A DNA stretch of 64,000 nt from Pseudoroseomonas cervicalis. Lineage in GTDB: Bacteria > Pseudomonadota > Alphaproteobacteria > Acetobacterales > Acetobacteraceae. Shown one piece after another: positions 1 through 64,000 of this stretch (its first letter is position 1; each line of letters starts with the position of its first letter). The translations under genes and the position numbers were made by a program. The stretch is from assembly GCF_030818485.1 (NCBI RefSeq), contig NZ_JAUTAJ010000004.1, positions 3,318,501 to 3,382,500 on the forward strand, read 5' to 3'. Under the pieces are notes generated by a model. It searched no databases. It worked only from the letters and a program-made list of their open reading frames with translations, and was not told where the DNA came from.

Positions 1-363
1 GCCGAGCAGGCGGGCGAACCCGTGGCCGGCGCGCTGAACCTGATGGGGCGGGACACGCTCTATGGCCGCAATTGGGGCGCCACGGTGGAGGCGCCCTTCC
101 TGCATTTCGAGCTCTGCTACTACCAGGCCATCGACTTCGCCATCGCCCACGGGCTGCAGCGGGTGGAGGCGGGGGCGCAGGGGCAGCACAAGATCCAGCG
201 CGGCTACCTGCCCGTCGCCACCTATTCGGCGCATTGGATCGAGCATCGCGGGCTGCGCCGGGCGGTGGCGAATTTCCTGGCCGAGGAACGCCCCGCGATC
301 CTGGCGGGCATGGAGGAGCTGGCCGCCGCCTCCCCCTTCCGCGGGGAAGTGCCGGAAGGCTAG
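1..363 (+). CDS. FemAB-like GNAT acyltransferase (DUF482), 3' part
   Basis: The reading frame is open from the first base and ends at a TAG, so this is the last 120 residues of a longer gene. The tail reads FHFELCYYQAI, then RVEAGAQGQHKIQRGYLP, then TYSAHWI. This is the conserved C-terminal signature of the DUF482 (FemAB-like, GNAT-fold) family, often labelled peptidoglycan biosynthesis or recognition proteins. Members are presumed aminoacyl or acyl transferases acting in the cytoplasm; the substrate of this one is unknown. The N-terminal half and the true start lie outside the window. Family assignment is fairly secure; any specific reaction is not. Confidence 0.85.
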   Translation, partial: AEQAGEPVAGALNLMGRDTLYGRNWGATVEAPFLHFELCYYQAIDFAIAHGLQRVEAGAQGQHKIQRGYLPVATYSAHWIEHRGLRRAVANFLAEERPAILAGMEELAAASPFRGEVPEG

Positions 364-458
364 CGGCGCTTCCGCCGGCGCGGTCTTGCCCCCATGCGCG
401 CCGGGCTTCGGCGTGGCGGGGGCCGCGATCGGTCCCGGCGCTGTGTGCCGCCGCGCTC

Positions 459-1067
459 CTAGCGGCTCTGCAGCCGGTTGAAGTCGAAGGCCTTCATCAG
501 CTCGACCAGCGTCTCGGCCTTGTCGACGCCCTCGCTGGTCAGCTGCACCATGGTGTTGCCGCGCACCAGGGTCAGCTCCATCGTGTTGTCGCCGGGTTCC
601 TGCCGCAGCATGGCGTTGTCGGCGCCGATGCGCACGCGGCGGGTGTGCGGCGGCATGATGGTCGGGTTGCTGACGATGCTCGCCATGCCCTGCGCCACCG
701 GTGAATCGATCATCATCCGGGCGGTGATGCGCTTCTCGCCATCCGCCTGGGTGTATTCACGGGTGATGCCGATGCCGCCACCCATCAGCTGGGCCGCGAC
801 ATTGCCGCCGGCATCGTCCTGCGAATCCTCCAGCGTCCAGCCCTGGGGGGCGGCGGGGAAGAGGCGGGCATAATGCTCCTGCCGCTGCCGGGCGATGGCG
901 GCCAGCGCGAAGCCCAGCTCCTCGGCCGAGCGGCGCAGATCGCCCTGGCGGTACAGCTCCCGCGCGCGGTCGATCATCTCGGGCACCTCCTCGGCCCGCA
1001 GCGGCGTGGCGAGCGCCAGCCCGGCCAGCAGCAGGGTCAGGAAGCGGGTGGGGCGCGGCAGGGTCAC
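459..1067 (-). CDS. Secreted or periplasmic protein of unknown function
   Basis: I do not recognise a named family. A GTG start at 1067 is preferred over the longer frame because it puts a clean signal peptide at the N-terminus: two arginines, a Leu/Ala-rich core and a cleavage site near residue 25 (LRA|EE). The 33 extra upstream residues of the long frame are Pro/Arg rich and look like non-coding translation. The mature part of about 177 residues starts with an amphipathic helix (MIDRARELYRQGDLRRSAEEL). It then has a beta-rich segment with paired phrases on ionic residues (RRVRIGADNAML, TMELTLVRGNTMVQL). A short helix ends it. It is probably an exported soluble protein. Its neighbours give no functional hint. 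Confidence 0.7.
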   Translation of the reverse strand: MTLPRPTRFLTLLLAGLALATPLRAEEVPEMIDRARELYRQGDLRRSAEELGFALAAIARQRQEHYARLFPAAPQGWTLEDSQDDAGGNVAAQLMGGGIGITREYTQADGEKRITARMMIDSPVAQGMASIVSNPTIMPPHTRRVRIGADNAMLRQEPGDNTMELTLVRGNTMVQLTSEGVDKAETLVELMKAFDFNRLQSR

Positions 1068-1294
1068 GATGCTCGGTCTCTCAGGCTGCGTCGGTGGCGC
1101 ATTGAGAGCGCGAGCCGGGCGATGCGGCAAGGCGGGCACGGTCAAGATCGCGGCACCGCTCGGCACCGTGTGCGGGGCCCTGGGACGGCCCCGGAAAGGC
1201 GCCCGGCCAGGCCGCCGGAAGGCCCCTGGGAAGGCCGGCGCTTTCCTGCCAGTCTCCGCCGCCCTTTGCCGCCCGATCAGGATCCGCGCCCGCC

Positions 1295-2179
1295 ATGCTC
1301 ACCGCCTATGCCCAGCTCGCTTCCTCCATGGTGCTGGTGGGCGCCAATGTCGGGGTGGCCAAGCTGCTGGCGGGGGTGCTGCCGATCGCGCTGATCGCCG
1401 GGCTGCGCTGCCTGCTGGCCTGCCTGGTGCTGTGGCCGCTGGCCCGCGCGTTGGAGGGGCGGGCGCGCCCCTCCGCCGCCGCCCTGCGCAACCTGGCGGC
1501 GCAGGCGGCGCTGGGCACGCTGCTCTACAATGCCGCGCTGCTGACCGGGCTGCGCCACACCACGGCGCTGGAGGCCGGGCTGGTGCTGGCCACCCTGCCG
1601 GCGGTGATCGCGCTGGGCAGCGCGCTGTGGCTGCGCGAGCGGCTGGCGCCGCGGCAATGGGCCGCCGCCGCGCTGGCCGGCTTCGGCATGGCGGCGCTGA
1701 CCCTGGCGCAGCTGGGCCAGGGCGGCGAGGGCGGCAGCCTGCTGGGCAATGCGCTGGTCTTCGTCGCCGTCTGCGGCGAGGCCGCCTATGTGCTGCTGGC
1801 CAAGCGCCTGGCCGGGCGGGTGCCGGTGGTGACCGCCAGCTTCTGGATGCAGGCCTTCAGCACGCTGATGCTGCTGCCCTTCTGCCTGCCGGTGCTCGGC
1901 GCCGCCGCGGCGCTGGCCGAGCCCGCCACGGCCGGGCTGCTGGTGTTCCACAGCCTGACCGCCTCCGTGCTGTGCCTGCTGCTCTGGTATGCCGGCATGA
2001 AGCGGGCGCCGGCGGGGGTGGCCGGCATCTTCACCGCGCTGCTGCCGGCCAGCGCCGCGCTGGTGGCGGTGGCGCTTCTCGGGGAATCCTTTTCAGGGCT
2101 GCACGGGCTTGGATTGGGGCTGATGCTGGGGAGCATCGGGTTGGCGACCTGGCCGCGGCGGCGGGGAGGGGTGGCGTGA
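1295..2179 (+). CDS. EamA/DMT-family transporter
   Basis: This is an integral membrane protein of 294 residues with about ten hydrophobic segments arranged as two EamA repeats, the usual size for the drug/metabolite transporter superfamily. Typical family phrases are visible: GLRCLLACLVLWPLA after helix 2, GLRHTTALEAGLV in repeat 1 and GIFTALLPASAALVAV in repeat 2. Such proteins export small metabolites or amino acids; the substrate cannot be read from sequence. Its TGA stop overlaps the GTG start of the next gene (GTGA), so the two are translationally coupled, although their functions look unrelated. Confidence 0.9.
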   Translation: MLTAYAQLASSMVLVGANVGVAKLLAGVLPIALIAGLRCLLACLVLWPLARALEGRARPSAAALRNLAAQAALGTLLYNAALLTGLRHTTALEAGLVLATLPAVIALGSALWLRERLAPRQWAAAALAGFGMAALTLAQLGQGGEGGSLLGNALVFVAVCGEAAYVLLAKRLAGRVPVVTASFWMQAFSTLMLLPFCLPVLGAAAALAEPATAGLLVFHSLTASVLCLLLWYAGMKRAPAGVAGIFTALLPASAALVAVALLGESFSGLHGLGLGLMLGSIGLATWPRRRGGVA

Positions 2180-4188
2180 GCGGGTGGGTCAACACCGATG
2201 GCGCGACGCTGCTGCGCGACAGCGCCGCGGATTGGGCAGCGCGGCTGGCCGCCAAACAGGCGCGGCAATTGCGTGAGGTAACGCCGGAGCAGATCGCCTC
2301 CTGGGAAGTCTTTGTCAGCCTGTTGCAGGACGCGCTGCGGCGCATCCCCGGTGCGGAGCACTGGACCGTCTCGCTGGAATACGACCTGCTGCGGCTGGAG
2401 GCGCGCATCGACGCCGTGCTGCTCACCGGGCGCGGCATTCTGGTGGTGGAGTTCAAGCACCGCGCCACCAGCTATGAACGCCCTGATCGAAACCAGGTCG
2501 AGGATTACGCCCTCGACTTGCTCAATTTCCACGCGCTGAGCCACCGCCATCCCCTGGTGCCGATTCTGTTGGCTGAGTGCGCGCCAACAGCACAGAACCA
2601 AATGCCTCTGCTTTGGGATGGCGTGGCACCGAGTGTGCTGCAGACCAATGCCGCGAGCTTCGCTGCCTTGCTGGCGGAGGCCTCGGCGACTTTGCCAATG
2701 CCTGCCACGCCGCTGGATGGCGCGGCCTGGCTGCGCGGCGCCTACCGCCCCGTGCCCACGGTGATCGAGGCGGCGCAACGCCTCTTCGCGCGGCATGGGG
2801 TGGAGGAGATCGCTGCGGCCCGCGCCGATGTCGCCAATTTGCGCGCCACCACCGCGGCCATCCGCCGCGCCATTGCCGAGGCGCGGCGCCTGGGCGAGCG
2901 GCGCGTGGTGTTTGTCACGGGGGTTCCGGGCGCCGGCAAAACGCTGTGCGGGCTCAATCTGGTGTTTGGCCAGCAGGCGGAGGAGAGCGCCGCCTTTCTC
3001 ACCGGCAACACGCCGCTGGTCGCTGTGCTGCGCGGCGCGCTGGAGCGAGATGCCGTGGCCCGCCAGGGGCGCGCCCGCCGCCAGCCACGGCGGGAAGCGC
3101 GAACGCTGCTGCAGAACATGCATCGTTTCCTGGAACACCATGTTCGCCATCCTGAGGAAGCGCCGGCCGAAGCCGTGGTGGTGTTCGATGAGGCGCAGCG
3201 CGCCTGGGATGCCTCGCAGGCGCAGCGCGACACGCAGCGCCGCCGCTCCATCCTTTCCGATTCCGAGCCCGCCCATATTTTGGAGATCATGGCGAGGCGT
3301 CCCGGCTGGTCCGTGATCGTCGCGCTGATCGGCCAGGGGCAGGAGATCAACACCGGCGAGGCGGGGCTGGCCGAATGGGGCCGTGTGGTCGCGGCCAGCG
3401 AAGGTGTCTGGCAGGCGGTGGCGGCCCCCGCCGTGCTGGACACCACGGCCGAACCGGCGCAGCGGCTATGGCCCGAGCACCCCGCCTGGCTGCGCCTCGA
3501 CCCCGATCTGGCGCTGACCGTGCCGGTGCGCTCGGTGCGGCATGACCGGGGCGCGCTGTGGGTGGATGCGGTGCTGAATGACCGTCCGCAAGCGGCTGCA
3601 GCGATCGCCGCTGAAGGCGGCTTGCCCTTCGCTTTGGTGCGTGACCTTCCCAGTTTGCGGGCTGCGCTGCGCCGCCGTGCCCGCGGGCTGCGCCGGGCTG
3701 GGCTGGTCTGCTCGGCCAAGGCGAAGCGGCTGCGCGCCGAAGGGCTCGGCGCCCAGTTGCAAGGCGCCGATGAGGAGGTGGTGAATTGGTTTCTGTGTCG
3801 CTGGCCGGATGTCCGTGCCTCCGACGCGCTGGAGGTCTGCGCCACGGAATATTCCTGCCAGGGGTTGGAGCTGGATCTGGTCGGCCTGGCCTGGGGCGGT
3901 GACTTTATTCGTGTTGGCGATCGCTGGCAGGCGCGGCGCTTTTCCGGCCGGCGCTGGAATGTCGTGGGGCAGGCGGAGACACGCCGGCATATTCGCAACA
4001 CCTATCGTGTGCTGCTGACCCGCGCCCGCTATGAGACGCTGATCTTTGTGCCGCGCGGCGATGCGCAGGATGAAACCCGCCCCCCCGCCGAGGCCGAAGC
4101 GATCGCGGATTATCTGCTCGCCTGCGGTGTGCCGATGCTTGGAGATGAGGAAGAGGCCGGTCCCGACGAAGAAGCCCGTCTGCTCTAG
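2176..4188 (+). CDS. Nuclease-helicase fusion, DUF2075 (schlafen group 3-like) protein
   Basis: The protein has 670 residues from a GTG start that overlaps the preceding stop. The first 100 residues hold a PD-(D/E)xK-like nuclease core: RIDAVLL with D79, a hydrophobic strand, then VVEFKH with E92 and K94. A P-loop NTPase of the DUF2075 family follows: Walker A GVPGAGKT at 249-256 and Walker B VVVFDEAQ with D338 and E339. A C-terminal helicase half carries YSCQGLELDLVGLAWG and the phrase NTYRVLLTRAR, typical of UvrD/schlafen-type helicases. DUF2075 proteins are often found in mobile or phage-defence contexts; a defence role here is inference. Base composition dips inside the N-terminal half compared with its neighbours. 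A palindromic repeat lies just downstream. Confidence 0.85.
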   Translation: MSGWVNTDGATLLRDSAADWAARLAAKQARQLREVTPEQIASWEVFVSLLQDALRRIPGAEHWTVSLEYDLLRLEARIDAVLLTGRGILVVEFKHRATSYERPDRNQVEDYALDLLNFHALSHRHPLVPILLAECAPTAQNQMPLLWDGVAPSVLQTNAASFAALLAEASATLPMPATPLDGAAWLRGAYRPVPTVIEAAQRLFARHGVEEIAAARADVANLRATTAAIRRAIAEARRLGERRVVFVTGVPGAGKTLCGLNLVFGQQAEESAAFLTGNTPLVAVLRGALERDAVARQGRARRQPRREARTLLQNMHRFLEHHVRHPEEAPAEAVVVFDEAQRAWDASQAQRDTQRRRSILSDSEPAHILEIMARRPGWSVIVALIGQGQEINTGEAGLAEWGRVVAASEGVWQAVAAPAVLDTTAEPAQRLWPEHPAWLRLDPDLALTVPVRSVRHDRGALWVDAVLNDRPQAAAAIAAEGGLPFALVRDLPSLRAALRRRARGLRRAGLVCSAKAKRLRAEGLGAQLQGADEEVVNWFLCRWPDVRASDALEVCATEYSCQGLELDLVGLAWGGDFIRVGDRWQARRFSGRRWNVVGQAETRRHIRNTYRVLLTRARYETLIFVPRGDAQDETRPPAEAEAIADYLLACGVPMLGDEEEAGPDEEARLL

Positions 4189-4216
4189 ATCCCTCTCCAC
4201 CAAAGCCACGCCCCAG

Positions 4217-4266
4217 TTCTGCGCCCCGCCTCCCCACAGGACCGCGGCAGCCCGATAGAAAAAAAG
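4217..4266 (-). repeat. REP-like palindromic element (copy 1)
   Basis: On the minus strand this reads a T-run, then CGGGCTGCCGCGGTCC and GGAGGCGGGGCGC. It is the same half-element found at 6.1, 9.1, 11.1 and 28.2 kb. It fills most of the gap between the helicase stop and the ribosome-binding site of the next gene. Confidence 0.65.
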
Positions 4267-4324
4267 AACCTGCTTCCTTCTCTTGCGTTCCTCCTCCAAC
4301 GCACACAGCGAAGGAGCGCGCAGC

Positions 4325-6118
4325 ATGGCCAAGACGGTCGCCGATTTCGTCTGGGAGCGCCTCGGGCAATGGGGGGTGAAGCGGGTCTATGGTTATCCCG
4401 GCGATGGCATCAACGGGCTGATCGGCGCGCTCGACCGGGCGAAGGACCGCATACATTTCGTCCAGGCGCGGCATGAGGAGATGGCCGCCTTCATGGCGGT
4501 CGGCCATGCCAAATTCACCGGCGAGGTCGGGGTCTGTCTGGCCACCTCCGGCCCCGGCGCCATCCATCTGCTGAACGGGCTCTACGACGCCAAGGCCGAC
4601 CACATGCCGGTGCTGGCGCTGGTCGGGCAGCAGGCGCGCGCGGCGCTCGGCGGGCATTACCAGCAGGAGGTCGACCTGGCCGCCCTGTTCCGCGATGTCT
4701 GCGGCTTCGTGCAGCAGGCCAGCGTGCCGGAGCAGATCCGCCACCTGGTCGACCGCGCCATGCGCATCGCCATCGGCCAGCGCCAGGTCACCTGCATCAT
4801 CCTGCCGAACGACATCCAGGAACTGCCGGCGGTCGAGACCCCGCCGCACGCGCATGGCACCATCCACAGCGGCATCGGCTGGGAAGCGCCCAGGGTGGTG
4901 CCGGAGGCCGACACGCTGGCGCGCGCCGCCGCGGTGCTGAACGAGGGCAAGAAGGTCGCCCTGCTGGTCGGCGCCGGCGCGCTGCAGGCGACCGACGAGG
5001 TGCTGGCGGTGGCGGATGTGCTGGGCGCCGGCATCGCCAAGGCGCTGCTCGGCAAGGCGGCGGTGCCGGATGAGCTGCCCTTCGTTACCGGCTCGATCGG
5101 GCTGCTCGGCACCGAGCCTTCCTGGAAGATGATGCAGGGCTGCGACACGCTCTTCGTCATCGGCAGCGGCTTTCCCTATTCCGAATTCCTGCCGCCGGAA
5201 GGTGCGGCGCGCGGCGTGCAGATCGACCGCGACCCCTCCATGCTCAGCCTGCGCTACCCGATGGAGGTGAACCTCACCGGCGATTCGGCGGCGACGCTGC
5301 GCGCCTTGCTGCCGCTGCTGCGGCGCAAACCCGACACCGCCTGGCGCGACCGCATCGAGGGCTGGACCGCCGATTGGTGGACGCTGCTCGACAAGCGCGC
5401 GGCGCAGAAGGCGGAGCCCATCAACCCGCAGCTGGTGTTCCGCGAACTGTCGCGCCGCCTGCCGGAGCGCGCCATCATCGCCGGCGATTCCGGCTCCTCC
5501 ACCAATTGGTATGCGCGCGACGTGAAGCTGCGGCGGGGCATGATGGCCTCGCTCTCCGGCGGGCTGGCCAGCATGGGGGCGGGCATGCCCTATGCCATCG
5601 CCGCCAAATTCGCCCATCCCGACCGGCCGGTGGTGGCCATCGTCGGCGATGGCGCCATGCAGATGAACGGCATGGCGGAGCTGCTGACCGTCGCCCGCTA
5701 CTGGCAGGAATGGTCGAACCCGCAGCTGGTGGTGCTGGTGCTGAACAATCGCGACCTGAACCAGGTGACCTGGGAGCAGCGGGTGATGGGCGGCGACCCG
5801 AAATTCGAGGGCAGCCAGAGCCTGCCCGATTTCTCCTACGCCGCCTTCGCCGAGCTCGCCGGGCTGCGCGGCCTGGCGGTGGACGACCCGGACAAGGTGG
5901 GCGAGGCCTGGGACGCCGCCCTGGCGATGGACCGCCCCGTGGTGCTCGACATCCGCACCGACCCCAACGTGCCGCCGCTGCCGCCGCATGTGACCCTGCA
6001 GCAGGCCCGCGCCTTCATGGCCAGCCTGTGGGGCGAGCCGGAGCGCGGCTCCGTCCTGGCCAACACCGCCCGCCAGCTCGCCAGCCGTCTTCCTTTCGGG
6101 CTGCCGCCGTCAGGTTGA
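4325..6118 (+). CDS. Thiamine-diphosphate enzyme, pyruvate oxidase / acetolactate synthase-like
   Basis: The 597-residue protein starts at an ATG with AAGGAG 10 bases upstream. It has the three-domain plan of the POX/ALS family. The N-terminal half is closely similar to PoxB, with the catalytic Glu in RHEEMAAF (E51) and NGLYDAKADHMPVLALVG. The C-terminal ThDP-binding motif is GDGAMQMNGMAEL from G441 to the NN of VLVLNNRDLNQ. It probably decarboxylates pyruvate or another 2-oxo acid. I see no clear amphipathic C-terminal membrane helix like that of PoxB, so the electron acceptor is uncertain. The last ten residues (LPFGLPPSG) are encoded by the first copy of a palindromic repeat that begins at 6092. 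Confidence 0.85.
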   Translation: MAKTVADFVWERLGQWGVKRVYGYPGDGINGLIGALDRAKDRIHFVQARHEEMAAFMAVGHAKFTGEVGVCLATSGPGAIHLLNGLYDAKADHMPVLALVGQQARAALGGHYQQEVDLAALFRDVCGFVQQASVPEQIRHLVDRAMRIAIGQRQVTCIILPNDIQELPAVETPPHAHGTIHSGIGWEAPRVVPEADTLARAAAVLNEGKKVALLVGAGALQATDEVLAVADVLGAGIAKALLGKAAVPDELPFVTGSIGLLGTEPSWKMMQGCDTLFVIGSGFPYSEFLPPEGAARGVQIDRDPSMLSLRYPMEVNLTGDSAATLRALLPLLRRKPDTAWRDRIEGWTADWWTLLDKRAAQKAEPINPQLVFRELSRRLPERAIIAGDSGSSTNWYARDVKLRRGMMASLSGGLASMGAGMPYAIAAKFAHPDRPVVAIVGDGAMQMNGMAELLTVARYWQEWSNPQLVVLVLNNRDLNQVTWEQRVMGGDPKFEGSQSLPDFSYAAFAELAGLRGLAVDDPDKVGEAWDAALAMDRPVVLDIRTDPNVPPLPPHVTLQQARAFMASLWGEPERGSVLANTARQLASRLPFGLPPSG

Positions 6119-6175
6119 GACGCGGGACACTTTTCTTTCGGGCTGCCGCCATCCGGTTGAGAGGCGGGACGCTGC
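6092..6175 (+). repeat. Two tandem REP-like half-elements (copies 2 and 3)
   Basis: Two copies of a unit reading TTTCGGGCTGCCGCC, then GGTTGAGA, then GCGGGAC follow each other with a 42-base period. The first copy overlaps the end of the ThDP enzyme gene and supplies its TGA stop (inside GGTTGAGA). The rest of the gap to ftsK (6176-6391) holds no gene that I can support. Confidence 0.75.
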
Positions 6176-6391
6176 ACTCGACGGCAGCTGCAGCTTGGGG
6201 GTGTGGCAGGGGCGATTCGGCCCGCGCCCTCCGCCCCCGCCAGCGCAGCGAGGCGTCGCACTGTCACATCGCGGCCACGGCGCGGGGCGGAGAGGGGGCT
6301 GGGCCGGTGTTTCTCCAGCCCTTTCCTTTCATTCCAATTATTTGCCGTGCTAGCCTCAGCCACCCGCTCAGCAACAGAGTGACCGAGGCCG

Positions 6392-9088
6392 ATGCCGCGC
6401 GCTTATGCCGACCGAAATTCCAGCCCCGCCCCCAATTCCGGCGGGCGTCTTGCCGAGGGCGCGCGCCGCTTCGCCTCCCCGGCGATGAAGGCCGCCCTGG
6501 CCCGCCGCGGCGCCGAGCTGGCGGGGCTGGTGCTGGGGCTGGTCGGGCTGGCGCTGCTGGTCGCGCTGGTCAGCTACAATCCGGACGATCCCTCCTTCTC
6601 CAAGGCGACCAACGCCCTGCCCACCAACCTGGCCGGGCCGGTCGGCGCCGTGGTGGCCGATCTGCTGCTGCAGGGCTTCGGCTGGGCGGCGCTGCTGCCG
6701 GTCGGAGTCGCGCTGGGCTGGGCCTGGCGGCTGGCGACGCAGAAGGGGCTGGCCCCCTTCCCCTGGCGGCTGGCCGCCGTGGTGGTGGCGCTGCCCATGC
6801 TCGCCGCCGCCCTCGACTTGGCGCCGCTGCCCGCGGCCTCGGACAATCTGGCCGGGGCGGGCGGTGCCGCCGGCGGCATGCTGGCCGGCTGGATTACCGG
6901 CGGCGTCGCCGGGCTGCTCGGCCCGCTGGGCGGGCTCGGCGCCCAGGTCGGCATCGTGGCGCTGGCCGGCTCGCTCTCCTTCGCCGCCCTCGGCGTGCCG
7001 CTGCTGGCCTGGCGCCAGGCGGGCCGCGCCGCCGGCCATGCCGCGCGCGGCAGCGTCGGGCTGACCGCCAGGCTGGTCCGCCGCAGCGTCGCCGAGCCCG
7101 AGCCGCCCGCCCACTACGCCGCCGCCTGGCGCGAGCAGGAGCGGGACGCGGCGCAGGAGGATGGCCCCAGCATCGGCACCCGCCTGGCCGCGCCCTTCCG
7201 CGCCGTGGGGGGTGCGGTGGGCGGGCTGTTCGCGCGCCGGGCCGAGGCGCCCTCGCCGCAGCTGGCCGCCATGCTGCGCGCCGCCGATGTCGCCGCCGCC
7301 GAGGCCGACCACATGCCGCCGCGCCCCGCCGGCGCGCCCCGCATCCGCCAGGCGCCGCAACTGCCGCCCCCCGGTGCCCGCCGGGCGCCGAGCTTCAGCG
7401 GCCGCCCCGGCCCCGCCGCCGCGCCCGCCCCTTCCCCCGCGCCCTGGGATGAGCCCGAGGAGCAGGAGGAGGAGCTGGAGGAGATGGCCGCGCCGCGCCG
7501 GGCCGAGCCCGAGCCGCCGCGCCGCGCCGAGCGCGCCGCGCCCCCCCCGCGCCGCGCCGCGCCGCCGCCGCCCGAGCCCAGCCAGTTCGAGCTGCCGCCG
7601 CTGGAACTGCTGACCCCGCCGCCGGCCCGCCGCGCCACCGGCCCGACCGAGGAGGCGCTGCAGAACAATGCCCGCCTGCTGGAATCGGTGCTGGAGGATT
7701 ACGGCGTGCGCGGCCGCATCGTCGAGATCCGCCCCGGCCCGGTGGTCACGCTCTATGAGCTGGAACCTGCGCCCGGCACCAAATCCGCCCGCGTCATCGG
7801 GCTTGCCGACGACATCGCCCGCAGCATGTCGGTCATGGCGGTGCGCATCGCGACGGTGCCGGGCCGCAACGTCATCGGCATCGAGCTGCCCAACGCCAAG
7901 CGCGAGACGGTCTATTTCAGCGAGCTGCTGATCACCGACGATTGGAGCCGCCAGAGCGGCAAGCTGCCGCTGGTGCTGGGCAAAGATATCGGCGGCGCGC
8001 CGGTCATCGCCGACCTCGCCCGCATGCCGCATCTGCTGATCGCCGGCACCACCGGCTCGGGCAAGTCGGTCGGCATCAACACCATGATCCTGTCGCTGCT
8101 CTACCGCTTCACGCCGGATGAGTGCCGCTTCATCATGATCGACCCGAAGATGCTGGAGCTGTCGGTCTATGACCGCATCCCGCATCTGCTGGCCCCCGTC
8201 GTCACCGAGCCGCCCAAGGCGATCGGCGCGCTGAAATGGACGGTGCGCGAGATGGAGCGCCGCTACCGCGCCATGTCGCAGCTCGGCGTCCGCAACATCG
8301 GCGGCTACAACGAGAAGGTGCAGGCGGCCCTCGCCCGCGGCGAGGTGCTGACGCGCCGCGTGCAGACCGGCTTCGACCCCGACACCGGCAAGCCGGTCTT
8401 CGAGGACCAGCCCCTGGCCCTCGCCCCCCTGCCGATGATCGTCGTGGTCATCGACGAGATGGCCGACCTGATGCTGGTCGCCGGCAAGGAGATCGAGGCC
8501 GCGGTGCAGCGCCTGGCGCAGATGGCGCGCGCCGCCGGCATCCACGTCATCATGGCGACGCAGCGCCCCTCGGTCGACGTCATCACCGGCACCATCAAGG
8601 CGAACTTCCCGACGCGCATCTCCTTCCAGGTGACGTCGAAGATCGACAGCCGCACCATCCTGGGCGAAATGGGCGCCGAGCAGCTGCTGGGCCAGGGCGA
8701 CATGCTGCACATGGCCGGCGGCGGCCGCGTCAGCCGCGTGCACGGCCCCTTCGTCTCCGACCAGGAGGTGGAGCGCGTCGTCGAATGGCTGCGCGAGCAG
8801 GGCGAGCCCGCCTATATCGAGGAAGTCACCGAGAGCGACGAGGAAGGCGGCGACAACGGCATGTCCGGCATCGCCGGCGCCTCGGATGGCGAGAAGGGCC
8901 TGTTCGACCAGGCCGTCGCCCTGGTGACGCGCGAGGGCAAGGCCTCGACCTCCTTCATCCAGCGCCACCTCTCGATCGGCTACAACCGCGCCGCCAAGCT
9001 GATCGAGCAGATGGAGAAGGAAGGCGTGGTCGGCCCCGCCAACCATGTCGGCAAGCGCGAAGTTTTGGCCCGCCGCACCGACGATTAG
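6392..9088 (+). CDS. ftsK: DNA translocase FtsK
   Basis: The protein has 898 residues. The N-terminal quarter (about 35-210) holds four hydrophobic helices that anchor the protein at the septum. A Pro/Ala/Arg-rich linker follows to about residue 420. The RecA-like motor has Walker A GTTGSGKS at 552-559 and Walker [12 protein letters not shown] with D688 and E689, followed by [12 protein letters not shown]. The C-terminal winged helix (gamma domain, [26 protein letters not shown]) reads KOPS polarity in known FtsK proteins. The family moves chromosome termini and activates XerCD recombination during division. Length and order match full-length alphaproteobacterial FtsK. The gene stands alone. 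A palindromic element starts one base after its stop. Confidence 0.97.
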
Positions 9089-9200
9089 TTTGTCGGGCTG
9101 CCGCGGCCTTCTGGCGAAGCGGGACGCGACACTGGGTCGAAGCGCAGGCTTCCCGGTGTCGCGATCCCGTCTCGGCCCTGACCGGCAGCTGACAAAAAAA
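9089..9200. repeat. Long palindromic REP/MITE-like element (copy 4)
   Basis: This is an imperfect palindrome of about 112 bases. The left end TTTGTCGGGCTGCCG pairs with the right end CGGCAGCTGACAAA. An inner arm CGGGACGCGACACTGGG pairs with CCCGGTGTCGCGATCCCG. Transcribed from either side it would fold into one long hairpin. It sits directly behind the ftsK stop and ends in a run of A, so it could terminate sitD transcription coming from the other strand. Confidence 0.8.
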
Positions 9201-9309
9201 TCTCAGGCTGCGGCCGGCCCGTTGAAAGGCGAGGTGCAGCCCTGGGCCGGAGCCCCGGGCTACAGTGCAGCGACCCCGTTTCGGCCCTGACCGGCAGCGG
9301 ACCGAAAAG
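9201..9309. repeat. Palindromic element (copy 5), overlapping the 3' end of sitD
   Basis: This element abuts copy 4. Its left end TCAGGCTGCGGCCGG and right end GGCCCTGACCGGCAG are diverged versions of the family ends, with GGTGCAGCCC and GTGCAGCGACCCCG inside. Bases 9260-9309 are translated as the last 16 or so residues of SitD. Confidence 0.65.
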
Positions 9310-10186
9310 ACCAGGCGGCGGCGAGCATCAGCGCCGCGATCACCGCCATCATGCCGGCGGCGTTCAGCCCATGGTCCAGCCCCAGCAGATGCGGCACCAG
9401 GATGGCGGCGCCATAGCCGCCGCCGCCCATGGCGATCGCCGCCGCGCCGGAGATCAAGAACTGGTGGCGGTAATTGTCGGTCAGCAGCCGGGCGATGGCG
9501 GCGGGCGCGATCAGCGCCGCGATCACCAGGATCGAGCCCACCGCCCAGAAGGCGGCGACGCAGGCGACCGAGACCAGCACCAGCACCACCAGCGACAGCC
9601 CGCGCGGGGCGAAGCCGATGCTGGCGGCGAAATCCGGGTCGAAGGCGGCCAGCCGCAGCTCCTTCCACAGCAGCGCCAGCCCGGCCAGGGTCAACGCCAG
9701 CACGCCGGCCAGGGTGCGCGTCTCCTGCGGCAGCTCGGCCAGGGCCGCCGGGTCCCAGAGCGAGGACAGGCCGGTGGCGGAGGGCCAGATCAGCGCCTCG
9801 AGCTGGCCATAGAGCACGCAATCGACGTCGAGATCGACGGCGCGCGCGCCGCTCAGCTCGATCATGACGAGGCCAAGGGCGAACAGGCCGGAGAACACCA
9901 CGCCCATCACCGCGCCCGGCTCCAGCCGCGTCAGCCGGCGGATCAGGGCGATCAGCAGCGCCGCCAGCACCGCGGCGCCCATGGCGCCCACCACCATGGG
10001 CAGGGTGGCGCGGCTGCCGGAGACGATGAAGCCCATCACCAGCCCGGGCAGCACCGAATGGCTGATGGCGTCGCCCAGCAGGCTCTGCCGCGTCAGCAGC
10101 AGCAGATTGCCGAGCAGGCCGCAGGCCAGGCAGGCCATGATGGCGGCCAGCAGCGGCGCGAGGTCGAGCTGCAGGAAGGTGGTCAT
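9260..10186 (-). CDS. sitD: Manganese/iron ABC transporter permease (SitD-type)
   Basis: This is a 308-residue inner-membrane permease of the ABC-3 family with about nine hydrophobic segments. Family phrases are present: LLLTRQSLLGDAISHSVLPGLVMGF near residue 40 and AFWAVGSILVIAALIAPAAIARLL in the last third. Its ATG overlaps the stop of the upstream permease gene (ATGA), so it is the last gene of the four-gene operon. The final 16-17 residues (WSFRSAAGQGRNGV onwards) do not look like permease sequence and coincide with a palindromic element, so the native C-terminus has probably been replaced or extended. Confidence 0.93.
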   Translation of the reverse strand: MTTFLQLDLAPLLAAIMACLACGLLGNLLLLTRQSLLGDAISHSVLPGLVMGFIVSGSRATLPMVVGAMGAAVLAALLIALIRRLTRLEPGAVMGVVFSGLFALGLVMIELSGARAVDLDVDCVLYGQLEALIWPSATGLSSLWDPAALAELPQETRTLAGVLALTLAGLALLWKELRLAAFDPDFAASIGFAPRGLSLVVLVLVSVACVAAFWAVGSILVIAALIAPAAIARLLTDNYRHQFLISGAAAIAMGGGGYGAAILVPHLLGLDHGLNAAGMMAVIAALMLAAAWSFRSAAGQGRNGVAAL

Positions 10187-11088
10187 GCGCGGGCCTCCCG
10201 CCGCAGGCGGCGCTGGCGCAGCGCGAAGGCGACAACGCCGCGCGCCGGGGCGAACAGCAGCGCCAGCAGGAACAGGGCGCAGGCGGTCAGCGCGATGGTG
10301 GCGCCGGTGGGCAGGCCGGGCAGGGTGGCCGAGAGCCCGGCGCCGAACCAGGCCGCGACGGCGCCGAGGGCGCCCGCCAGCGGCACCATCACCGCCAGCC
10401 GCTCGGTGGCCAGCCGCGCGGTCGCCGCCGGCACCACCATCAGCGACACCACCAGGATCAGCCCGACGGCGCGCAGCCCGGCGACCGTCACCGCCAGCAT
10501 CAGCCCGAGCAGCGCGAGGTCCAGCAGCCGCACCGGCAGGCCGACGCTGGCGGCGTATTCGGCGTCGAAGCACAGCACCGCCAGCGGGCGGAACAGCAGC
10601 GCCAGCAGGGCCAGCGCCACCAGCGCCAGCACGGCGATCAGCGTGGCATCCGCCGCGCTCATCCCCGCCGCCTGGCCCAGGATGAAGCTGTTCAGCCCCG
10701 CCTGGCCGCCCACCGGCAGCGACTGCACCACCGAGACCAGCACGACGCCGATGCCGAAGCTGAGCGAGATGACCAGCGCCATCGCCGCATCGTCCCGCAG
10801 CCTGCCGCCGCGCGCGAGGGCGCCCGCCACCAGCACGCCGAGCGCCGCGGTCAGCGCGCCGCCGCCCAGCAGCAGCGGCAGGGAGCGCGGATTCCACCCC
10901 AGCCCAGCGGCCAGGATGAAGGCCAGGCAGATGCCCGGCAGGGTGGCGTGCGCCGCCGCATCGGCGATCAGCGCGCGGCCGCGCAGCAGCACGAAGCAGC
11001 CCAGCGCGCCGGCCGCCAGCCCGAAGGCGGCGACGCCCAGCGCCACCACCCGCGCATTGTAGCCCCCGCCGAGGGCCAGCACATTCAT
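10183..11088 (-). CDS. sitC: Manganese/iron ABC transporter permease (SitC-type)
   Basis: The protein has 301 residues from the ATG at 11088. I prefer this start to the ATG four codons upstream: it has GGAAGG just before it and overlaps the sitB stop as TGATG, whereas the upstream ATG is preceded only by the A-run of a repeat element. It is an ABC-3 family permease with about nine membrane helices, LLRGRALIADAAAHATLPG near the N-terminus and AVGLILVVSLMVVPAATARL near the C-terminus. It pairs with SitD as the membrane channel of the importer. Two different permeases fit the SitABCD/MntABCD layout rather than ZnuABC, which has one. Confidence 0.92.
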   Translation of the reverse strand: MNVLALGGGYNARVVALGVAAFGLAAGALGCFVLLRGRALIADAAAHATLPGICLAFILAAGLGWNPRSLPLLLGGGALTAALGVLVAGALARGGRLRDDAAMALVISLSFGIGVVLVSVVQSLPVGGQAGLNSFILGQAAGMSAADATLIAVLALVALALLALLFRPLAVLCFDAEYAASVGLPVRLLDLALLGLMLAVTVAGLRAVGLILVVSLMVVPAATARLATERLAVMVPLAGALGAVAAWFGAGLSATLPGLPTGATIALTACALFLLALLFAPARGVVAFALRQRRLRREARA

Positions 11089-12029
11089 CAACCCTTCCAT
11101 TTTTTTGCCAGGCTGCCGCTGTCGGGTTGGAAGGCGGGACGCGGCACGGGGGCGTGCTGCGCGTGGGGCTGGAGCAGGGTCGCGCCGCCGGGCGAAGACG
11201 CCCCGTCCATGGCGGGCTCCTCCCGTCCCGGCCCCGACCGGCAGCTGACAGAAAGAGCCGCGTCGGTGGCGAAGGCCAGCTCGCCGGGGGCGGAGACGGT
11301 GATGCGCCCGCCATAGGCCAGGGCCAGATTCTCCGGCGTGAAGGTGGTCCGCATCGGCCCGGCGGCGATGACGCCGCCATTCAGCAGGCAGACCTCGGAG
11401 AAGTAGTGCGGCGCCGTGGCCAGGTCGTGATGCACGGCGATGACCGTGCGGCCCTCCCGCCCCAGGCGCTGCAGCACGGCGATGATGGCGCGCTCGGTGG
11501 CGGCGTCGACGCCGGCGAAGGGCTCATCCATCAGGTAGAGATCGGCCTCCAGCGCCAAAGCGCGGGCGAGGAAGACGCGCTGCTGCTGGCCGCCGGAGAG
11601 CTGGCCGATCTGGCGTTCGGCGAAATCGGCCATGCCGACCTCGGCCAGGGCCGCGCGGGCGCGCTCCCGCTCGCTGCGCGGCAGCGGGCGGAACCAGCCG
11701 ATCCGCGGGTAGCGGCCCTGGCTGGCGATCTGCAGCACGGTCGCGGGGAAGTCCCAGTCGACGCTGGCGCGCTGCGGCAGGTAGCCCACCCGGCGGCGCG
11801 CGGCGGAGAGCGGCTGGCCGAAGAAGCGCACCTCGCCCGAGAGGCGCGGCACCAGGCCGAGCGCCGCCTTCAGCAGGGTGGATTTGCCGGCGCCATTGGG
11901 GCCGACAATGGCGGTCAGCCGCCCGGCGCCGGCCTGCCAGCGCACATCGCGCAGCACCGGCGCCTCGCGATAGGCGACCGAGAGGCCCTCGACCGCCAGG
12001 GCGGGGGTGGAGGCAGGGGCGGCGCTCAT
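11088..12029 (-). CDS. sitB: Manganese/iron ABC transporter ATP-binding protein (SitB-type)
   Basis: This 313-residue ABC ATPase has Walker A GPNGAGKST at 43-51, the signature LSGGQQQRVFLARAL and Walker B LYLMDEPFAGVD, followed by the H-loop VIAVHHDL. It powers import through SitC and SitD. Its ATG overlaps the sitA stop (ATGA) and its TGA overlaps the sitC start (TGATG). The conserved domain ends near residue 257. The last 57 or so residues (SVSCRSGPGREEP onwards) are encoded by a palindromic element at 11101-11255 and resemble nothing in the family. The element has kept the frame open to the coupled stop, so the enlarged protein is presumably made. Confidence 0.92.
   Translation of the reverse strand: MSAAPASTPALAVEGLSVAYREAPVLRDVRWQAGAGRLTAIVGPNGAGKSTLLKAALGLVPRLSGEVRFFGQPLSAARRRVGYLPQRASVDWDFPATVLQIASQGRYPRIGWFRPLPRSERERARAALAEVGMADFAERQIGQLSGGQQQRVFLARALALEADLYLMDEPFAGVDAATERAIIAVLQRLGREGRTVIAVHHDLATAPHYFSEVCLLNGGVIAAGPMRTTFTPENLALAYGGRITVSAPGELAFATDAALSVSCRSGPGREEPAMDGASSPGGATLLQPHAQHAPVPRPAFQPDSGSLAKKWKG
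11101..11255. repeat. Palindromic element (copy 6) inserted in frame at the sitB 3' end
   Basis: The left end TTTTTTGCCAGGCTGCCG and the right end CGGCAGCTGACAGAAAG are inverted copies. The inner part has GGCGGGACGCGGCAC on one side and CCGTCCCGGCCCCG on the other. It lies wholly inside the sitB reading frame and reaches to the base before the upstream alternative ATG of sitC. Confidence 0.8.
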
Positions 12030-13067
12030 CGGATGCCCGCCAGCCGGCCGGAGAAGCCGCGCGACGGCGCCTGGCCGCCCAGCGCCCGGGTGATGACCGT
12101 CACATTGTGGTCGATCATGCCGGGATAGGTCCCCTCATAGCTGCCCGGCGCGCCCATGGCGTCGGAGAACAGCTCGCCGCCGATGACAACACGGTGGCCG
12201 CGCGCCGCCGCGCCCTCGACCAGCGCCCGCACATTGCGGTCGGAGACCGAGCTCTCGACGAAGACCGCCGGGATGCGGCGCTCGACCAGGATGCCGACCA
12301 GCTCCTCGATGCGGCGCAGCCCGGCCTCCGACTCGGTGGACAGGCCCTGGATGCCCATCACCTCGATGCCGTAGCGGCGGGAGAAGTAGTTGAAGGCGTC
12401 ATGCGCCGTGACCAGCACGCGCTGCGGCGCCGGGATCGAGGCGATGGCCTGCCGCGCCCAGCCATCCAGCGCCTCCAGCTCCTGCCGCAGCGCGGCCAGG
12501 TTGGCGTCATAGGTGGCGGCGCCGGCCGGGTCGGGTCTCCTTCAGCTGCTGCGCGATGCGGGTGGCGACCTGCGACCAGAGCGAGACATCCATCCAGACA
12601 TGCGGGTCGGGATGGCCCTCCGCCCCCTCGGCGGCCAGCAGCGCCTCGCGCGGCAGCGACTCGGCCACCGCGACCACGGGCCGGCCGGTGCGGGCGATGC
12701 GGGTGAAGGCATCGGTCATTTTCCCCTCCAGCAGCAGGCCGCTGTAGAGGACCAGCCCGGCGCGCAGCAGCTTCGCCACATCCTCGCGCGTTGGCTTGTA
12801 GAGATGCGGGTCGACGCCCTCGCCCATCAGCACCTCGAGGGCGATGCGGTCGCCGCCGATGCGGCGGGCCAGGTCGCCCACCATGGCGGTGGTGGCCAGC
12901 ACGGACAGCCTGCCGGCGCCCGCGGCCGCGCCGCCGCCGCGGGCGGGCTGGGCGGCCAGGCCCCAGGGGAGCAGGGCGGCGGCCGCGGCACCGAGCAGCA
13001 GGGGCCGGCGCGACAGGAGGCGGGGGAGGGGCATCTCCGGCATTCTCCGATGTGGCGTGGTCGTCAT
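12026..13067 (-). pseudogene. sitA: Manganese-binding periplasmic protein SitA, single-base frameshift
   Basis: Two adjoining minus-strand frames together make one cluster A-I (ZnuA/SitA-type) binding protein of about 346 residues. The first (13067 to about 12536) has a signal peptide (SRRPLLLGAAAAALLPWG) and the metal-ligand regions VDPHLYKP and DPHVWMD. The second (to 12026) has GIQGLSTESEAG and GELFSDAMG, supplying the Glu and Asp ligands typical of Mn/Fe rather than Zn proteins. They join exactly if one of the three G at 12533-12535 (C on the coding strand) is removed: the protein then runs KETDPAGAATYDANL without a gap. As read, frame 1 stops at LKETRPGRRRHL. Either importer function is lost or the base is a sequencing error. 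The start is uncertain between 13067 and two internal ATGs. Confidence 0.88.
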
Positions 13068-13105
13068 CTGGTGCCAGGAGCGGCACCTTCAAGCGTGGGC
13101 AGCAG

Positions 13106-13125
13106 AATGAAGCCAAGGCTACATT
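13106..13125. promoter_or_regulatory. Candidate MntR operator between sitA and mntR
   Basis: AATGAAGCC-AA-GGCTACATT is a 9-base inverted repeat with one mismatch and a 2-base centre. It resembles the general form of known MntR boxes (an AT-rich outside with AGC/GCT arms) and lies in the divergent gap between the manganese importer and its likely regulator. Binding would be expected to repress sitABCD when manganese is plentiful. The pattern is seen directly; the assignment is inference. Confidence 0.7.
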
Positions 13126-13178
13126 TTGCGCAAGGGGGGCGTGGCTGCTAGAGCGCGCCGAGGGTCAGGGGCACCGGC

Positions 13179-13637
13179 ATGGAGCAGGACAAGGACATGG
13201 CGGCCGCCGAGGGCGCCGATGAGGAGGCGCAGGCGCAGGCGCAGGAAGCCGCGCGCCATGCCTCGGCGCGCTCGGCCCGCGCCAGCGCCCTGCTGCATGA
13301 CTATGTGGAGCTGATCGACGATCTGCTGACCACGGGCGGCGAGGCGCGGCCGACCGACATCGCCCGCCGGCTCGGCGTCTCCCACGCCACGGCGATCAAG
13401 GCGGTGGCGCGGCTGAAGCGCGAGGGGCTGGCCCATTCCAAGCCCTATCGCGGCGTCTTCCTGACCGAGGCCGGGCGGGCACTGGCGGCCGAGGTGCGGG
13501 CGCGCCACCGGGTGGTGGTGGATGTGCTGCTGGCGCTCGGCGTGCCGCCCGAGATCGCCGAGATCGATGCCGAGGGCATCGAGCACCATGTCAGCGACGC
13601 GACGCTGGCGGCCTTCGAGAGATTCCTGGGGCGCTAG
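13179..13637 (+). CDS. mntR: Manganese-responsive regulator MntR (DtxR family)
   Basis: The 152-residue protein has an Ala/Glu/Gln-rich N-terminal tail of about 35 residues. A DtxR-type winged helix follows (DYVELIDDLL, EARPTDIARRLGVSHATAIKAVARLKREGL, then the wing LTEAGRALA). The dimerisation and metal-binding helix region contains RHRVVVDVLLALGVPPEIAEIDAEGIEHHVS, where the HR, the Asp/Glu cluster and EHHVS are metal-ligand positions in MntR proteins. It lacks the SH3 domain of DtxR/IdeR, as expected for MntR. It is transcribed away from sitABCD, which fits a manganese-dependent repressor of that operon. The ATG has AGGGG 7-8 bases upstream. Confidence 0.92.
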   Translation: MEQDKDMAAAEGADEEAQAQAQEAARHASARSARASALLHDYVELIDDLLTTGGEARPTDIARRLGVSHATAIKAVARLKREGLAHSKPYRGVFLTEAGRALAAEVRARHRVVVDVLLALGVPPEIAEIDAEGIEHHVSDATLAAFERFLGR

Positions 13638-13654
13638 GAAGGGTGAGAGCCAAC

Positions 13655-13820
13655 CCATCTATCCCCAAGATGGCTTGACCATTTGCTATTTCGGTATCAG
13701 CATTGGAACGCTCCTGAAAAGGAGCTGCGAAGAACCCTGAGAAGCGGTTCTGGTGCTGGTTGCCGCCGGATGGTGGTGAGCTCGATTAAGGTGGCGCAAG
13801 CCACCGTGTCGCGTGCCACC
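13655..13820. other. Cluster of short hairpins, possible structured RNA
   Basis: The 243-base gap between mntR and the next gene is AT-richer than its surroundings. It holds CCATCT/AGATGG (13655-13673), GCTCCT-GAAA-AGGAGC (13710-13725), GAACC/GGTTC (13732-13750) and GGTGGC-GCAA-GCCACC (13790-13805). Two of the four have perfect 6-base stems closed by GNRA tetraloops, which is typical of folded RNA rather than DNA operators. The first hairpin may simply terminate mntR. No known RNA family was recognised. Confidence 0.35.
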
Positions 13821-13880
13821 CACATTTAATTGGGTGAGTCCTGCGCTGGAGTCGGTTCTCCTTTTGAGGAGCAACCGCCT

Positions 13881-15239
13881 ATGAAGCCCGCCAAAATTAT
13901 TTTGAAATTCGAAGTCCTCGCTGACCAAGTCCATGGTCCGGTGAAGCGCTTGATCGGATTCGTCTCGGCCAGAAGTATGCTTGGACTATTTGACGCTGCC
14001 GATTTGGATGCAAATCCGCGTTCCGCCAAAGCCGGCTCAGTCACCCAGGCAATCATGCAGAGCATTCAGGCCGATGCGGATGTCTTTCCGTTCAAAACGA
14101 AGGGTATCCTTATCGGATGTGCCAAGCACGAGATCCTGCAGCGGCACCGTGTTGAACTACGTTTTGGTGAGCCTCATCTCGAGGGCGTCCTCGATGGTGG
14201 GCATAACATGCTGGCCATTGGAACCTACATCCTTCAAACAGCACTCGGAGACGAGAAGGTCGTCAAGCGTATAAAGCTCTGGGATGATTTCAAGAAAATT
14301 TGGGCCGAGAACCGCGCTGCGATCGAGGAAATCCGTAATGATTTGGCCTTTCTGGTCCCCGTCGAAGTGCTTGTTCCGGCGGGAGATAGTGAGGACATTC
14401 TGATAGATTTCCGATCTCATCTCTTTGATATTTGCTCGGCCCGCAATAATAATGCCGAGCTTTCTTTGGAAACGAAGGCTAATCAGAAAGGATTTTACGA
14501 AGAGATCAAGAAAGCCTTGCCCAAGGCCATAGCTGATCGCATCGAGTGGAAGTCCAATGAGGCCGGTGGTGACGTAAAGGTTCGCGATATCATCGCGCTT
14601 AGCTGGATTCCGCTGCGTCTGGTCCAACTCCCAAAGCATGTGCGCGTGCCGGTTCCGCAGAACATCTATCGGAACAAGGGCGAATGCGCGAAGCTCTTCG
14701 ACGATCTGATGAGCGATGCGGGAGTGTCTAAGGCGGTTAACGGCGCCATGCATGAGTTGATCGATCCGGCGATCAAAAGCGCGATCGCCATTCTCGGCGA
14801 CCTGCCGGGCCTCTACGACAAGATTTATGCCGAATTCCCAGCTGCCTACAATAAAGTCGGAGACTTCGGCCGAATGAGTGTTGTCCGAATCTACGACGTA
14901 AATCGCAAGACTGACGGGAACCGGAAGTATCTCCGCTCCCAGCCCGAGACACATTTTACCGAGAAGCCGGTTAAGTACAGTTACCCTGACGGGTTCATCA
15001 TCCCGCTCGTCTACGGATTGAGTGCTTTGATGGATGTCAGGGAAGGTAAGGTGGTGTGGAAAACGGATCCGAAGGCCTTTCTCGACAAAAATTTTGCCGA
15101 CATTGCCCGAGCTTATCGCATTGTCCTGGAGATGGCGAAGTTCGATCCACAGAAGATTGGTAAGGGGGAGTCCTCTTACGACTTTGCATTCGGTGAATTC
15201 GAGAAGGCTTTGCTGAAACAGCAGGCGGCTGCGGCCTGA
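13881..15239 (+). CDS. AIPR/DGQHR-like protein, possible abortive-infection gene
   Basis: The 452-residue protein starts at an ATG with GAGGAG 9 bases upstream; the frame extends 17 codons further back without a convincing start. Composition and codon use (many AAA, GAT and ATT codons) differ sharply from the rest of the window, which suggests transfer. Visible features are GVLDGGHNMLAIGTYI with D105-H108, then PVEVLVP and DICSARNNNAELS (183 onwards), then a charged helical region. A DG(Q/G)H motif followed by a strand and an ARN..N segment resembles the AIPR (abortive phage infection) and DndB/DGQHR families. That match is by eye, and I would not give a mechanism. The gene stands alone between housekeeping loci. 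Confidence 0.8.
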   Translation: MKPAKIILKFEVLADQVHGPVKRLIGFVSARSMLGLFDAADLDANPRSAKAGSVTQAIMQSIQADADVFPFKTKGILIGCAKHEILQRHRVELRFGEPHLEGVLDGGHNMLAIGTYILQTALGDEKVVKRIKLWDDFKKIWAENRAAIEEIRNDLAFLVPVEVLVPAGDSEDILIDFRSHLFDICSARNNNAELSLETKANQKGFYEEIKKALPKAIADRIEWKSNEAGGDVKVRDIIALSWIPLRLVQLPKHVRVPVPQNIYRNKGECAKLFDDLMSDAGVSKAVNGAMHELIDPAIKSAIAILGDLPGLYDKIYAEFPAAYNKVGDFGRMSVVRIYDVNRKTDGNRKYLRSQPETHFTEKPVKYSYPDGFIIPLVYGLSALMDVREGKVVWKTDPKAFLDKNFADIARAYRIVLEMAKFDPQKIGKGESSYDFAFGEFEKALLKQQAAAA

Positions 15240-15248
15240 CATTGTCAG

Positions 15249-15279
15249 AGGGGCGGCGCCTAGAACGGGTGCCGCCCTC
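15249..15279 (+). terminator. Hairpin terminator after the AIPR-like gene
   Basis: GGGCGGC (15251-15257) pairs with GCCGCCC (15271-15277) about 10 bases after the stop codon. There is no clear T-run. The remaining 90 bases to the next gene are AT-richer like the island, and I see nothing else in them. Confidence 0.55.
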
Positions 15280-15371
15280 ATCGCTGTCTGAATGTGTATT
15301 TAATCAGGAAGGCGCTTATAATTCCCAGACACGCTGCGCCAGCGGATCGTCTAGGGGGCGCCCCGCCGGAT

Positions 15372-16361
15372 TCAGGCGGAGAGCGCCCGGGCGAACACCG
15401 CCGGGTCGACATTGCCGCCGCTCAGCACGATGCCGGTGGTCTTCCCCTGCGCGGGCAGCTTGCCGGCCAGCAGCGCCGCCAGCGCCACCGCGCCGCCCGG
15501 CTCCACCACCAGCTTCAGCGCCTCGAAGGCGAAGCGCATGGCGCGGAACACCTCCTCCGGCGTCACCACGGCGGCGCCCTTCAGCCGGGGCTGGTTGACG
15601 GCGAAGGTCAGCGCGCCGGGGCGCATCGACAGCAGCGCGTCGCACAGCCCCGCCCCCTTGCCGTCATTGGCCAGCCGCTCCCCGGCGGCGAGCGAGCGGG
15701 CGGTGTCGTCCCAGCCCTCCGGCTCCACCGCCCAGACCGCGGTGGCGGGGGAGGCGCCCTCGACCGCGAGGGCGCAGCCGGCGATCAGCCCGCCGCCGCC
15801 GGTGCAGACCGCCAGCGTGTCGAGGGCGAGGCCGGCCTCGGCCGCATCCTCGATCAGCTCCAGCGCCAGCGTGCCCTGGCCGGCCACCACATCGGGGTGG
15901 TCGAAGGGCGGGATGATGCTGGCGCCGCGCTCGGCGGCCAGCCTGTCCGCCAGCACTTCCCGGTCGGTGGTGGCGCGGTCGAAGAAGGTGATCTCGGGGC
16001 CCCAGCGGCGGGTGCTCTCGACCTTGATGGAGGGCGCGTCCTGCGGCATGGCGATCAGCGCCCGCACCCCCTCGGCCGCGGCGGCGCAGGCCACCGCCTG
16101 GCCGTGATTGCCCGAGGAATGGGTGACGACGCCGGCCGCGCGCTGCGCCGCATCCAGCTTCAGCACCGCGTTGGTGGCGCCGCGGAACTTGAAGCTGCCG
16201 GTGCGCTGCAGCGGCTCGGGCTTCACCAGCACGGTGCCGCCGGCCAGCTCGTCCAGCAGCGGATGGCGCAGCATCGGCGTGCGGACGACACGGCCGCGCA
16301 GCCGCTCCGCCGCCTCGCGGACATCCTGGTGGCTGGGCAGGCGGGGCGGGATGGCGTTCAT
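15372..16361 (-). CDS. PLP-dependent threonine/serine dehydratase family protein
   Basis: This 329-residue type II PLP enzyme has the Schiff-base lysine in GSFKFRGA (K58), the substrate loop THSSGNHGQAVA and the phosphate-binding loop CTGGGGLIAG. The length excludes the C-terminal ACT domain of biosynthetic IlvA, so it is closer to catabolic threonine dehydratase, serine racemase or hydroxyaspartate dehydratase. Its ATG overlaps the stop of the upstream FAD oxidoreductase (ATGA), so the two form one operon. The pairing with a DAO-type oxidase suggests amino-acid catabolism; the exact substrate is not determined. Confidence 0.9.
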   Translation of the reverse strand: MNAIPPRLPSHQDVREAAERLRGRVVRTPMLRHPLLDELAGGTVLVKPEPLQRTGSFKFRGATNAVLKLDAAQRAAGVVTHSSGNHGQAVACAAAAEGVRALIAMPQDAPSIKVESTRRWGPEITFFDRATTDREVLADRLAAERGASIIPPFDHPDVVAGQGTLALELIEDAAEAGLALDTLAVCTGGGGLIAGCALAVEGASPATAVWAVEPEGWDDTARSLAAGERLANDGKGAGLCDALLSMRPGALTFAVNQPRLKGAAVVTPEEVFRAMRFAFEALKLVVEPGGAVALAALLAGKLPAQGKTTGIVLSGGNVDPAVFARALSA

Positions 16362-17491
16362 GCGGGCACCTCTGAAGGCTGGGCGGGCTGGAAGCGGAGC
16401 GGGTCGAGCAGCGGCAGGATGGCGGCCAGCGCGCCCGGATCCTCGCCATTGACCAGGGCGGCCAGCAGCCGCCCCTGCGCCGGCGCGGTCTGGATGCCGT
16501 AGCCACCCTGCCCGATCATGTGGAAGAAGCCGGCCTCCTCGGCCGCGCCGATCGCCATGGAGCGGTCCGGCAGGAAGCTGCGCAGCCCGGCCCAGCTATG
16601 CTCGACCCGGCGCACCTGGATGTCGAGCGCGGTCGTCAGCCGGTCCACCGCGATGGCGATGTCGAGCTCGTCCGGCTGCGCGTCGCCGGGCGGATCCGGC
16701 GTCTCGTCGGCGGGGGAGAGCATCAGCCTGCCGCGCGCCTCGGGCCTGGCGTACCAGAGGGCGCCGACATCGCCGGTGAGCGGCCAGGCGGCCACATCCC
16801 AGGGCGCCGGGTCGATGATCAGCGCGGTGCGCCGCATCGGCTGCAGGCCGAGCGGGCGCAGCCCGGCGGCGCGCGCCACCTCGTCGCCCCAGGCGCCGGC
16901 GGCATTCACCAGGATGGGCGCCACATGCACGGCGCCGCCCATGGTCTCGGCATGCCACAGCCCGTTCTGCTTCCAGATGCGTCCCGCCCGGTGGCGCAGC
17001 GCCAGCGCGCCGCCCTGCCGCCGCAGCACCCGCAAAAAACCCTGGTGCAGCGCGGCGACATCGATCTCCATCACCCCCGGCTCATGCGCCGCCGCCACGG
17101 CATAGCCGGGGCGCAGCGCCGGGACCATCGCCTGCGCCTCGGCGAGGGTGAGCGGGCGGAACTCGTCGCCCTGCTCCAGCAGATCCTGCAGCGCCGGCAG
17201 CTGGTCCTCCGGCGCCAGATGCAGCGCGCCGCGCGGCTGCAGCAGCGGCACCTCGGTGAAGCCCTCGGGCGGCGCGGCCAGGAAGCCGCGCGCCGCGCGG
17301 GTCAGCGCCCGGATGTCGGGATTGCCCCAGTTCGGCTCCCACAGCGCGGCGGAGCGGCCGGTGCTGTGGTAGCCGGCGCTGTCCTCCGCCTCCAGCAGCG
17401 CGACGCGGCGCGTCGCGGACAGATGCGCGGCGGCGGTGGCGCCCGCCATGCCGGCGCCGATCACCAGCGCCTCGAAGCTCTCGGTCTGCAT
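16358..17491 (-). CDS. FAD-dependent amino-acid oxidoreductase (DAO family)
   Basis: The 377-residue protein starts with a Rossmann FAD motif, VIGAGMAGATAAAHL (residues 10-24), then EAEDSAGYHSTGRSAAL, the DAO-family segment. VNAAGAWGDEVARAAGL and the C-terminal GLRSFLPDRSMAIGAAEEAGFFHMIGQGGYGIQ-type region complete the FAD site. The family oxidises D-amino acids, glycine, sarcosine or related amines; which one is not evident. It is the first gene of a two-gene operon with the PLP dehydratase and is divergent from the ABC importer at 17651. Confidence 0.9.
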   Translation of the reverse strand: MQTESFEALVIGAGMAGATAAAHLSATRRVALLEAEDSAGYHSTGRSAALWEPNWGNPDIRALTRAARGFLAAPPEGFTEVPLLQPRGALHLAPEDQLPALQDLLEQGDEFRPLTLAEAQAMVPALRPGYAVAAAHEPGVMEIDVAALHQGFLRVLRRQGGALALRHRAGRIWKQNGLWHAETMGGAVHVAPILVNAAGAWGDEVARAAGLRPLGLQPMRRTALIIDPAPWDVAAWPLTGDVGALWYARPEARGRLMLSPADETPDPPGDAQPDELDIAIAVDRLTTALDIQVRRVEHSWAGLRSFLPDRSMAIGAAEEAGFFHMIGQGGYGIQTAPAQGRLLAALVNGEDPGALAAILPLLDPLRFQPAQPSEVPA

Positions 17492-17650
17492 GGGGGCGCA
17501 TCCTGGGCGCGCGATGAAATCGCGGCAAGAGCGCCAGGCGATACGATGAATGATTGCGCTGCCCGCGCGCCAGTGCCTAACCTCACCAGCGCAACGAGTG
17601 GCCGCAAAGGCCCGGCGGCATCAAGCCGTCCGTGCGGAGGAGGTTACGGA

Positions 17651-19006
17651 ATGGAAGGCAACGGGTTCTCCCGGCGCACGCTGCTGCGCGCCAGCGCGGT
17701 GGGCGCTGCCGCCAGCGCGCTCCCCCTGGTGAATGTGCATGGCCAGACATCCGGCGGCAGGCTGGCGCTCGGCCTGTGGGATCACTGGGTTCCCGCCGGC
17801 AATGACGCGATGCGCAAGATCGTCACCGAATGGGGGCAGCGCAACCGCGTCGAGATCCAGCTCGACTTCATCACCTCGGTCGGCAACAAGAACCTGCTGA
17901 CCATCGCCGCCGAATCCCAGGCCAAGCAGGGCCATGACATGCTCTCCTTCCCGACCTGGGAGGTGCATGCGCAATCGGCCCTGCTGGAGCCGATGGACGA
18001 TGTGATGGGGCGGCTGTCCGAGAAATACGGCGCGCTGAACCCGATCACCGAATACCTCGCCAAGATCGAGGGCCGGTGGCGCGCCGTGCCGGCCATCTCC
18101 GGCAGCCAGAACAAGCCGGCGCTCGGCCGCATCGACCTGCTGAAGCAGCATGCCGGGATCGACATCCAGGAGATGTTCCCGGCCAATGCCAATCCCGGCA
18201 GCCGCGCCGCGGACTGGAACTGGGACACCTTCCTGCGCGCCGCCGAGGCCTGCCACAAGGCGGGCGTGCCCTTCGGCCTGCCGGCCGGCCAGTTCACCGA
18301 CGCCACCGACTGGATCGGCAGCCTGTTCCGCTCCTTCGGCGCCGAGCTGGTGAACAGCAAGGGCGACATCACCGCGAAGAGCGACGGCGTGCGGCGGGTG
18401 CTGGAATACAGCCAGAAGCTGTTCGCCTTCCTGCCGAACGACGTCTTCTCCTGGGACGACGCCTCGAACAACCGCGCGCTGATCTCCGGCCGCTCGGCGC
18501 TGATCTTCAACCCGCCCTCCGCCTGGGCGGTGGCCAAGCGCGACGCGCCGCAGGTGGCCGAGCATTGCTGGTCCTTCCCGGCGCCGGCCGGCGCGCAGGG
18601 GCGCTTCACCCCCTATCTGCCGTATTTCTGGGGCGTCTGGAGCTTCAGCCGCAACAAGGGCGCGGCCAAGGCGCTGGTCGAGTTCCTGAGCGAGCGCGAC
18701 CAGGCCGCGGCGATGGTCGCCGCCAGCAATGGCTACGACATCCCGCCCTTCACCAGCATGACCAATTTCGACACCTGGGAGAAGGAAGGCCCGCCCACCG
18801 GCGTGGTGTTCAACTACCCGGTCAAGCCGCACCACAATGCGCAGCAATTCATCGCCTGCTACCCGGCGCCGCCGGAGATCGCGGTGCAGATGTACAACCA
18901 GGGCATCCAGGCCAAGATGATCGCCCGCGTGGTGCAGAACAAGGAATCGATCGACCGCACCATCGCCTGGGCCGAGCGCGAGCTGGAAGGCTTCAAGCGC
19001 GGCTGA
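17651..19006 (+). CDS. Sugar-type ABC transporter solute-binding protein
   Basis: The protein has 451 residues. The ATG is preceded by GGAGGAGG. The N-terminus FSRRTLLRASAVGAAASALPLV carries a twin-arginine-type motif and a hydrophobic stretch ending near VHG, so export is probably through Tat. The mature protein has the layout of cluster B/family 1 carbohydrate-binding proteins, with aromatic residues in DHWVP, LPYFWGVWSFSRN and ATDWIGSLFRSFG. It starts a five-gene set with two permeases, an ATPase and an SDR. The ligand is probably a sugar, polyol or glycoside. Confidence 0.92.
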   Translation: MEGNGFSRRTLLRASAVGAAASALPLVNVHGQTSGGRLALGLWDHWVPAGNDAMRKIVTEWGQRNRVEIQLDFITSVGNKNLLTIAAESQAKQGHDMLSFPTWEVHAQSALLEPMDDVMGRLSEKYGALNPITEYLAKIEGRWRAVPAISGSQNKPALGRIDLLKQHAGIDIQEMFPANANPGSRAADWNWDTFLRAAEACHKAGVPFGLPAGQFTDATDWIGSLFRSFGAELVNSKGDITAKSDGVRRVLEYSQKLFAFLPNDVFSWDDASNNRALISGRSALIFNPPSAWAVAKRDAPQVAEHCWSFPAPAGAQGRFTPYLPYFWGVWSFSRNKGAAKALVEFLSERDQAAAMVAASNGYDIPPFTSMTNFDTWEKEGPPTGVVFNYPVKPHHNAQQFIACYPAPPEIAVQMYNQGIQAKMIARVVQNKESIDRTIAWAERELEGFKRG

Positions 19007-19096
19007 GCCGCCGCCGCCCGAGAGGCGCCGCATCCGGGGCGCGCCGGGGGAGACCCCGGCGCGCCCCGCCCGCCACCGCCGAACCAGGAGAATGGC

Positions 19097-20032
19097 ATGG
19101 CCGAAGCCACGCTCTCCGCAGCCCCCGCCGCGCATCCTGCCGCGCCGCGCAGCGCGCTGCAGAAACTCGCCCGGCGCAACTCCACCATCGCCTTCCTGCT
19201 GACGCTGCCGCTGCTGCTGCTGATCCTGGGGCTGGTGGTCTATCCCTTCCTCTACGCCATCTACCTCTCGACGCTGAACCGGCGCATGACGCGCTTCATC
19301 GGCTGGGAGAACTTCACCTTCCTGCTGTCGCGCGAGACCTTCTGGAACGTGGTGTTCCAGTCGGTGCTGTTCGCCGTCTCGGCGGTGCTGCTGAAGGCGC
19401 TGATCGGCTTCATCCTGGCGCATGTGCTGCACGCGCTGCCGGCCAAGGGCCAGCGCAAATGGCGCGGCATGCTGCTGGTGCCCTGGGTGATCCCGCCGGC
19501 GATCTCGACGCTCGCCTGGTGGTGGCTGTTCGACCCCTCCTACTCCGCCTTCAACTGGGCGCTGGCGGGGATCGGCGTGGACCCGGTGCCCTGGCTCGGC
19601 GCCACCGGCTGGGCGCGCTTCTCGGTCATCCTGGTCAATGTCTGGTACGGCTCGCCCTTCTTCATGATCATGTACCTGGCGGCGCTGAAATCGGTGCCCG
19701 ACCAGCTCTATGAGGCGGCGGCGATCGATGGCGCCACGGGCTGGCAGAAGCTGCGCTACGTCACCTTCCCGATGATGCGCAACATCATCTCCATCACCGT
19801 GCTGTTCAGCCTGATCGTCACCTTCGCGAATTTCGACATCGTCCGCATCCTGACCAATGGCGGGCCGCAGGACACCACGCATGTCTTCGCGACCTATGCC
19901 TTCCAGGTCGGCATCCAGTCGGGCGACATCCCGCTCGGCGCCTCGGTCAGCCTGTTCATGTTCCCGCTGCTGGCGATCTTCGCGATCTTCACGCTGCGCG
20001 GTGTCAACAAGCGCTCGAAGGAGATGGCGTGA
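19097..20032 (+). CDS. Sugar ABC transporter permease (MalF/UgpA type)
   Basis: This 311-residue inner-membrane protein has six main hydrophobic helices. The binding-protein-dependent transport signature EAAAIDGATGWQKLRYVTFP (the EAA loop that docks on the ATPase) is in the second half. The first helix is LTLPLLLLILGLVVYPFLYAIYLS. CAGGAG lies 6 bases before the ATG. Its stop TGA is followed directly by the start of the next permease (TGATG), which implies coupled translation. Confidence 0.94.
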   Translation: MAEATLSAAPAAHPAAPRSALQKLARRNSTIAFLLTLPLLLLILGLVVYPFLYAIYLSTLNRRMTRFIGWENFTFLLSRETFWNVVFQSVLFAVSAVLLKALIGFILAHVLHALPAKGQRKWRGMLLVPWVIPPAISTLAWWWLFDPSYSAFNWALAGIGVDPVPWLGATGWARFSVILVNVWYGSPFFMIMYLAALKSVPDQLYEAAAIDGATGWQKLRYVTFPMMRNIISITVLFSLIVTFANFDIVRILTNGGPQDTTHVFATYAFQVGIQSGDIPLGASVSLFMFPLLAIFAIFTLRGVNKRSKEMA

Positions 20033-20931
20033 TGAGCAGCAGCACCGCCGCCCCCACCGGCTTCGCGCCGGAGAACAGCCGCCATGGCAGCCTGAAGCGC
20101 GAGCGGCGCTGGGCGATGATCGGCGCCTATGTGGCGCTGGCCGTCTTTGTCGTCTTCTTCATGACGCCGCCCTTCCACATGCTGGTGACCAGCCTGAAGA
20201 GCTCGGCCGAGATCGCCGACCTGTCCGGCAATCCCTGGTTCGTCGTGGCGCCCACGCTGCAGAACTACTGGGAGCTGCTGACCCAGGGCAACTACCTGAT
20301 CCATTTCCGCAACTCGGTGATCGTCACCACCTGCACCGTGCTGATCAGCATGGTGATCTCGACGCTGGCCGCCTTCGCGCTGGCGCGCATGAAGTTCTGG
20401 GGCAGCGGCACGCTGGCGACCGGTGTCTTCCTCACCTATCTGGTGCCGGAGACCCTCCTGTTCATCCCGATGTTCCAGATCATCGGCAGCCTCGGCCTGT
20501 ACAACAATCTCTGGGCCATGGTGCTGATCTTCCCGACGCTGACCGTGCCCTTCTGCACCTGGATCATGATCGGCTACTTCGCCTCGATCCCGAAGGAGCT
20601 GGACGAGGCCGCGCTGATCGACGGCGCGGGCCATCTGCAGATGCTGTGGAAGATCTTCATCCCCGTGGCGCTGCCGGGCATCCTGGCGGCGATGATCTTC
20701 GCCTTCACCGTGTCCTGGGCGGCCTTCATCTATCCGATCGCCTTCCTCGTCAGCTCGGACCAGATGGTGCTGACCGTCGGCATCGTCTCCGACCTGATCC
20801 GGGCGGACACCTTCCAGTGGGGCAAGATCATGGCCGGCGCGCTGATGGCCGCCTTGCCGCCGCTGCTCGTCTATGCGTTCCTCATGGATTACTACATCGC
20901 GGGCCTGACGGCCGGCGCGACCAAGGGCTGA
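20032..20931 (+). CDS. Sugar ABC transporter permease (MalG/UgpE type)
   Basis: The 299-residue permease has six membrane helices and an EAA loop, ELDEAALIDGAGHLQMLWKIFIP. It forms the heterodimeric channel with the preceding permease. I chose the ATG at 20032, which overlaps the previous stop; a GTG one codon upstream is also possible. The Tyr/Phe-rich first helix (GAYVALAVFVVFFMTPPFHML) and the TSLKSSAEI segment after it are typical of the MalG branch. Confidence 0.94.
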   Translation: MSSSTAAPTGFAPENSRHGSLKRERRWAMIGAYVALAVFVVFFMTPPFHMLVTSLKSSAEIADLSGNPWFVVAPTLQNYWELLTQGNYLIHFRNSVIVTTCTVLISMVISTLAAFALARMKFWGSGTLATGVFLTYLVPETLLFIPMFQIIGSLGLYNNLWAMVLIFPTLTVPFCTWIMIGYFASIPKELDEAALIDGAGHLQMLWKIFIPVALPGILAAMIFAFTVSWAAFIYPIAFLVSSDQMVLTVGIVSDLIRADTFQWGKIMAGALMAALPPLLVYAFLMDYYIAGLTAGATKG

Positions 20932-20946
20932 GGGAGAAACACGAGA

Positions 20947-22047
20947 ATGGCGCAGGTAACACTCCGCAAGGTCGTGAAAGCCTATGAAGGCGGCGTGCAG
21001 GCGGTGAAGGGCATCGATCTCGACATCGCCGACCATGAATTCGTCGTCCTGGTCGGCCCCTCGGGCTGCGGCAAGTCGACCACGCTGCGCATGATCGCGG
21101 GGCTGGAGGAGATCTCGGATGGCGAGATCGCCATCGGCGGCCGCGTCGTCAATGACGTGCCGCCGCGCGACCGCGACATCGCCATGGTGTTCCAGAACTA
21201 CGCGCTCTATCCGCATATGACGGTGTTCGACAACATGGCCTTCGGGCTGATGCTACGGAAATTCCCGAAGGAGGAGATCAAGCGCCGCGTCGACAACGCC
21301 GCCCGCATCCTCGACATCACGCCGCTGCTGGCGCGCAAGCCCAAGGCGCTGTCGGGCGGCCAGCGGCAGCGCGTCGCCATGGGCCGCGCCATCGTGCGCG
21401 ACCCCAAGGTTTTTCTCTTCGATGAGCCGCTGTCCAACCTCGACGCGAAACTCCGCGTGCAGATGCGCACCGAGATCAAGAAGGTGCACCAGACGGTCAA
21501 GACCACCACCATCTACGTCACCCATGACCAGGTGGAGGCGATGACGCTGGCCGACCGCGTGGTGGTGATGAATGGCGGCATCATCGAGCAGGTCGGCCCG
21601 CCGCAGGAGCTCTACCACAACCCGAAGACGCGCTTCGTCGCCGGCTTCATCGGCAGCCCGGCGATGAACTTCATCCCCGGGCGCCTGGAGAATGGCGCCG
21701 GCGCGCTGCGCGTGCATCTGCCGGGCGACATCGTGCTGCCGGTGCCGGCCGAGCGCACCGCGCGCTACACGCCGCTGGCCGGGCGCGAGATCCTGTTCGG
21801 CATCCGGCCCGAGCATCTGACGGAGGCCAAGAATCTCGACCGCCCGCATTTCGCCCCGATGACCGCGACACCCGAGGTCACCGAGCCCATGGGCATGGAG
21901 ACGCTGGTGCATTTCAAGATGGCGGGGGCCGAGATCTGCGGCCGCGTCGACCCGCTGGCGCCGGCGCAGCCCGGCCAGCCTTTGCCCATGGCGGTGGATA
22001 TGAGCAACATGCACATCCTCGACCCGCAATCCGGGCGCGTCCTGTGA
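20947..22047 (+). CDS. Sugar ABC transporter ATPase (UgpC/MsmK type)
   Basis: The protein has 366 residues. Walker A is GPSGCGKST at 37-45, then the Q-loop [21 protein letters not shown], signature [15 protein letters not shown], Walker [12 protein letters not shown] and H-loop [14 protein letters not shown]. The C-terminal third has the regulatory TOBE/OB domain (FGIRPEHL) found in MalK/UgpC-type subunits, which often serve several sugar importers. GGGAG lies about 10 bases before the ATG. The stop overlaps the GTG of the downstream SDR. Confidence 0.95.
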
Positions 22048-22799
22048 GCGGCGGCATCGCCTGGGTCACCGGGGCCGGCTCCGGCATCGGGCGGGCCTGC
22101 GCGGTGGCGCTGGCCAAGGCCGGCTGGCGCGTCGCGCTGACCGGCCGCCGCGCCGCGCCGCTGGAGGAGACGGCGTCGCTGCTGCCCAAGGGCGCCGCGC
22201 TGGCGGTGCCCGCCGACCTCACCGACGAGGCGGCGGTCAGGCAAGCGCTGGCGCGGGTGGAGGCGGAGCTCGGCCCGGTCGGGCTGCTGGTGAACAATGC
22301 CGGCAGCAATGTGCCGCGGCGCCATTGGCACCAGCTCTCGGGCGGCGATGCCCGGGCGCTGGTCGATGTCAACCTGACCGCGCCCTTCCTGACCAGCCTG
22401 GCCGTGCTGCCGGGCATGAAGGGGCGCGGCGGCGGGCTGATCGTGCAGATCGCCTCGGTGGCGGGCAAGGGCAGCTCCGCCGTCTCCGGCCCTGGCTACA
22501 TCGCGGCGAAGAGCGGCTATGTGGCGCTCTCCGCCTCGCTGAACGCCGAGAACGGCATCCACAACATCCGCTCCACCTGCATCTGCCCGGGCGAGGTGGC
22601 GACGCCCATCCTCGACCTCCGCCCCGAGCCGCCGCCGCCCGAAGAGCGGGCGCGCATGCTGCAACCGGAGGATATCGCCCAGGCGGTGCTGTTCGTGGCC
22701 AATCTGCCGGACCGCGTCTGCATCAACGAGATCGTCGTCTCGCCAACCTGGAACCGCTTCCAGGCGCCGGCCGCCCAGGCCGTCGCGGCGATGGCCTGA
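22044..22799 (+). CDS. SDR-family NAD(P)-dependent oxidoreductase
   Basis: This 251-residue classical short-chain dehydrogenase has the cofactor motif [10 protein letters not shown] (9-18), NNAG in the central strand and YIAAK for the catalytic Tyr and Lys, preceded by a Ser in [11 protein letters not shown]. It starts at a GTG that overlaps the ATPase stop (GTGA), so it belongs to the sugar importer operon and probably oxidises the imported compound or an early intermediate. A hairpin at 22819-22841 closes the operon. Confidence 0.92.
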
Positions 22800-22818
22800 G
22801 CCGCAATCCCGTGATCCC

Positions 22819-22841
22819 GGCGCCGCAAAAATCGCGGCGCC
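22819..22841 (+). terminator. Hairpin terminator after the importer operon
   Basis: GGCGCCGC pairs with GCGGCGCC around a 7-base A-rich loop, with CCCTTTT a few bases on. It separates the SDR from the Ldh-family gene. Confidence 0.6.
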
Positions 22842-22905
22842 GCGCCCTTTTGGCCCCGGCCGCTCTGGTCCATGCTGTCCGGACAAGGACAACAGGAAAC
22901 GAACC

Positions 22906-23985
22906 ATGACGCCCGTGCTGATTCCCGCCGCGAAACTGGAAACCCTGGTGCGCGACATCTTCGTCGCCTCGGGCGGCTCGGCGGAGGAATCGGCGCTGAT
23001 CGCGCATCACCTGCTCGGCGCCAACCTCGCCGGGCATGACAGCCATGGCGTGGTGCGCGTGCCGCGCTATGTCGAATGGCTGCAGGCCGGCTTCGTCTTC
23101 CTCGGCCGGCAGCCGCGCATCGTCATGGATGGCGGCGCCTTCGCCCTGATGGATGCCGATTTCGGCTTCGGCCACAGCGTGGCGGCCGAGGCGGTGCGAC
23201 TCGGCATCACCCGCGCGCAGCAGCATGGCGCGGCGGTGGTGGCGCTGCGCAATGCCGGCCATATCGGCCGCATCGGCCATTATGCCGAGATGGCGCTGGC
23301 CGAGGGGCTGATCTCCATCCACCTGGTCAATGTCGCGGGCTCCACCCTGGTGGCGCCCTTCGGCGGGGTGGAGCGGCGCTTCTCCACCGCCCCCATCGCC
23401 ATTGGCGCGCCGCTGGAAGGCCGGCCGGTGGTGCTGGATTTCGCCACCTCCCTGGTGGCGGAGGGCAAGGTGCTGGTCGCCTCCAATGGCGGCAAGAAGC
23501 TGCCGGCGGATGCGCTGATCGGCCCCGATGGCCAGCTCTCCGGCGACCCGCACATGCTCTATGGCGACTACCCGCAGATCGGCCCGCGCAACCCGGCGGG
23601 CGGGCCGGGCGCCATCCGCGCCTTTGGCGAGCACAAGGGCTCGGGCCTGGCCCTGATGTGCGAGCTGCTGGCCGGCGCCTTCACCGGCGGCGGCTGCTCC
23701 GGCCCGGTCGAGGGGCGCGGGCGCATCGCCAATGGCATGCTCTCGATCTATCTCTCGCCGGCGCATTTCGGCACCAATGCCGAGTTCCAGGCGATGGGCC
23801 GCGAATATGTCGACTGGGTGGCCAGCAGCCGCCCGGCCGACCCGGCCCAGCCCGTGCTGCTGCCGGGCGAGCCGGAGGCGCGCACCCGCGCCGAGCGCCT
23901 GGCCCAGGGCGTGCCGCTGCAGCCCGACACCTGGACCGGCATCTGCCGCACCGCCGAATCGCTCGGCCTCGCCATCCCGGCCTGA
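22906..23985 (+). CDS. Malate/L-lactate dehydrogenase family oxidoreductase (Ldh type 2)
   Basis: The 359-residue protein belongs to the non-Rossmann LDH2/MDH family. The N-terminal segment NLAGHDSHGVVRVPRYVEWLQAG holds the catalytic His (H47 or H44). GGVERRFSTAPIAIG and the late GEHKGSGLALMCELLAGAFTGGG are family signatures for NAD(P) binding. Members reduce or oxidise 2-hydroxy and 2-oxo acids such as malate, lactate, ureidoglycolate or 2,3-diketogulonate. Being next to a sugar importer, it may act on a sugar acid. AGGAAAC precedes the ATG. Confidence 0.92.
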   Translation: MTPVLIPAAKLETLVRDIFVASGGSAEESALIAHHLLGANLAGHDSHGVVRVPRYVEWLQAGFVFLGRQPRIVMDGGAFALMDADFGFGHSVAAEAVRLGITRAQQHGAAVVALRNAGHIGRIGHYAEMALAEGLISIHLVNVAGSTLVAPFGGVERRFSTAPIAIGAPLEGRPVVLDFATSLVAEGKVLVASNGGKKLPADALIGPDGQLSGDPHMLYGDYPQIGPRNPAGGPGAIRAFGEHKGSGLALMCELLAGAFTGGGCSGPVEGRGRIANGMLSIYLSPAHFGTNAEFQAMGREYVDWVASSRPADPAQPVLLPGEPEARTRAERLAQGVPLQPDTWTGICRTAESLGLAIPA

Positions 23986-24016
23986 GGCGCTTGGCCTGAG
24001 GCACCCGCAGCGTGGT

Positions 24017-24044
24017 GCGGCGCCTTGCGCAAGCCGGGCGCCGC
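24017..24044 (+). terminator. Hairpin terminator after the Ldh-family gene
   Basis: GCGGCGCC and GGCGCCGC form a perfect 8-base stem with a 12-base loop, about 30 bases after the stop. No T-run is present. Confidence 0.5.
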
Positions 24045-24057
24045 CTCATCTGAGCGC

Positions 24058-24081
24058 GGCGGGATTGCCCGCAATCCCGCC
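24058..24081. promoter_or_regulatory. Perfect 11-base inverted repeat upstream of mdoH
   Basis: GGCGGGATTGC and its exact complement GCAATCCCGCC are separated by two bases, 24 bases before the mdoH start. The 2-base centre is too tight for a comfortable RNA loop, so an operator for a dimeric regulator is as likely as a terminator. Confidence 0.5.
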
Positions 24082-24105
24082 ATCTTCCTCGGGTTCCCTG
24101 TCCTG

Positions 24106-25860
24106 GTGAGCGACCCTCTCCCGACCCAGCCCCGCCCCCAGCGCGCCGGACGCCCAGGCCTCCGCCGCGCGGCCTTCCTCCTTCTCTGCCTGGGCCTGGC
24201 GCTGGGCCTCGCGGCACTCGCCCTGCCGGTGCTGGCGCCGGGCGGCTGGACCCTCTGGGAAGCGGTGATCCTGGCCGCCTGGATCGGGCTGCTGCCCTGG
24301 GTCGCGCTCTGCGCCGGCAATGCGCTGCTGGGGCTGGGGCTGCGGCTGTTCTCGCGCGATCCGGTGGCGGCGGTGGTGCCGGGCTGGCAACCCGCCCCGT
24401 CCGCGCCGCCCGCATCCCGCACCGCCCTCGCCCTCTGCCTGCGCAACGAGGCGATGGAGGCGGTGCTGCCGCCGCTCGCCCGCCTGCTGGACGGGCTGGA
24501 ACAGGCCGGCGCCGGGGCGCGCTTCACCCTCTGGCTGCTCTCCGACACCCAGGATCCGGATTCCGTGGCGCGGGAGGAGGCGGCGATCGAGGCCTTCGCC
24601 GCCGCCCGCGCCGGCCGGCCCATCGCGCTGCGCTATCGCCGCCGCGCGCAGAACACCGGCTTCAAGGCCGGCAATGTCATGGAATTCCTCGACGGCGCCG
24701 GGCGGGACTATGATTTCTTCCTGTGCCTCGACGCCGATTCGGAGATGTCGGCGCGGGCCGTGCTGCGCCTCGTCGCCACCATGGAGGCGGAGCCGCGGCT
24801 GGCCATCCTGCAGCAGCTGATCGCCGGCCGCCCGGCGGAGAGCGGCTTCACCCGGCTGTTCCAGTTCGGCATGCGCGCCGGCATGCGCATCTGGGCCACC
24901 GGCCAGGCCTGGTGGCAGGGCGATGAGGGACCGTACTGGGGCCATAACGCGCTGATCCGCGTCGCCGCCTTCCGCGACCATGCGCGGCTGGAGGCGCTGC
25001 CGGATGGCCGCGCCATCCTCAGCCATGACCAGATCGAGGCGGTGCGGCTGCACGCCGCCGGCTGGGCGGTGCGCTGCGTGCCGGAGGAGGAGGGCAGCGC
25101 CGAGGGCAACCCGCCCACCTTGCCGGATTTCCTGCTGCGCGACCGCCGCTGGGGCGCCGGCAACATGCAGTACTTCTCCCTGTTGCGCCTGAAGGGGCTG
25201 ACGCGGCTGGGGCGCTGGCAGCTGATCCAGGCGATCCTGCTGTTTCTTTCAGCCCCGCTCTGGCTGCTGCTGCTGGCCGCCGCCGTGATGAATGCCGCAA
25301 CGGGTGGCGGGGCGGTGACGCCCCATGCCGCGCTGGCGGCGCTGCTGCTGACCGGCTGGGCGGCGCTGCATGCGCCGAAGCTGCTGGGCTATGCCGAGCT
25401 GCTGCTGCGCGGCAGCCTTGCCGCGCCCTATGGCGGGCGGCTCGCCGTGCTGCGCGGCGCGGCGGCGGAGCTGGCCTTCACCACCCTGCTCGACCCCATC
25501 AGCCTGGTCAGCAAGAGCCTGTTCCTGGGCGGGCTGGCGCTTGGCCGCCGCATCGGCTGGGCGCCGCAGCGGCGGGAGGCGCATGGCGTCGCCTGGCGCG
25601 ATGCCGCGCGGCTGCTCTGGCCGCAGACCCTGCTGGGGGCGGCGGGGATGGCGGCTCTGCTCTCGGCCGGCGGCACGGCCTGGGTCTGGGGGCTGCCGGT
25701 GCTGGCGCCGCTGCTGCTGGCGGTGCCCTTCTGCGTCGTCACCGCCCATCCCGGCTTCGGTGCCGGGCTGCGCGAGGCGGGGCTGGCCCGCGTGCCGGAG
25801 GAGGCGCCGCCGCCGCCTCAGCCGCCGGTCAGCGGCAGGCGCATCAGCGTCTCGTCGTAA
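24106..25860 (+). CDS. mdoH: Glucans biosynthesis glucosyltransferase MdoH/OpgH
   Basis: The 584-residue inner-membrane family 2 glycosyltransferase starts at a GTG; the start is uncertain because no strong ribosome-binding site is visible. Two N-terminal helices are followed by the catalytic domain: LALCLRNEAMEAVLPP, FLCLDADSEM (D209 and D211, nucleotide-sugar and metal binding), GPYWGHNALIR, LSHDQIEA and LLRDRRWGAGNMQY. Further helices fill the C-terminal third. MdoH makes the beta-glucan backbone of osmoregulated periplasmic glucans. It is shorter than the 847-residue E. coli enzyme, chiefly at the ends, and the usual partner mdoG is not beside it. Its last 43 bases overlap the convergent GNAT gene. 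Confidence 0.9.
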   Translation: MSDPLPTQPRPQRAGRPGLRRAAFLLLCLGLALGLAALALPVLAPGGWTLWEAVILAAWIGLLPWVALCAGNALLGLGLRLFSRDPVAAVVPGWQPAPSAPPASRTALALCLRNEAMEAVLPPLARLLDGLEQAGAGARFTLWLLSDTQDPDSVAREEAAIEAFAAARAGRPIALRYRRRAQNTGFKAGNVMEFLDGAGRDYDFFLCLDADSEMSARAVLRLVATMEAEPRLAILQQLIAGRPAESGFTRLFQFGMRAGMRIWATGQAWWQGDEGPYWGHNALIRVAAFRDHARLEALPDGRAILSHDQIEAVRLHAAGWAVRCVPEEEGSAEGNPPTLPDFLLRDRRWGAGNMQYFSLLRLKGLTRLGRWQLIQAILLFLSAPLWLLLLAAAVMNAATGGGAVTPHAALAALLLTGWAALHAPKLLGYAELLLRGSLAAPYGGRLAVLRGAAAELAFTTLLDPISLVSKSLFLGGLALGRRIGWAPQRREAHGVAWRDAARLLWPQTLLGAAGMAALLSAGGTAWVWGLPVLAPLLLAVPFCVVTAHPGFGAGLREAGLARVPEEAPPPPQPPVSGRRISVSS

Positions 25861-26318
25861 TAGCGCTCGCCGATCTTCAGCGCCCGTGGCTCGGTGGCCC
25901 AGGCGCGGAAGCCGTGCGATTCGTAGAGCCGCCGCGCCCGGTCATTGCCGGCGACGACGGAGAGGCGGATCTCCTCCACCCTGCCTTCGGCATGGTCGAT
26001 CACCGCCCGCAGCAGCGCCCTGGCCAGGCCGGTGCCGCGCGAATCGGGGCGCAGATAGACACTCCAGAGCAGCGCCTTGTGCCGGGTCTTGGCGGCACTC
26101 GGCAGCGCCAGCGCCATCAGCCCGGCGGGCTCGGCGCCCTCGGCCAGCCAGCCGGCGAAGACGGCGCTGCCGCGCAGCCGTTCCGCCCACCAGCTCTCGG
26201 GCTGCGCCGCCTCATCCTCATGGCTGGCGCCGAAGGCCTCCGGATGGGCCCGCAGCGCCTCCAGCCGCAGGCGGCGGAACAGGGCGGCATCCTCAGGGGT
26301 CAGCAGGCGGATGATCAT
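25818..26318 (-). CDS. GNAT-family N-acetyltransferase
   Basis: The 166-residue protein has the GNAT core: RLLTPEDAALFRRLRLEAL at the start, the acetyl-CoA loop LRPDSRGTGLARALLRAVIDHA (the R-G-x-G/A motif) and LSVVAGNDRARRLYESHGFRAWATEPRALK in the last third. The N-terminal half (HPEAFGASHEDE) is like a branch acting on small amines or amino acids. The substrate is not known. It converges on mdoH with a 43-base overlap and shares the strand of azlCD, 31 bases away. Confidence 0.9.
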   Translation of the reverse strand: MIIRLLTPEDAALFRRLRLEALRAHPEAFGASHEDEAAQPESWWAERLRGSAVFAGWLAEGAEPAGLMALALPSAAKTRHKALLWSVYLRPDSRGTGLARALLRAVIDHAEGRVEEIRLSVVAGNDRARRLYESHGFRAWATEPRALKIGERYYDETLMRLPLTGG

Positions 26319-26349
26319 GCCGCCTGCTTAGCCCGGCGGCGCCGCGCCG

Positions 26350-26652
26350 TCACATCAGCGGGCGCAGCAGGGCCACGGCGGCGACGCCGGTGAGGGCCGC
26401 CAGCAGATCATTGCCGCGCCAGGCCATCACCAGCACCACCAGCGCCAGGCCGACGCTTTCCGGCACCCGCCCCTGCAGCACCACCGGGGCGGCGATGCCC
26501 AGCATGACACCGAAGGGCAAGGCGCGCAGCGCCGCCTCCAGCCGCGGCGTCACCGGGACATAGCGCATCAGGAAGAAGCCGCCGGCGCGGCAGAGGAAGG
26601 AGGCCGCGCCCATCAGCAGCAGCGCCTGCAGGAAGCCGGGGGCCAGGCTCAT
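26350..26652 (-). CDS. azlD: AzlD-family branched-chain amino acid export subunit
   Basis: This is a 100-residue membrane protein with three to four helices. SFLCRAGGFFLMRYVPVTPRLEAALRALPFGVMLGIAAPVVLQ is the AzlD signature region. AzlD is the small partner of AzlC in exporters of branched-chain and some other amino acids. Its ATG overlaps the azlC stop (ATGA), as in most azlCD pairs. Confidence 0.92.
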   Translation of the reverse strand: MSLAPGFLQALLLMGAASFLCRAGGFFLMRYVPVTPRLEAALRALPFGVMLGIAAPVVLQGRVPESVGLALVVLVMAWRGNDLLAALTGVAAVALLRPLM

Positions 26653-27383
26653 GGCACGGCCGGGGGCGTGGCCGGGGCCGGGCTCGGCCGGTGCAGCGCG
26701 GCGCCGGCTATGCAGGCGGCGAGCGCGGTCGCGACGATCAGCCAGCCGCCAGGCAGCAGCCCGTGCAGCAGGGCGGCGGCCAGCGCCGCGGCGGCGATCG
26801 GCGCCAGATCGGCGCGCGAACGCCACAGCCCGACCAGCAGCGCGGCGGAGAAGGCCACCAGCATGAAATCCATGCCGAAGCGCGCCGGGTCGCCCAGCAG
26901 CCCGCCGGCCAGCCGCCCGGCCAGGGTGCCGCCCACCCAGGGCAGGAACATCGCCACGCCCGAGCCGAACAGGAAGCCGGCATCCTCCCGCCCCTCGGCG
27001 CGCTCGGCCATGGCCAGCGCCCAATTGCCGTCGCCCAGGAAGAACAGCGTGCCATAGGCGGTGCCGGGCGGCAGCCCCTCCAGCCAGGGCCGCAGCGAGG
27101 CGCCATAGAGCAGGTAGCGGGCGTTCATCAGCAGGATGGCGGCAAACAGCGGCAGCAGCCCGGCATTGTCGCGCCAGACCTGCAGCGCCGCCATCTGCGC
27201 CGAGCCGGAATAGACCAGCGCGCTGGTCAGGGTGGCGGCCAGGGCGGAAAGCTGCGCCTCGCTGGCCAGGATGCCGAACACCACGCCGTAGAGCAGCACC
27301 CCGGGCGCCAGCGCCTGGGCCCGGACGAAGCCGTGCCGGACGCCGGCGAGGGTGAAGGGAGGGCCAGGCCGGCGGGGCCGCAT
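26649..27383 (-). CDS. azlC: AzlC-family branched-chain amino acid exporter
   Basis: The 244-residue membrane protein has six or more helices. PGVLLYGVVFGILASEAQLS, SALVYSGSAQMAALQVW and LLMNARYLLYGASL are hallmark AzlC segments, and the length is normal for the family. It is transcribed with azlD and is divergent from a CGNR-type regulator. An inverted repeat in the 74-base gap is a plausible shared operator. Confidence 0.94.
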   Translation of the reverse strand: MRPRRPGPPFTLAGVRHGFVRAQALAPGVLLYGVVFGILASEAQLSALAATLTSALVYSGSAQMAALQVWRDNAGLLPLFAAILLMNARYLLYGASLRPWLEGLPPGTAYGTLFFLGDGNWALAMAERAEGREDAGFLFGSGVAMFLPWVGGTLAGRLAGGLLGDPARFGMDFMLVAFSAALLVGLWRSRADLAPIAAAALAAALLHGLLPGGWLIVATALAACIAGAALHRPSPAPATPPAVP

Positions 27384-27397
27384 GCTTTGCCTCTTTC

Positions 27398-27415
27398 TAA
27401 CCGTCTCTGCGGTTA
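27398..27415. promoter_or_regulatory. Inverted repeat between azlC and the CGNR regulator
   Basis: TAACCG-TCTCTG-CGGTTA is a perfect 6-base inverted repeat in an unusually AT-rich patch of the divergent gap. It overlaps a likely minus-10 (GGTTATTATG) for the plus-strand gene. It is a candidate operator for the adjacent regulator. Confidence 0.5.
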
Positions 27416-27457
27416 TTATGATCGGCAGCGAAACGCTTCTGTCAACCGGAGATCCGC

Positions 27458-28105
27458 ATGGCGCGCCTGCCCACCGACCCGCCGGCCGATCCGCGTTCCT
27501 TCGCCACCCATCCGCCCAAGCCGCTGGGCGGGGCGCTGTGCCTGGATTTCGTCAACACCCTGGCCTGGCGCGGCGATGCGGCGCGCAGCAGCGAAAGGCT
27601 GCACGCTTATGCCGAGCTGGTGCATTGGGCGGCCGCCTTGCGGCTGCTGGAGCCGGTGGATGCGGCGGCGCTGCTGGATGCGGCGGCGTCGCGCCCGGCC
27701 CAGGCCGAGGCGGCGCGGCTGCTGGCGCTGCGGCTGCGCGCCGAGCTGAGCGGCGCCTTCGACTCGGCGCGGCCGGAAGGCGCGCTGCCGGAGGCCGAGG
27801 CGCTGCTGCGGCAGATGGCGCGGATCGGGCGCCTGGTGCGGCCGGGGGCGGGGCTGGAGGCGGTGTGGCGCCCGGTGGGCGCGCCGCCCGATCTGCGGCT
27901 GCCGCTGCTGCCGGTGGCGGTCTCGGCGCTGGCGCTGGTGGTGTCGGAGCGGCAGGTGCAGATCCGGCGCTGCGCCGATGCGCAATGCGGCTGGGTGTTC
28001 CTGGATGAATCGCGCAACCGGACGCGGCTGTGGTGCTCGATGGAGGATTGCGGCAACCGCGCCAAGGCGCGGGCGCATTACGCGCGGCGCCGCGCGGCGG
28101 GGTGA
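27458..28105 (+). CDS. ABATE/CGNR zinc-finger putative transcriptional regulator
   Basis: The protein has 215 residues. The N-terminal half begins with GGALCLDFVNTLAWRGD, the start of the ABATE stress-response domain. The C-terminal 45 residues form the CGNR zinc finger: RRCADAQCGWVFLDESRNRTRLWCSMEDCGNRAKARAHYAR-type spacing, with four Cys and the CGNR tetrad. CGNR proteins are thought to bind DNA. Its divergent position to azlCD suggests control of amino-acid export. The stop codon lies at the edge of a duplicated palindromic repeat. Confidence 0.9.
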   Translation: MARLPTDPPADPRSFATHPPKPLGGALCLDFVNTLAWRGDAARSSERLHAYAELVHWAAALRLLEPVDAAALLDAAASRPAQAEAARLLALRLRAELSGAFDSARPEGALPEAEALLRQMARIGRLVRPGAGLEAVWRPVGAPPDLRLPLLPVAVSALALVVSERQVQIRRCADAQCGWVFLDESRNRTRLWCSMEDCGNRAKARAHYARRRAAG

Positions 28106-28301
28106 GGCGGCGGCGCGCGCCACCCCGCCCCACGATCCGGCTGTTGCCCCGCAGCGTCCCGCTCCTCCACCGGACGGCGGCAGCCCGAAAAAATCAAGCG
28201 GCGGGGTGAGGCGGCGGCGCGCGCCACCCCTCCCCACGATCCGGCTGTTGCCCCGCAGCGTCCCGCTTCCCCACCGGACGGCGGCAGCCCGAAAGAATCA
28301 A
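28094..28301. repeat. 104-base tandem duplication containing REP-like elements (copies 7 and 8)
   Basis: Two direct copies (28094-28197 and 28198-28301) differ at only a few positions, all near the CCTCCACC/TTCCCCACC and AAAAAATC/AAAGAATC parts. Each begins GCGGCGGGGTGAGGCGG and contains, on the minus strand, TTTCGGGCTGCCGCCGTCCGGTGG followed by GCGGGACGC. The region joins the CGNR gene and the convergent helicase gene, and both stop codons lie inside it. Confidence 0.85.
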
Positions 28302-30688
28302 GCGGCGCGGCGGGCGCGGCGCTGCTGGCGGAGGACGTCCTCGATCCAGCTGTCGAGGCGTTCGGTCTCGGCCTCGGCCTCGTCGCGGTCGAGATAGGCG
28401 GCGGGGAAGCGCAGGGCCAGCCAGCGCCAGGCGACCAGGCGCTTGTGCACCTTCTCGGCGCGCTGCAGCTCCTCGCCGGTGGCGCGCTCGGGGGCGGGCA
28501 GGCGGCCGGCCAGCGGCGGGGCGACGGGGCGGCCGCCGCCATGGTCCACCGCCCAGCGCGCCAGGCGGGTGATGCCGTTGTCGCGCTCATCCACCGGGCA
28601 CATGGCGTAGGTCCAGCGATCGGCCAGCGACAGGCCGGCCACACCGTCGATGGCCGAGGCGATGGCCAGCTGCTGCGTCAGATCGGCCAGGCGGTAGTTC
28701 GGGTCATCCTTGCGCAGCACGGCGCGCTTGATGCGGGCCAGCACGCCGAACAGGCTGTCGGTGCCGATCTCGGCGGCGACGGCGGCGATGATGTCGGCAT
28801 CCGGCTGCACCTGCGGGCGCAGCTCCTCCGGCGGGGCGGGCGGCGCCTCCAGCATGGCCTGGACGAAGGACGGGTCGCCGCCGCCGGCCAGCACGGAAAC
28901 GACGCCGCCCTCGTGATGGCCATAGCGGCCGGCGCGGCCGCCGATCTGCTTGACCTCCTGGCTGGTCAGCTCGCGCCGTTCCTCGCCATCGAATTTCCGC
29001 AGGGTGGAGAAGACGACACGGCGGATCGGCAGGTTCAGCCCCATGCCGATGGCGTCGGTGGCGACGATGATGTCGGCCTCGCCATTGCGGAAGCGCGCGG
29101 CCTCGGCGCGGCGCACCTCGGGGGAGAGGGCGCCATAGACGACGGCGACCTTGCGGCCGCGTGCCACCAGCGCCTCGCGCAGATCCATCACGTCGCGGCG
29201 GGAGAAGGCGACGAGCGCGTCGCCCTGCTTCAGCTCGCCCATCGGCACCGGCTTGGTGGAGGCGTGCAGCGGACCCTTGCGCTGCAGCGTGATCTCCTCG
29301 ACCTCATCGCCGCAGAGCTGGGCGATGCGCTTGACCATGGGCACGCATTCCGGCGCGCCCAGCACGAAGACCTCGCGCGCCGGCACGCCCATCAGCGCGG
29401 CGGTCCAGGCGGCGCCGCGGTCGCGGTCATGCAGCAGCTGCGCCTCGTCGATGATGGCGACATCGACGGGGCTGTGGAACGGGCACATCTCCACGGTCGC
29501 GGCCAGATGCTTGCTGCCGGGGGCGAGGATGCGCTCCTCGCCGGTCGACAGCGCGGCCTCGACGCCGCGGCTGGCCAGCGCCTCGCGGAATTCATGCGCC
29601 AGCAGGCGCAGGGGCGCGAGGGCCAGGCCGCTCTCGGCCTGCGCCAGGCGGTCCAGCGCGGTGTGGCTCTTGCCGCTGTTGGTCGGGCCGGTGACGATGA
29701 TGAAGCGCCGCACCAGGGCGCGGGCGGTGGCGAAATGCGCGGCGTAGCGGTCCAGCGCCGCGGCGCGCGCCACGGCGGCGTTGGCGGCCTTGCCGCCGCG
29801 CCCGGCCAGGGCCTCGGCGCGGTCCAGGCGCTGCGGGCGCTCGGGGCGGTGGGCGGGCGCATGGCCATCCCGCTCGCGCTCGGCGCGGGGGGAGGGGCTG
29901 CGCTCTGCGGCGCGCCATTCGGGCAGGAAGCGGCGAAGGGCGGTGATCTCGGCCGGGTCGAACTGCCAGATCTCGCGCCCGCCGCGGCCGGGGATGCGGC
30001 GCGCCACGGGCAGCAGCCCGGCGCCGGCCCAGCGCAGCGCCTCGCGCTCCGAGCAGCGCAGCAGGCCGGGCACGCCCTCGAGCCCGACCAGGCTCTTCTC
30101 CCAGGCGCGCAGCCGGGTGACTTCCTCGCGCCGCTTTTCGCGCGCGGCCTTCTCGGCGGCGCGCAGATCCTGGCGGCGGCGCTCCTCGACATGGGCGGCG
30201 GCGCGGGCGAAGCGGGCGGTCTCGGCCTCGTCCATGCCATGGGCGCGGGCGACGGCCAGCGCCAGGGCGGCGTGGCGCTCGGCGGAGAGCGGGGTGCCGG
30301 AGACGTCGATGATCTCCGCCTCGATCGCTTCCAGCGCGGCGCCGGGGCGCGGCGCGGCGTGGCGCAGGCGGGCGGTGATGGCGGCGTCCAGGGCGCGGCG
30401 CAGCGCGGCCTCGCCGGCCTCGGGGTCGGTCAGGCTGGCGGCGGCGGCCTCGGCCTCGGCGCGGCGGACCCAGAGCTCGCCGGCGCGGCTGGCCATGGCC
30501 ATGGCGGCGGAGGCCCAGGCCTTGCGGCGGACCTGGCAGAGGGCGTCGGCCACGGCGTCGCGGTCGGCGGGCAGGCGGCGGGCGACCAGGCGGGTCAGCT
30601 GCGGCATCTCGCGCGGTTCGACCCGCAGGCCCGAGGCCAGGATGGCCGCTTCCGCCGGATGGGCGGGGGGCAGGGAGTCGTCACGCAT
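28298..30688 (-). CDS. SUV3/MgpS-like RNA helicase with an N-terminal MerR-like HTH
   Basis: The 796-residue protein starts at ATG 30688; the longer frame adds 24 unlikely residues. The N-terminal 200 residues are Ala/Arg/Glu-rich helices. A winged-helix-like segment at about 203-245 (LLRCSEREALRWAGAGLLPVARR, then FDPAEI) resembles MerR/excisionase domains. The superfamily 2 motor then has Walker A GPTNSGKS near 335, DEAQ near 414, and motif VI-like TSQEVKQIGGRAGRYG. This order matches SUV3, the mitochondrial RNA degradosome helicase, whose bacterial relatives are common in alphaproteobacteria. It probably unwinds RNA; the partner is unknown. The last residues are encoded inside the duplicated repeat at 28.3 kb. 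Confidence 0.88.
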   Translation of the reverse strand: MRDDSLPPAHPAEAAILASGLRVEPREMPQLTRLVARRLPADRDAVADALCQVRRKAWASAAMAMASRAGELWVRRAEAEAAAASLTDPEAGEAALRRALDAAITARLRHAAPRPGAALEAIEAEIIDVSGTPLSAERHAALALAVARAHGMDEAETARFARAAAHVEERRRQDLRAAEKAAREKRREEVTRLRAWEKSLVGLEGVPGLLRCSEREALRWAGAGLLPVARRIPGRGGREIWQFDPAEITALRRFLPEWRAAERSPSPRAERERDGHAPAHRPERPQRLDRAEALAGRGGKAANAAVARAAALDRYAAHFATARALVRRFIIVTGPTNSGKSHTALDRLAQAESGLALAPLRLLAHEFREALASRGVEAALSTGEERILAPGSKHLAATVEMCPFHSPVDVAIIDEAQLLHDRDRGAAWTAALMGVPAREVFVLGAPECVPMVKRIAQLCGDEVEEITLQRKGPLHASTKPVPMGELKQGDALVAFSRRDVMDLREALVARGRKVAVVYGALSPEVRRAEAARFRNGEADIIVATDAIGMGLNLPIRRVVFSTLRKFDGEERRELTSQEVKQIGGRAGRYGHHEGGVVSVLAGGGDPSFVQAMLEAPPAPPEELRPQVQPDADIIAAVAAEIGTDSLFGVLARIKRAVLRKDDPNYRLADLTQQLAIASAIDGVAGLSLADRWTYAMCPVDERDNGITRLARWAVDHGGGRPVAPPLAGRLPAPERATGEELQRAEKVHKRLVAWRWLALRFPAAYLDRDEAEAETERLDSWIEDVLRQQRRARRAA

Positions 30689-30808
30689 TCGTCCGCGTCT
30701 TCCTTCCAGGACAGGCTTGGGAGAGGCTGCCCATAGCGGAAAACGCCCCCCCGGCGCCAATGTTGCGGTGCCGGGGCAGGCATGTGCCGTGCCAGAGAGA
30801 GGCTTAAG

Positions 30809-30832
30809 GGTTCTTTTTTGAAAAAAAGAACC
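30809..30832. terminator. A/T-rich hairpin, bidirectional terminator
   Basis: GGTTCTTTTTT and AAAAAAGAACC form a stem of 10-11 bases with a very short loop. It has a T-run on both strands. Confidence 0.65.
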
Positions 30833-30843
30833 AAAAAACTTCT

Positions 30844-30889
30844 GTCAGCTGGCGTCCCGCCTATGGCCCGAGGCGGGACGCCAACTGAC
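30844..30889. repeat. Compact palindromic element (copy 9), also a strong terminator
   Basis: GTCAGCTGGCGTCCCGCC pairs with GGCGGGACGCCAACTGAC (one mismatch in 18) around a 10-base loop, followed by AAAGTCTTTTT. The ends match the dispersed palindromic family. Confidence 0.8.
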
Positions 30890-30901
30890 AAAGTCTTTTT
30901 G

Positions 30902-30925
30902 CTTCTTTTTCTTCAGAAAAAGAAG
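30902..30925 (-). terminator. Hairpin terminator downstream of the SDR gene
   Basis: CTTCTTTTTC and GAAAAAGAAG form a perfect 10-base stem with a TTCA loop. It lies 9 bases beyond the stop of the minus-strand SDR and is the first of three stacked hairpins met by transcription from that gene. Confidence 0.7.
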
Positions 30926-30934
30926 GCTTTCTTC

Positions 30935-31687
30935 CTACACATGCTGCCCGCCATTGATGTGCACCTCGGCGCCATTGATGTAGGAGCTGGCCTCGGTGCA
31001 CAGATAGAAGATCGTCTCGGCCACCTCACGCGGCTCGCCCAGGCGGCCGAGCGGCACATTGGCTTCCACCAGCTCGTCGGTGCCGGGGGAGAGGATGGCG
31101 GTGCGGATCTCGCCCGGGGCGATGGCGTTGGCGCGGATGCCGAGCGGGCCGAATTCATGGGCGAATTCCCGCGTCAGCGCCGCCAGCCCGGCCTTGGACG
31201 CCGCATAGGCCACGCCGGCGAAGGGATGCACGCGCGAACCGGCGATCGAGGTGACATTGACGATGGCGCCCTTCGCCGCCTCCAGCTCCGGCAGCAGGGC
31301 GCGGGCCAGCAGGGCGGTGGAGACCAGGTTGACGTTCAGCACCCGCGTCCAGGTCTCGGCATCGCTGACCCGGATGCCGAGGCGCGAGCCCTTCGGCCCC
31401 TTCGGCGAGATGCCGGCATTGTTGACCAGCGCATGCAGCTTGGCGCCGGGCAGGCGGCGGCGCACCTCGGCGGCGAGCGGCTCGATGCCGTCCAGCTCGG
31501 CCAGGTCGGCCTGGATGTGGTCCTCCTTGCCGCCGGGCCAGGGGCAGGCATCCGAGAAAGGCTGGCGGGAGACGGTGAGGATACGCCAGCCCCGCTCGCC
31601 GAACAGCTTCACCGTGGCGTGGCCGATGCCGCGGCTGGCGCCGGTCAGCAGGAGGACGCGGGTCTCGGGCATCGGGGGGTGATCCAT
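30935..31687 (-). CDS. SDR-family oxidoreductase
   Basis: The 250-residue classical short-chain dehydrogenase has the cofactor motif TGASRGIGHA near the N-terminus, NNAG, a catalytic Ser in VNVTSIAGS and YAASK for Tyr and Lys. It ends in the common INGAEVHINGGQ. The start is either the ATG at 31687 or one five codons later; neither has a strong ribosome-binding site. It lies 56 bases downstream of the MarR regulator on the same strand and may be cotranscribed with it. The substrate is unknown. Confidence 0.9.
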   Translation of the reverse strand: MDHPPMPETRVLLLTGASRGIGHATVKLFGERGWRILTVSRQPFSDACPWPGGKEDHIQADLAELDGIEPLAAEVRRRLPGAKLHALVNNAGISPKGPKGSRLGIRVSDAETWTRVLNVNLVSTALLARALLPELEAAKGAIVNVTSIAGSRVHPFAGVAYAASKAGLAALTREFAHEFGPLGIRANAIAPGEIRTAILSPGTDELVEANVPLGRLGEPREVAETIFYLCTEASSYINGAEVHINGGQHV

Positions 31688-31743
31688 CTCGGCAGCGGGG
31701 CGGGGATGATGGGCGTGGCCCCGCAGCGCCGCAAGGGGCGGGG

Positions 31744-32241
31744 TCAGGGCTGGAACAGCCGCTCCAGCAGGGCGCGCAGCTGCGCCTGCTCGGGCTCGGA
31801 GAGGGGGGCGAGCAGCCGCGCCTCGGTCGCCACATGCGAGGCGACGACGCGGTCGGCCAGCGCCAGCCCCTCCTGCGTCAGGGCGATGCGGAAGGAGCGG
31901 CGATCCTCCGGGTCGGAGTGGCGGCGGATCAGCCCGCGCTGCTCCAGCCGGTCCAGCCGGTTGGTCATGGCGGAGGTGGAGAGCAGCATCTCCCGCGCCA
32001 GCTCGGTGGGGGAGAGGGAGCGGCCGGCGCCCTGGCGGCGCAGCGTCATCAGCACGTCGAAGGCGGGGGAATCCAGGCCATAAGGGGCGAGGTTGGCGGC
32101 TACGCCGCGGCGCAGCTGCTCGGCCGCGCGCCAGATCGCCCCGCACACCGCCATGGGGGCGGGGTCGAGATCCGGGCGCTCCCGCCGCCATTGCGCCAGC
32201 AGCGTGTCGAGCGGCAGGGGCGGGGGCTCAGCCATGGCCAT
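31744..32241 (-). CDS. MarR-family transcriptional regulator
   Basis: The 165-residue protein has the MarR winged helix: FDVLMTLRRQG, then LSPTELAREMLLSTSAMTNRLDRLEQRGLIRRHSDPEDRRSFRIALT-type sequence with the DxRS/R wing motif at DPEDRRS. The family represses genes for efflux or catabolism and is released by small aromatic ligands. It is divergent from an EamA transporter, a common arrangement in which MarR controls the exporter and itself. GAGGGG precedes the ATG. Confidence 0.93.
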   Translation of the reverse strand: MAMAEPPPLPLDTLLAQWRRERPDLDPAPMAVCGAIWRAAEQLRRGVAANLAPYGLDSPAFDVLMTLRRQGAGRSLSPTELAREMLLSTSAMTNRLDRLEQRGLIRRHSDPEDRRSFRIALTQEGLALADRVVASHVATEARLLAPLSEPEQAQLRALLERLFQP

Positions 32242-32269
32242 ACCACCCCTCGGCGAAGGTCAGGTATTC

Positions 32270-32307
32270 CCATGCAGGATAATTCGACGTAGGACTATGC
32301 CGCATGG
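32270..32307. promoter_or_regulatory. Divergent promoter region with inverted repeat, MarR/EamA
   Basis: CCATGC at 32270 and GCATGG at 32302 frame an AT-rich stretch (AGGATAATTCGACGTAGGAC). TATTCC and GGAA extend the symmetry partly. This is a candidate operator and promoter core for the divergent pair. Confidence 0.4.
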
Positions 32308-32397
32308 AACCATCCTAGGCGACGCCCCGGCGGCGGCGCCAGGGTGAACCGCTTCAGACCAGAGCCCGCGCCTGGCGCCGGCACGGAAGGAACAACC

Positions 32398-33276
32398 ATG
32401 TCCCGGCCCGGGAACCCCGCGCCCGCCCGCCCCGGCGCGCGCGCCGCCATCCTGCTGGCGCTGCTGGCGCCCTGCTTCTGGGGCTCGACCTATATCGTCT
32501 TCACCCAGACCCTGCCGGTGGAGCACCCGCTGCTGGTGGCGGCGCTGCGCGCCCTGCCGGCCGGCCTGCTGCTGATGCTGCTGGGCGCCGGCCTGCCGCC
32601 GCGCGAGAAGCTGGGCCGGCTGCTGCTGCTGGGGCTGGCCAATATCGGCCTGTTCTTCGCGCTGCTGTTCTTCAGCGCGGCGCGGCTGCCGGGGGGCGTG
32701 GCGGCGACGCTCAGCTCCAGCCAGCCGCTGGTGGTGGCCTTCCTGGCCTGGCCGCTGCTGGGCCGGGCGCCGCGCGCGGGCCAGGTGCTGGCGGCGCTGG
32801 CCGGGCTGAGCGGTGTTGCCATGCTGGTGCTGGATTCGCGGGCGCAGCTGGACCTGGCCGGGGCGGTGGCGGCGCTGCTGGCGACCTGCTGCATGGCCAT
32901 GGGCACGGTGCTGATCGAGCGCTGGGGCAGGCTCGGCACGCCGCTGCAGCTGGCCGCCTGGCAGCTGGCGCTGGGTGGCGCGGTGCTGCTGCCCTTCGCC
33001 CTGCTGGTGGAGGGCGTGCCGCCCGCGCCCGATGCGCGCAACCTGTTGGGCTTCGCCTATCTGGTGCTGCCCGGCACGGCGCTGGCCTATTGGCTCTGGG
33101 TGCGCGGCATCGCCGCCGCCGGGGCGCGGCTGTCCTTCTTCGGCCTGCTCAGCCCGGTGGTGGCGACGCTGCTGGGTGCCACGCTACTCGGCGAATGGCT
33201 GGCGCCGGTACAGATGCTGGGCATCGTGCTGGTGCTGGGCTCCACCTTCGCCGGCATGCTGCTCTCCCGCCGCTGA
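32398..33276 (+). CDS. EamA/DMT-family transporter
   Basis: The 292-residue membrane protein has ten predicted helices in two EamA repeats. LLALLAPCFWGSTYIVFTQTLP at the start (the WG-S/T motif) and VAATLSSSQPLVVAFLAWPLLG and ARLSFFGLLSPVVATLLGATLLGEWL at the repeat ends are typical. The ATG at 32398 has GGAAGGA 8 bases upstream and is preferred over an in-frame GTG at 32344. It is divergent from a MarR regulator and is probably a small-molecule exporter induced by that regulator's ligand. Confidence 0.92.
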   Translation: MSRPGNPAPARPGARAAILLALLAPCFWGSTYIVFTQTLPVEHPLLVAALRALPAGLLLMLLGAGLPPREKLGRLLLLGLANIGLFFALLFFSAARLPGGVAATLSSSQPLVVAFLAWPLLGRAPRAGQVLAALAGLSGVAMLVLDSRAQLDLAGAVAALLATCCMAMGTVLIERWGRLGTPLQLAAWQLALGGAVLLPFALLVEGVPPAPDARNLLGFAYLVLPGTALAYWLWVRGIAAAGARLSFFGLLSPVVATLLGATLLGEWLAPVQMLGIVLVLGSTFAGMLLSRR

Positions 33277-33288
33277 GGCGCTCTTCCG

Positions 33289-34509
33289 TCAGTCGATGAC
33301 CGCCTGGTAGGTCAGCACCCGCAGCTCCCGCCGGATCGGATAGGTGGAGGAGGGGGTGAGCTGGGTGAACAGGATCACCGCCATCTCCTCCGCCGGGTCG
33401 ATCCAGAAGGCGGTGGAGGCGGCGCCGCCCCAGGCATATTCCCCCGGCGTGCCAAGGATCTGCGCCCGCGCCGGGTCGAGGGTCACGGAGAAGCCCAGGC
33501 CGAAGCCGATGCCCTCGGCGGTGGATTCCGACCAGCGCGCCTGGCCCATCGCCGCCATGTCGCCGCGCAGATGGTTCGAGGTCATCAGCTCCACCGTCTT
33601 GCGGCCGAGCAGCCGGGTGCCGTCCAGCACCCCCTTGTTCAGCATCAGCTGGCAGAAGCGCCAGTAGTCGCCGAGGGTCGAGACCAGCCCGCCGCCGCCG
33701 GAGGCGATCGCGGGCGGGCGGGCGAAGCGGCCGGTGGCGGGGTCGTCCACCAGTGTCAGCCCGCCCTCGGCCGAGGGGATGTAGTTGGCGGCGAAGCGCG
33801 GCAGTTTTTCCGCCGGCACGTGGAAATCCGTGTCCACCATGCCGAGCGGCGCCAGGATGCGCTGGCGCATGAAATCGCCGAATTCCTGGCCGGAGACCAC
33901 GGCCACCAGATGCCCCAGCACATCGGTGGAGATGCTGTAGTTCCAGGCCGCCCCGGGCTGGGCGATCAGCGGCAGCCGGGCGGCGCGGCCCACCACCTCC
34001 GCCAGGCTGGCCTCGGCGGTCTGGAAATCGACGCCCTGCTCGCGATAGGCGGCATCCACCAGATTGGCCTGCATGAAGCCATAGGTGAGGCCCGAAGTGT
34101 GGGTCATCAGCTCGCGGATGGTGATGTCGCGCTGCGCCGGCACCGTGTCGATCCGCCCGCGCGCGCCGCCCGCCATCACCCGCATGTCGCGGAACTCCGG
34201 CAGGAAGCGGGTGATCGGGTCGTCCAGCTGGAAGCGCCCCTCCTCATACAGCATCAGCGCCGCCAGGCTGGTGAGCGGCTTGGTCATCGAATAGATGCGC
34301 ACCATCGTGTCGGGCGCCATGGCCGTGCCGCGCTCGCGATCCGCCTGGCCAGCGCAATGCAGCAGGCCGATGCGGCCGCGCCGCGCCACCAGCACGCTCA
34401 CCCCCGGCAATTTCCCCGAATCGGCCCAGCGATCCGCCCAGTCGGCGACGCGGCGCAGACGCTGCGGGCAGAGGCCCAGCGCGGCGGGATCGGTGGTTTC
34501 GAGATTCAT
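33289..34509 (-). CDS. Serine hydrolase, class C beta-lactamase / esterase family
   Basis: The 406-residue protein has the SxxK nucleophile motif SMTK (S74, K77), then MTHTSGLTYGF, a Tyr-containing WNYSISTDVLGHLVAVVSG loop (YxN position) and the late GEYAWGGAASTAFWIDP, which replaces the KTG box. This is the esterase EstB/CubicO-like pattern rather than a true beta-lactamase. No signal peptide is apparent. It is divergent from the acyl-CoA catabolic operon and shares with it a gap that contains a perfect inverted repeat, so it may hydrolyse an ester or lactone that feeds that pathway. Confidence 0.9.
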   Translation of the reverse strand: MNLETTDPAALGLCPQRLRRVADWADRWADSGKLPGVSVLVARRGRIGLLHCAGQADRERGTAMAPDTMVRIYSMTKPLTSLAALMLYEEGRFQLDDPITRFLPEFRDMRVMAGGARGRIDTVPAQRDITIRELMTHTSGLTYGFMQANLVDAAYREQGVDFQTAEASLAEVVGRAARLPLIAQPGAAWNYSISTDVLGHLVAVVSGQEFGDFMRQRILAPLGMVDTDFHVPAEKLPRFAANYIPSAEGGLTLVDDPATGRFARPPAIASGGGGLVSTLGDYWRFCQLMLNKGVLDGTRLLGRKTVELMTSNHLRGDMAAMGQARWSESTAEGIGFGLGFSVTLDPARAQILGTPGEYAWGGAASTAFWIDPAEEMAVILFTQLTPSSTYPIRRELRVLTYQAVID

Positions 34510-34581
34510 GGCGGCTCTCCTCGGCGGCGCGGCGGGATGCTGACGCCGGCGGCGCCGCGCGTCGAGGGGAAGCGGGTCTCC

Positions 34582-34603
34582 GCAGAATGAAATGCCATTC
34601 TGC
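34582..34603. promoter_or_regulatory. Perfect inverted repeat between the serine hydrolase and the catabolic operon
   Basis: GCAGAATG-AAATGC-CATTCTGC has 8-base perfect arms and a 6-base spacer, and is followed by ATATTGAATGG. The GAATG/CATTC half-sites also occur at 49570-49594 in the promoter region of the second Bug receptor, so both may bind the IclR regulator at 49588-50397. Confidence 0.55.
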
Positions 34604-34701
34604 ATATTGAATGGCCGTCCGGCTGGGTCTAGCCTCCCCGCCAAGGCCGCCAACAAGGCCGATCGGGACGGAACTGGGCGGTGCGCCGCCCCCGGGAAGG
34701 A

Positions 34702-36847
34702 ATGCCGCCATTGCCTGACACGCCCTTGCCCCCAGCCGCCGCCCTGCCGATGGGCAGCCTTTCGGCGCTGCTGGCGCCGCGCTCGGTGGCGGTGATCGGC
34801 GCCTCGGGGGATGCCACGCGCATCGGCGGGCGGCCGATCGCCTATATGCAGTCGCTCGGCTATCAGGGCCGCATCCTGCCGGTGAACCCGAAGCACGGCA
34901 TGGTGCAGGGGCTGCCGGCCTATCCCAGCGTGGCCGAACTGCCCGAGGTGCCGGAGGCCGCGATCATCGCCGTGCCCGCCGCCGCCGCCGGGCCCGCCCT
35001 GCAGCAGCTGGCCGAGCGCGGCGTGAAGGCCGCCATCATGTTCAGCGCCGGCTTCGCCGAGATGGGCGAGGCGGGCGAGGCCGAGCAGGACCGCATGGTC
35101 GCCGCCGCCCGCGCCCATGGCATGCGGCTGCTGGGGCCCAACTGTCTGGGCCTGTTCAACGCCCGCACCGGTTTCTACGGCACCTTCACCAGCAGCCTGG
35201 AGCGCGGCACGCCGAAGCCCGGGCCGATCGGCATCGCCAGCCAGTCCGGCGCCTATGGCATGCACCTGTTTGGCCTGGCGCGCGACCATGGGCTGGGCCT
35301 GTCCTGCGTCGTCACCACCGGCAATGAGGCCGACCTCAATGTCGGCCACATGATCGGCTGGATGGCGCAGGACCCGGACACCGAGGTGATCGCCGCCTAT
35401 GCCGAGGGCATCCGCGACGCGGAGAGCTTCCTGGCGGCGCTGGAGCTGGCCCGGCGCAACCGCAAGCCGGTGGTGATGATGAAGGTCGGCCGCAGCGCGG
35501 TGGGCAGCGCCGCCGCGCGCTCGCACACCGCCTCCCATCGCCGGGGATGACGCGGTGACGGATGCGGTGCTGGCCGAATATGGCGTGGTGCGCGCCCGCA
35601 CCACCGAGGAGATGCTGGACATCGCCCGGCTGGCGGCGCGGCGCATCTACCCGGCGGGCAATTCGCTGGGCGTGCTGACCATCAGCGGCGGCGCCGGCGT
35701 GTTGATCTCCGACGCGGCCGAGGCCGTCAATTTGCCCATGCCGCCCATGCCTGAGGCGGCGCAGCAGGCGCTGCGCGACGCGCTGCCCTATTGCGCGCCG
35801 CAGAACCCGGTCGACTGCACCGCGCAGGCGCTGAACGATCTTTCGCTCGTTGGCACCTTCGCCAAATCGCTGGTGGAGCAGGGCGGCTACAGCTCCATCC
35901 TCTCCTTCTTCACCCATGCGGGGGGCGCCGCCTCGGTCGCGCCAAGGCTGCGGCAGGAGCTGGCGGCGGTGCGGGCGGCGCATCCGGACCGCCTCTTCGT
36001 GCTCTCCGTTCTCGCCGAGCCCGAGCTGGTGCGGCAATTCGAGGCGGATGGCTTCACCGTCTTCGAGGATCCGTCGCGTGCGGTGGCGGCCATCCATGCC
36101 ATGGGCCGCTATGGCGAGTCCTTCGCCCGCGCCGCACCGCCCCCGCCCGCCGCGCTGCCGCCCATTGCCCTGCCGGCGACGACGCCGAGCGAGGCCGAGG
36201 CCAAGCGCATCCTGGCCCAGGCCGGCATCCCGGCCGCACCGGAAGAAACCTGCGCCACGGCGGAGGCGGCGGTGGCGGCGGCGGAGCGCATCGGCTTCCC
36301 GGTGGTGCTGAAGATTCTTTCGCCCGACATCCTGCACAAATCCGAAATCGGCGGCGTGCTGCTGAACGTTTCCGACGGAGCCGCCGTGCGCGAGGGCTTT
36401 GCGCTGCTGCTGCAGCGCGCGAAGGATGCGGCACCGCAGGCGCGGATCGAGGGCGTGCTGGTGGCGAAGCAGCTCTCCGGCGGGGTGGAATGCATCCTCG
36501 GCGTGCATCGCGACCCGGTCTTCGGCCCCGTCGCCATGTTCGGCCTGGGCGGCATCTTCGTCGAGATCCTGAAGGATGTCTCTTTCCGGCGCTGCCCCTT
36601 CGGGGAGGCGGAAGCCGAAGAGATGATCCGCTCGATCAAGGGTTTTCCCCTGTTGGCCGGCGCCCGTGGCCGCCCGCCCGCCGATCTCGACGCGCTGAAA
36701 AAAATGCTGTCGCGGTTGTCGGTCTTTGCGCATCAGGCCGGACCGCGCCTGGCGGGCATCGACCTGAACCCGGTCTTCGCCATGCCGGCCGGGCAGGGCG
36801 CCTTCGCCGCCGATGCGGTGATCGACATCGCGGAGGACACGCCGTGA
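34702..36847 (+). pseudogene. ADP-forming acyl-CoA ligase (acetate-CoA ligase family), single-base frameshift
   Basis: Two adjoining frames together encode one protein of about 714 residues. The first has the CoA-binding Rossmann domain (LLAPRSVAVIGASGDATRIGGRPI) and the succinyl-CoA-ligase-like domain with GIASQSGAYG. The second resumes at AGDDAVTDAVLAEYGVVR, continues the ligase-CoA domain and ends in an ATP-grasp domain (FPVVLKILSPDILHKSEIGGVLLN, GVECILGVHRDPVFGPVAMFGLGG). The frames join if one C of the CCC at 35534-35536 is removed, giving HTASIAGDDAV. As read, frame 1 stops at 35550. Such enzymes activate carboxylic acids to CoA thioesters and would start the pathway of this operon. The start could be GTG 34681 or ATG 34702. 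Confidence 0.88.
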
Positions 36848-37695
36848 TCGACCACGAAAAACTGCTGAACTACGCCATTCCGGAGGTGCGCCAGCGCGTC
36901 ACGCCGCGCGACGCGGTGCTCTACGCGCTGTCCATCGGCTTCGGCCAGGACCCGATGGAGGAGCGGCAGATCCCCTTCGTCAGCACGCATCGCGGCCCGG
37001 TGGTGGTGCCCGCCATGGCGGTGGTGCTGGGCCATCCCGGCTTCTGGCTCGGCCGGCCCGACACCGGCGTTGATGCGGTGAAGCTGGTGCATGGCGAGCA
37101 GGAGATCGAGCTGCACGCGCCGATCCCGGCCGAGGGCGAGGTGATCAGCCAGACCCGCGTCACCGGCATCGTCGACAAGGGCGCCGGCAAGGGCGCGCTG
37201 CTCTATTCGGAAAAACGCCTGACCGATGCGGCCAGCGGCGCGCTGCTGGCGGTGACGCGCAGCACCACCTTCCTGCGCGGCGATGGCGGCTTCGGCGGCC
37301 CGAGCGGCCCGGTGCGCCCGCCCAACCCGATGCCGGAGAGCGCGCCCGACATCACGCTCGACCTGCCAACGCGGCCCGAACAGGCCTTCTATTACCGGCT
37401 GAACGGCGACGACAACCCGCTGCACACCGAGCCGGAGGTGGCGGCGCGCGCCGGTTTCCCGCGGCCGATCCTGCACGGGCTGTGCACGCTGGGTGTCGTC
37501 ACCCATGCGCTGCTGAGGGAACTCTGCGGCTACGACCCGGCCCGGCTGCGGGTGCTGTCGCTGCGCTTCTCCGCCCCCGTCTTCCCGGGTGAGACCATCC
37601 GCACCGAGATCTGGCGCGACGGCGCCTTCCGCGCGCGGGTGGTGGAGCGCGACATCATCGTCGTTAACAATGGCAAGGCGGAGATCGCGGCATGA
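36844..37695 (+). CDS. MaoC-family hydratase, MFE2 hydratase-2 type
   Basis: The 283-residue protein starts at a GTG overlapping the ligase stop. It is a double hot-dog protein. The N-terminal half has RDAVLYALSIGFGQDP and GEQEIELHAPIPAEGEV. The C-terminal half has the hydratase-2 motif YYRLNGDDNPLHTEPEVAARAGFPRPILHGLC-type sequence, in which the Asp and His of GDDNPLH are catalytic in this family. It is similar in plan to the hydratase of peroxisomal multifunctional enzyme 2, which makes (3R)-hydroxyacyl-CoA. Its stop overlaps the next gene (ATGA). Confidence 0.9.
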   Translation: MIDHEKLLNYAIPEVRQRVTPRDAVLYALSIGFGQDPMEERQIPFVSTHRGPVVVPAMAVVLGHPGFWLGRPDTGVDAVKLVHGEQEIELHAPIPAEGEVISQTRVTGIVDKGAGKGALLYSEKRLTDAASGALLAVTRSTTFLRGDGGFGGPSGPVRPPNPMPESAPDITLDLPTRPEQAFYYRLNGDDNPLHTEPEVAARAGFPRPILHGLCTLGVVTHALLRELCGYDPARLRVLSLRFSAPVFPGETIRTEIWRDGAFRARVVERDIIVVNNGKAEIAA

Positions 37696-38735
37696 GCGCC
37701 ATGCTGGAGCAGGATGATTCGCTGCGCATGATTCGCGACAGCGCGGCGGGGCTGGCGCCGCGCCAGGGCGACCGCCGGCGCATCCGCGCGCTGCGTTTCC
37801 AGGCGCCGGGTTTCGACCGCAAGGTCTGGCGGCAGATGGGCGAGCTGGGCTGGATCGGGCTGCGCCTGCCGGAGGAGAAGGGCGGCAGCGGCCTGGGCAT
37901 GGGTGAGTTCTGCGCGCTGGCCGAGGAGCTGGGCGCGGCGCTCGCGCCGGAGCCGCTGATCCAGGGGGCGCTGTCGGCCGCGCTGCTGGCCGAGGCGGGC
38001 GCCGAGGCCGAGCTGGAAGCGCTGCTGGCCGGGGAGAGCGTGGTGCTGACCGCCTGGCAGGAGGCCGCCGCGACGCTGGACGCGCCCGGCACGCCGGAGG
38101 CGCCGCGCCGCTTCATCCCCATGGCGGGCGGGGCGGACGCCTTCCTGCTGCCCTGGCAGGGCGGGCTGCGCTGGCAGGATTCTTCGGGTTCCGATCTCAC
38201 GCTGGAGCCGACCCAGGATGGCGGAACCTTCGGCACGCTGCGCCCCCACCCCACGCGTCTGCTCAGCGAGCAGACGCAACTGACAGAAAAACTGGAGGAG
38301 GCGGCGCTGGCGAGTGCCGCCTATCTGCTCGGCGTGATGGAGCAGGCCTTCGCGCTGACGCTGGACTACCTCCGCACGCGCCAGCAATTCGGCAAGCCGA
38401 TCGGCAGCTTCCAGGCGCTGCAGCACCGCGCGGCGGATCTGAAGATCCAGATCGCGCTGGGCCGCGCCAGCATCGAGGCGGCGGCTTCGCTATGCGACCG
38501 TGGCGCGGCGCCGCGTGTGCGCACCGCCGCCATCGCGCGGGCCAAGGCGCGCGCCGGCGATGCGGCGCTGCTGGTGACGCGCCAGGCGGTGCAGCTGCAT
38601 GGCGGCATCGGCTACACCGACGAGGCCGATATCGGCCTGTATCTGCGCAAGGCCATGGTGGTGGCCAACCAGTTCGGCCCCGCCGCGCTGCATCGCCGCC
38701 GCTTCGCCGAGGCCCAGCCGGAGGATGAGGCATGA
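37692..38735 (+). CDS. Acyl-CoA dehydrogenase, small-subunit type
   Basis: The 347-residue acyl-CoA dehydrogenase has a short N-terminal domain and a poorly conserved middle domain. The C-terminal helical domain has QFGKPIGSFQALQHRAADLKI and VQLHGGIGYTDEADIGLYLRK, the signature of the partner subunit in heterotetrameric dehydrogenases of the FadE28/ChsE type. It overlaps the next dehydrogenase by four bases (ATGA). Residues about 188-200 (PTRLLSEQTQLTEK) are encoded by a perfect palindrome plus AACTGACAGAAAAA that resembles the dispersed repeat family, so this loop may be an insertion. Confidence 0.9.
   Translation: MSAMLEQDDSLRMIRDSAAGLAPRQGDRRRIRALRFQAPGFDRKVWRQMGELGWIGLRLPEEKGGSGLGMGEFCALAEELGAALAPEPLIQGALSAALLAEAGAEAELEALLAGESVVLTAWQEAAATLDAPGTPEAPRRFIPMAGGADAFLLPWQGGLRWQDSSGSDLTLEPTQDGGTFGTLRPHPTRLLSEQTQLTEKLEEAALASAAYLLGVMEQAFALTLDYLRTRQQFGKPIGSFQALQHRAADLKIQIALGRASIEAAASLCDRGAAPRVRTAAIARAKARAGDAALLVTRQAVQLHGGIGYTDEADIGLYLRKAMVVANQFGPAALHRRRFAEAQPEDEA
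38255..38291. repeat. Palindrome inside the acyl-CoA dehydrogenase gene
   Basis: GCGTCTGCTC and GAGCAGACGC are a perfect 10-base inverted repeat around AGC, followed by AACTGACAGAAAAA. The tail matches the ends of the dispersed palindromic elements (CAACTGACAAAG at 30.89 kb, GCTGACAGAAAG at 11.25 kb). It is translated in frame. Confidence 0.6.
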
Positions 38736-39877
38736 GCGACTGGAACGCGCTGTCCGACGAGGAATTCCGCGCCGAGGTGCGCCGCTTCGTCGAGGCCGAA
38801 TACCCCGCCCATTTGCGCAACCCGCCGCACCGCCTGCACTGGCAGGAGGGCGAGGAATGGTTCCGCATCCTGCAGAAGAAGGGCTGGGTGGCGCCGGGCT
38901 GGCCGGTGGAGCTGGGCGGCATGGGGCTCGACGCCTCGAAGCAGATCATCCTGATCGAGGAGTATGAGCGCCACGGCGTGGCGCGGCTGCCCGATCATGG
39001 CGTGATCATGCTGGGCCCGCTGCTGATCCGCTTCGGCACCGAGGAACAGCGCGCGCGCTTCCTGCCGAAGATCCTGGCCGGCGAGCATATCTGGTGCCAG
39101 GGCTATTCCGAGCCCGGCGCCGGCTCCGACCTCGCCGCTCTGCGCACCGAGGCGGTGCGCGAGGGCGACCACTACATCGTCAACGGCCAGAAGATCTGGA
39201 CCACGCTCGCGACCGACGCCAACTGGATTTTCTGCCTGGTGCGCACGGACAAGGCGGCGAAGAAGCAGGAAGGAATTTCTTTCCTGCTGATCGACATGGC
39301 GACGCCCGGCGTCACCGTGCGGCCGATCATCAATCTCGGCCTGCATGACGAGTTCTGCGAGGTGTTCTTCGACAATGTGCGCGTGCCCACGGAGAACCTC
39401 GTCGGCGAGGTGAACAAGGGCTGGAGCATGGCGAAGGCCCTGCTCGGCTTCGAGCGTATTTTTCTCGGCTCGCCACGCCAATCGGCCTATGCGCTGTCGC
39501 GGCTGAAGGCGCTGGCCGAGCGCATGGGCGTGTTCGACGAGCCCGATTTCCAGGACCGCTATATCCGCCTGCGCTGCGACCTGGCCGACCACAAGGCGCT
39601 GTATGAGAGCTTCGTCGCCATCCTGCGGCGCGGCGAATCGCTCGGCGCGGATGTCTCGATGCTGAAGCTGCACCAATCCGACCTGTTCCAGCGCATCACC
39701 GAGCTGATGCTGGAGATCGGCGGTGAGAATGCAGGCCTGCTGCAGCCGATGGAAGGCAATCGCGACCTGCACCCGGCCGGGCTGTTCATCGAGGCGCGGC
39801 CGACCACGATCTATGGCGGCAGCTCGGAGATCCAGCGCGGCATCCTGGCCAAGAATGTTCTCGAGTTGCCCGGCTGA
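38732..39877 (+). CDS. Acyl-CoA dehydrogenase, large-subunit type
   Basis: The 381-residue acyl-CoA dehydrogenase has the FAD/substrate motifs WCQGYSEPGAGSDLAALRTEA and NGQKIWTTLATDANW, with IYGGSSEIQRGILAKNVL at the C-terminus. The Glu of IYEG in MCAD-type enzymes is Gly here, so the base must lie elsewhere, as in FadE29/ChsE2-type subunits. It is translationally coupled to the small-subunit gene, and the two very probably form an alpha2beta2 enzyme. Such enzymes act on bulky or steroid-like acyl-CoAs in the known examples. Confidence 0.92.
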   Translation: MSDWNALSDEEFRAEVRRFVEAEYPAHLRNPPHRLHWQEGEEWFRILQKKGWVAPGWPVELGGMGLDASKQIILIEEYERHGVARLPDHGVIMLGPLLIRFGTEEQRARFLPKILAGEHIWCQGYSEPGAGSDLAALRTEAVREGDHYIVNGQKIWTTLATDANWIFCLVRTDKAAKKQEGISFLLIDMATPGVTVRPIINLGLHDEFCEVFFDNVRVPTENLVGEVNKGWSMAKALLGFERIFLGSPRQSAYALSRLKALAERMGVFDEPDFQDRYIRLRCDLADHKALYESFVAILRRGESLGADVSMLKLHQSDLFQRITELMLEIGGENAGLLQPMEGNRDLHPAGLFIEARPTTIYGGSSEIQRGILAKNVLELPG

Positions 39878-39916
39878 CACAGGACCGCCGGAAAGGCGGC
39901 GAGGGGAGGAAGCGGC

Positions 39917-40909
39917 ATGACGGCATGGAGCAGGCGGCAGGCCCTGGCATGGCCCGCGGCGTTGCTGGCGGCACCCGCTCTGGCGCAGGGCAGCTGGCCC
40001 ACGCGCCCGGTGCGGATGGTGATTCCCTTCCCGCCCGGCGGGACGACCGACCTGATGGCGCGGCTGCTGGCGGAGCGCCTGTCGCAGCGCCTGGGCCAGC
40101 CGGTGGTGACGGAGAACCGCGCCGGCGCCGGCGGCAATATCGGCGCCGACGCGGTGGCCAAGGCGGAGCCGGATGGCTACATGATCCTGATGGCCTCGAT
40201 CGGCACGGCGGCGATCAACTACGCCGCCTATGGCCCCAACATGCCCTACAGGCCGGAGCAGCTGGCGGCGGTCGGGCTGGTGGTGCGGGTGCCGAATGTG
40301 GTGCTGGCCTCGACCGAATCCGGCCTCACCGATTTTCCGGCCCTGGTGGCGCGGGCGAAGCGCGAGCCGGGCCGGCTGAACTACGGCACCTCCGGCATCG
40401 GCGGCAGCCCGCATGCCTGCATGGAATTGCTGAAGGTGCGCGCCGGCATCGATGTGACGCATGTGCCCTATCGCGGCTCCGGCCCGATGCTGACCGAGCT
40501 GGTGGCCGGCCGCATCCAGACGGCGATGGACAACATCCCCTCCGCGCTGAACTTCATCCGTGAGGGGCGCATCAGGGCGCTGGCGGTGACCAGCCGGGAG
40601 CGCGTGCCCACCCTGCCGGATGTGCCGACGCTGATCGAATCCGGCATCGCCGATTTCGACGCCACCGCCTGGTTCGGCCTGCAGGCACCGGCCGCGACGC
40701 CGGCACCGATCCTGGCGAAGCTGGGCGGCGCGGTGGATGCCATCGTGCGCACGCCGGAATGGCAGGAACGCATGGCCGGCTTCGCCGCCGACCTGCCACG
40801 GCTGACGCCCGAGGGCGGCACCACCCCCGCGGCCTTCGCCGAATTCATCCGCGCCGAGATCACCCGCTGGGCGGAGGTGGCGAAGGCGGGCAACATCACG
40901 GTCCAGTAG
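39917..40909 (+). CDS. Tripartite tricarboxylate (Bug) family substrate-binding receptor
   Basis: The 330-residue periplasmic protein has an N-terminal signal (SRRQALAWPAALLAAPALAQG). The Bug-family landmarks follow: WPTRPVRMVIPFPPGGTTDLMARLLAE-type start, VVTENRAGAGGNIGADAVAKAEPDGY and GTSGIGGSPHACMELL. It binds a carboxylate and normally hands it to TctA/TctB, neither of which is in the window. Placed within the acyl-CoA operon, it probably captures the substrate of this pathway or senses it. A ribosome-binding site GGGGAGGAAG is present. Confidence 0.93.
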   Translation: MTAWSRRQALAWPAALLAAPALAQGSWPTRPVRMVIPFPPGGTTDLMARLLAERLSQRLGQPVVTENRAGAGGNIGADAVAKAEPDGYMILMASIGTAAINYAAYGPNMPYRPEQLAAVGLVVRVPNVVLASTESGLTDFPALVARAKREPGRLNYGTSGIGGSPHACMELLKVRAGIDVTHVPYRGSGPMLTELVAGRIQTAMDNIPSALNFIREGRIRALAVTSRERVPTLPDVPTLIESGIADFDATAWFGLQAPAATPAPILAKLGGAVDAIVRTPEWQERMAGFAADLPRLTPEGGTTPAAFAEFIRAEITRWAEVAKAGNITVQ

Positions 40910-40930
40910 GGTCCAGAAGGAGAGAGGCGT

Positions 40931-42103
40931 TTGAGCATCCGAGGCAAGGCCTGCATCGTGGGCGCCTATGAGCACCCGACGCGTAAGGCCGAGGACAAGA
41001 GCACGGCGCAGCTGCATGCCGAGGTGGCGCTGGGCGCGCTGCGCGATGCGGGGCTGACGCGCGCCGATGTGGATGGCTATTTCTGCGCCGGCGACGCGCC
41101 GGGCATGGGCCCGCTCAGCATGGCCGACTATATCGGCCTGACGCGGCTCTCCCATTATGATTCCACCGATGTCGGCGGCTGCTCCTACCTGGCGCATGTG
41201 GCGCATGCGGCCGAGGCCATCGCCATGGGCAAGTGCAAGGTGGCGCTGATCACGCTGGCCGGCCGCCCGCGCTCCGAAGGTGTGGCGACCGGCACGGCGC
41301 CGCGCCCGGGCGACCCGCGCCAGCCGGATGTGCAGTTCGAATATCCGTTCGGGCCGGCGATCGCCAACATGTACGCCATGTGCGCGCAGCGCCACATGTA
41401 CGAATACGGCACGACCTCGGAGCAGCTGGCCTGGATCAAGGTCGCGGCCAGCCATCACGCGCAGTACAATGAGCATGCGATGCTGCGCAAGGTCGTCACC
41501 GTCGAGGATGTGGTGAACTCACCCCTGGTGGCGGACCCGCTGCACCGCCTGGATTGCTGCGTCATCAGCGATGGCGGCGGCGCGCTGGTGGTGACCAGCC
41601 CGGAGATCGCGCGCAGCCTGAAGCGGCCGCTGGTCGGCATCCGCGGCGCGGGCGAGGCGATCAAGCATGTCGATGGCGGGCGCATCGACCTGACCTATAC
41701 CGGCGCCCGTTATGCCGGCGCCCGTGCCTTCGAGATGGCCGGGGTGAAGCCCGCCGATATCAAGTATGCCAGCATCTATGACAGCTTCACCATCACCGTG
41801 CTGATGCAGCTGGAGGATCTCGGCTTCTGCGAGAAGGGCCAGGGTGGCAAATTCGTCTCCGACGGCAATCTGATCTCGGGTGTCGGCAAGCTGCCCTTCA
41901 ACACCGATGGCGGCGGGCTGTGCAACAACCACCCGGCCAATCGCGGCGGCATCACCAAGGTGATCGAGGCGGTGCGGCAGCTGCGCGGCGAGGCGCATCC
42001 GGCCGTGCAGGTGAAGAATTGCGACCTGGCGCTGGCGCATGGCACGGGCGGTTCGCTCGGCACGCGGCATGGCAGCGCGACCCTGGTGCTGGAGAGGCTG
42101 TGA
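40931..42103 (+). CDS. Thiolase-family protein (SCP-x/lipid-transfer type)
   Basis: The 390-residue protein starts at a TTG with AAGGAGAGAGG upstream. The N-terminal GKACIVGAYEHPTRKAEDKSTAQLHAEVALGALRDAGL-type opening and the C-terminal CNNHPANRGGITKVIEAVRQLRG and HGTGGSLGTRHGSATLVLERL are those of the SCP-x thiolase/aldolase branch. The usual nucleophile region reads DVGGCSYLAHVAHAAEAI; alignment by eye leaves it unclear whether that Cys occupies the nucleophile position, so cleavage could be thiolytic or retro-aldol as in Ltp2. It is followed by a DUF35 protein, the typical partner. Confidence 0.9.
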   Translation: MSIRGKACIVGAYEHPTRKAEDKSTAQLHAEVALGALRDAGLTRADVDGYFCAGDAPGMGPLSMADYIGLTRLSHYDSTDVGGCSYLAHVAHAAEAIAMGKCKVALITLAGRPRSEGVATGTAPRPGDPRQPDVQFEYPFGPAIANMYAMCAQRHMYEYGTTSEQLAWIKVAASHHAQYNEHAMLRKVVTVEDVVNSPLVADPLHRLDCCVISDGGGALVVTSPEIARSLKRPLVGIRGAGEAIKHVDGGRIDLTYTGARYAGARAFEMAGVKPADIKYASIYDSFTITVLMQLEDLGFCEKGQGGKFVSDGNLISGVGKLPFNTDGGGLCNNHPANRGGITKVIEAVRQLRGEAHPAVQVKNCDLALAHGTGGSLGTRHGSATLVLERL

Positions 42104-42105
42104 CC

Positions 42106-42492
42106 ATGAGCGAACGCATCCCCCCCGCGCCGGTCGGCGATCCCTCGACCCAGCGCTTCTGGGACGCCGCGCGGCAGGGCCGCCTGCTGATCGGCCGCAA
42201 CACCAAAACGGGCCAGACCCACTACCCGCCGCGCCCCTTCTGCCCCTTCAGCGATGAGGGCGAGGTGGAGTGGATCGAGGCCAGCGGCGAGGGCACCGTC
42301 TACAGCTTCAGCATCATGCGCGCCAAGACGCCCTATGCCATCGCCTATGTGGAACTGGCGGAGGGCCCGCGTATGATGACCAACATCGTCGGCTGCGACT
42401 TCGACGCCGTCAAGATCGGCATGAAGGTGAAGCTGGCATTCCGCGACACCGAAGGCGACGGCCCGCCCGTCCCCATGTTCACCCCAGCCTGA
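42106..42492 (+). CDS. DUF35 OB-fold protein, thiolase partner
   Basis: The 128-residue protein has the DUF35 layout: an N-terminal helix (STQRFWDAARQGRLLIGR), a rubredoxin-like knuckle region and an OB-fold (GEGTVYSFSIMRAKTPYAIAYVELAEGPRMM). Normally four Cys bind zinc; here the knuckle reads NTKTGQTHYPPRPFCPFSDEG with a single Cys, so zinc is probably lost. DUF35 proteins form complexes with thiolase or Ltp2-type enzymes and hydratases. It follows the thiolase after two bases. Confidence 0.9.
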   Translation: MSERIPPAPVGDPSTQRFWDAARQGRLLIGRNTKTGQTHYPPRPFCPFSDEGEVEWIEASGEGTVYSFSIMRAKTPYAIAYVELAEGPRMMTNIVGCDFDAVKIGMKVKLAFRDTEGDGPPVPMFTPA

Positions 42493-42504
42493 CGGATGGG
42501 AGGT

Positions 42505-42553
42505 GCAGGAACCTCAGGTTCCTGCCGGGGGTCCAGGGGGCAGCGCCCCCTGG
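42505..42553. repeat. Two adjacent perfect hairpins between DUF35 and SDR genes
   Basis: GCAGGAACC-TCA-GGTTCCTGC (42505-42525) and CCAGGGGGC-AGC-GCCCCCTGG (42533-42553) each have 9-base perfect stems and 3-base loops. They fill the gap between two genes of one operon. They could attenuate transcription or stabilise the upstream mRNA. The composite looks like a dispersed intergenic repeat, but only one copy is in this window. Confidence 0.6.
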
Positions 42554-42583
42554 TACGACGTTCCAGGAAGGAAAACGCAGGCA

Positions 42584-43495
42584 ATGATGCTGCAGGACAA
42601 GGTGGCCATCGTCACCGGCGCGGGTGGCGGGATCGGGCGAGAGATCGCCCTCGCCATGGCGCTGGCCGGTGCGAAGGTGGTGATCAACGATATCGGCGCC
42701 TCGCTGAGCGGCGAGGGCCAGACCTCCGCCACGCCGGGCGAGCAGACCAAGGCCATCATCGAGCAGCGCGGCGGCCAGGCGGTGACCAACACCGACAGCG
42801 TGGCGGACTGGGACAGCGCGAAGCGCATCGTGCAGAGCGCGATCGACGCCTTCGGCCGTGTCGACATCGTGGTCAACAATGCCGGCATCCTGCGCGACCA
42901 GATCTTCCACAAGATGACGCCGGAGGAATGGCTCTCCGTCATCAATGTGCATCTGAACGGCAGCTTCTTCGTCTCCCGCGCCGCCGCCGAGCATTTCCGC
43001 GCCCAAGGATCGGGCGCCTATGTGCACATGACCTCGACCTCCGGCCTGATCGGCAATTTCGGCCAGGCCAACTATTCGGCGGCGAAGCTCGGCATCGCCG
43101 CGCTGTCGAAATCCATCGCGCTCGACATGCAGCGCTTCGGCGTGCGCTCCAACTGCATCGCGCCCTTCGCCTGGAGCCGCATGACCAGCTCCATCCCGGC
43201 CGAGACGCCGGAGCAGAAGGCGCGGGTGGAAAAGCTGAAGCGCATGACGCCGGAGAAGAACGCGCCGCTGGCGGTGTTCCTGGCCAGCGACGCGGCCAAG
43301 GATGTGAACGGGCAGATCTTCGCGGCGCGGAACAATGAGATCTTCCTGTTCAGCCAGCCCCGGCCCGTGCGCAGCGCGCATCGCGAGGATGGCTGGACAC
43401 CGGAACTGATCGCCGAACACGCCCTGCCGTCGCTGCGCGCGCAATTCCTGCCTTTGGATCGGAGCGGGGACGTGTTCTCCTGGGATCCGGTCTAA
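42584..43495 (+). CDS. SDR-family (3R)-hydroxyacyl-CoA dehydrogenase-like protein
   Basis: The 303-residue short-chain dehydrogenase has TGAGGGIGREIA at the start, then VINDIGASLSGEGQTS, a longer loop seen in MFE2-type (3R)-hydroxyacyl-CoA dehydrogenases. NNAGILRDQIFHKM and YSAAK supply the active site. An extra C-terminal segment of about 50 residues (REDGWTPELIAEH onwards) also fits that branch. It would act after the MaoC hydratase of the same operon. The start is ATG 42584 or 42587, with AAGGA upstream. Confidence 0.9.
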   Translation: MMLQDKVAIVTGAGGGIGREIALAMALAGAKVVINDIGASLSGEGQTSATPGEQTKAIIEQRGGQAVTNTDSVADWDSAKRIVQSAIDAFGRVDIVVNNAGILRDQIFHKMTPEEWLSVINVHLNGSFFVSRAAAEHFRAQGSGAYVHMTSTSGLIGNFGQANYSAAKLGIAALSKSIALDMQRFGVRSNCIAPFAWSRMTSSIPAETPEQKARVEKLKRMTPEKNAPLAVFLASDAAKDVNGQIFAARNNEIFLFSQPRPVRSAHREDGWTPELIAEHALPSLRAQFLPLDRSGDVFSWDPV

Positions 43496-43507
43496 GAAGG
43501 AAAAAGG

Positions 43508-43545
43508 CCGGGGGAAGGAATTCCCCCGGACCCCCATCTTTTTTC
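43508..43545 (+). terminator. Rho-independent terminator within the catabolic cluster
   Basis: CCGGGGGAA and TTCCCCCGG form a 9-base stem with a GGAA loop, followed closely by ATCTTTTTTC. It lies between the SDR and the PrpD-like gene, so the cluster may be more than one transcription unit. The bases after it (TTTTTTCTGTCAGTCGGG) resemble one end of the palindromic repeat family. Confidence 0.75.
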
Positions 43546-43560
43546 TGTCAGTCGGGAGGA

Positions 43561-44943
43561 ATGGCCGTGGGTGTGACGTGGGAGCTGGCTGGCTTCACGG
43601 CGGGGTTGCGAGCGGAGAGCCTGCCGCCGGAAGTGGCGGAGCGCGCCAAGGCGCTGGTGCTGGACCTGGTCGGCAACATCGTGCGCGCCCGCGCCGAGGC
43701 CGAGAGCACGCCGGCCCTGCTGCGCATGGTGCAGGCGCTGGGGCTGGGGCAGGGCAGTGCGCGGGTCTTCGGCGACAGCGCCACCTACAGCCCGGCGGGT
43801 GCTGCGCTGATCAATGCGACGCTCGGCCATTCGCTGGATTTCGACGACACCCACGCGGTCGCCGTGGTGCATCCGGGCGCGCCGGTGATCCCGGCGGCGC
43901 TGGCCGCGGGCGAGATGGTCGGCGCCTCGGGTGCCGAGGTGCTGGCGGGCATCGTCGCGGGCTATGAGGTGGCGCTGCGCCTGGCGCTGGCCCTGCCGGC
44001 CGGCGCGCATTACGACCGTGGCTTCCACCCTTCCGCCACCTGCGGCGCCTTCGGCGCGGCGGCGGCGGCGGCGCGCGTCTTCGGGCTGGATGCGGCGGGG
44101 GTGGAATCGGCGCTGGGCATCGCGCTCAGCCAATGCGCCGGCAGCCTGCAATTCCTCGCCAATGGCGCCTGGACCAAGCGCTTCCAGGTGGGCTGGGCCG
44201 GCATGTCGGGCCTCGCCGCCGCCACACTGGCGCGCGAGGGCTTCAAGGGCGCGGCGGACGCCATCGAGGGCCGCCAGGGCTTCCTGCGCGCCTATGCGCC
44301 CGACCCGAAGCCGGAGCGTGTCTGCCAGGATCTCGGCCAGGTGTGGGAGCTGATGGCCACCGGCGTGAAGCCCTACCCCTCCTGCCGCTGGGGCCATGCC
44401 GGCATCGACGCGGCGCTGGCGCTGCGCGCGGAACTCGGCCTGAAGCCGGAGGAGGTGGAGGGTGCGACGCTCGGCCTCTCCCGCGCCGGCATGCTGCTGG
44501 TGGGCGAGCCCGCCGAGCGCAAGGCGGATCCGCAGAACATCGTCGATGGCCAGTTCAGCGGGCCCTTTGTCATCGCCACAGCCCTGGCCACCGGCCAGAT
44601 GGGCTGGGACAGCTATGCCCGGCTGCAGGATCCGGCGATGAAGTCCCTGATGCAGAAGATCACCTGCGAGAATGATCCGGAGATCGAGGCCGAGTTCCCC
44701 GCCAACATGTCCGGCAAGCTGACGCTGCGAGCGCGCGGCCAGACCTTCACCCGCAAGGTGATCGTGCCGAAGGGCGAGCCCGACAATTTCCTCAGCGAGG
44801 CCGAGCTGCGCGCGAAATTCGCGGGCCTTGCCGACACGGTGCTGGGCGCCGAGCAGGCGAGTGCGCTGGCCGAGACCATCGGGCGCCTGGACCGCCTGAA
44901 CGACATTTCCTCCCTGTTGCGCAGCCCGGCCGAGGCGGCCTGA
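43561..44943 (+). CDS. MmgE/PrpD-family protein
   Basis: The 460-residue protein has the family layout: a helical N-terminal domain with LGHSLDFDDTHAVAVVHPGAPVIPAALAAGE-type sequence (the substrate-binding DDTH and HPG motifs), then GFHPSATCGAFGAAAAAAR, and a smaller C-terminal domain after KPYPSCRWGHAGIDAAL. Known members are 2-methylcitrate dehydratase, aconitate decarboxylase and relatives. In clusters with CaiB and acyl-CoA dehydrogenases they often act on methyl-branched dicarboxylates; that is the likely context here but is inference. GGGAGG precedes the ATG. Confidence 0.92.
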   Translation: MAVGVTWELAGFTAGLRAESLPPEVAERAKALVLDLVGNIVRARAEAESTPALLRMVQALGLGQGSARVFGDSATYSPAGAALINATLGHSLDFDDTHAVAVVHPGAPVIPAALAAGEMVGASGAEVLAGIVAGYEVALRLALALPAGAHYDRGFHPSATCGAFGAAAAAARVFGLDAAGVESALGIALSQCAGSLQFLANGAWTKRFQVGWAGMSGLAAATLAREGFKGAADAIEGRQGFLRAYAPDPKPERVCQDLGQVWELMATGVKPYPSCRWGHAGIDAALALRAELGLKPEEVEGATLGLSRAGMLLVGEPAERKADPQNIVDGQFSGPFVIATALATGQMGWDSYARLQDPAMKSLMQKITCENDPEIEAEFPANMSGKLTLRARGQTFTRKVIVPKGEPDNFLSEAELRAKFAGLADTVLGAEQASALAETIGRLDRLNDISSLLRSPAEAA

Positions 44944-44949
44944 AGGACG

Positions 44950-46119
44950 ATGATGCTGCAGACCACGCCGAACGACCCGCATGCCGAGATCCGCGAGGAG
45001 GTCGCCAAGCTCTGCGCCCGCTTCCCCGGCGAGTACTGGCGCAAGCTGGATGAAGTGCGCGGCTACCCGACCGAATTCGTGCAGGCGCTGACCGAGGCGG
45101 GTTGGCTGGCGGCGCTGATCCCGGAGGAGTTCGGCGGCTCCGGCCTGCCGCTTTCCGCCGCCGCCGCGATCCTCGAGGAGATCCAGCGCCAGGGCTGCAA
45201 CGGCGCCGCCTGCCATGCGCAGATGTACATCATGGGCACCATCCTGCGGCATGGCAGCGACCGCCAGAAGCAGGAGTATTTGCCCAAGATCGCCAGCGGC
45301 GAGCTGCGCCTGCAGGCCTTCGGCGTGACCGAGCCCACCAGCGGCACCGACACCACCAGCCTGCGCACCTTCGCCCGGAAGGAAGGCGACAAATACATCG
45401 TCAACGGCCAGAAGATCTGGACCAGCCGGGCCGAGCATTCCGACCTGATGCTGCTGCTGGCACGCACCACGCCGCGCGACCAGGTGGCGAAGAAGACCGA
45501 GGGGCTGTCGACCTTCATCGTCGACATGCGCAGTGTGCTGGGCAAGGGGCTGACCATCCGCCCGATCCGCACCATGATGAACCACAATTCCTGCGAGGTC
45601 TTCTTCGACAACATGGAGGTCCCCGCCGAGAATCTCGTCGGCGTCGAGGGCAAGGGTTTCCGCTACATCCTGGACGGCATGAATGCCGAGCGGCTGCTGA
45701 TTGCCGCCGAGTGCATCGGCGATGCCAAATGGTTCATCGAGAAGGCGGTGGGCTACGCCAAGGAGCGGGTGCTGTTCGGCCGGCCCATCGGGCAGAACCA
45801 GGGTGTGCAATTCCCCATCGCGCGCGCCTATGCGCAGATGCGCGCGGCCGAGGCCATCGTGCAGAAGGGCCTCCAGAAATTCGAGGCCGGGGTGAACCCC
45901 GGCGAGGAAGCCAATATGGGCAAGATGCTGGCCGCCGAGGCCAGCTGGGCCGCCGCCGAGGCCTGCGTGCAGACCCATGGCGGCTTCGGCTTCGCCGAGG
46001 AGTATGACGTCGAGCGCAAGTTCCGCGAGACGCGGCTGTATCAGGTGGCGCCGATCAGCACCAATCTCGTGCTCTCCTATCTCGGCGAGCATGTGCTGGG
46101 CATGCCGCGGAGCTACTGA
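44950..46119 (+). CDS. Acyl-CoA dehydrogenase
   Basis: The 389-residue full-length acyl-CoA dehydrogenase has LRLQAFGVTEPTSGTDTTSLRTFA, NGQKIWTSRAEHSDLMLLLART and the C-terminal THGGFGFAEEYDVERKFRETRLYQVAPIS. Of the four dehydrogenases in the cluster, this one and the one at 47267 are closely similar to each other (both end LGxPRSY), which suggests duplication and divergence. It follows the PrpD-like gene by six bases and precedes the CoA-transferase by two. Confidence 0.93.
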   Translation: MMLQTTPNDPHAEIREEVAKLCARFPGEYWRKLDEVRGYPTEFVQALTEAGWLAALIPEEFGGSGLPLSAAAAILEEIQRQGCNGAACHAQMYIMGTILRHGSDRQKQEYLPKIASGELRLQAFGVTEPTSGTDTTSLRTFARKEGDKYIVNGQKIWTSRAEHSDLMLLLARTTPRDQVAKKTEGLSTFIVDMRSVLGKGLTIRPIRTMMNHNSCEVFFDNMEVPAENLVGVEGKGFRYILDGMNAERLLIAAECIGDAKWFIEKAVGYAKERVLFGRPIGQNQGVQFPIARAYAQMRAAEAIVQKGLQKFEAGVNPGEEANMGKMLAAEASWAAAEACVQTHGGFGFAEEYDVERKFRETRLYQVAPISTNLVLSYLGEHVLGMPRSY

Positions 46120-46121
46120 GC

Positions 46122-47249
46122 ATGGACAAGCCGCTGGCCGGGCTGCTGGTCGTCTCGATGGAGCAGGCGGTGGCAGCCCCCACCTGCTCGGTGAAGCTGG
46201 CCGATGCCGGGGCGCGCGTCATCAAGATCGAACGCGCCGAGGGCGATTTCGCGCGTGGCTATGACCGCGCCGCGGCCGGGCAGTCGAGCTATTTCGTCTG
46301 GCTCAATCGCGGCAAGGAAAGCGTCTGCCTCGACATCAAGCAGGAGGGGGACAAGGCGCTGCTGGCGGCGCTGCTGGCTCGGGCCGATGTCTTCATCCAG
46401 AATCTGGCGCCGGGCGCCATGGCGCGGGCGGGCTTCGGCAGCGCCGCGCTGCGGCAGCGCCATCCGCGCCTGATCACCGTCGACATCAGCGGCTATGGCG
46501 AGAGCGGCGACTACGCCGCGATGAAGGCCTATGATCTGCTGGTGCAGGCGGAAAGCGGGCTGGCCTCGATCACCGGACATCCGGCGGGGCCGGGGCGCGT
46601 CGGGGTCTCGGTCTGCGACATCGCCACCGGCACCATGGCGCATGCGGCGGTGCTGGAGGCGCTGATCGCTCGCGGCATCACCGGGCAGGGGCGCTCCATC
46701 GCCATCTCGCTCTTCGACGCCATGGCCGATTGGATGAACGTTCCTCTGTTGTATTTCGAGGGCACGGGGAAGGCGCCGCAGCGGCTCGGCCTCGCGCATC
46801 CCTCGATCTGCCCTTATGGCGCCTTCGCCACGGCCGATGGCGCGCTGGTGCTGATCTCGATCCAGAATGAGCGCGAATGGCAGCAATTCTGCGCGGCCTT
46901 CCTGGGCGAGCCCGACCTGCCGCAGCGCGAGGGCTTCCGCAGCAATGTGGAGCGCGTCGCGCATCGCGCCATGGTGGATGCGCATGTCGGCGCCGTCTTC
47001 GCAAAGCTGACGCGGGCCGAATGCGATGCCAGGCTGCGCGCGGCCAACACCGCCTATGGCTTTGTCAACGATTTGCCGGCGCTGGCCGCGCATCCGGCGC
47101 TGCGCCGCCTCTCGGTCGCGACGCCGAATGGCGAGGTCGCCATGGCCGCGCCCGCCGCGCGCTTCCCCGATGCGCCGCCGCGCGACTACCGCCCCGTGCC
47201 GGGGCTCGGCCAGCATACGGAGGCGGTGCGGGCCGAATTCATGGGCTGA
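46122..47249 (+). CDS. CaiB/BaiF-family CoA-transferase
   Basis: The 375-residue type III CoA-transferase starts with the family opening (LAGLLVVSMEQAVAAPTCSVKLADAGARVIKIE-type), then SIAARKG-equivalent NRGKESVCLDIK. The catalytic Asp is in KAYDLLVQAESGL (D138), followed by GPGRVGVSVCDIATG. Such enzymes move CoA between carboxylates without ATP, so this one could activate the pathway substrate using succinyl-CoA or another donor, as an alternative to the frameshifted ligase upstream. It sits between two acyl-CoA dehydrogenase genes in the same operon. Confidence 0.94.
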   Translation: MDKPLAGLLVVSMEQAVAAPTCSVKLADAGARVIKIERAEGDFARGYDRAAAGQSSYFVWLNRGKESVCLDIKQEGDKALLAALLARADVFIQNLAPGAMARAGFGSAALRQRHPRLITVDISGYGESGDYAAMKAYDLLVQAESGLASITGHPAGPGRVGVSVCDIATGTMAHAAVLEALIARGITGQGRSIAISLFDAMADWMNVPLLYFEGTGKAPQRLGLAHPSICPYGAFATADGALVLISIQNEREWQQFCAAFLGEPDLPQREGFRSNVERVAHRAMVDAHVGAVFAKLTRAECDARLRAANTAYGFVNDLPALAAHPALRRLSVATPNGEVAMAAPAARFPDAPPRDYRPVPGLGQHTEAVRAEFMG

Positions 47250-47266
47250 AGCGCGGGGAGGCGGCG

Positions 47267-48433
47267 ATGCAGTTTGCCTATACGCCGGAGCAGGAGAGCG
47301 TGCGCGACGCCATCGCCCGCCTCTGCGCCGGTTTCGGTGACGAATACTGGCTGGCGCGCGACAGCGATGGCCGCTTCCCGCAGGAATTCCACCAGGCGCT
47401 GGCGCGCGATGGCTGGCTCGGCATCTGCATGCCGGAGGCTTTGGGCGGCGCCGGTCTCGGCATCGCCGAGGCCGCCATCATGATGCGCGCCATCGCCGAA
47501 TCCGGCGCCGGCATGACCGGCGCCTCCGCCGTGCACATGAACATCTTCGGGCTGAACCCGGTGGTGGTGTTCGGCAGCGCCGGGCAGCAGGCGCGCATGC
47601 TGCCGCCGCTGATCGCGGGGACGGAGCGCGCCTGTTTCGCGGTGACCGAGCCCAATACCGGCCTCGACACCACGAAGCTGCAGACGCGGGCCGAGCGGCG
47701 CGGCGACCGCTATGTGGTGCATGGGCAGAAGGTGTGGATCTCCACCGCCCAGGTCGCCGAGCGTGTGCTGCTGCTGGCCCGCACCACGCCGCTGGAGCAG
47801 GTGACGCGCCGCACCGAGGGGCTCAGCCTGTTCTACACCGCGCTCGACCGCAGCAAGGTGCGGGTGCAGGAGATCCCGAAAATGGGCCGCAAGGCCGTCG
47901 ATTCCAACGAGGTGTTCTTCGACGGGCTGGACGTGCCGGTGGAGGACCGCATCGGCGACGAGGGAAAAGGCTTCGACTACATCCTGCATGGGCTGAACCC
48001 GGAGCGCATCCTGGTGGCGGCGGAGGCGGTCGGGCTCGGCGCCGTGGCGCTGCGGCGCGCCACGGACTACGCGAAGGAGCGGCGCGTCTTCGGCCGGGCG
48101 ATCGGCCAGAACCAGGCGATCCAGCACCCGCTGGCGGAAAGCTGGATGGCGCTGGAGGCCGCCTGGCTGATGGTGATGCAGGCCGCCTGGCGCTACGACC
48201 AGGGCCAGAGCTGCGGCGCCGAGGCCAATGCCGCGAAATACCTCGCCGCCGAGGCCGGGTTCGAGGCCTGCCAGCGCGCGGTGATGACGCATGGCGGCTT
48301 CGGCTATGCCCGCGAATACCATGTGGAGCGCTATCTGCGGGAGGTGATGATCCCGCGCATCGCCCCCGTCAGCCCGCAGCTGATCCTCTGCTTCATCGCC
48401 GAGAAGGTGCTGGGCCTGCCGCGCTCCTACTGA
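47267..48433 (+). CDS. Acyl-CoA dehydrogenase
   Basis: The 388-residue full-length acyl-CoA dehydrogenase starts at an ATG with GGGGAGG upstream. It has ACFAVTEPNTGLDTTKLQTRA, HGQKVWISTAQVAERVLLLART, YAKERRVFGRAIGQNQAIQHPLAESWM and the C-terminal THGGFGYAREYHVERYLREVMIPRIAPVS. It resembles the dehydrogenase at 44950 and is the last gene of the operon, converging on a Bug receptor 22 bases away. Confidence 0.93.
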   Translation: MQFAYTPEQESVRDAIARLCAGFGDEYWLARDSDGRFPQEFHQALARDGWLGICMPEALGGAGLGIAEAAIMMRAIAESGAGMTGASAVHMNIFGLNPVVVFGSAGQQARMLPPLIAGTERACFAVTEPNTGLDTTKLQTRAERRGDRYVVHGQKVWISTAQVAERVLLLARTTPLEQVTRRTEGLSLFYTALDRSKVRVQEIPKMGRKAVDSNEVFFDGLDVPVEDRIGDEGKGFDYILHGLNPERILVAAEAVGLGAVALRRATDYAKERRVFGRAIGQNQAIQHPLAESWMALEAAWLMVMQAAWRYDQGQSCGAEANAAKYLAAEAGFEACQRAVMTHGGFGYAREYHVERYLREVMIPRIAPVSPQLILCFIAEKVLGLPRSY

Positions 48434-48455
48434 AGCGCGGCGCCCGGCATGGCTG

Positions 48456-49493
48456 TCAGCCGGCGTCGAGCTGCAGCCCCTCGCGCCGCACCACCTCGCC
48501 CCATTTCTCGGTCTCGGCGCGGACGAATTCGGCATATTGCGCCGGCATGCCATAGGCGGGCACGCCGCCCATCTCGGCGAAGCGCTTCTGGGTTTCCGGC
48601 ATCTCCAGCATCGCCTTGATCTCGGCGTTCAGCGCGGCCACCGCCGCCTCCGGCGTGCCGGCGGGGTAGAAGGCGCCGAACCAGGAATTCACCTCGTAGC
48701 GGGCGAGTTCCGGCGCCACCTCGCGCATCGCCGGCAAATCCGGCAGCTGCGGGTTGCGCTCGGCGCTGGTGACGCCGAGCGCCCGCACCTTGCCCGCCCG
48801 CACCTGCTCCACCGCGCTGGTCAGATTGTCGAAGCTGAACTGCACCTCGCCCGCCACCAGCCCGACCATGGCCGGGCCGGCGCCACGGTAATGCACGGCG
48901 ATGGAGCGCGTGCCGGTGAGCTGGCTGAACCAGACGGTGGAGAGATGCGGCGACTGCCCGACCCCCGGCGTGCCATAGCTCAGCTTGCCGGGATTCTCCT
49001 TCGCATAGGCGATGAACTCCTGCGCCGTGCTCACCGGCAGGGAGGGATGCACCACCAGCACATTCGGCCCGCGGATCATGTTGGAGACCGGCACCAGCTG
49101 GTCGGCGCGATAGGGCAGGTTGCGGAACAGCGAATAGGCAATGGCCTGCGGCCCGATATTGCCGAGCAGGATGGTGTGGCCATCGGGGCGGGCGCGCGCC
49201 ACCTCCGCCGTGCCGATGGTGCCGCCGGCGCCGGAGCGGTTGTCCACCACCGCCGGCTGGCCCCAGCGCGGCTGCAGATGCGCCGCCAGCAGCCGCCCCA
49301 TGATGTCGGTGGTGCCGGCCGCGGCGGCGGGCACCACGATGCGCACGCTCTGGCTCGGCCGCCAAGGGCTGCCCTGGGCGCTGCTGCCCTGGGCGCGCAG
49401 CAGGCGCGGCGCGGCCAGCGGCGCCAGCAGCCCGGCGCCGCCGAGCGCCAGCAGGCGGCGGCGCGGCCAGGCGGGGATGGGGCGGGTCATCAT
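48456..49493 (-). CDS. Tripartite tricarboxylate (Bug) family substrate-binding receptor
   Basis: The 345-residue periplasmic receptor has a signal sequence (PRRRLLALGGAGLLAPLAAPRLLRAQG). SQSVRIVVPAAAAGTTDIMGRLLAAHLQP, VVDNRSGAGGTIGTAEVARARPDGHTILLGN and YGTPGVGQSPHLSTVWFSQL mark the Bug fold. It is distinct from the receptor at 39917, so the locus has two receptors and no TctAB channel. AAAGGGAGAGACG precedes the ATG. A palindromic GGAAT-N3-ATTCC site lies about 90 bases upstream. Confidence 0.93.
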   Translation of the reverse strand: MMTRPIPAWPRRRLLALGGAGLLAPLAAPRLLRAQGSSAQGSPWRPSQSVRIVVPAAAAGTTDIMGRLLAAHLQPRWGQPAVVDNRSGAGGTIGTAEVARARPDGHTILLGNIGPQAIAYSLFRNLPYRADQLVPVSNMIRGPNVLVVHPSLPVSTAQEFIAYAKENPGKLSYGTPGVGQSPHLSTVWFSQLTGTRSIAVHYRGAGPAMVGLVAGEVQFSFDNLTSAVEQVRAGKVRALGVTSAERNPQLPDLPAMREVAPELARYEVNSWFGAFYPAGTPEAAVAALNAEIKAMLEMPETQKRFAEMGGVPAYGMPAQYAEFVRAETEKWGEVVRREGLQLDAG

Positions 49494-49569
49494 CGTCTCT
49501 CCCTTTGCTGCGGCCGCCTTCAGGCGGTCCGCTCTTGCCGGGGAGTTGAGCCGATGCGGCCCCGCCTGT

Positions 49570-49594
49570 CATTCCAAAAAGGGAATGCTATTCC
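49570..49594. promoter_or_regulatory. Overlapping inverted repeats upstream of the second Bug receptor
   Basis: CATTCC-AAAAAG-GGAATG (49570-49587) overlaps GGAAT-GCT-ATTCC (49582-49594), and another TATTCCG follows. The pattern is like IclR-family operators, and the IclR gene ends right here. It lies in the promoter region of the Bug receptor gene. Confidence 0.5.
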
Positions 49595-50397
49595 GTATTC
49601 CGCATGCTGCGCCGCGGAAACAGCGCCTTGCCGGTGAACTCCGCCACCTCGCGCAGCTCGGTGCCCAGGCGCGGGAACACCTCCGGCGCGTGCTGCCCGG
49701 CGATGGCGATGCCGGAGACGCCGAAGCGCGGCTGGCCATTCTGGTCGGCGACCAGGGCGGCCACCGTGATCAGCCCGCGATAGAGCTGGTTCTGGTCCAC
49801 CGCCCAGCCGGTGCGGCGGGCTTCCTCGACATCGGCCAGGTAGGAATCGAAGCTGGGCGGGTCCTGCCAGCGCAGGGTGGCGAAGCGGCGGCGCAGCTCG
49901 TCCACCGGCAGGTCGAGGGCGGCGGCGACGCAGCGCCCGACCGCGCCCACCAGCATCGGCAGCCTGAGGCCGAGCCGCATCTCCACCCGCACCGCCGTGT
50001 GGCTGTGCGCGCGGTCGACCAGGATGATGTGACCATCCTCGGTGACGCGCCACAGCACGATCAGCATGTCGTGGTTCAGCGCCAGCCGCTCCAGCTCGGG
50101 GCGGATCAGCTCGGCATGGCTGACGCCGATCAGCCCGGCGGCGAGCTCGGCCACGGCCAGCCCCAGGCTGTAGGTCTTGTCGCTGTCGTTGAAGGCGACG
50201 AAGCGGGCCCGCGCCAGGGTGCGCAGGATGTTGAAGCAGGTGGACGGGCTGATCCCCGTGCCGCGCGCGACCGCCGCGACGCCGAGCGGCGCGGTGGCCC
50301 CCGCCAGATGCCGCAGGATGCGGATGGCATGCGCGACGGCGCCGACATCGCGCGGCGCGGCGGCATCGCGTTCGGGGGGAGCCAGGGCCGTGTCCAT
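49588..50397 (-). CDS. IclR-family transcriptional regulator
   Basis: The 269-residue protein has an N-terminal winged helix (AHAIRILRHLAGATAPLGVAAVARGTGISPSTCFNILRTLARARFV-type) and the effector domain with LDRAHSH-like VDRAHSHTAVRVEMRLGLRLPMLVGAVGRCVAAAL and GVSGIAIAGQ. IclR proteins bind small carboxylates and control degradation operons. It is divergent from the enoyl-CoA hydratase and just upstream of a Bug receptor on the same strand, so it is the best candidate regulator of the acyl-CoA cluster. Confidence 0.94.
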   Translation of the reverse strand: MDTALAPPERDAAAPRDVGAVAHAIRILRHLAGATAPLGVAAVARGTGISPSTCFNILRTLARARFVAFNDSDKTYSLGLAVAELAAGLIGVSHAELIRPELERLALNHDMLIVLWRVTEDGHIILVDRAHSHTAVRVEMRLGLRLPMLVGAVGRCVAAALDLPVDELRRRFATLRWQDPPSFDSYLADVEEARRTGWAVDQNQLYRGLITVAALVADQNGQPRFGVSGIAIAGQHAPEVFPRLGTELREVAEFTGKALFPRRSMRNTE

Positions 50398-50498
50398 TCG
50401 ATATCCCGATTGATTTCCCGTATCCGGAATGTAGCCTGCCGCGACAGCAAGGCAAAGCCGGACCGGTCACGACCGTGCCGCAGAGGGAGGAACAAGCG

Positions 50499-51287
50499 AT
50501 GGCGGATCAGGCAGGGCAAGCGCCGGTGATGCAGCTGCGGCAGGAGCGCGATGGCCCGGTGCTGGTGCTGACGCTGGACCAGCCGGCGCGGCGCAACGCG
50601 CTGTCGCCGCCGCTGCGCGCCGAGATGGCTGCGGTGCTGGACCGCGCCGAGGGCGATTCCACGATCCGCGCCATCGTCGTCACCGGCGCCGGCGGCACCT
50701 TCTGCTCGGGCGGCGACCTCTCCGGCATGGAGGTCGGCTCGGCGCTGCAGGGGCGGGAGCGGCTGCGCCCGGCGCATCAGATGATCCGCCTGCTGGTCGC
50801 CGGCTCGAAGCCGGTGGTGGCGGCGGTGGAGGGCTGGGCGGCCGGCGCCGGCCTGTCGCTGGCCTGCGCCTGCGACAGCATCGTCGCCGCCGAGGATGCC
50901 CGCTTCATGGCCGCCTTCGGCAAGGTCGGGCTGATGGCCGATCTCGGCCTGCCCTTCACCCTGCCGCAGCGGGTCGGCCCCGCCCGCGCCCGGCAGATTC
51001 TCTTCTACGGTGAGCCGATGGCCGCCGGGGAGGCGCTGCGCATCGGGCTGGTCGACCAGCTGGCGCCGCCCGGCAAGGCGCTGGAGGCGGCGCTGGCCCG
51101 GGCGCGGATCCTGGCCCGCCAGGCGCCCGCCGCCATCGCGCTGACCAAGCAGATCCTGGCGGAGGGGCTGGACCGCGCGCTGGAGGCGGAGCGGCACTAC
51201 CAGTCGCTGCTGTTCCTCTCGGCCGACCATGCCGAGGGCAAGGCCGCCTTCTTCGGCAAGCGCGAGCCCGGCTTCACCGGCGGCTGA
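50499..51287 (+). CDS. Enoyl-CoA hydratase/isomerase family protein
   Basis: The 262-residue crotonase-fold protein has the oxyanion-hole segments GAGGTFCSGGDLSGM and EGWAAGAGLSLACACDSIVAAEDARF. The usual second catalytic Glu region reads LMADLGLPFTLPQRVGPARARQILFYGE, with Asp at that place, which is more like an isomerase or a hydrolase-type crotonase than classic EchA. The ATG at 50499 has GGGAGGAACAAGCG before it; an ATG 24 bases upstream in frame is less likely. It is divergent from the IclR gene and probably under its control. Confidence 0.92.
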   Translation: MADQAGQAPVMQLRQERDGPVLVLTLDQPARRNALSPPLRAEMAAVLDRAEGDSTIRAIVVTGAGGTFCSGGDLSGMEVGSALQGRERLRPAHQMIRLLVAGSKPVVAAVEGWAAGAGLSLACACDSIVAAEDARFMAAFGKVGLMADLGLPFTLPQRVGPARARQILFYGEPMAAGEALRIGLVDQLAPPGKALEAALARARILARQAPAAIALTKQILAEGLDRALEAERHYQSLLFLSADHAEGKAAFFGKREPGFTGG

Positions 51288-51288
51288 C

Positions 51289-51312
51289 GCCGCCCGGCCG
51301 GGCGCGGGCGGC
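51289..51312 (+). terminator. Hairpin after the enoyl-CoA hydratase gene
   Basis: GCCGCCCG and CGGGCGGC form an 8-base stem with an 8-base loop directly after the stop, with no T-run. The remaining 190 bases up to the RTX gene show no gene or clear promoter. Confidence 0.45.
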
Positions 51313-51500
51313 CCGCCATTTGAGGCACCGCCCGCCGGCCCGCCCCATCCCCCGCATGCTAGACCGATCCCGCCGGCCGGGCCGCCACGCGGCCGCGCCG
51401 GGTGCCGCGGTGCGCCGCGGCCATCGCCGGCCATGGCCTCACCCGCCATGCGCCGGACCTCCGCGGCGCAGAAGGCGCCCGCAGAACGGCAGGATGCGGG

Positions 51501-54500
51501 ATGGCGAACATCATCGGCAGCAGCGCGGCCAATGCGCTGACCGGCACGGCCGGGGACGACATGATCCAGGGGCTGGGCGGCCATGACACGCTGTCCGGCG
51601 GCGACGGGGCGGATATCCTCTCGGGCGGCGATGGCGATGATGTGCTGCTGGGCGGCCGCGGCGCCGACACGCTGCATGGCGGCGCCGGCAATGACGTGTT
51701 CCGCTACCTCTCCCTGGCCGAGCTGAGCCAGGACCGCATCGTCGATTTCAGCGGCGGCGACCGGCTCGACCTTTCCGGCATTGCCGGGCTGCGCTTCATC
51801 GGCACGCAGAATTTCAGCGGCGCGGGGATGGAGGCGCGGCTCTCCTGGCAGGGCGGCGCCACCTTCCTCTCCATCGACATCAACGGCCTGTCGCGCGCCG
51901 AGGCGGTGCTGCGGCTGGAGGGCGTGCTGCGGCTGGTGGAGCTGGCGCCGGGGCAGCTCGGCCTGGCGCCGCCGGTGCTGGCCAACGGCACCGCCGGCGA
52001 TGACCGCCTCTCCGGCGAGGCCGGGGATGACCGGCTCTCCGGCCTCGGCGGCGATGATGTGCTGCGCGGCGCGGGGGGCGACGACACGCTCTCCGGCGGC
52101 GAGGGGCAGGACTGGCTGCAGGGCGGTGAGGGCGGCGACCTGCTGCTGGGCGGCGCCGGCGGCGATGTCTTCCACTATGCCGGCATGGCGGAGCTGGAGG
52201 GCGACCGCCTCGGCGATTTCGACGATGCCGACCGCATCGACCTCTCCAACATCGAGGGGCTGCGCTTCATCGGCGATGCCGCCTTCACCGGCACGCCCGG
52301 CGAGCTGCGGCAGAGCGGCAAATGGCTGCTGCTGGACGCCGATGGCGATGGCGCCGCCGAATACAGCGCCTGGGTCTCCGGCACCGGCATGCTGCGGGAG
52401 ACCACCTCCGGCTCGCTGCTGCTGCGCCGCGCCAGCCCGATCGTCCTCACCGGCGGCGACCTCGCCGACCGGCTGACCGGCGATGCCGGGGCCGACCGGC
52501 TGGAGGGCAATGGCGGCGCCGACATCCTCTCCGGCCTTGGCGGCGATGACCGGCTGGTGGGCGGCGACGGCAACGACACCCTCGATGGCGGCAGCGGCAA
52601 CGACTTCCTCGAAGGCGGCGCGGGCGACGACCAGCTCTCCGGCGGCGATGGCGACGACACCCTCTCCGGCGGCGCCGGCGCCGATGTGCTGGTGGGCGGG
52701 CTGGGCGCCGATGTGCTGCGCGGCGGGGCGGGGGCGGATGTGTTCCGCTACCAGCGCGCCGCCGAGCTCGCCGGCGACATCATCCGCGATATGGAGGCGG
52801 GCGACCTGCTCAGCCTCTCCGCCCTCGGCGCCTTCCGCTTCATCGGCGAGGACGCCTTCTCCGGCGCCGGCATGGAGATCCGCTTCGATGGCGGCACGCT
52901 GTCGATCGACCAGGATGGCGATGGTCGCGCCGAGATCACCGCCGCCATCGACACCGGGGGTCGGCTGCTGGAAGGCAATGTCGCCGGCTCCCTGACCCTG
53001 GTGGTGGCGCGCGACCGGGTGCTGTCCGGCACGGCGGGCGACGACCTGGTCGCCGGCGGCCCGGGCGCCGACACGCTGAGCGGGCGCGACGGCAATGACA
53101 CGCTGCTGGGCGGCTCGGGCAATGACACGCTGCTCGGCGGCAATGGCAATGACACGCTGGATGGCGGCAATGGCGACAATGTGCTGGAGGGCGGCCTGGG
53201 CTGGGACATCTTCCGCATCAGCCCCGAGACCAGCGGCCGCTTCACCACCGACACCATCCGCGACTTCAACCAGGCCGACCGGCTGGATCTGAGCGGCTTC
53301 GCCGGGTTGGTCTGGGTGGGGGAGGGGCTGTTCAGCGGCGTGCGGCCGGAGGCGCGGCTGCTGCGCGGCGCCACCGGCAGCCGCATCGAGATCGACCGCG
53401 ATGGCGATGGCGTCGCCGACCAGGCGGTGCAGCTCAATGGCGTCGGCGCGGTGAAGGAGACCGAGCCCGGCTCCCGCCAGCTGCGCACCGTGCCGGGCAT
53501 CTCGGTCGCCGGCAATGATCTCGCCAACATCCTGGTGGGCTCCGATGGCGATGACAGCCTGACCGGCTTCGGCGGCAATGACACGCTGGTGGGCTGGGCC
53601 GGGCATGACACGCTGCTGGGCGGCGCCGGCAATGACGTGCTGCGCGGCGAGACCGGCAATGACGTGCTGCAGGGCGGCGATGGCGATGACACGCTGCTGG
53701 CCGGGCTCGGCCGCGACGTGCTGACCGGCGGCGCCGGCGCCGACTATTTCCGCTACAAGAGCGTCGCCGAGATCGGCCTGCTCGAGGACCGCATCACCGA
53801 TTTCGAGCTGGCCGACCGGCTCGACCTCTCGGCGCTGGGCGAGCTGAGCTTCAGCCCGGCCGGGCTGACCGGCCGCGCCGGGCAGATGACGGTGCTGGAG
53901 GGCTGGGGCGGCCGCGATGCCGGCTGGACCTTCCTGGCCATCGACCTCGATGGCGATGGCCGGCCCGACGCCATGCTGGCGCTGGAGGGCGACATGGCGC
54001 TGGAGGAGCTGGGCAGCGGCAGCCGCATCCTGCGCCGGGTCGCCGATGCCAGCCTGACCGGCGGCGCCGGCAACGACACCCTGACCGGCGGCGCCGGGCA
54101 GGACCGGCTGTCGGGGCTGGAGGGGGATGACCGGCTCTCCGGCCTGGGCGGCGCCGACCAGCTCTCGGGCGGTGGCGGCCATGACACGCTGGATGGCGGC
54201 GCCGGCAATGATCTGCTGATGGGCGAGGCCGGGGATGACACGCTGCTGGGCGGCGCCGGCCAGGACACGCTGCGCGGCGGTGATGGCAATGACCTGCTGG
54301 TGGGCGGCGCCGGCGCCGACACGCTGATCGGCGGCGCCGGCAACGACATATTCCGCTACCTCGCCGCCGGCGAGCTGGAGGGCGACCGCATCACCGATTT
54401 CCAGGCGGGCGACCTGATCGACATGACGGCGCTCGGCGCCCGCTTCATCGGCGGCGACGCCTTCCTGGCCGATGGCACGGCGCAGCTGCGGGTCTGGCAG

Positions 54501-55622
54501 CTCGGCGTCACCTGGCTGGCGGTGGATGCCAATGGCGATGGCGTGGCCGATGCGGTGATGAGCCTGGGCGACGCCACCCCGCTGGAGGAGACCGCGCCCG
54601 GCTCCGGCCTGCTGCGCCGCGTCGCCGACCAGTCGCTGAGCGGCGGCGCCGGCAATGACACGCTGACCGGTGGCGGCGGCCATGACACGCTGCTCGGCCT
54701 TGATGGCAATGACACGCTGTCGGGCGGCGCCGGCAATGACACGCTGGATGGCGGCGCCGGCGCGGACTGGCTGCGCGGCGGCGCGGGCAGCGACACGCTG
54801 CGCGGCGGCGCCGGGGCCGATGTCTTCCGCTGGGAGGCGGAGGACCTCACCGGCTCGGCCACCGACATCGTCACCGACTTCGCCGTGGGCGACACGCTGG
54901 ATCTCTCCGCCCTCGGCGCGCGCTTCCTGGGCAGCGCGCCCTTCGGCGCCGGCGGCGAGGCGGAGCTGCGCCAGAGCGGGGTGATGCTGCTGGTCGACCT
55001 GAATGGCGACGGCTTCACCGATGCCAGCCTGCAGCTCAACGCCCTGCCGGGCACGCTGCAGGAGACCGCGCCCGGCTCCGGCCTGCTGGTGCTCTCGGCG
55101 CCGCAGACCCTGACCGGGGGGGAGGGGCGCGATTTGCTGAGCGGCCTCGGCAATGCCGACACATTGTCCGGGCTGGGCGGCGATGATGTGCTGGCCGGGG
55201 GCGGCGGCAATGACGTGCTGCTGGGCGGCGCCGGCAATGACGTGCTGCTGGGCGGCGAGGGCGATGACCGGCTGGTGGGCGGCGCCGGCGCCGACACGCT
55301 GACCGGCGGCGCCGGCAATGACCGCTTCGTCTTCGCCAATGGCGACAGCGGCAATGACAGCGTGGCGCGCGACACCATCACCGATTTCAGCGCCGCCCCC
55401 TATGCCGACCAGCTCGACCTCTCCGGCATCGATGCCGATCTGACGGTGGCGGGGGACCAGACCTTCACCCTCAATCTCAGCGGCAGCTTCAGCGGGGCAG
55501 GTCAGCTGGTCTTCGCCGATGGTGTGCTCTACGGCAATGTCGATGCCGATCTCGGGGCGGATTTCCAGATCGGCCTGCCGGGGGTGGCCAGCCTCGCCGC
55601 CTGGAATTTCTGGGCGCTCTGA
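51501..55622 (+). CDS. Large RTX calcium-binding repeat protein, eight modules
   Basis: The 1373-residue acidic protein starts [20 protein letters not shown], with no signal peptide. It consists of eight modules of about 155-200 residues. Each has a run of GGxGxDxLx nonapeptides (beta-roll calcium sites), then a segment of the type DVFRYxxxxEL..DRIxDFxxGDRLDLSxLGxRFIG, as in the C-terminal domain of serralysins. Module landmarks fall near 51696, 52166, 52738, 53206, 53745, 54346, 54820 and 55321. The last ends in an aromatic tail (AAWNFWAL) like a type I secretion signal. No protease, lipase or adhesin domain is visible, so it is probably a secreted or surface structural protein. No ABC/HlyD/TolC exporter is in the window. 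Confidence 0.92.
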
Positions 55623-55696
55623 GCTAGGCCGGGCGGCCATCCCCGTCCGGCCGCTGGTCCGGGCCGGGGCGCCGCCCCTCCTTGCCCGGAGCCGCC

Positions 55697-56839
55697 ATGC
55701 GCATCCTGCACACCGCCGACTGGCATCTCGGCCGCGCCCTGCACGGCCAGCCCTTCCTGCCCGAGCAGGAATGGCTGCTGACCGGCGCCTTCCTCGATGC
55801 GGTGCGGGAGGCCAGGCCCGACCTGCTGGTGATCGCGGGCGACCTCTATGACCGCGCCGTGCCGCCCGCCGCCGCGGTGGAGCTGCTGGGCGAGGTGCTG
55901 CGGGCGGTGATCCAGGGGCTCGGCGTGCCGGTGCTGCTGATCGCCGGCAATCATGACGATGCGCGGCGCCTCGGCTTCGCGGCCCCTCTGCTGGGGCCGG
56001 CCGGGCTGCATATCGCGGGCTGCGCCAGGGGGCGTTCCTTCCTGTTCCAGGACCGGCATGGCCCGGTGCGGGTGCTGGCCGCCGATTACGGCGCGCCGGC
56101 GCATCTGGCCGAGCTGTTCGGCCCGGATGCCAATATCCTCGACCATGAGGCCGGCTTCGCCGCCAGCATGGCGCATCTGCGCGCCCAGCTGCGCCCGGGC
56201 GAGCGCAGCCTGGTGGTCGCGCATGCCTTCGTGCAGGGCGGCGAGGAAAGCGAGAGCGAGCGGCTGCTGCAGGTGGGCGGCAGCGGCGCCGTCTCGGCCG
56301 CGCATCTGGCCGGCTTCCACTATGTCGCGCTCGGCCATCTGCACCGGCCGCAGGCGATGGCGGGCGGGCGCATCCGCTATGCCGGCTCGCCGCTGGGCTA
56401 TTCCTTCTCCGAGGCCGGGCAGCAGAAATCCCTGACCCTGGTCGAGCTGGACGCCGCCGGCGGCGTGCGGACCGAGGCGCTGCCGCTGCCGGCGCGCCGC
56501 CCGCTGCGCCTGGTCCAGGGCACGCTGGAGCAGGTGCTGGACGCCGCCGAAGGGCCGGGGCGGGAGGATTGGCTGCAGGTCTGGCTGGCCGATCGCCCCT
56601 TCGACGCCATGGCCCGGCTGCGCGAGCGCTATCCGAATGTGCTCGATCTGCGCTTCGCCGCCGCGCCGGCCCAGCCCGGCCTGGCCCTGCCGCGCGCCGC
56701 CGCCCGCGCCGCGCCGCTGGAGACGCTGGAAGCCTTCTGGCAGGCGGTGCGCGGCGAGGCGCTGCCCCAGGCGGCGCGCGCCGACGCCCAGGCCGCCATT
56801 GCTGCCGCCATCGCCGCCGCCGAGACCGGGGAGGGCTGA
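55697..56839 (+). CDS. sbcD: Exonuclease subunit SbcD
   Basis: The 380-residue metallophosphatase is the nuclease half of SbcCD (Mre11-type). Metal-binding motifs appear in order: MRILHTADWHLG (D8, H10), VIAGDLYDRAVPP, LLIAGNHDDARRLGF, VVAHAFVQGG and ALGHLHRPQ. A C-terminal capping and SbcC-binding region follows. The ATG at 55697 gives the canonical N-terminus. The complex cleaves DNA hairpins and protein-blocked ends, which is of note in a genome full of palindromic elements. sbcC follows after five bases. Confidence 0.96.
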   Translation: MRILHTADWHLGRALHGQPFLPEQEWLLTGAFLDAVREARPDLLVIAGDLYDRAVPPAAAVELLGEVLRAVIQGLGVPVLLIAGNHDDARRLGFAAPLLGPAGLHIAGCARGRSFLFQDRHGPVRVLAADYGAPAHLAELFGPDANILDHEAGFAASMAHLRAQLRPGERSLVVAHAFVQGGEESESERLLQVGGSGAVSAAHLAGFHYVALGHLHRPQAMAGGRIRYAGSPLGYSFSEAGQQKSLTLVELDAAGGVRTEALPLPARRPLRLVQGTLEQVLDAAEGPGREDWLQVWLADRPFDAMARLRERYPNVLDLRFAAAPAQPGLALPRAAARAAPLETLEAFWQAVRGEALPQAARADAQAAIAAAIAAAETGEG

Positions 56840-56844
56840 AGCCC

Positions 56845-59800
56845 ATGCGCCCGCTGGCCCTCCGCCTCTCCGCCTTCGGCGCCTATGCCGGGGCGCAGGA
56901 TTTCGATTTCGCCGCCCTCGGCGCGCAGCGCCTGTTCCTGATCCACGGCCCCACCGGCGCCGGCAAGACGACGCTGCTGGACGCGCTCTGCTACGCGCTG
57001 TTCGGCGAGAGCAGCGGCGCCGAGCGCGACGCGCAGCATCTGCGCAGCCACCATGCCGAGCCGGGCGCCGCCAGCTGGGTGGAGCTGGATTTCGCCCTCG
57101 GCGCCACGCGCTACCGCATCCGCCGCGCGCCGCGGCAGGAGGCGATCGGGCGCGGCGGCAAGCTGGTGCAGCGCGCGCCGGAGGTGACGCTGTGGGAGCT
57201 GCGCGGGGATGACACGCCGCATCTGCTGGCCGACCAGGAGCGCCGCGTGGCCGATGCGGTGGCCGAGCTGCTGGGCTACCGCGCCGAGGAATTCCGCCAG
57301 GTGGTGCTGCTGCCGCAGGGGCGCTTCCGCGAGCTGCTGACCGCGCCGCCCGGCAAGCGGCAGGAGATCCTGGCGACGCTGTTCCGCACCGTCCTCTATG
57401 ACCGGGTGGAGGATGAGCTGCAGCAGCGCGCCCGCGCCGCGCTGGAGGCGGCGAAGCTGGCCGAGCAGCACCGCCTGACCCTGCTGGGCCAGAGCGGCGC
57501 CGCGACGCCGGAGGCCGCCGCCGCCGCGCTGGCCGCGCTGGAGCGGCAGGCGGCGGAGGCGGCGCGGCAGGCGGAGGAGGCGGCCTCGCGGGAGCTGGGG
57601 GCCCAGGCGGCGCTGGCCGCCGGCCGCGACATCGCCCGCCGCCTGGCCGAGGCCGCCGCCAGCACCGCCCGGCTGCGCGACCTGCAGGCGGAGGCGCCGC
57701 GCCGCGCGGAAGAGGCCGCGGAGCTGCGGGCGGCCCGGCGCGCCCAGGCGCTCTCCGGCGAGGCCGCGACCCTTGCCGCCGCCCAGGCGCAGCAGGCAAG
57801 GGCCAGCGGGCAGGCGCAGCAGGCGGCGCGGGAGGCGGCCGCCGCCCTGGCGCGCTCCGACGCCGCGCAGGCCGCCCTGGCCGACGCCCCGCAGCGCCAG
57901 GCGGAGGCCGAGGCGCTGCGCCAGCGGGAGGAGGCGCTGCGCCAGGCGCGCGAGGATGCCCGGCAACTGGCGGCGCTGGCGGCGGATCAGGCCCAGGCCG
58001 AGGCGGCGCTGGCGGCGGCGGAGCGCGCCCTGGCCGAGGCCCGGGCGCGGCAGCAGCGCGCCCAGTCCGGCCTGCAGGCCGCCGAGGCGGCCGCCCGCGC
58101 CGCCGAGGCGGCCGAGGCCGGCCTGCCCGCCCTGCGCCAGGCGCGCGACCGCGCCCTGGAGCGCGACAGGGCCGCGCGCGATGCCGCCGACCTCACCGCC
58201 ATGCTGGTGAGGCAGGAGGCGGATCTGGCCACCGCCCGCAGCGCCGAGCGGAAGGCCGAGGCCGGGCACGCCACGGCGCGGGAGGCCCGCCAGGCGGCGG
58301 AGCGCGCGGCGCGGGCGCTGCTGGCGGCGCATTTCTCCGCCTCGCTGCGGCCGGGCGAGCCCTGCCCGGTCTGCGGCGCGCTGGACCACCCCGCCCCGGC
58401 CGCCTCCGGCGGGGAGGCGCCGGATCCCGAGGCGGCCCTGGCCGCTGAGCACGCGGCCGAGCAGGCGCTGTCCGCCGCCCGCCAGGCGCGCGAGGCGGCG
58501 GAGCGCGCCGCCCAGCGCAGCCAGGACCGGCTGGCCGATCTGCGCGCCCGCCTGCCCGACCTGCCGCCGCCCGAGGTGGTGGCGGTGGCGCGCCAGGAGG
58601 CCGAGGCGGCGCTGGCGGCGGGGGAGCGCGCCGCCGCCCCCGCCGAGGCGGCACGCCGCGCCCTGCGACAGGCGGCGACGGCGCTGCAGACCGGGCTGGA
58701 GGAGGCCGCCCAGGCCGCCGAGGCGCGGCAGGGTGCCGCCCTGGCCTGCGAGCGCGCCCGGGCCCTGGCCGCCGCGCAGCGCGACCGCCTGCCCGAGACG
58801 GCGCGCGATGCGGCGGCGCTGGAAGCGGCGCTGCGCGACAGCACCGCCCGCCGCGCCGGGCTGGAGAAGGCGCTGCTGGCGCAGCAGCGCGAGGGCATCG
58901 CCGCCGAGGCCGCGCTGCAGGCGGCGCGCCAGGCCGAGGCCCAGGCCGCCCGCCAGCGCGAGGAGGCCGAGGCCGAGGCCGCCCGGGCCGGGGCGGCGCT
59001 GCAGGCCGCCGCCCGGGCCGCCGGTTTCGCGGATGCCGCGGCCGCCCGCGCCGCGCAGCGCCCGCTGCCATTGCAGGAGGCGCTCTCCGCCGGGCTGGAA
59101 GCCTATCGCCGCGAGCTGCACCAGGCCGAGACGCGCAGCCATGAGGCGGCGCTGGCCGCCGCCGGCCTCGCCGCGCCCGACCTGCCGGCGCTGGAGGCGG
59201 CGGCGGAGCAGGCGCGGGCGGGCGCCGCCGAGGCCCGCGCCGCCGCCGGCAGCATGGCGGAGCGCCTGGCGGCGGCGCGCCGCCAGCGGGAGGCCATCGC
59301 CGCGGCCGAGGCCGCGCTGGACGCCGCCCGCGCCCGCCACGCCGTGCTGCACGACCTTGCCGAGACGGCGCGCGGCAAGAATGACCGCAAGCTGACGCTG
59401 CAGGGCTTCGTGCTGGCCGGGCTGCTGGACGAGGCGCTCTCGGCCGCCAATGCGCGGCTGGAGGGCATGCTGGGCGGCCGCTACCGGCTGCGCCGGCGGG
59501 AGGAACCGGGCCGCGCCATCGGCCTCGACATCGAGGTGCTGGACGAATGGACCGGGCGGGAGCGTCCGGCCGGCACCCTCTCCGGCGGCGAGGGTTTCTG
59601 TGCGGCGCTGGCGCTGGCGCTGGGCCTGGCCGACACGGTGCAGGCGCATGCCGGGGCGCGGCGCATCGATGCGCTGTTCATCGATGAGGGCTTCGGCACG
59701 CTGGACGAGGAGGCTTTGGACAAGGCGATGGATGTGCTGGCGGCGCTGCCGGCGGGGGACCGGCTGGTCGGGCTGATCAGCCATGTGCCGGAGCTGCGCG

Positions 59801-59871
59801 GCCGCATCCCGGCGCGGCTCGAGGTCACGCCCGGGCCGCGCGGCAGCCGGGCGCGCTTCGTGCTGGGCTGA
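56845..59871 (+). CDS. sbcC: Exonuclease subunit SbcC
   Basis: The 1008-residue SMC/Rad50-type ATPase has Walker A GPTGAGKTT at 35-43, then two long Ala/Arg/Glu/Gln-rich coiled-coil arms. The zinc hook CPVC (C507, C510) lies between them. The second ATPase half has the signature LSGGEGFCAALALALGLAD (912 onwards) and Walker B LFIDEGFGTLD (D947, E948). It works with SbcD at the nucleoid. It is coupled to DUF3293 downstream by TGATG. The coiled coil is extremely alanine-rich, as expected from the base composition. Confidence 0.96.
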   Translation: MRPLALRLSAFGAYAGAQDFDFAALGAQRLFLIHGPTGAGKTTLLDALCYALFGESSGAERDAQHLRSHHAEPGAASWVELDFALGATRYRIRRAPRQEAIGRGGKLVQRAPEVTLWELRGDDTPHLLADQERRVADAVAELLGYRAEEFRQVVLLPQGRFRELLTAPPGKRQEILATLFRTVLYDRVEDELQQRARAALEAAKLAEQHRLTLLGQSGAATPEAAAAALAALERQAAEAARQAEEAASRELGAQAALAAGRDIARRLAEAAASTARLRDLQAEAPRRAEEAAELRAARRAQALSGEAATLAAAQAQQARASGQAQQAAREAAAALARSDAAQAALADAPQRQAEAEALRQREEALRQAREDARQLAALAADQAQAEAALAAAERALAEARARQQRAQSGLQAAEAAARAAEAAEAGLPALRQARDRALERDRAARDAADLTAMLVRQEADLATARSAERKAEAGHATAREARQAAERAARALLAAHFSASLRPGEPCPVCGALDHPAPAASGGEAPDPEAALAAEHAAEQALSAARQAREAAERAAQRSQDRLADLRARLPDLPPPEVVAVARQEAEAALAAGERAAAPAEAARRALRQAATALQTGLEEAAQAAEARQGAALACERARALAAAQRDRLPETARDAAALEAALRDSTARRAGLEKALLAQQREGIAAEAALQAARQAEAQAARQREEAEAEAARAGAALQAAARAAGFADAAAARAAQRPLPLQEALSAGLEAYRRELHQAETRSHEAALAAAGLAAPDLPALEAAAEQARAGAAEARAAAGSMAERLAAARRQREAIAAAEAALDAARARHAVLHDLAETARGKNDRKLTLQGFVLAGLLDEALSAANARLEGMLGGRYRLRRREEPGRAIGLDIEVLDEWTGRERPAGTLSGGEGFCAALALALGLADTVQAHAGARRIDALFIDEGFGTLDEEALDKAMDVLAALPAGDRLVGLISHVPELRGRIPARLEVTPGPRGSRARFVLG

Positions 59872-60266
59872 TGTTCTCCGCCAGCGCGCCGTTCCGCGAT
59901 GCCTATGCGGCGACGACCTACCGCTTCGGCGCGGTCGGGCTGCGCATCGGGCGGCGGCATGGGGTGGACCGGCTGCTCGGCCGGCTGCGCTGCCGCCGCG
60001 CCGCCGTGCTGACCGCCTGGGATCCGTTCTCGGTGGAGCGCGGCGCCGCCGCCAACCGCGCGGCCCAGGCCCGGCTGCGCGCGCTGCTGCCGCGCGCCCT
60101 GCCCGGTTGCGGCGTGCCGGACGATCCCGCCAGGCGGGGCGAGGCGATGCTGCTGGCGCCCGGCCTGGCGCCGCGCGAGGCGGCGCGGCTGGCGCGGCGC
60201 TGCCGGCAGAATGCCATCCTGCTGCTGCGCCGTGGCGCGGCGCCGGAACTTCACCTGCTGCGCTGA
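59871..60266 (+). CDS. DUF3293 domain protein
   Basis: The 131-residue protein has the DUF3293 pattern: AYAATTYRFGAVGLRIGRRHGV at the start, AAVLTAWDPFSVERGAAANRAAQARL in the middle and RRCRQNAILLLRRG at the end. The function of the family is unknown. The ATG overlaps the sbcC stop (TGATG), so it is the third gene of the sbcDC operon here. A role linked to SbcCD would be inference from position only. Confidence 0.88.
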   Translation: MFSASAPFRDAYAATTYRFGAVGLRIGRRHGVDRLLGRLRCRRAAVLTAWDPFSVERGAAANRAAQARLRALLPRALPGCGVPDDPARRGEAMLLAPGLAPREAARLARRCRQNAILLLRRGAAPELHLLR

Positions 60267-60326
60267 CGGCGCCTGCAGCCAGGCCGGCGGCGCGGTGCGG
60301 ATATCGGCTGTGCAGCACGCAAAGAA

Positions 60327-60352
60327 ACCGGGCCGGAAGATTCCGGCCCGGT
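60327..60352. terminator. Convergent terminator hairpin
   Basis: ACCGGGCCGGAA and TTCCGGCCCGGT form a perfect 12-base stem with a 2-base centre. It lies between the convergent DUF3293 and DUF892 genes. An AAAG run on the left gives a weak T-run for the minus-strand gene. Confidence 0.7.
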
Positions 60353-60398
60353 GGTTCCGCCCATCCCGCCGGCCGCCATAGCCAGCGGCCAGGAAAGA

Positions 60399-60905
60399 TC
60401 AGGCCGCCTGCTTCAGGGCCTGCGGGTTGATCTTGCCATTGGCCATCTTGTTGAGGAGGGTGTCGGTCTCCTTCTCCTCCTGCAGATTGGCCTCCAGCAG
60501 CGCCAGGATGTCCTGCTTGCCGCTGACCTTGGCCCAGGCGATCAGCGTGCCATAGCGGGCCATCTCGTAATGCTCCACGGCCTGGGCGCTGGCCACCAGG
60601 CCGGCGTCGCGCACGGCGCTCGGCTGCGGCGCCTCTTCCAGCAGCTCCTCGCATTCCTCGATCAGGCCGTTGATGGCCTCGCAGGTCACGCCCTGGGCGC
60701 GCTTGCCCAGCGCCTCGAACACCTGCTGCAGGCGCTCGATCTGCCCCTGCGTCTGGTCGCGGTGCAGCAGGAAGCCCTCACGCAGCTCCTCGCTCTGCGC
60801 CGCCTTGGCCATCTTGGGCAGCGCCTTCAGGATCTGCCGCTCGGCGTAATAGATGTCCTTCAGCGTGTGCAGGAACAGGTCGTCGATGCTCTTGATGCCA
60901 GCCAT
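60399..60905 (-). CDS. Ferritin-like DUF892 protein (YciF/YciE type)
   Basis: The 168-residue four-helix protein opens with IKSIDDLFLHTLKDIYYAERQILKALPKMAKAA, the YciE/YciF signature with the first Glu of a diiron site. VEHYEMARYGTLIAWAK has the second Glu and His and EEKETDTLLNKMA the last. Members are stress-induced di-iron proteins of unclear catalytic role. It lies downstream of a KGG-repeat protein on the same strand, which recalls the yciGFE stress locus of enterobacteria. Confidence 0.94.
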   Translation of the reverse strand: MAGIKSIDDLFLHTLKDIYYAERQILKALPKMAKAAQSEELREGFLLHRDQTQGQIERLQQVFEALGKRAQGVTCEAINGLIEECEELLEEAPQPSAVRDAGLVASAQAVEHYEMARYGTLIAWAKVSGKQDILALLEANLQEEKETDTLLNKMANGKINPQALKQAA

Positions 60906-61000
60906 GGGAATTCCTTTCCTTGTCTGGCGCGGTCTCGGCGCGCGCCTATCGCCTCAATCGCTGCCGCCACCGCGGGTTACACGGCGGGCGCATGAAAAAC

Positions 61001-61024
61001 GGCGCCGCCCCGAAGGGCGGCGCC
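61001..61024 (-). terminator. Terminator of the KGG-protein gene
   Basis: GGCGCCGCCC and GGGCGGCGCC form a perfect 10-base stem with a CGAA loop. On the minus strand GTTTTTC follows, so it is a good intrinsic terminator for the KGG gene. Confidence 0.8.
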
Positions 61025-61035
61025 GCTGTCGTGGA

Positions 61036-61335
61036 TCAGGAACGGCCGCCCTGCGAGTTCTGGCCGCCCTTGCGCCCGGCCTCGCTAGCCTTCTCGCGGT
61101 CATTGGCGAAATTGCCGCCCGAGCCGCTGCCACCCGAGGCATTGCCGCCCGAAGCGTTGCCGCCGCCATGCGAGTTCTGGCCGCCCTTGCGGCCGGCTTC
61201 CGCCGCCAGCTCATGATCCTGCGCGAAGGGGCGCTTCTCGGCCGGCACGCTCTGGCCACCCTTGGAGGCGATGTCGCGCTGCTTGTTCTCGTCCATCGAC
61301 GCGAAGCCGCGATTGCTGGTGTTGTTGTTCGCCAT
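61036..61335 (-). CDS. KGG-repeat stress-induced protein (YciG/GsiB-like)
   Basis: The 99-residue, very hydrophilic, Gly/Asn/Ser-rich protein has three KGG motifs: IASKGGQSVP, AGRKGGQNSHGG and AGRKGGQNSQGG, each preceded by a helix with Asp/Glu and Arg. This is the pattern of KGG stress proteins (YciG, GsiB, Con-10). The central NASGG repeats look like a linker. These proteins are induced by desiccation, osmotic stress and stationary phase in known cases. It pairs with the DUF892 gene downstream. Confidence 0.9.
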   Translation of the reverse strand: MANNNTSNRGFASMDENKQRDIASKGGQSVPAEKRPFAQDHELAAEAGRKGGQNSHGGGNASGGNASGGSGSGGNFANDREKASEAGRKGGQNSQGGRS

Positions 61336-61523
61336 GGAGAAGTTTCCTTATCCTGTCTGCATTGTTTCAGCCGGCGCCGCGTGGCGGGCTGTGCTGGATC
61401 AACCGGGCCCTTGCGGCCATGTTCCGTGACAACTCTGTCATCTTGGCCGTCGCAACCGCGGGGCGCCGCGCCGTCTTGCAGGCGCGGGGGCCGCGTTCCG
61501 CCCCGCAGCGCAGGAGTAAGGCG

Positions 61524-61733
61524 ATGAGCAACAATCCCCGCTTCCCCGAGGCCCGTCCCTCCGAGGTCGGGCCGCATGACGTCAATGAGGAGCAGAACGA
61601 CCCCAAGGCGAAGCTGCGCAAGCCGGAGCGGGATTATGCCAATGAGACCGGCGGCCAGGCCGCGGCGGTCGGGCCGCGCGGCAGCTCTCCCGGCGCCAGG
61701 CGCCTGACGGAGCGCGATGGCGGCCAGGGCTGA
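61524..61733 (+). CDS. Small hydrophilic protein of unknown function
   Basis: The 69-residue protein starts at an ATG with AGGAG 8 bases upstream. It is highly charged and rich in Pro, Asn, Asp, Glu and Arg (HDVNEEQNDPKAKLRKPERD), with no hydrophobic segment, so it is probably disordered. I do not recognise a family. It is divergent from the KGG gene across a 188-base gap and may belong to the same stress response. Confidence 0.65.
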   Translation: MSNNPRFPEARPSEVGPHDVNEEQNDPKAKLRKPERDYANETGGQAAAVGPRGSSPGARRLTERDGGQG

Positions 61734-61854
61734 GGCGCCGGCCGCAGGGCCGTGGCGGGCGGCGGCCTTGCGGCGCCGCCCGCGCTTCAGAATGGTTGCG
61801 GCCAGGACCGGCTGCGGCGATGATGCCGGATCATTGCCTGCCGGGCCCGACGCG

Positions 61855-62649
61855 ATGTGCCGCTTTCTTGCCTATCGGGGCGAACCGATCTTCCTCTCCG
61901 ATCTGGTCTGCGCCCCGGCGCATTCGCTGATCCACCAATCCCTGCACGCGGATGAGGGCAAGACCGTCACCAATGGCGATGGCTTCGGCCTCGGCTGGTA
62001 TGGCGAGCGGGAGGAGCCCGGCCTCTATCGCGAGATCCGCCCGGCCTGGTCGGACGAGAATTTGCGCTCGCTCTGCCGCCAGCTGCGCTCGCGCCTGTTC
62101 TTCGCGCATGTGCGCGCCTCCACCGGCACCTCGACCACCCGGGCCAATTGCCATCCCTTCGCGTATGGCCGGCAGCTCTTCATGCACAATGGCCAGGTCG
62201 GCGACTATGCGCGCATCAAGCGGCGGATCGAGGCGCTGATCCCCGACACGCTCTACGCCCATCGCCAGGGCACCGGCGACACCGAGGCGCTGTTCCTGGC
62301 CGCCCTGGCCGATGGGCTGGAGGAGGATCCGGTCGGCGCCATGGCGCGCACCCTCGGCCGCGTGCTGGCACTGATGCGCGAGGCCGGCAGCCGCCAGCCG
62401 CTGCGCTTCGCCGCGGCGCAGAGCGACGGGGAGGGCATGACCTGCTACCGCTGGTCCTCCGACGAGCGGCCGCCCTCGCTCTATTACCGCGAGGCGAGCT
62501 GCGGCGTGATGGTGGTGTCGGAGCCGGTGGATGAGCGCGGCGCCGGCTGGCAGCCCATCCCGCCCAATGCGGTGCTGCGCGTGCGCGAGGGGCGGCCGGC
62601 CGAGCTGCTGCCCTTCACCGTCGCGCCGCCGCGGGCCGCCGCCGCCTGA
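61855..62649 (+). CDS. Class II glutamine amidotransferase (YafJ/EgtC-like)
   Basis: The 264-residue Ntn hydrolase begins MCRFLAYRGEPIFL, with Cys2 as the N-terminal nucleophile after Met removal. GDGFGLGWYG, FFAHVRASTGTSTTRANCHPF and FMHNGQVGDYARIK supply the glutamine-binding and oxyanion residues. GTGDTEALFLAAL ends the core. This is the stand-alone GATase2 form (YafJ, EgtC); the acceptor substrate is unknown. The ATG is chosen because any longer start would bury the Cys. Confidence 0.92.
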   Translation: MCRFLAYRGEPIFLSDLVCAPAHSLIHQSLHADEGKTVTNGDGFGLGWYGEREEPGLYREIRPAWSDENLRSLCRQLRSRLFFAHVRASTGTSTTRANCHPFAYGRQLFMHNGQVGDYARIKRRIEALIPDTLYAHRQGTGDTEALFLAALADGLEEDPVGAMARTLGRVLALMREAGSRQPLRFAAAQSDGEGMTCYRWSSDERPPSLYYREASCGVMVVSEPVDERGAGWQPIPPNAVLRVREGRPAELLPFTVAPPRAAAA

Positions 62650-62809
62650 GCGCGGCGCGGCGCCCGGACACGCCGCCCGCCGAAGGGTGGGCGCAGCCTT
62701 TCCCGCAGCGCGGCGTTGAGGCCGCACGGCGCCTGGCGGCCGGCCCGCCCGGGGCGCCGGGCCGGGGCCGCGCGGGCCATGATCGAGACGAGGCGGAGAT
62801 GGCGGGCCG

Positions 62810-64000
62810 ATGATGGAGCCGCGGCGGCAGGACGGCATCGGCGAGCAGGCCTCGCCCTTCCCCGGTGGCAATCCCTGGGGGGAGGGGGAGATGGCGGAGC
62901 GCATGCTCGGCCATGACTGGTCGTGCTGCCCGCTCGGTGCCCCGGCCGCCTGGCCGCAGAGCCTGCGCACCACGGTCGGGCTGATGCTGCCGGCCCAGGC
63001 GCAGATCGTGCTGTTCTGGGGCGAGGATTGCATCGCCTTCTACAACGACGCCTATGCGCCGACGATCGGCCACAAGCACCCGCATGCGCTGGGCCGCCCG
63101 GCGCGGGAATACTGGTCGGAGCTGTGGGACGATCTGGGCCCGCTGCTGGAGCAGGTGCGCCGCACCGGCCGCACCCTGCACGCCCAGGACCGCCCCTTCT
63201 ACATCGAGCGGCATGGCTATCCGGAGACGGTCTATTTCGACATCTCCTACTCCGCCGTGCCGGATGAGCGGGGCGGGGTGGGCGGCGTGCTGTGCATCGT
63301 CAGCGAGACGACGCAGCGGGTCGAGGGCGAGCGCCGGCTGCGCCAGAGCGAGGCGCGGCTGCGCGGCGTGCTGGAGGGCATGGGCGAGGCCTTCCTGCTG
63401 TTCGATGCCGAGCTGCGGCTGCGCGATGCCAATGGCGCGGTGCTGCGCCTGCTCGACCGCCCGCGCGAGGCGCTGCTCGGCCTGTCGCCCGGCGAGATCT
63501 GGCCTGAGCCGGCGCCCGGCGCGGCGGGCGAGGCGGCGGAGGCCGCCGAGGCCGAGGCCGGGGCGGGGCTGCTGCGCTTCTGCCGCGGCGCCCTGGCCCT
63601 GCCGCGCCATGGCGTGGCCGAGCCCTATTCGGCCGAGCAGCCCTTCCCGCGTACCGGCGGCGGCACGCTGTGGCTGGAGCTGCGCGCCTATCCGACCGCC
63701 GAGGGGCTGGCGGTGTTCTGCCGCGACATCACCGAGCGGCGCCGGGCCAGCGAGCAGCTGCGCGAGGAACGGCGCATGCTGGAGACGCTGAACCGCACCG
63801 GCGCGGCGCTGAGCGCCGAGCTGGAGCCGGAGCGGCTGGTGCAGATGGTCACCGATGCCGGGCTGGAGCTGAGCGGCGCCTCCTTCGGCGCCTTCTTCTA
63901 CCGCGACGAGACGCAGCCCGCGACGGCGGCGGCCGCCTATCCGCTCTACGCCCTGTCCGGCGCGCCGCGCGCCGCCTTCGCGCATTTCGCCGCCCCGCGG
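62810..64000 (+). CDS. PAS/GAF sensor protein, probable histidine kinase (5' part)
   Basis: The frame is open from the tandem ATGs at 62810/62813 to the window end (about 396 residues). Around residues 35-160 is a PAS-like domain (LGAPAAWPQSLRTTVGLML, then EDCIAFYNDAYAPTIG), typical of large sensor kinases. A PAC-like end (VSETTQRVEGERRLRQSEARLRGVLEGM) leads to a second PAS (FLLFDAELRLRDANGAVLRLL) ending FCRDITERRRASEQL. A GAF domain begins LETLNRTGAALSAELEPERLVQMVTDAGLELSGASFGAFF-like. The kinase part would lie beyond the window. The 160 bases before it hold no other gene. Confidence 0.85.
   Translation, partial: MMEPRRQDGIGEQASPFPGGNPWGEGEMAERMLGHDWSCCPLGAPAAWPQSLRTTVGLMLPAQAQIVLFWGEDCIAFYNDAYAPTIGHKHPHALGRPAREYWSELWDDLGPLLEQVRRTGRTLHAQDRPFYIERHGYPETVYFDISYSAVPDERGGVGGVLCIVSETTQRVEGERRLRQSEARLRGVLEGMGEAFLLFDAELRLRDANGAVLRLLDRPREALLGLSPGEIWPEPAPGAAGEAAEAAEAEAGAGLLRFCRGALALPRHGVAEPYSAEQPFPRTGGGTLWLELRAYPTAEGLAVFCRDITERRRASEQLREERRMLETLNRTGAALSAELEPERLVQMVTDAGLELSGASFGAFFYRDETQPATAAAAYPLYALSGAPRAAFAHFAAPR

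Follow-up and report, generated by a model that had tools for sequence, protein, structure and literature searches.

RNA-restrained effectors and an acquired AIPR-like gene

In type III toxin-antitoxin systems (ToxIN), the ToxI RNA, which comprises repeated elements and lies upstream of the effector gene, holds ToxN in an inactive RNP. In the AbiF/RCd22 system of C. difficile an RNA of roughly 100 nt lies between the promoter, terminator and gene and, as far as the consulted portion of the source goes, neutralises the protein (PMC12373285). The tie of the AIPR/AbiU1 family (PF10592) to restriction systems is likewise already in print (PMC2292703, PMC3506569): in the sections of these papers drawn upon here, its occurrence in restriction operons was noted in 2008, as a prediction rather than a tested mechanism (PMC2292703), and an assignment to the HEPN RNases is stated (PMC3506569).

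Set beside these systems, the island studied here is an RNA-plus-effector module rather than a lone gene, in which the stretch 13675-13880, directly 5' of an AIPR-like gene, contains a promoter-like site followed by a structured RNA that is conserved. We put the probability at roughly one half that it represents a horizontally acquired two-part module, in which an AIPR-like effector is controlled by a cis-encoded structured leader in the manner of RNA-restrained, abortive-infection-type systems. Its components, namely an acquired cassette, AIPR kinship, a conserved leader RNA, two competing folds and, for a minority of relatives, the company of defence genes, are supported by the sequence comparisons presented below. 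If this reading is right, abortive infection restrained by RNA would extend from ToxN and AbiF to another protein family. The earlier note on this DNA had proposed a one-gene system; the gene is indeed alone in its insert, but the epithet "single-gene" is incomplete, because a conserved, probably regulatory RNA lies directly upstream.

The cassette occupies positions 13638-15371 (1.73 kb, no strand assigned) of the window, i.e., the whole 64,000-nt stretch that was analysed, between an mntR-like gene (13179-13637) and a threonine-dehydratase-like gene (15372-16361), names that we presume from reading the translations. Its GC fraction is 0.535 (0.523 for the gene itself) versus 0.717 for the window, with the adjoining 500-bp stretches at about 0.72-0.76. 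At the same site a close relative of the same genus (genome G010, locus L097) has 133 bp of other sequence between two flanking genes that are 94-95% identical DNA (blastn and pairwise alignment), which identifies 13638-15371 as an acquired cassette. G010 has its own copy of the gene at a different place. The claims of a 452-residue gene of foreign composition (ORF 13881-15239) and of the absence of an accompanying transposase or integrase both held: no look-alike of either was recognisable in the ORF listing and translations of the insert, whose other long ORFs overlap the AIPR-like gene in other frames. Self-driven mobility of the gene was set aside, as neither a target duplication nor terminal repeats were evident by eye in the comparison with L097, and so was a viral origin, with 0 matches among 50,697 phage records. 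Seven loci sit in IMG/VR contigs, two of which share upstream sequence with the cellular loci L003 and L010; three others (L089-L091) are 33% identical and have no leader. A GC-rich hairpin lacking a T-run (15250-15278, plus strand, folded at -25.4 kcal/mol) lies 3' of the gene as a possible transcript end.

The gene is present as a single copy in the window's genome and is sporadic: of 98 genomes four have it, counting the window's own and one with a 71-residue fragment, and of the 385 genomes of the class two have it, again the window's own and the one with the fragment. Homologues nevertheless number at least 1304 at E<=0.001 among 8000 scored candidates, and their loci are titled as Alpha-, Beta- and Gammaproteobacteria, Actinobacteria, Firmicutes and a few others, with versions on four Roseomonas mucosa plasmids. 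The sporadic occurrence, and the lack of the insert at this site in the closest relative that can be aligned, run counter to the conserved synteny at normal composition that the earlier note had named as evidence against its proposal. In two of the R. mucosa plasmids (L116, L117) the homologue lies near annotated IS transposases (IS6, IS5 and IS3 in L116, with CcdAB further on; IS6 in L117) and a PIN-domain gene. For the comparisons below, 80 of 108 relatives were retained as loci; counts over 84 loci exclude repeats of the same place (L001/window, L002/L006, L086/L003, L087/L010, L089-L091), which still stand in the raw counts of the upstream reading, hairpin scan, covariance-model search and terminator scan.

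The encoded protein (13881-15239, plus strand) has 452 aa when counted from the ATG at 13881, the ORF list opening the same frame at the TTG at 13830. It matches PF10592 with 14.9 bits (E=0.022), below the Pfam gathering score of 25 bits. The same profile matches 19 of 23 relatives at E<=1 (best 4.2e-5), and among the 120 homologues listed one (P0098, 55% identical) has a precomputed PF10592 label. Tblastn reaches two annotated AIPR proteins (E 6e-7 and 1e-6), and hhalign against an annotated AIPR protein gives a probability of 98.9 over 353 columns, i.e., most of the length. The DGGH (residues 105-108) and DICSARNNN (183-191) segments to which the earlier note had drawn attention both lie inside conserved blocks of the 23-member family alignment, and the LDGGH and ARN motifs are common to both families, as is the association with restriction systems reported, for AIPR, in the parts of PMC2292703 and PMC3506569 considered here. 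Judged from these comparisons, the protein is a remote AIPR relative. Of the two resemblances suggested earlier, that to AIPR stands at the level of remote homology, whereas that to DndB does not: the window protein has no match among the DndB families of Pfam, NCBIfam or PADLOC, and its motif reads DGGHN rather than DGQHR. No confident match to a non-defence family was obtained either.

Searches for other effector classes gave 0 PADLOC families at E<=10 for the window protein, no Pfam match to Abi_2 (AbiD/F) in it or in 23 family members, no HEPN match in Pfam, and no ToxN match among those listed from profile and structure searches of the window protein, a ToxN-like endoribonuclease being still conceivable; no nuclease domain was recognised in the protein. 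R352-x5-H358 fits the R-X4-6-H spacing of the HEPN catalytic motif, though HEPN catalysis is not the favoured reading, with both residues at least 90% conserved in the family alignment, the exceptions being P0104 (no R) and P0072 and P0077 (K for H). The N-terminal part (about residues 16-192) is possibly ParB/Srx-like, with structure matches including SspE, ParB-N, Noc, BrxU/GmrSD and a DndBCDE-DndI entry, several of which belong to defence systems, all of low Z; the C-terminal part is mostly helical, and structure matches over it score up to 4.4. Foldseek returned nothing at E<=0.001. An NTP-dependent ParB/DUF262-like domain would be expected to serve as the sensor or switch.

A conserved structured leader upstream of the gene

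Reading of about 280-300 nt upstream of the relatives revealed recurring hairpins. Hairpins with G-N-A-N loops number 196 in the 260 nt upstream of 89 loci (duplicates included) versus 39.8 in shuffles, which here and in the promoter, long-range duplex and terminator tests keep base composition only; control regions are not at zero, with up to 4 such hairpins per locus downstream and up to 3 in the gene. In the window the leader core, hairpins 1-3 (13710-13778, plus strand, as are all the elements that follow), is matched with 51.4 bits (E=2.9e-9) by a covariance model, R1, built from 16 leaders to the exclusion of the window sequence. Hairpin 1 (13710-13725, GCTCCTGAAAAGGAGC) has a GAAA loop and shows changes on both sides in 6/6 pairs across the family; hairpin 2 (13732-13750, GAACC...GGTTC) shows them in 4/6 pairs, and hairpin 3 (13760-13779, loop GGAT) in 5/5 modelled pairs. 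A further hairpin (13790-13805, loop GCAA), read from the sequence, lies outside the covariance model.

Searched against 92 sources, which total 1.57 Mb and in part cover the same place twice, R1 gave 51 matches at E<0.01, and all of them lie immediately upstream of the gene. Across 49 aligned matches, which are related sequences fitted to R1, 95.7% of the pairing cells are pairs versus 80.0% when shuffled, both-side changes occur in 15 of 17 pairs (shuffled mean 9.6, and at most 11 when the alignment is slid), and the covariation score is 0.589 versus 0.274. A minus-strand match in L010 (3361-3411; E 0.063 and 0.034), which we treat as chance, stayed in the alignment (A5) used for the pair counts. 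With a second model, R2, for the Firmicutes and Actinobacteria leaders, a leader is recovered at E<0.01 in 56 of the 84 non-duplicate loci, 28 of the 56 being training sequences; the 28 loci without a model match include two with too little upstream DNA and several with similar hairpins by eye. We regard the conserved RNA structure as almost certainly real.

R1 matched three of 200 genomes of the family (G000, G036 and G213), and G000 and G036 carry the gene; among these 200 and the 385 genomes of the class, none was seen in which the leader clearly occurs without the gene, G284 being one doubtful case. Its match (L095; 30.2 bits, with E 4e-4 per genome in a search of 385) was put down to chance, no related protein having been matched in that genome. 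In L057, a second, degenerate-looking leader (8438-8492; R2, E 0.0017), probably a decayed leftover of a duplication, precedes an ORF (8648-9442) that we take from its translation to be SAM-methyltransferase-like, and adjoins a normal leader-gene pair. Two Corynebacterium loci (L083, L084) with 36% identical homologues have no hairpin of the scanned kind upstream and may mark loss or replacement of the RNA.

A sigma-70-like promoter directly precedes the hairpins (13675-13703), with TTGACC at -35 (13675-13680), a 17-bp spacer and a weak -10 (13698-13703) ending 6 nt before hairpin 1. Leader comparison shows the arrangement to be recurrent: of 48 leaders, 36 have an exact TTGAC upstream of hairpin 1 and 38 have a -10 whose end is 5-9 nt from that hairpin (6 nt in 20), and the consensus score averages 8.56 versus 7.05 when shuffled. 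Given this motif and spacing, the RNA probably begins with hairpin 1.

This structured RNA occurs in three bacterial phyla and matches no Rfam 15 family at the gathering score where scanned, namely in the window's leader, at 16 loci and in two divergent leaders. Sub-threshold hits to CC2171 (E 4.7), mir-51 (E 0.61) and L20_leader (E 0.41) were treated as chance, and a CsrA-type decoy reading of the GGA loops was not favoured, as many of the loops are GAAA, GCAA or GAGA. In the literature apart from supplements and most subscription journals, we found no description of a structured RNA ahead of AIPR genes; since thousands of candidate RNAs are reported in PMC8040213, by the portion of it considered, an unlabelled earlier report is possible.

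Two competing folds and the reading as a switch

A long-range helix, PL, joins hairpin 2 to the anti-Shine-Dalgarno region. Its 5' strand (13739-13753, GAGAAGCGGTTCTGG) consists of the loop and 3' arm of hairpin 2 and the following UGG or CGG, and pairs at 14 of 15 positions with a 3' strand (13846-13860, CTGGAGTCGGTTCTC) consisting of the segment just before and including the anti-Shine-Dalgarno strand. The latter otherwise forms a hairpin (13854-13876) that would sequester the Shine-Dalgarno GAGGAG at 13866-13871, as read from the sequence and from constrained folding. As PL shares bases with both hairpin 2 and the Shine-Dalgarno hairpin, fold A (hairpin 2) and fold B (PL) are mutually exclusive.

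Over 48 leaders the PL duplex averages -17.2 kcal/mol with the leader's own downstream segment versus -12.9 kcal/mol with those of other loci, the own segment having a mean rank of 7.3 of 47. In 44 of the 48, no more than 5 of 100 shuffles equal the duplex, the exceptions being the window (7), L013 (6), L053 (12) and L024 (22); in L007 and L043 the own segment pairs worse than the average foreign one. In constrained folding of 47 leaders (L036, in which no start was found, was dropped), the two folds differ by 0.03 kcal/mol on average, with single leaders deviating by up to about 8 kcal/mol either way. The unpaired fraction of the Shine-Dalgarno is 0.19 in fold A versus 0.44 in fold B, and it is freer in fold B in 41 of the 47. 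Without constraints, the window's own ensemble contains little of either fold (0.00 and 0.05), which makes the balance between them in this copy uncertain. Taken over the family, we consider it quite likely that the leader works as a translational on/off switch.

With fold A, hairpin 2 would form and the Shine-Dalgarno would remain locked in its own hairpin, the OFF state; with fold B, hairpin 2 would give up its loop and 3' arm to pairing with the anti-Shine-Dalgarno-containing segment, freeing the Shine-Dalgarno, the ON state. A leader with two exclusive folds predicts which changes would turn the effector on or off, and the folds suggest that the RNA is part of the sensing. Beyond this, we infer RNA binding, a trigger and toxicity of the protein: the protein, or its RNP, would bind the repeated hairpin loops, stabilise fold A and repress its own synthesis, with the chances of direct contact between protein and leader evenly balanced. 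Phage infection might then remove the free protein or damage the RNP, flipping the leader to fold B, and the ensuing burst of effector would stop the cell, in some instances as a backup to a restriction system.

An additional element is present in some copies from Firmicutes and Actinobacteria. This is a terminator-like site between hairpins and gene, 72-99 nt from the latter in 14 loci, where it could act as a transcriptional brake and release the hairpins as a small RNA. A model-supported leader is present in 9 of the 14 (the others being L054 and L065, whose contigs are too short, and L046, L079 and L080), and the hosts are Firmicutes or Actinobacteria by title, except for one MAG titled Muribaculum. 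Anywhere in the upstream stretch, such sites occur in 23 of 89 loci versus 3.05 expected from shuffles. The terminator-like stems of L046, L048, L051, L055, L063 and L065 (about 72-89 nt before the gene) have a common GCCGAC- or CCAAC-like 5' arm, a similarity across distant hosts that exceeds a terminator's needs.

These terminator-like sites, along with the repeated hairpins of one loop type and the promoter placed at them, give the same layout as RCd22-abiF, in the portion of PMC12373285 consulted, and are what would be expected of a trans-acting RNA antitoxin or scaffold whose hairpins hold the AIPR-like protein in an inactive RNP, the long-range helix being secondary. We hold this to be rather unlikely as the principal mode, since neither the window nor the majority of proteobacterial copies showed such a terminator in the scan, Pfam gives no Abi_2 match, and the conserved helix onto the anti-Shine-Dalgarno points to cis control.

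The order of promoter, repeated-motif RNA, terminator and abortive-infection gene in AbiF/RCd22 (PMC12373285, as given in the part consulted) is matched by some of the Firmicutes and Actinobacteria copies; in contrast, the present family lacks Abi_2 matches and the abiF motif RF03085 (in the leaders and loci scanned against Rfam, as listed above) and has the conserved long-range helix. By analogy of layout, AbiF/RCd22 is the nearest working analogue, and the present module is not a member of it. ToxIN has in common with it an upstream RNA and repeated RNA elements, but the elements here are separate hairpins, unlike the pseudoknot ascribed to ToxI in the part of the literature drawn upon. With respect to AIPR/AbiU1 proper, the present protein falls below the Pfam cut-off, and the annotated AIPR genes of two Firmicutes plasmids (L118:1522-3094, L119:3525-5059) have a divergent HTH regulator gene directly upstream and no R2 match. 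This suggests that regulation by a protein and by an RNA may be interchangeable upstream of AIPR-type genes.

Defence neighbourhoods and the role of the module

Within the flanking DNA retrieved (no more than 10 kb on either side), a PLD-SNF2 helicase relative occurs in 14 of 84 loci, and the helicase together with a type IIG methylase in 9 of 84, two of which (L007, L013) supplied the queries; L041 additionally has a piece of the methylase at a contig edge. The search was designed after the pair was first noticed, and many contigs are shorter than the flank. As a related methylase (E<=1e-30) is found in 6 of the 190 genomes examined from the window's class, the adjacency looks far above chance. 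Variants in L006, L046 and L018 match type IIG models (E 4e-279 and 1e-245) and BrxHI-like and HKD+Snf2 helicases. Other neighbours were searched in the 61 loci that have 2.5 kb or more on both sides: of 243 ORFs predicted there by a simple caller, which may make mistakes in GC-rich DNA, 140 were included, the longest and some others being set aside because of their size and some long ones scanned separately. Among the 140, PADLOC recognises DndB, DndC, PbeC, DrmMII, a nucleotide cyclase and others, a MADS protein lies near L027, and matches to SspA/DndA may be housekeeping cysteine desulfurases. The co-localisation of homologues with defence genes, which the earlier note had proposed as a check, is seen in a minority of loci, and we consider a defence role likely.

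The adjacency to helicase and methylase genes in a minority of loci, at times on one strand and with gaps of 0-33 bp (L009, L010), is, with the possible ParB-like N-terminal part, compatible with a non-toxin, e.g., an accessory subunit of the neighbouring restriction system, whose leader is a plain autoregulatory or environment-sensing element. That is an unlikely account: some copies of the gene are solitary, among them that of the window, in whose genome no related methylase or other partner was found, and the same RNA accompanies it with and without restriction neighbours. The missing partner and the sporadic distribution could instead mark the window copy as an orphan left over from a restriction island that has decayed, with no present defence role and a leader that does no more than adjust translation; an intact 452-aa frame aligning through the conserved blocks and a leader intact enough to be matched at the E-value given above make this very improbable.

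Returning to the RNA-controlled effector as the preferred reading, a broader and distinctly tentative version of it would define a class of immune effectors in which an AIPR/ParB-like protein assembles on a conserved array of hairpins whose loops share the G-N-A-N form, the RNA serving both as antitoxin and as a bistable sensor that registers, on infection, the complex being lost, and which is deployed as a restriction-operon fail-safe across Proteobacteria, Actinobacteria and Firmicutes.

In three of the loci, proteins of 360-457 aa with no Pfam match are encoded between the AIPR-like and helicase genes (L044:11760-13130, L048:11964-13043 and L018:11377-12630), and the ORF in L018 overlaps the stop codon of the AIPR-like gene.
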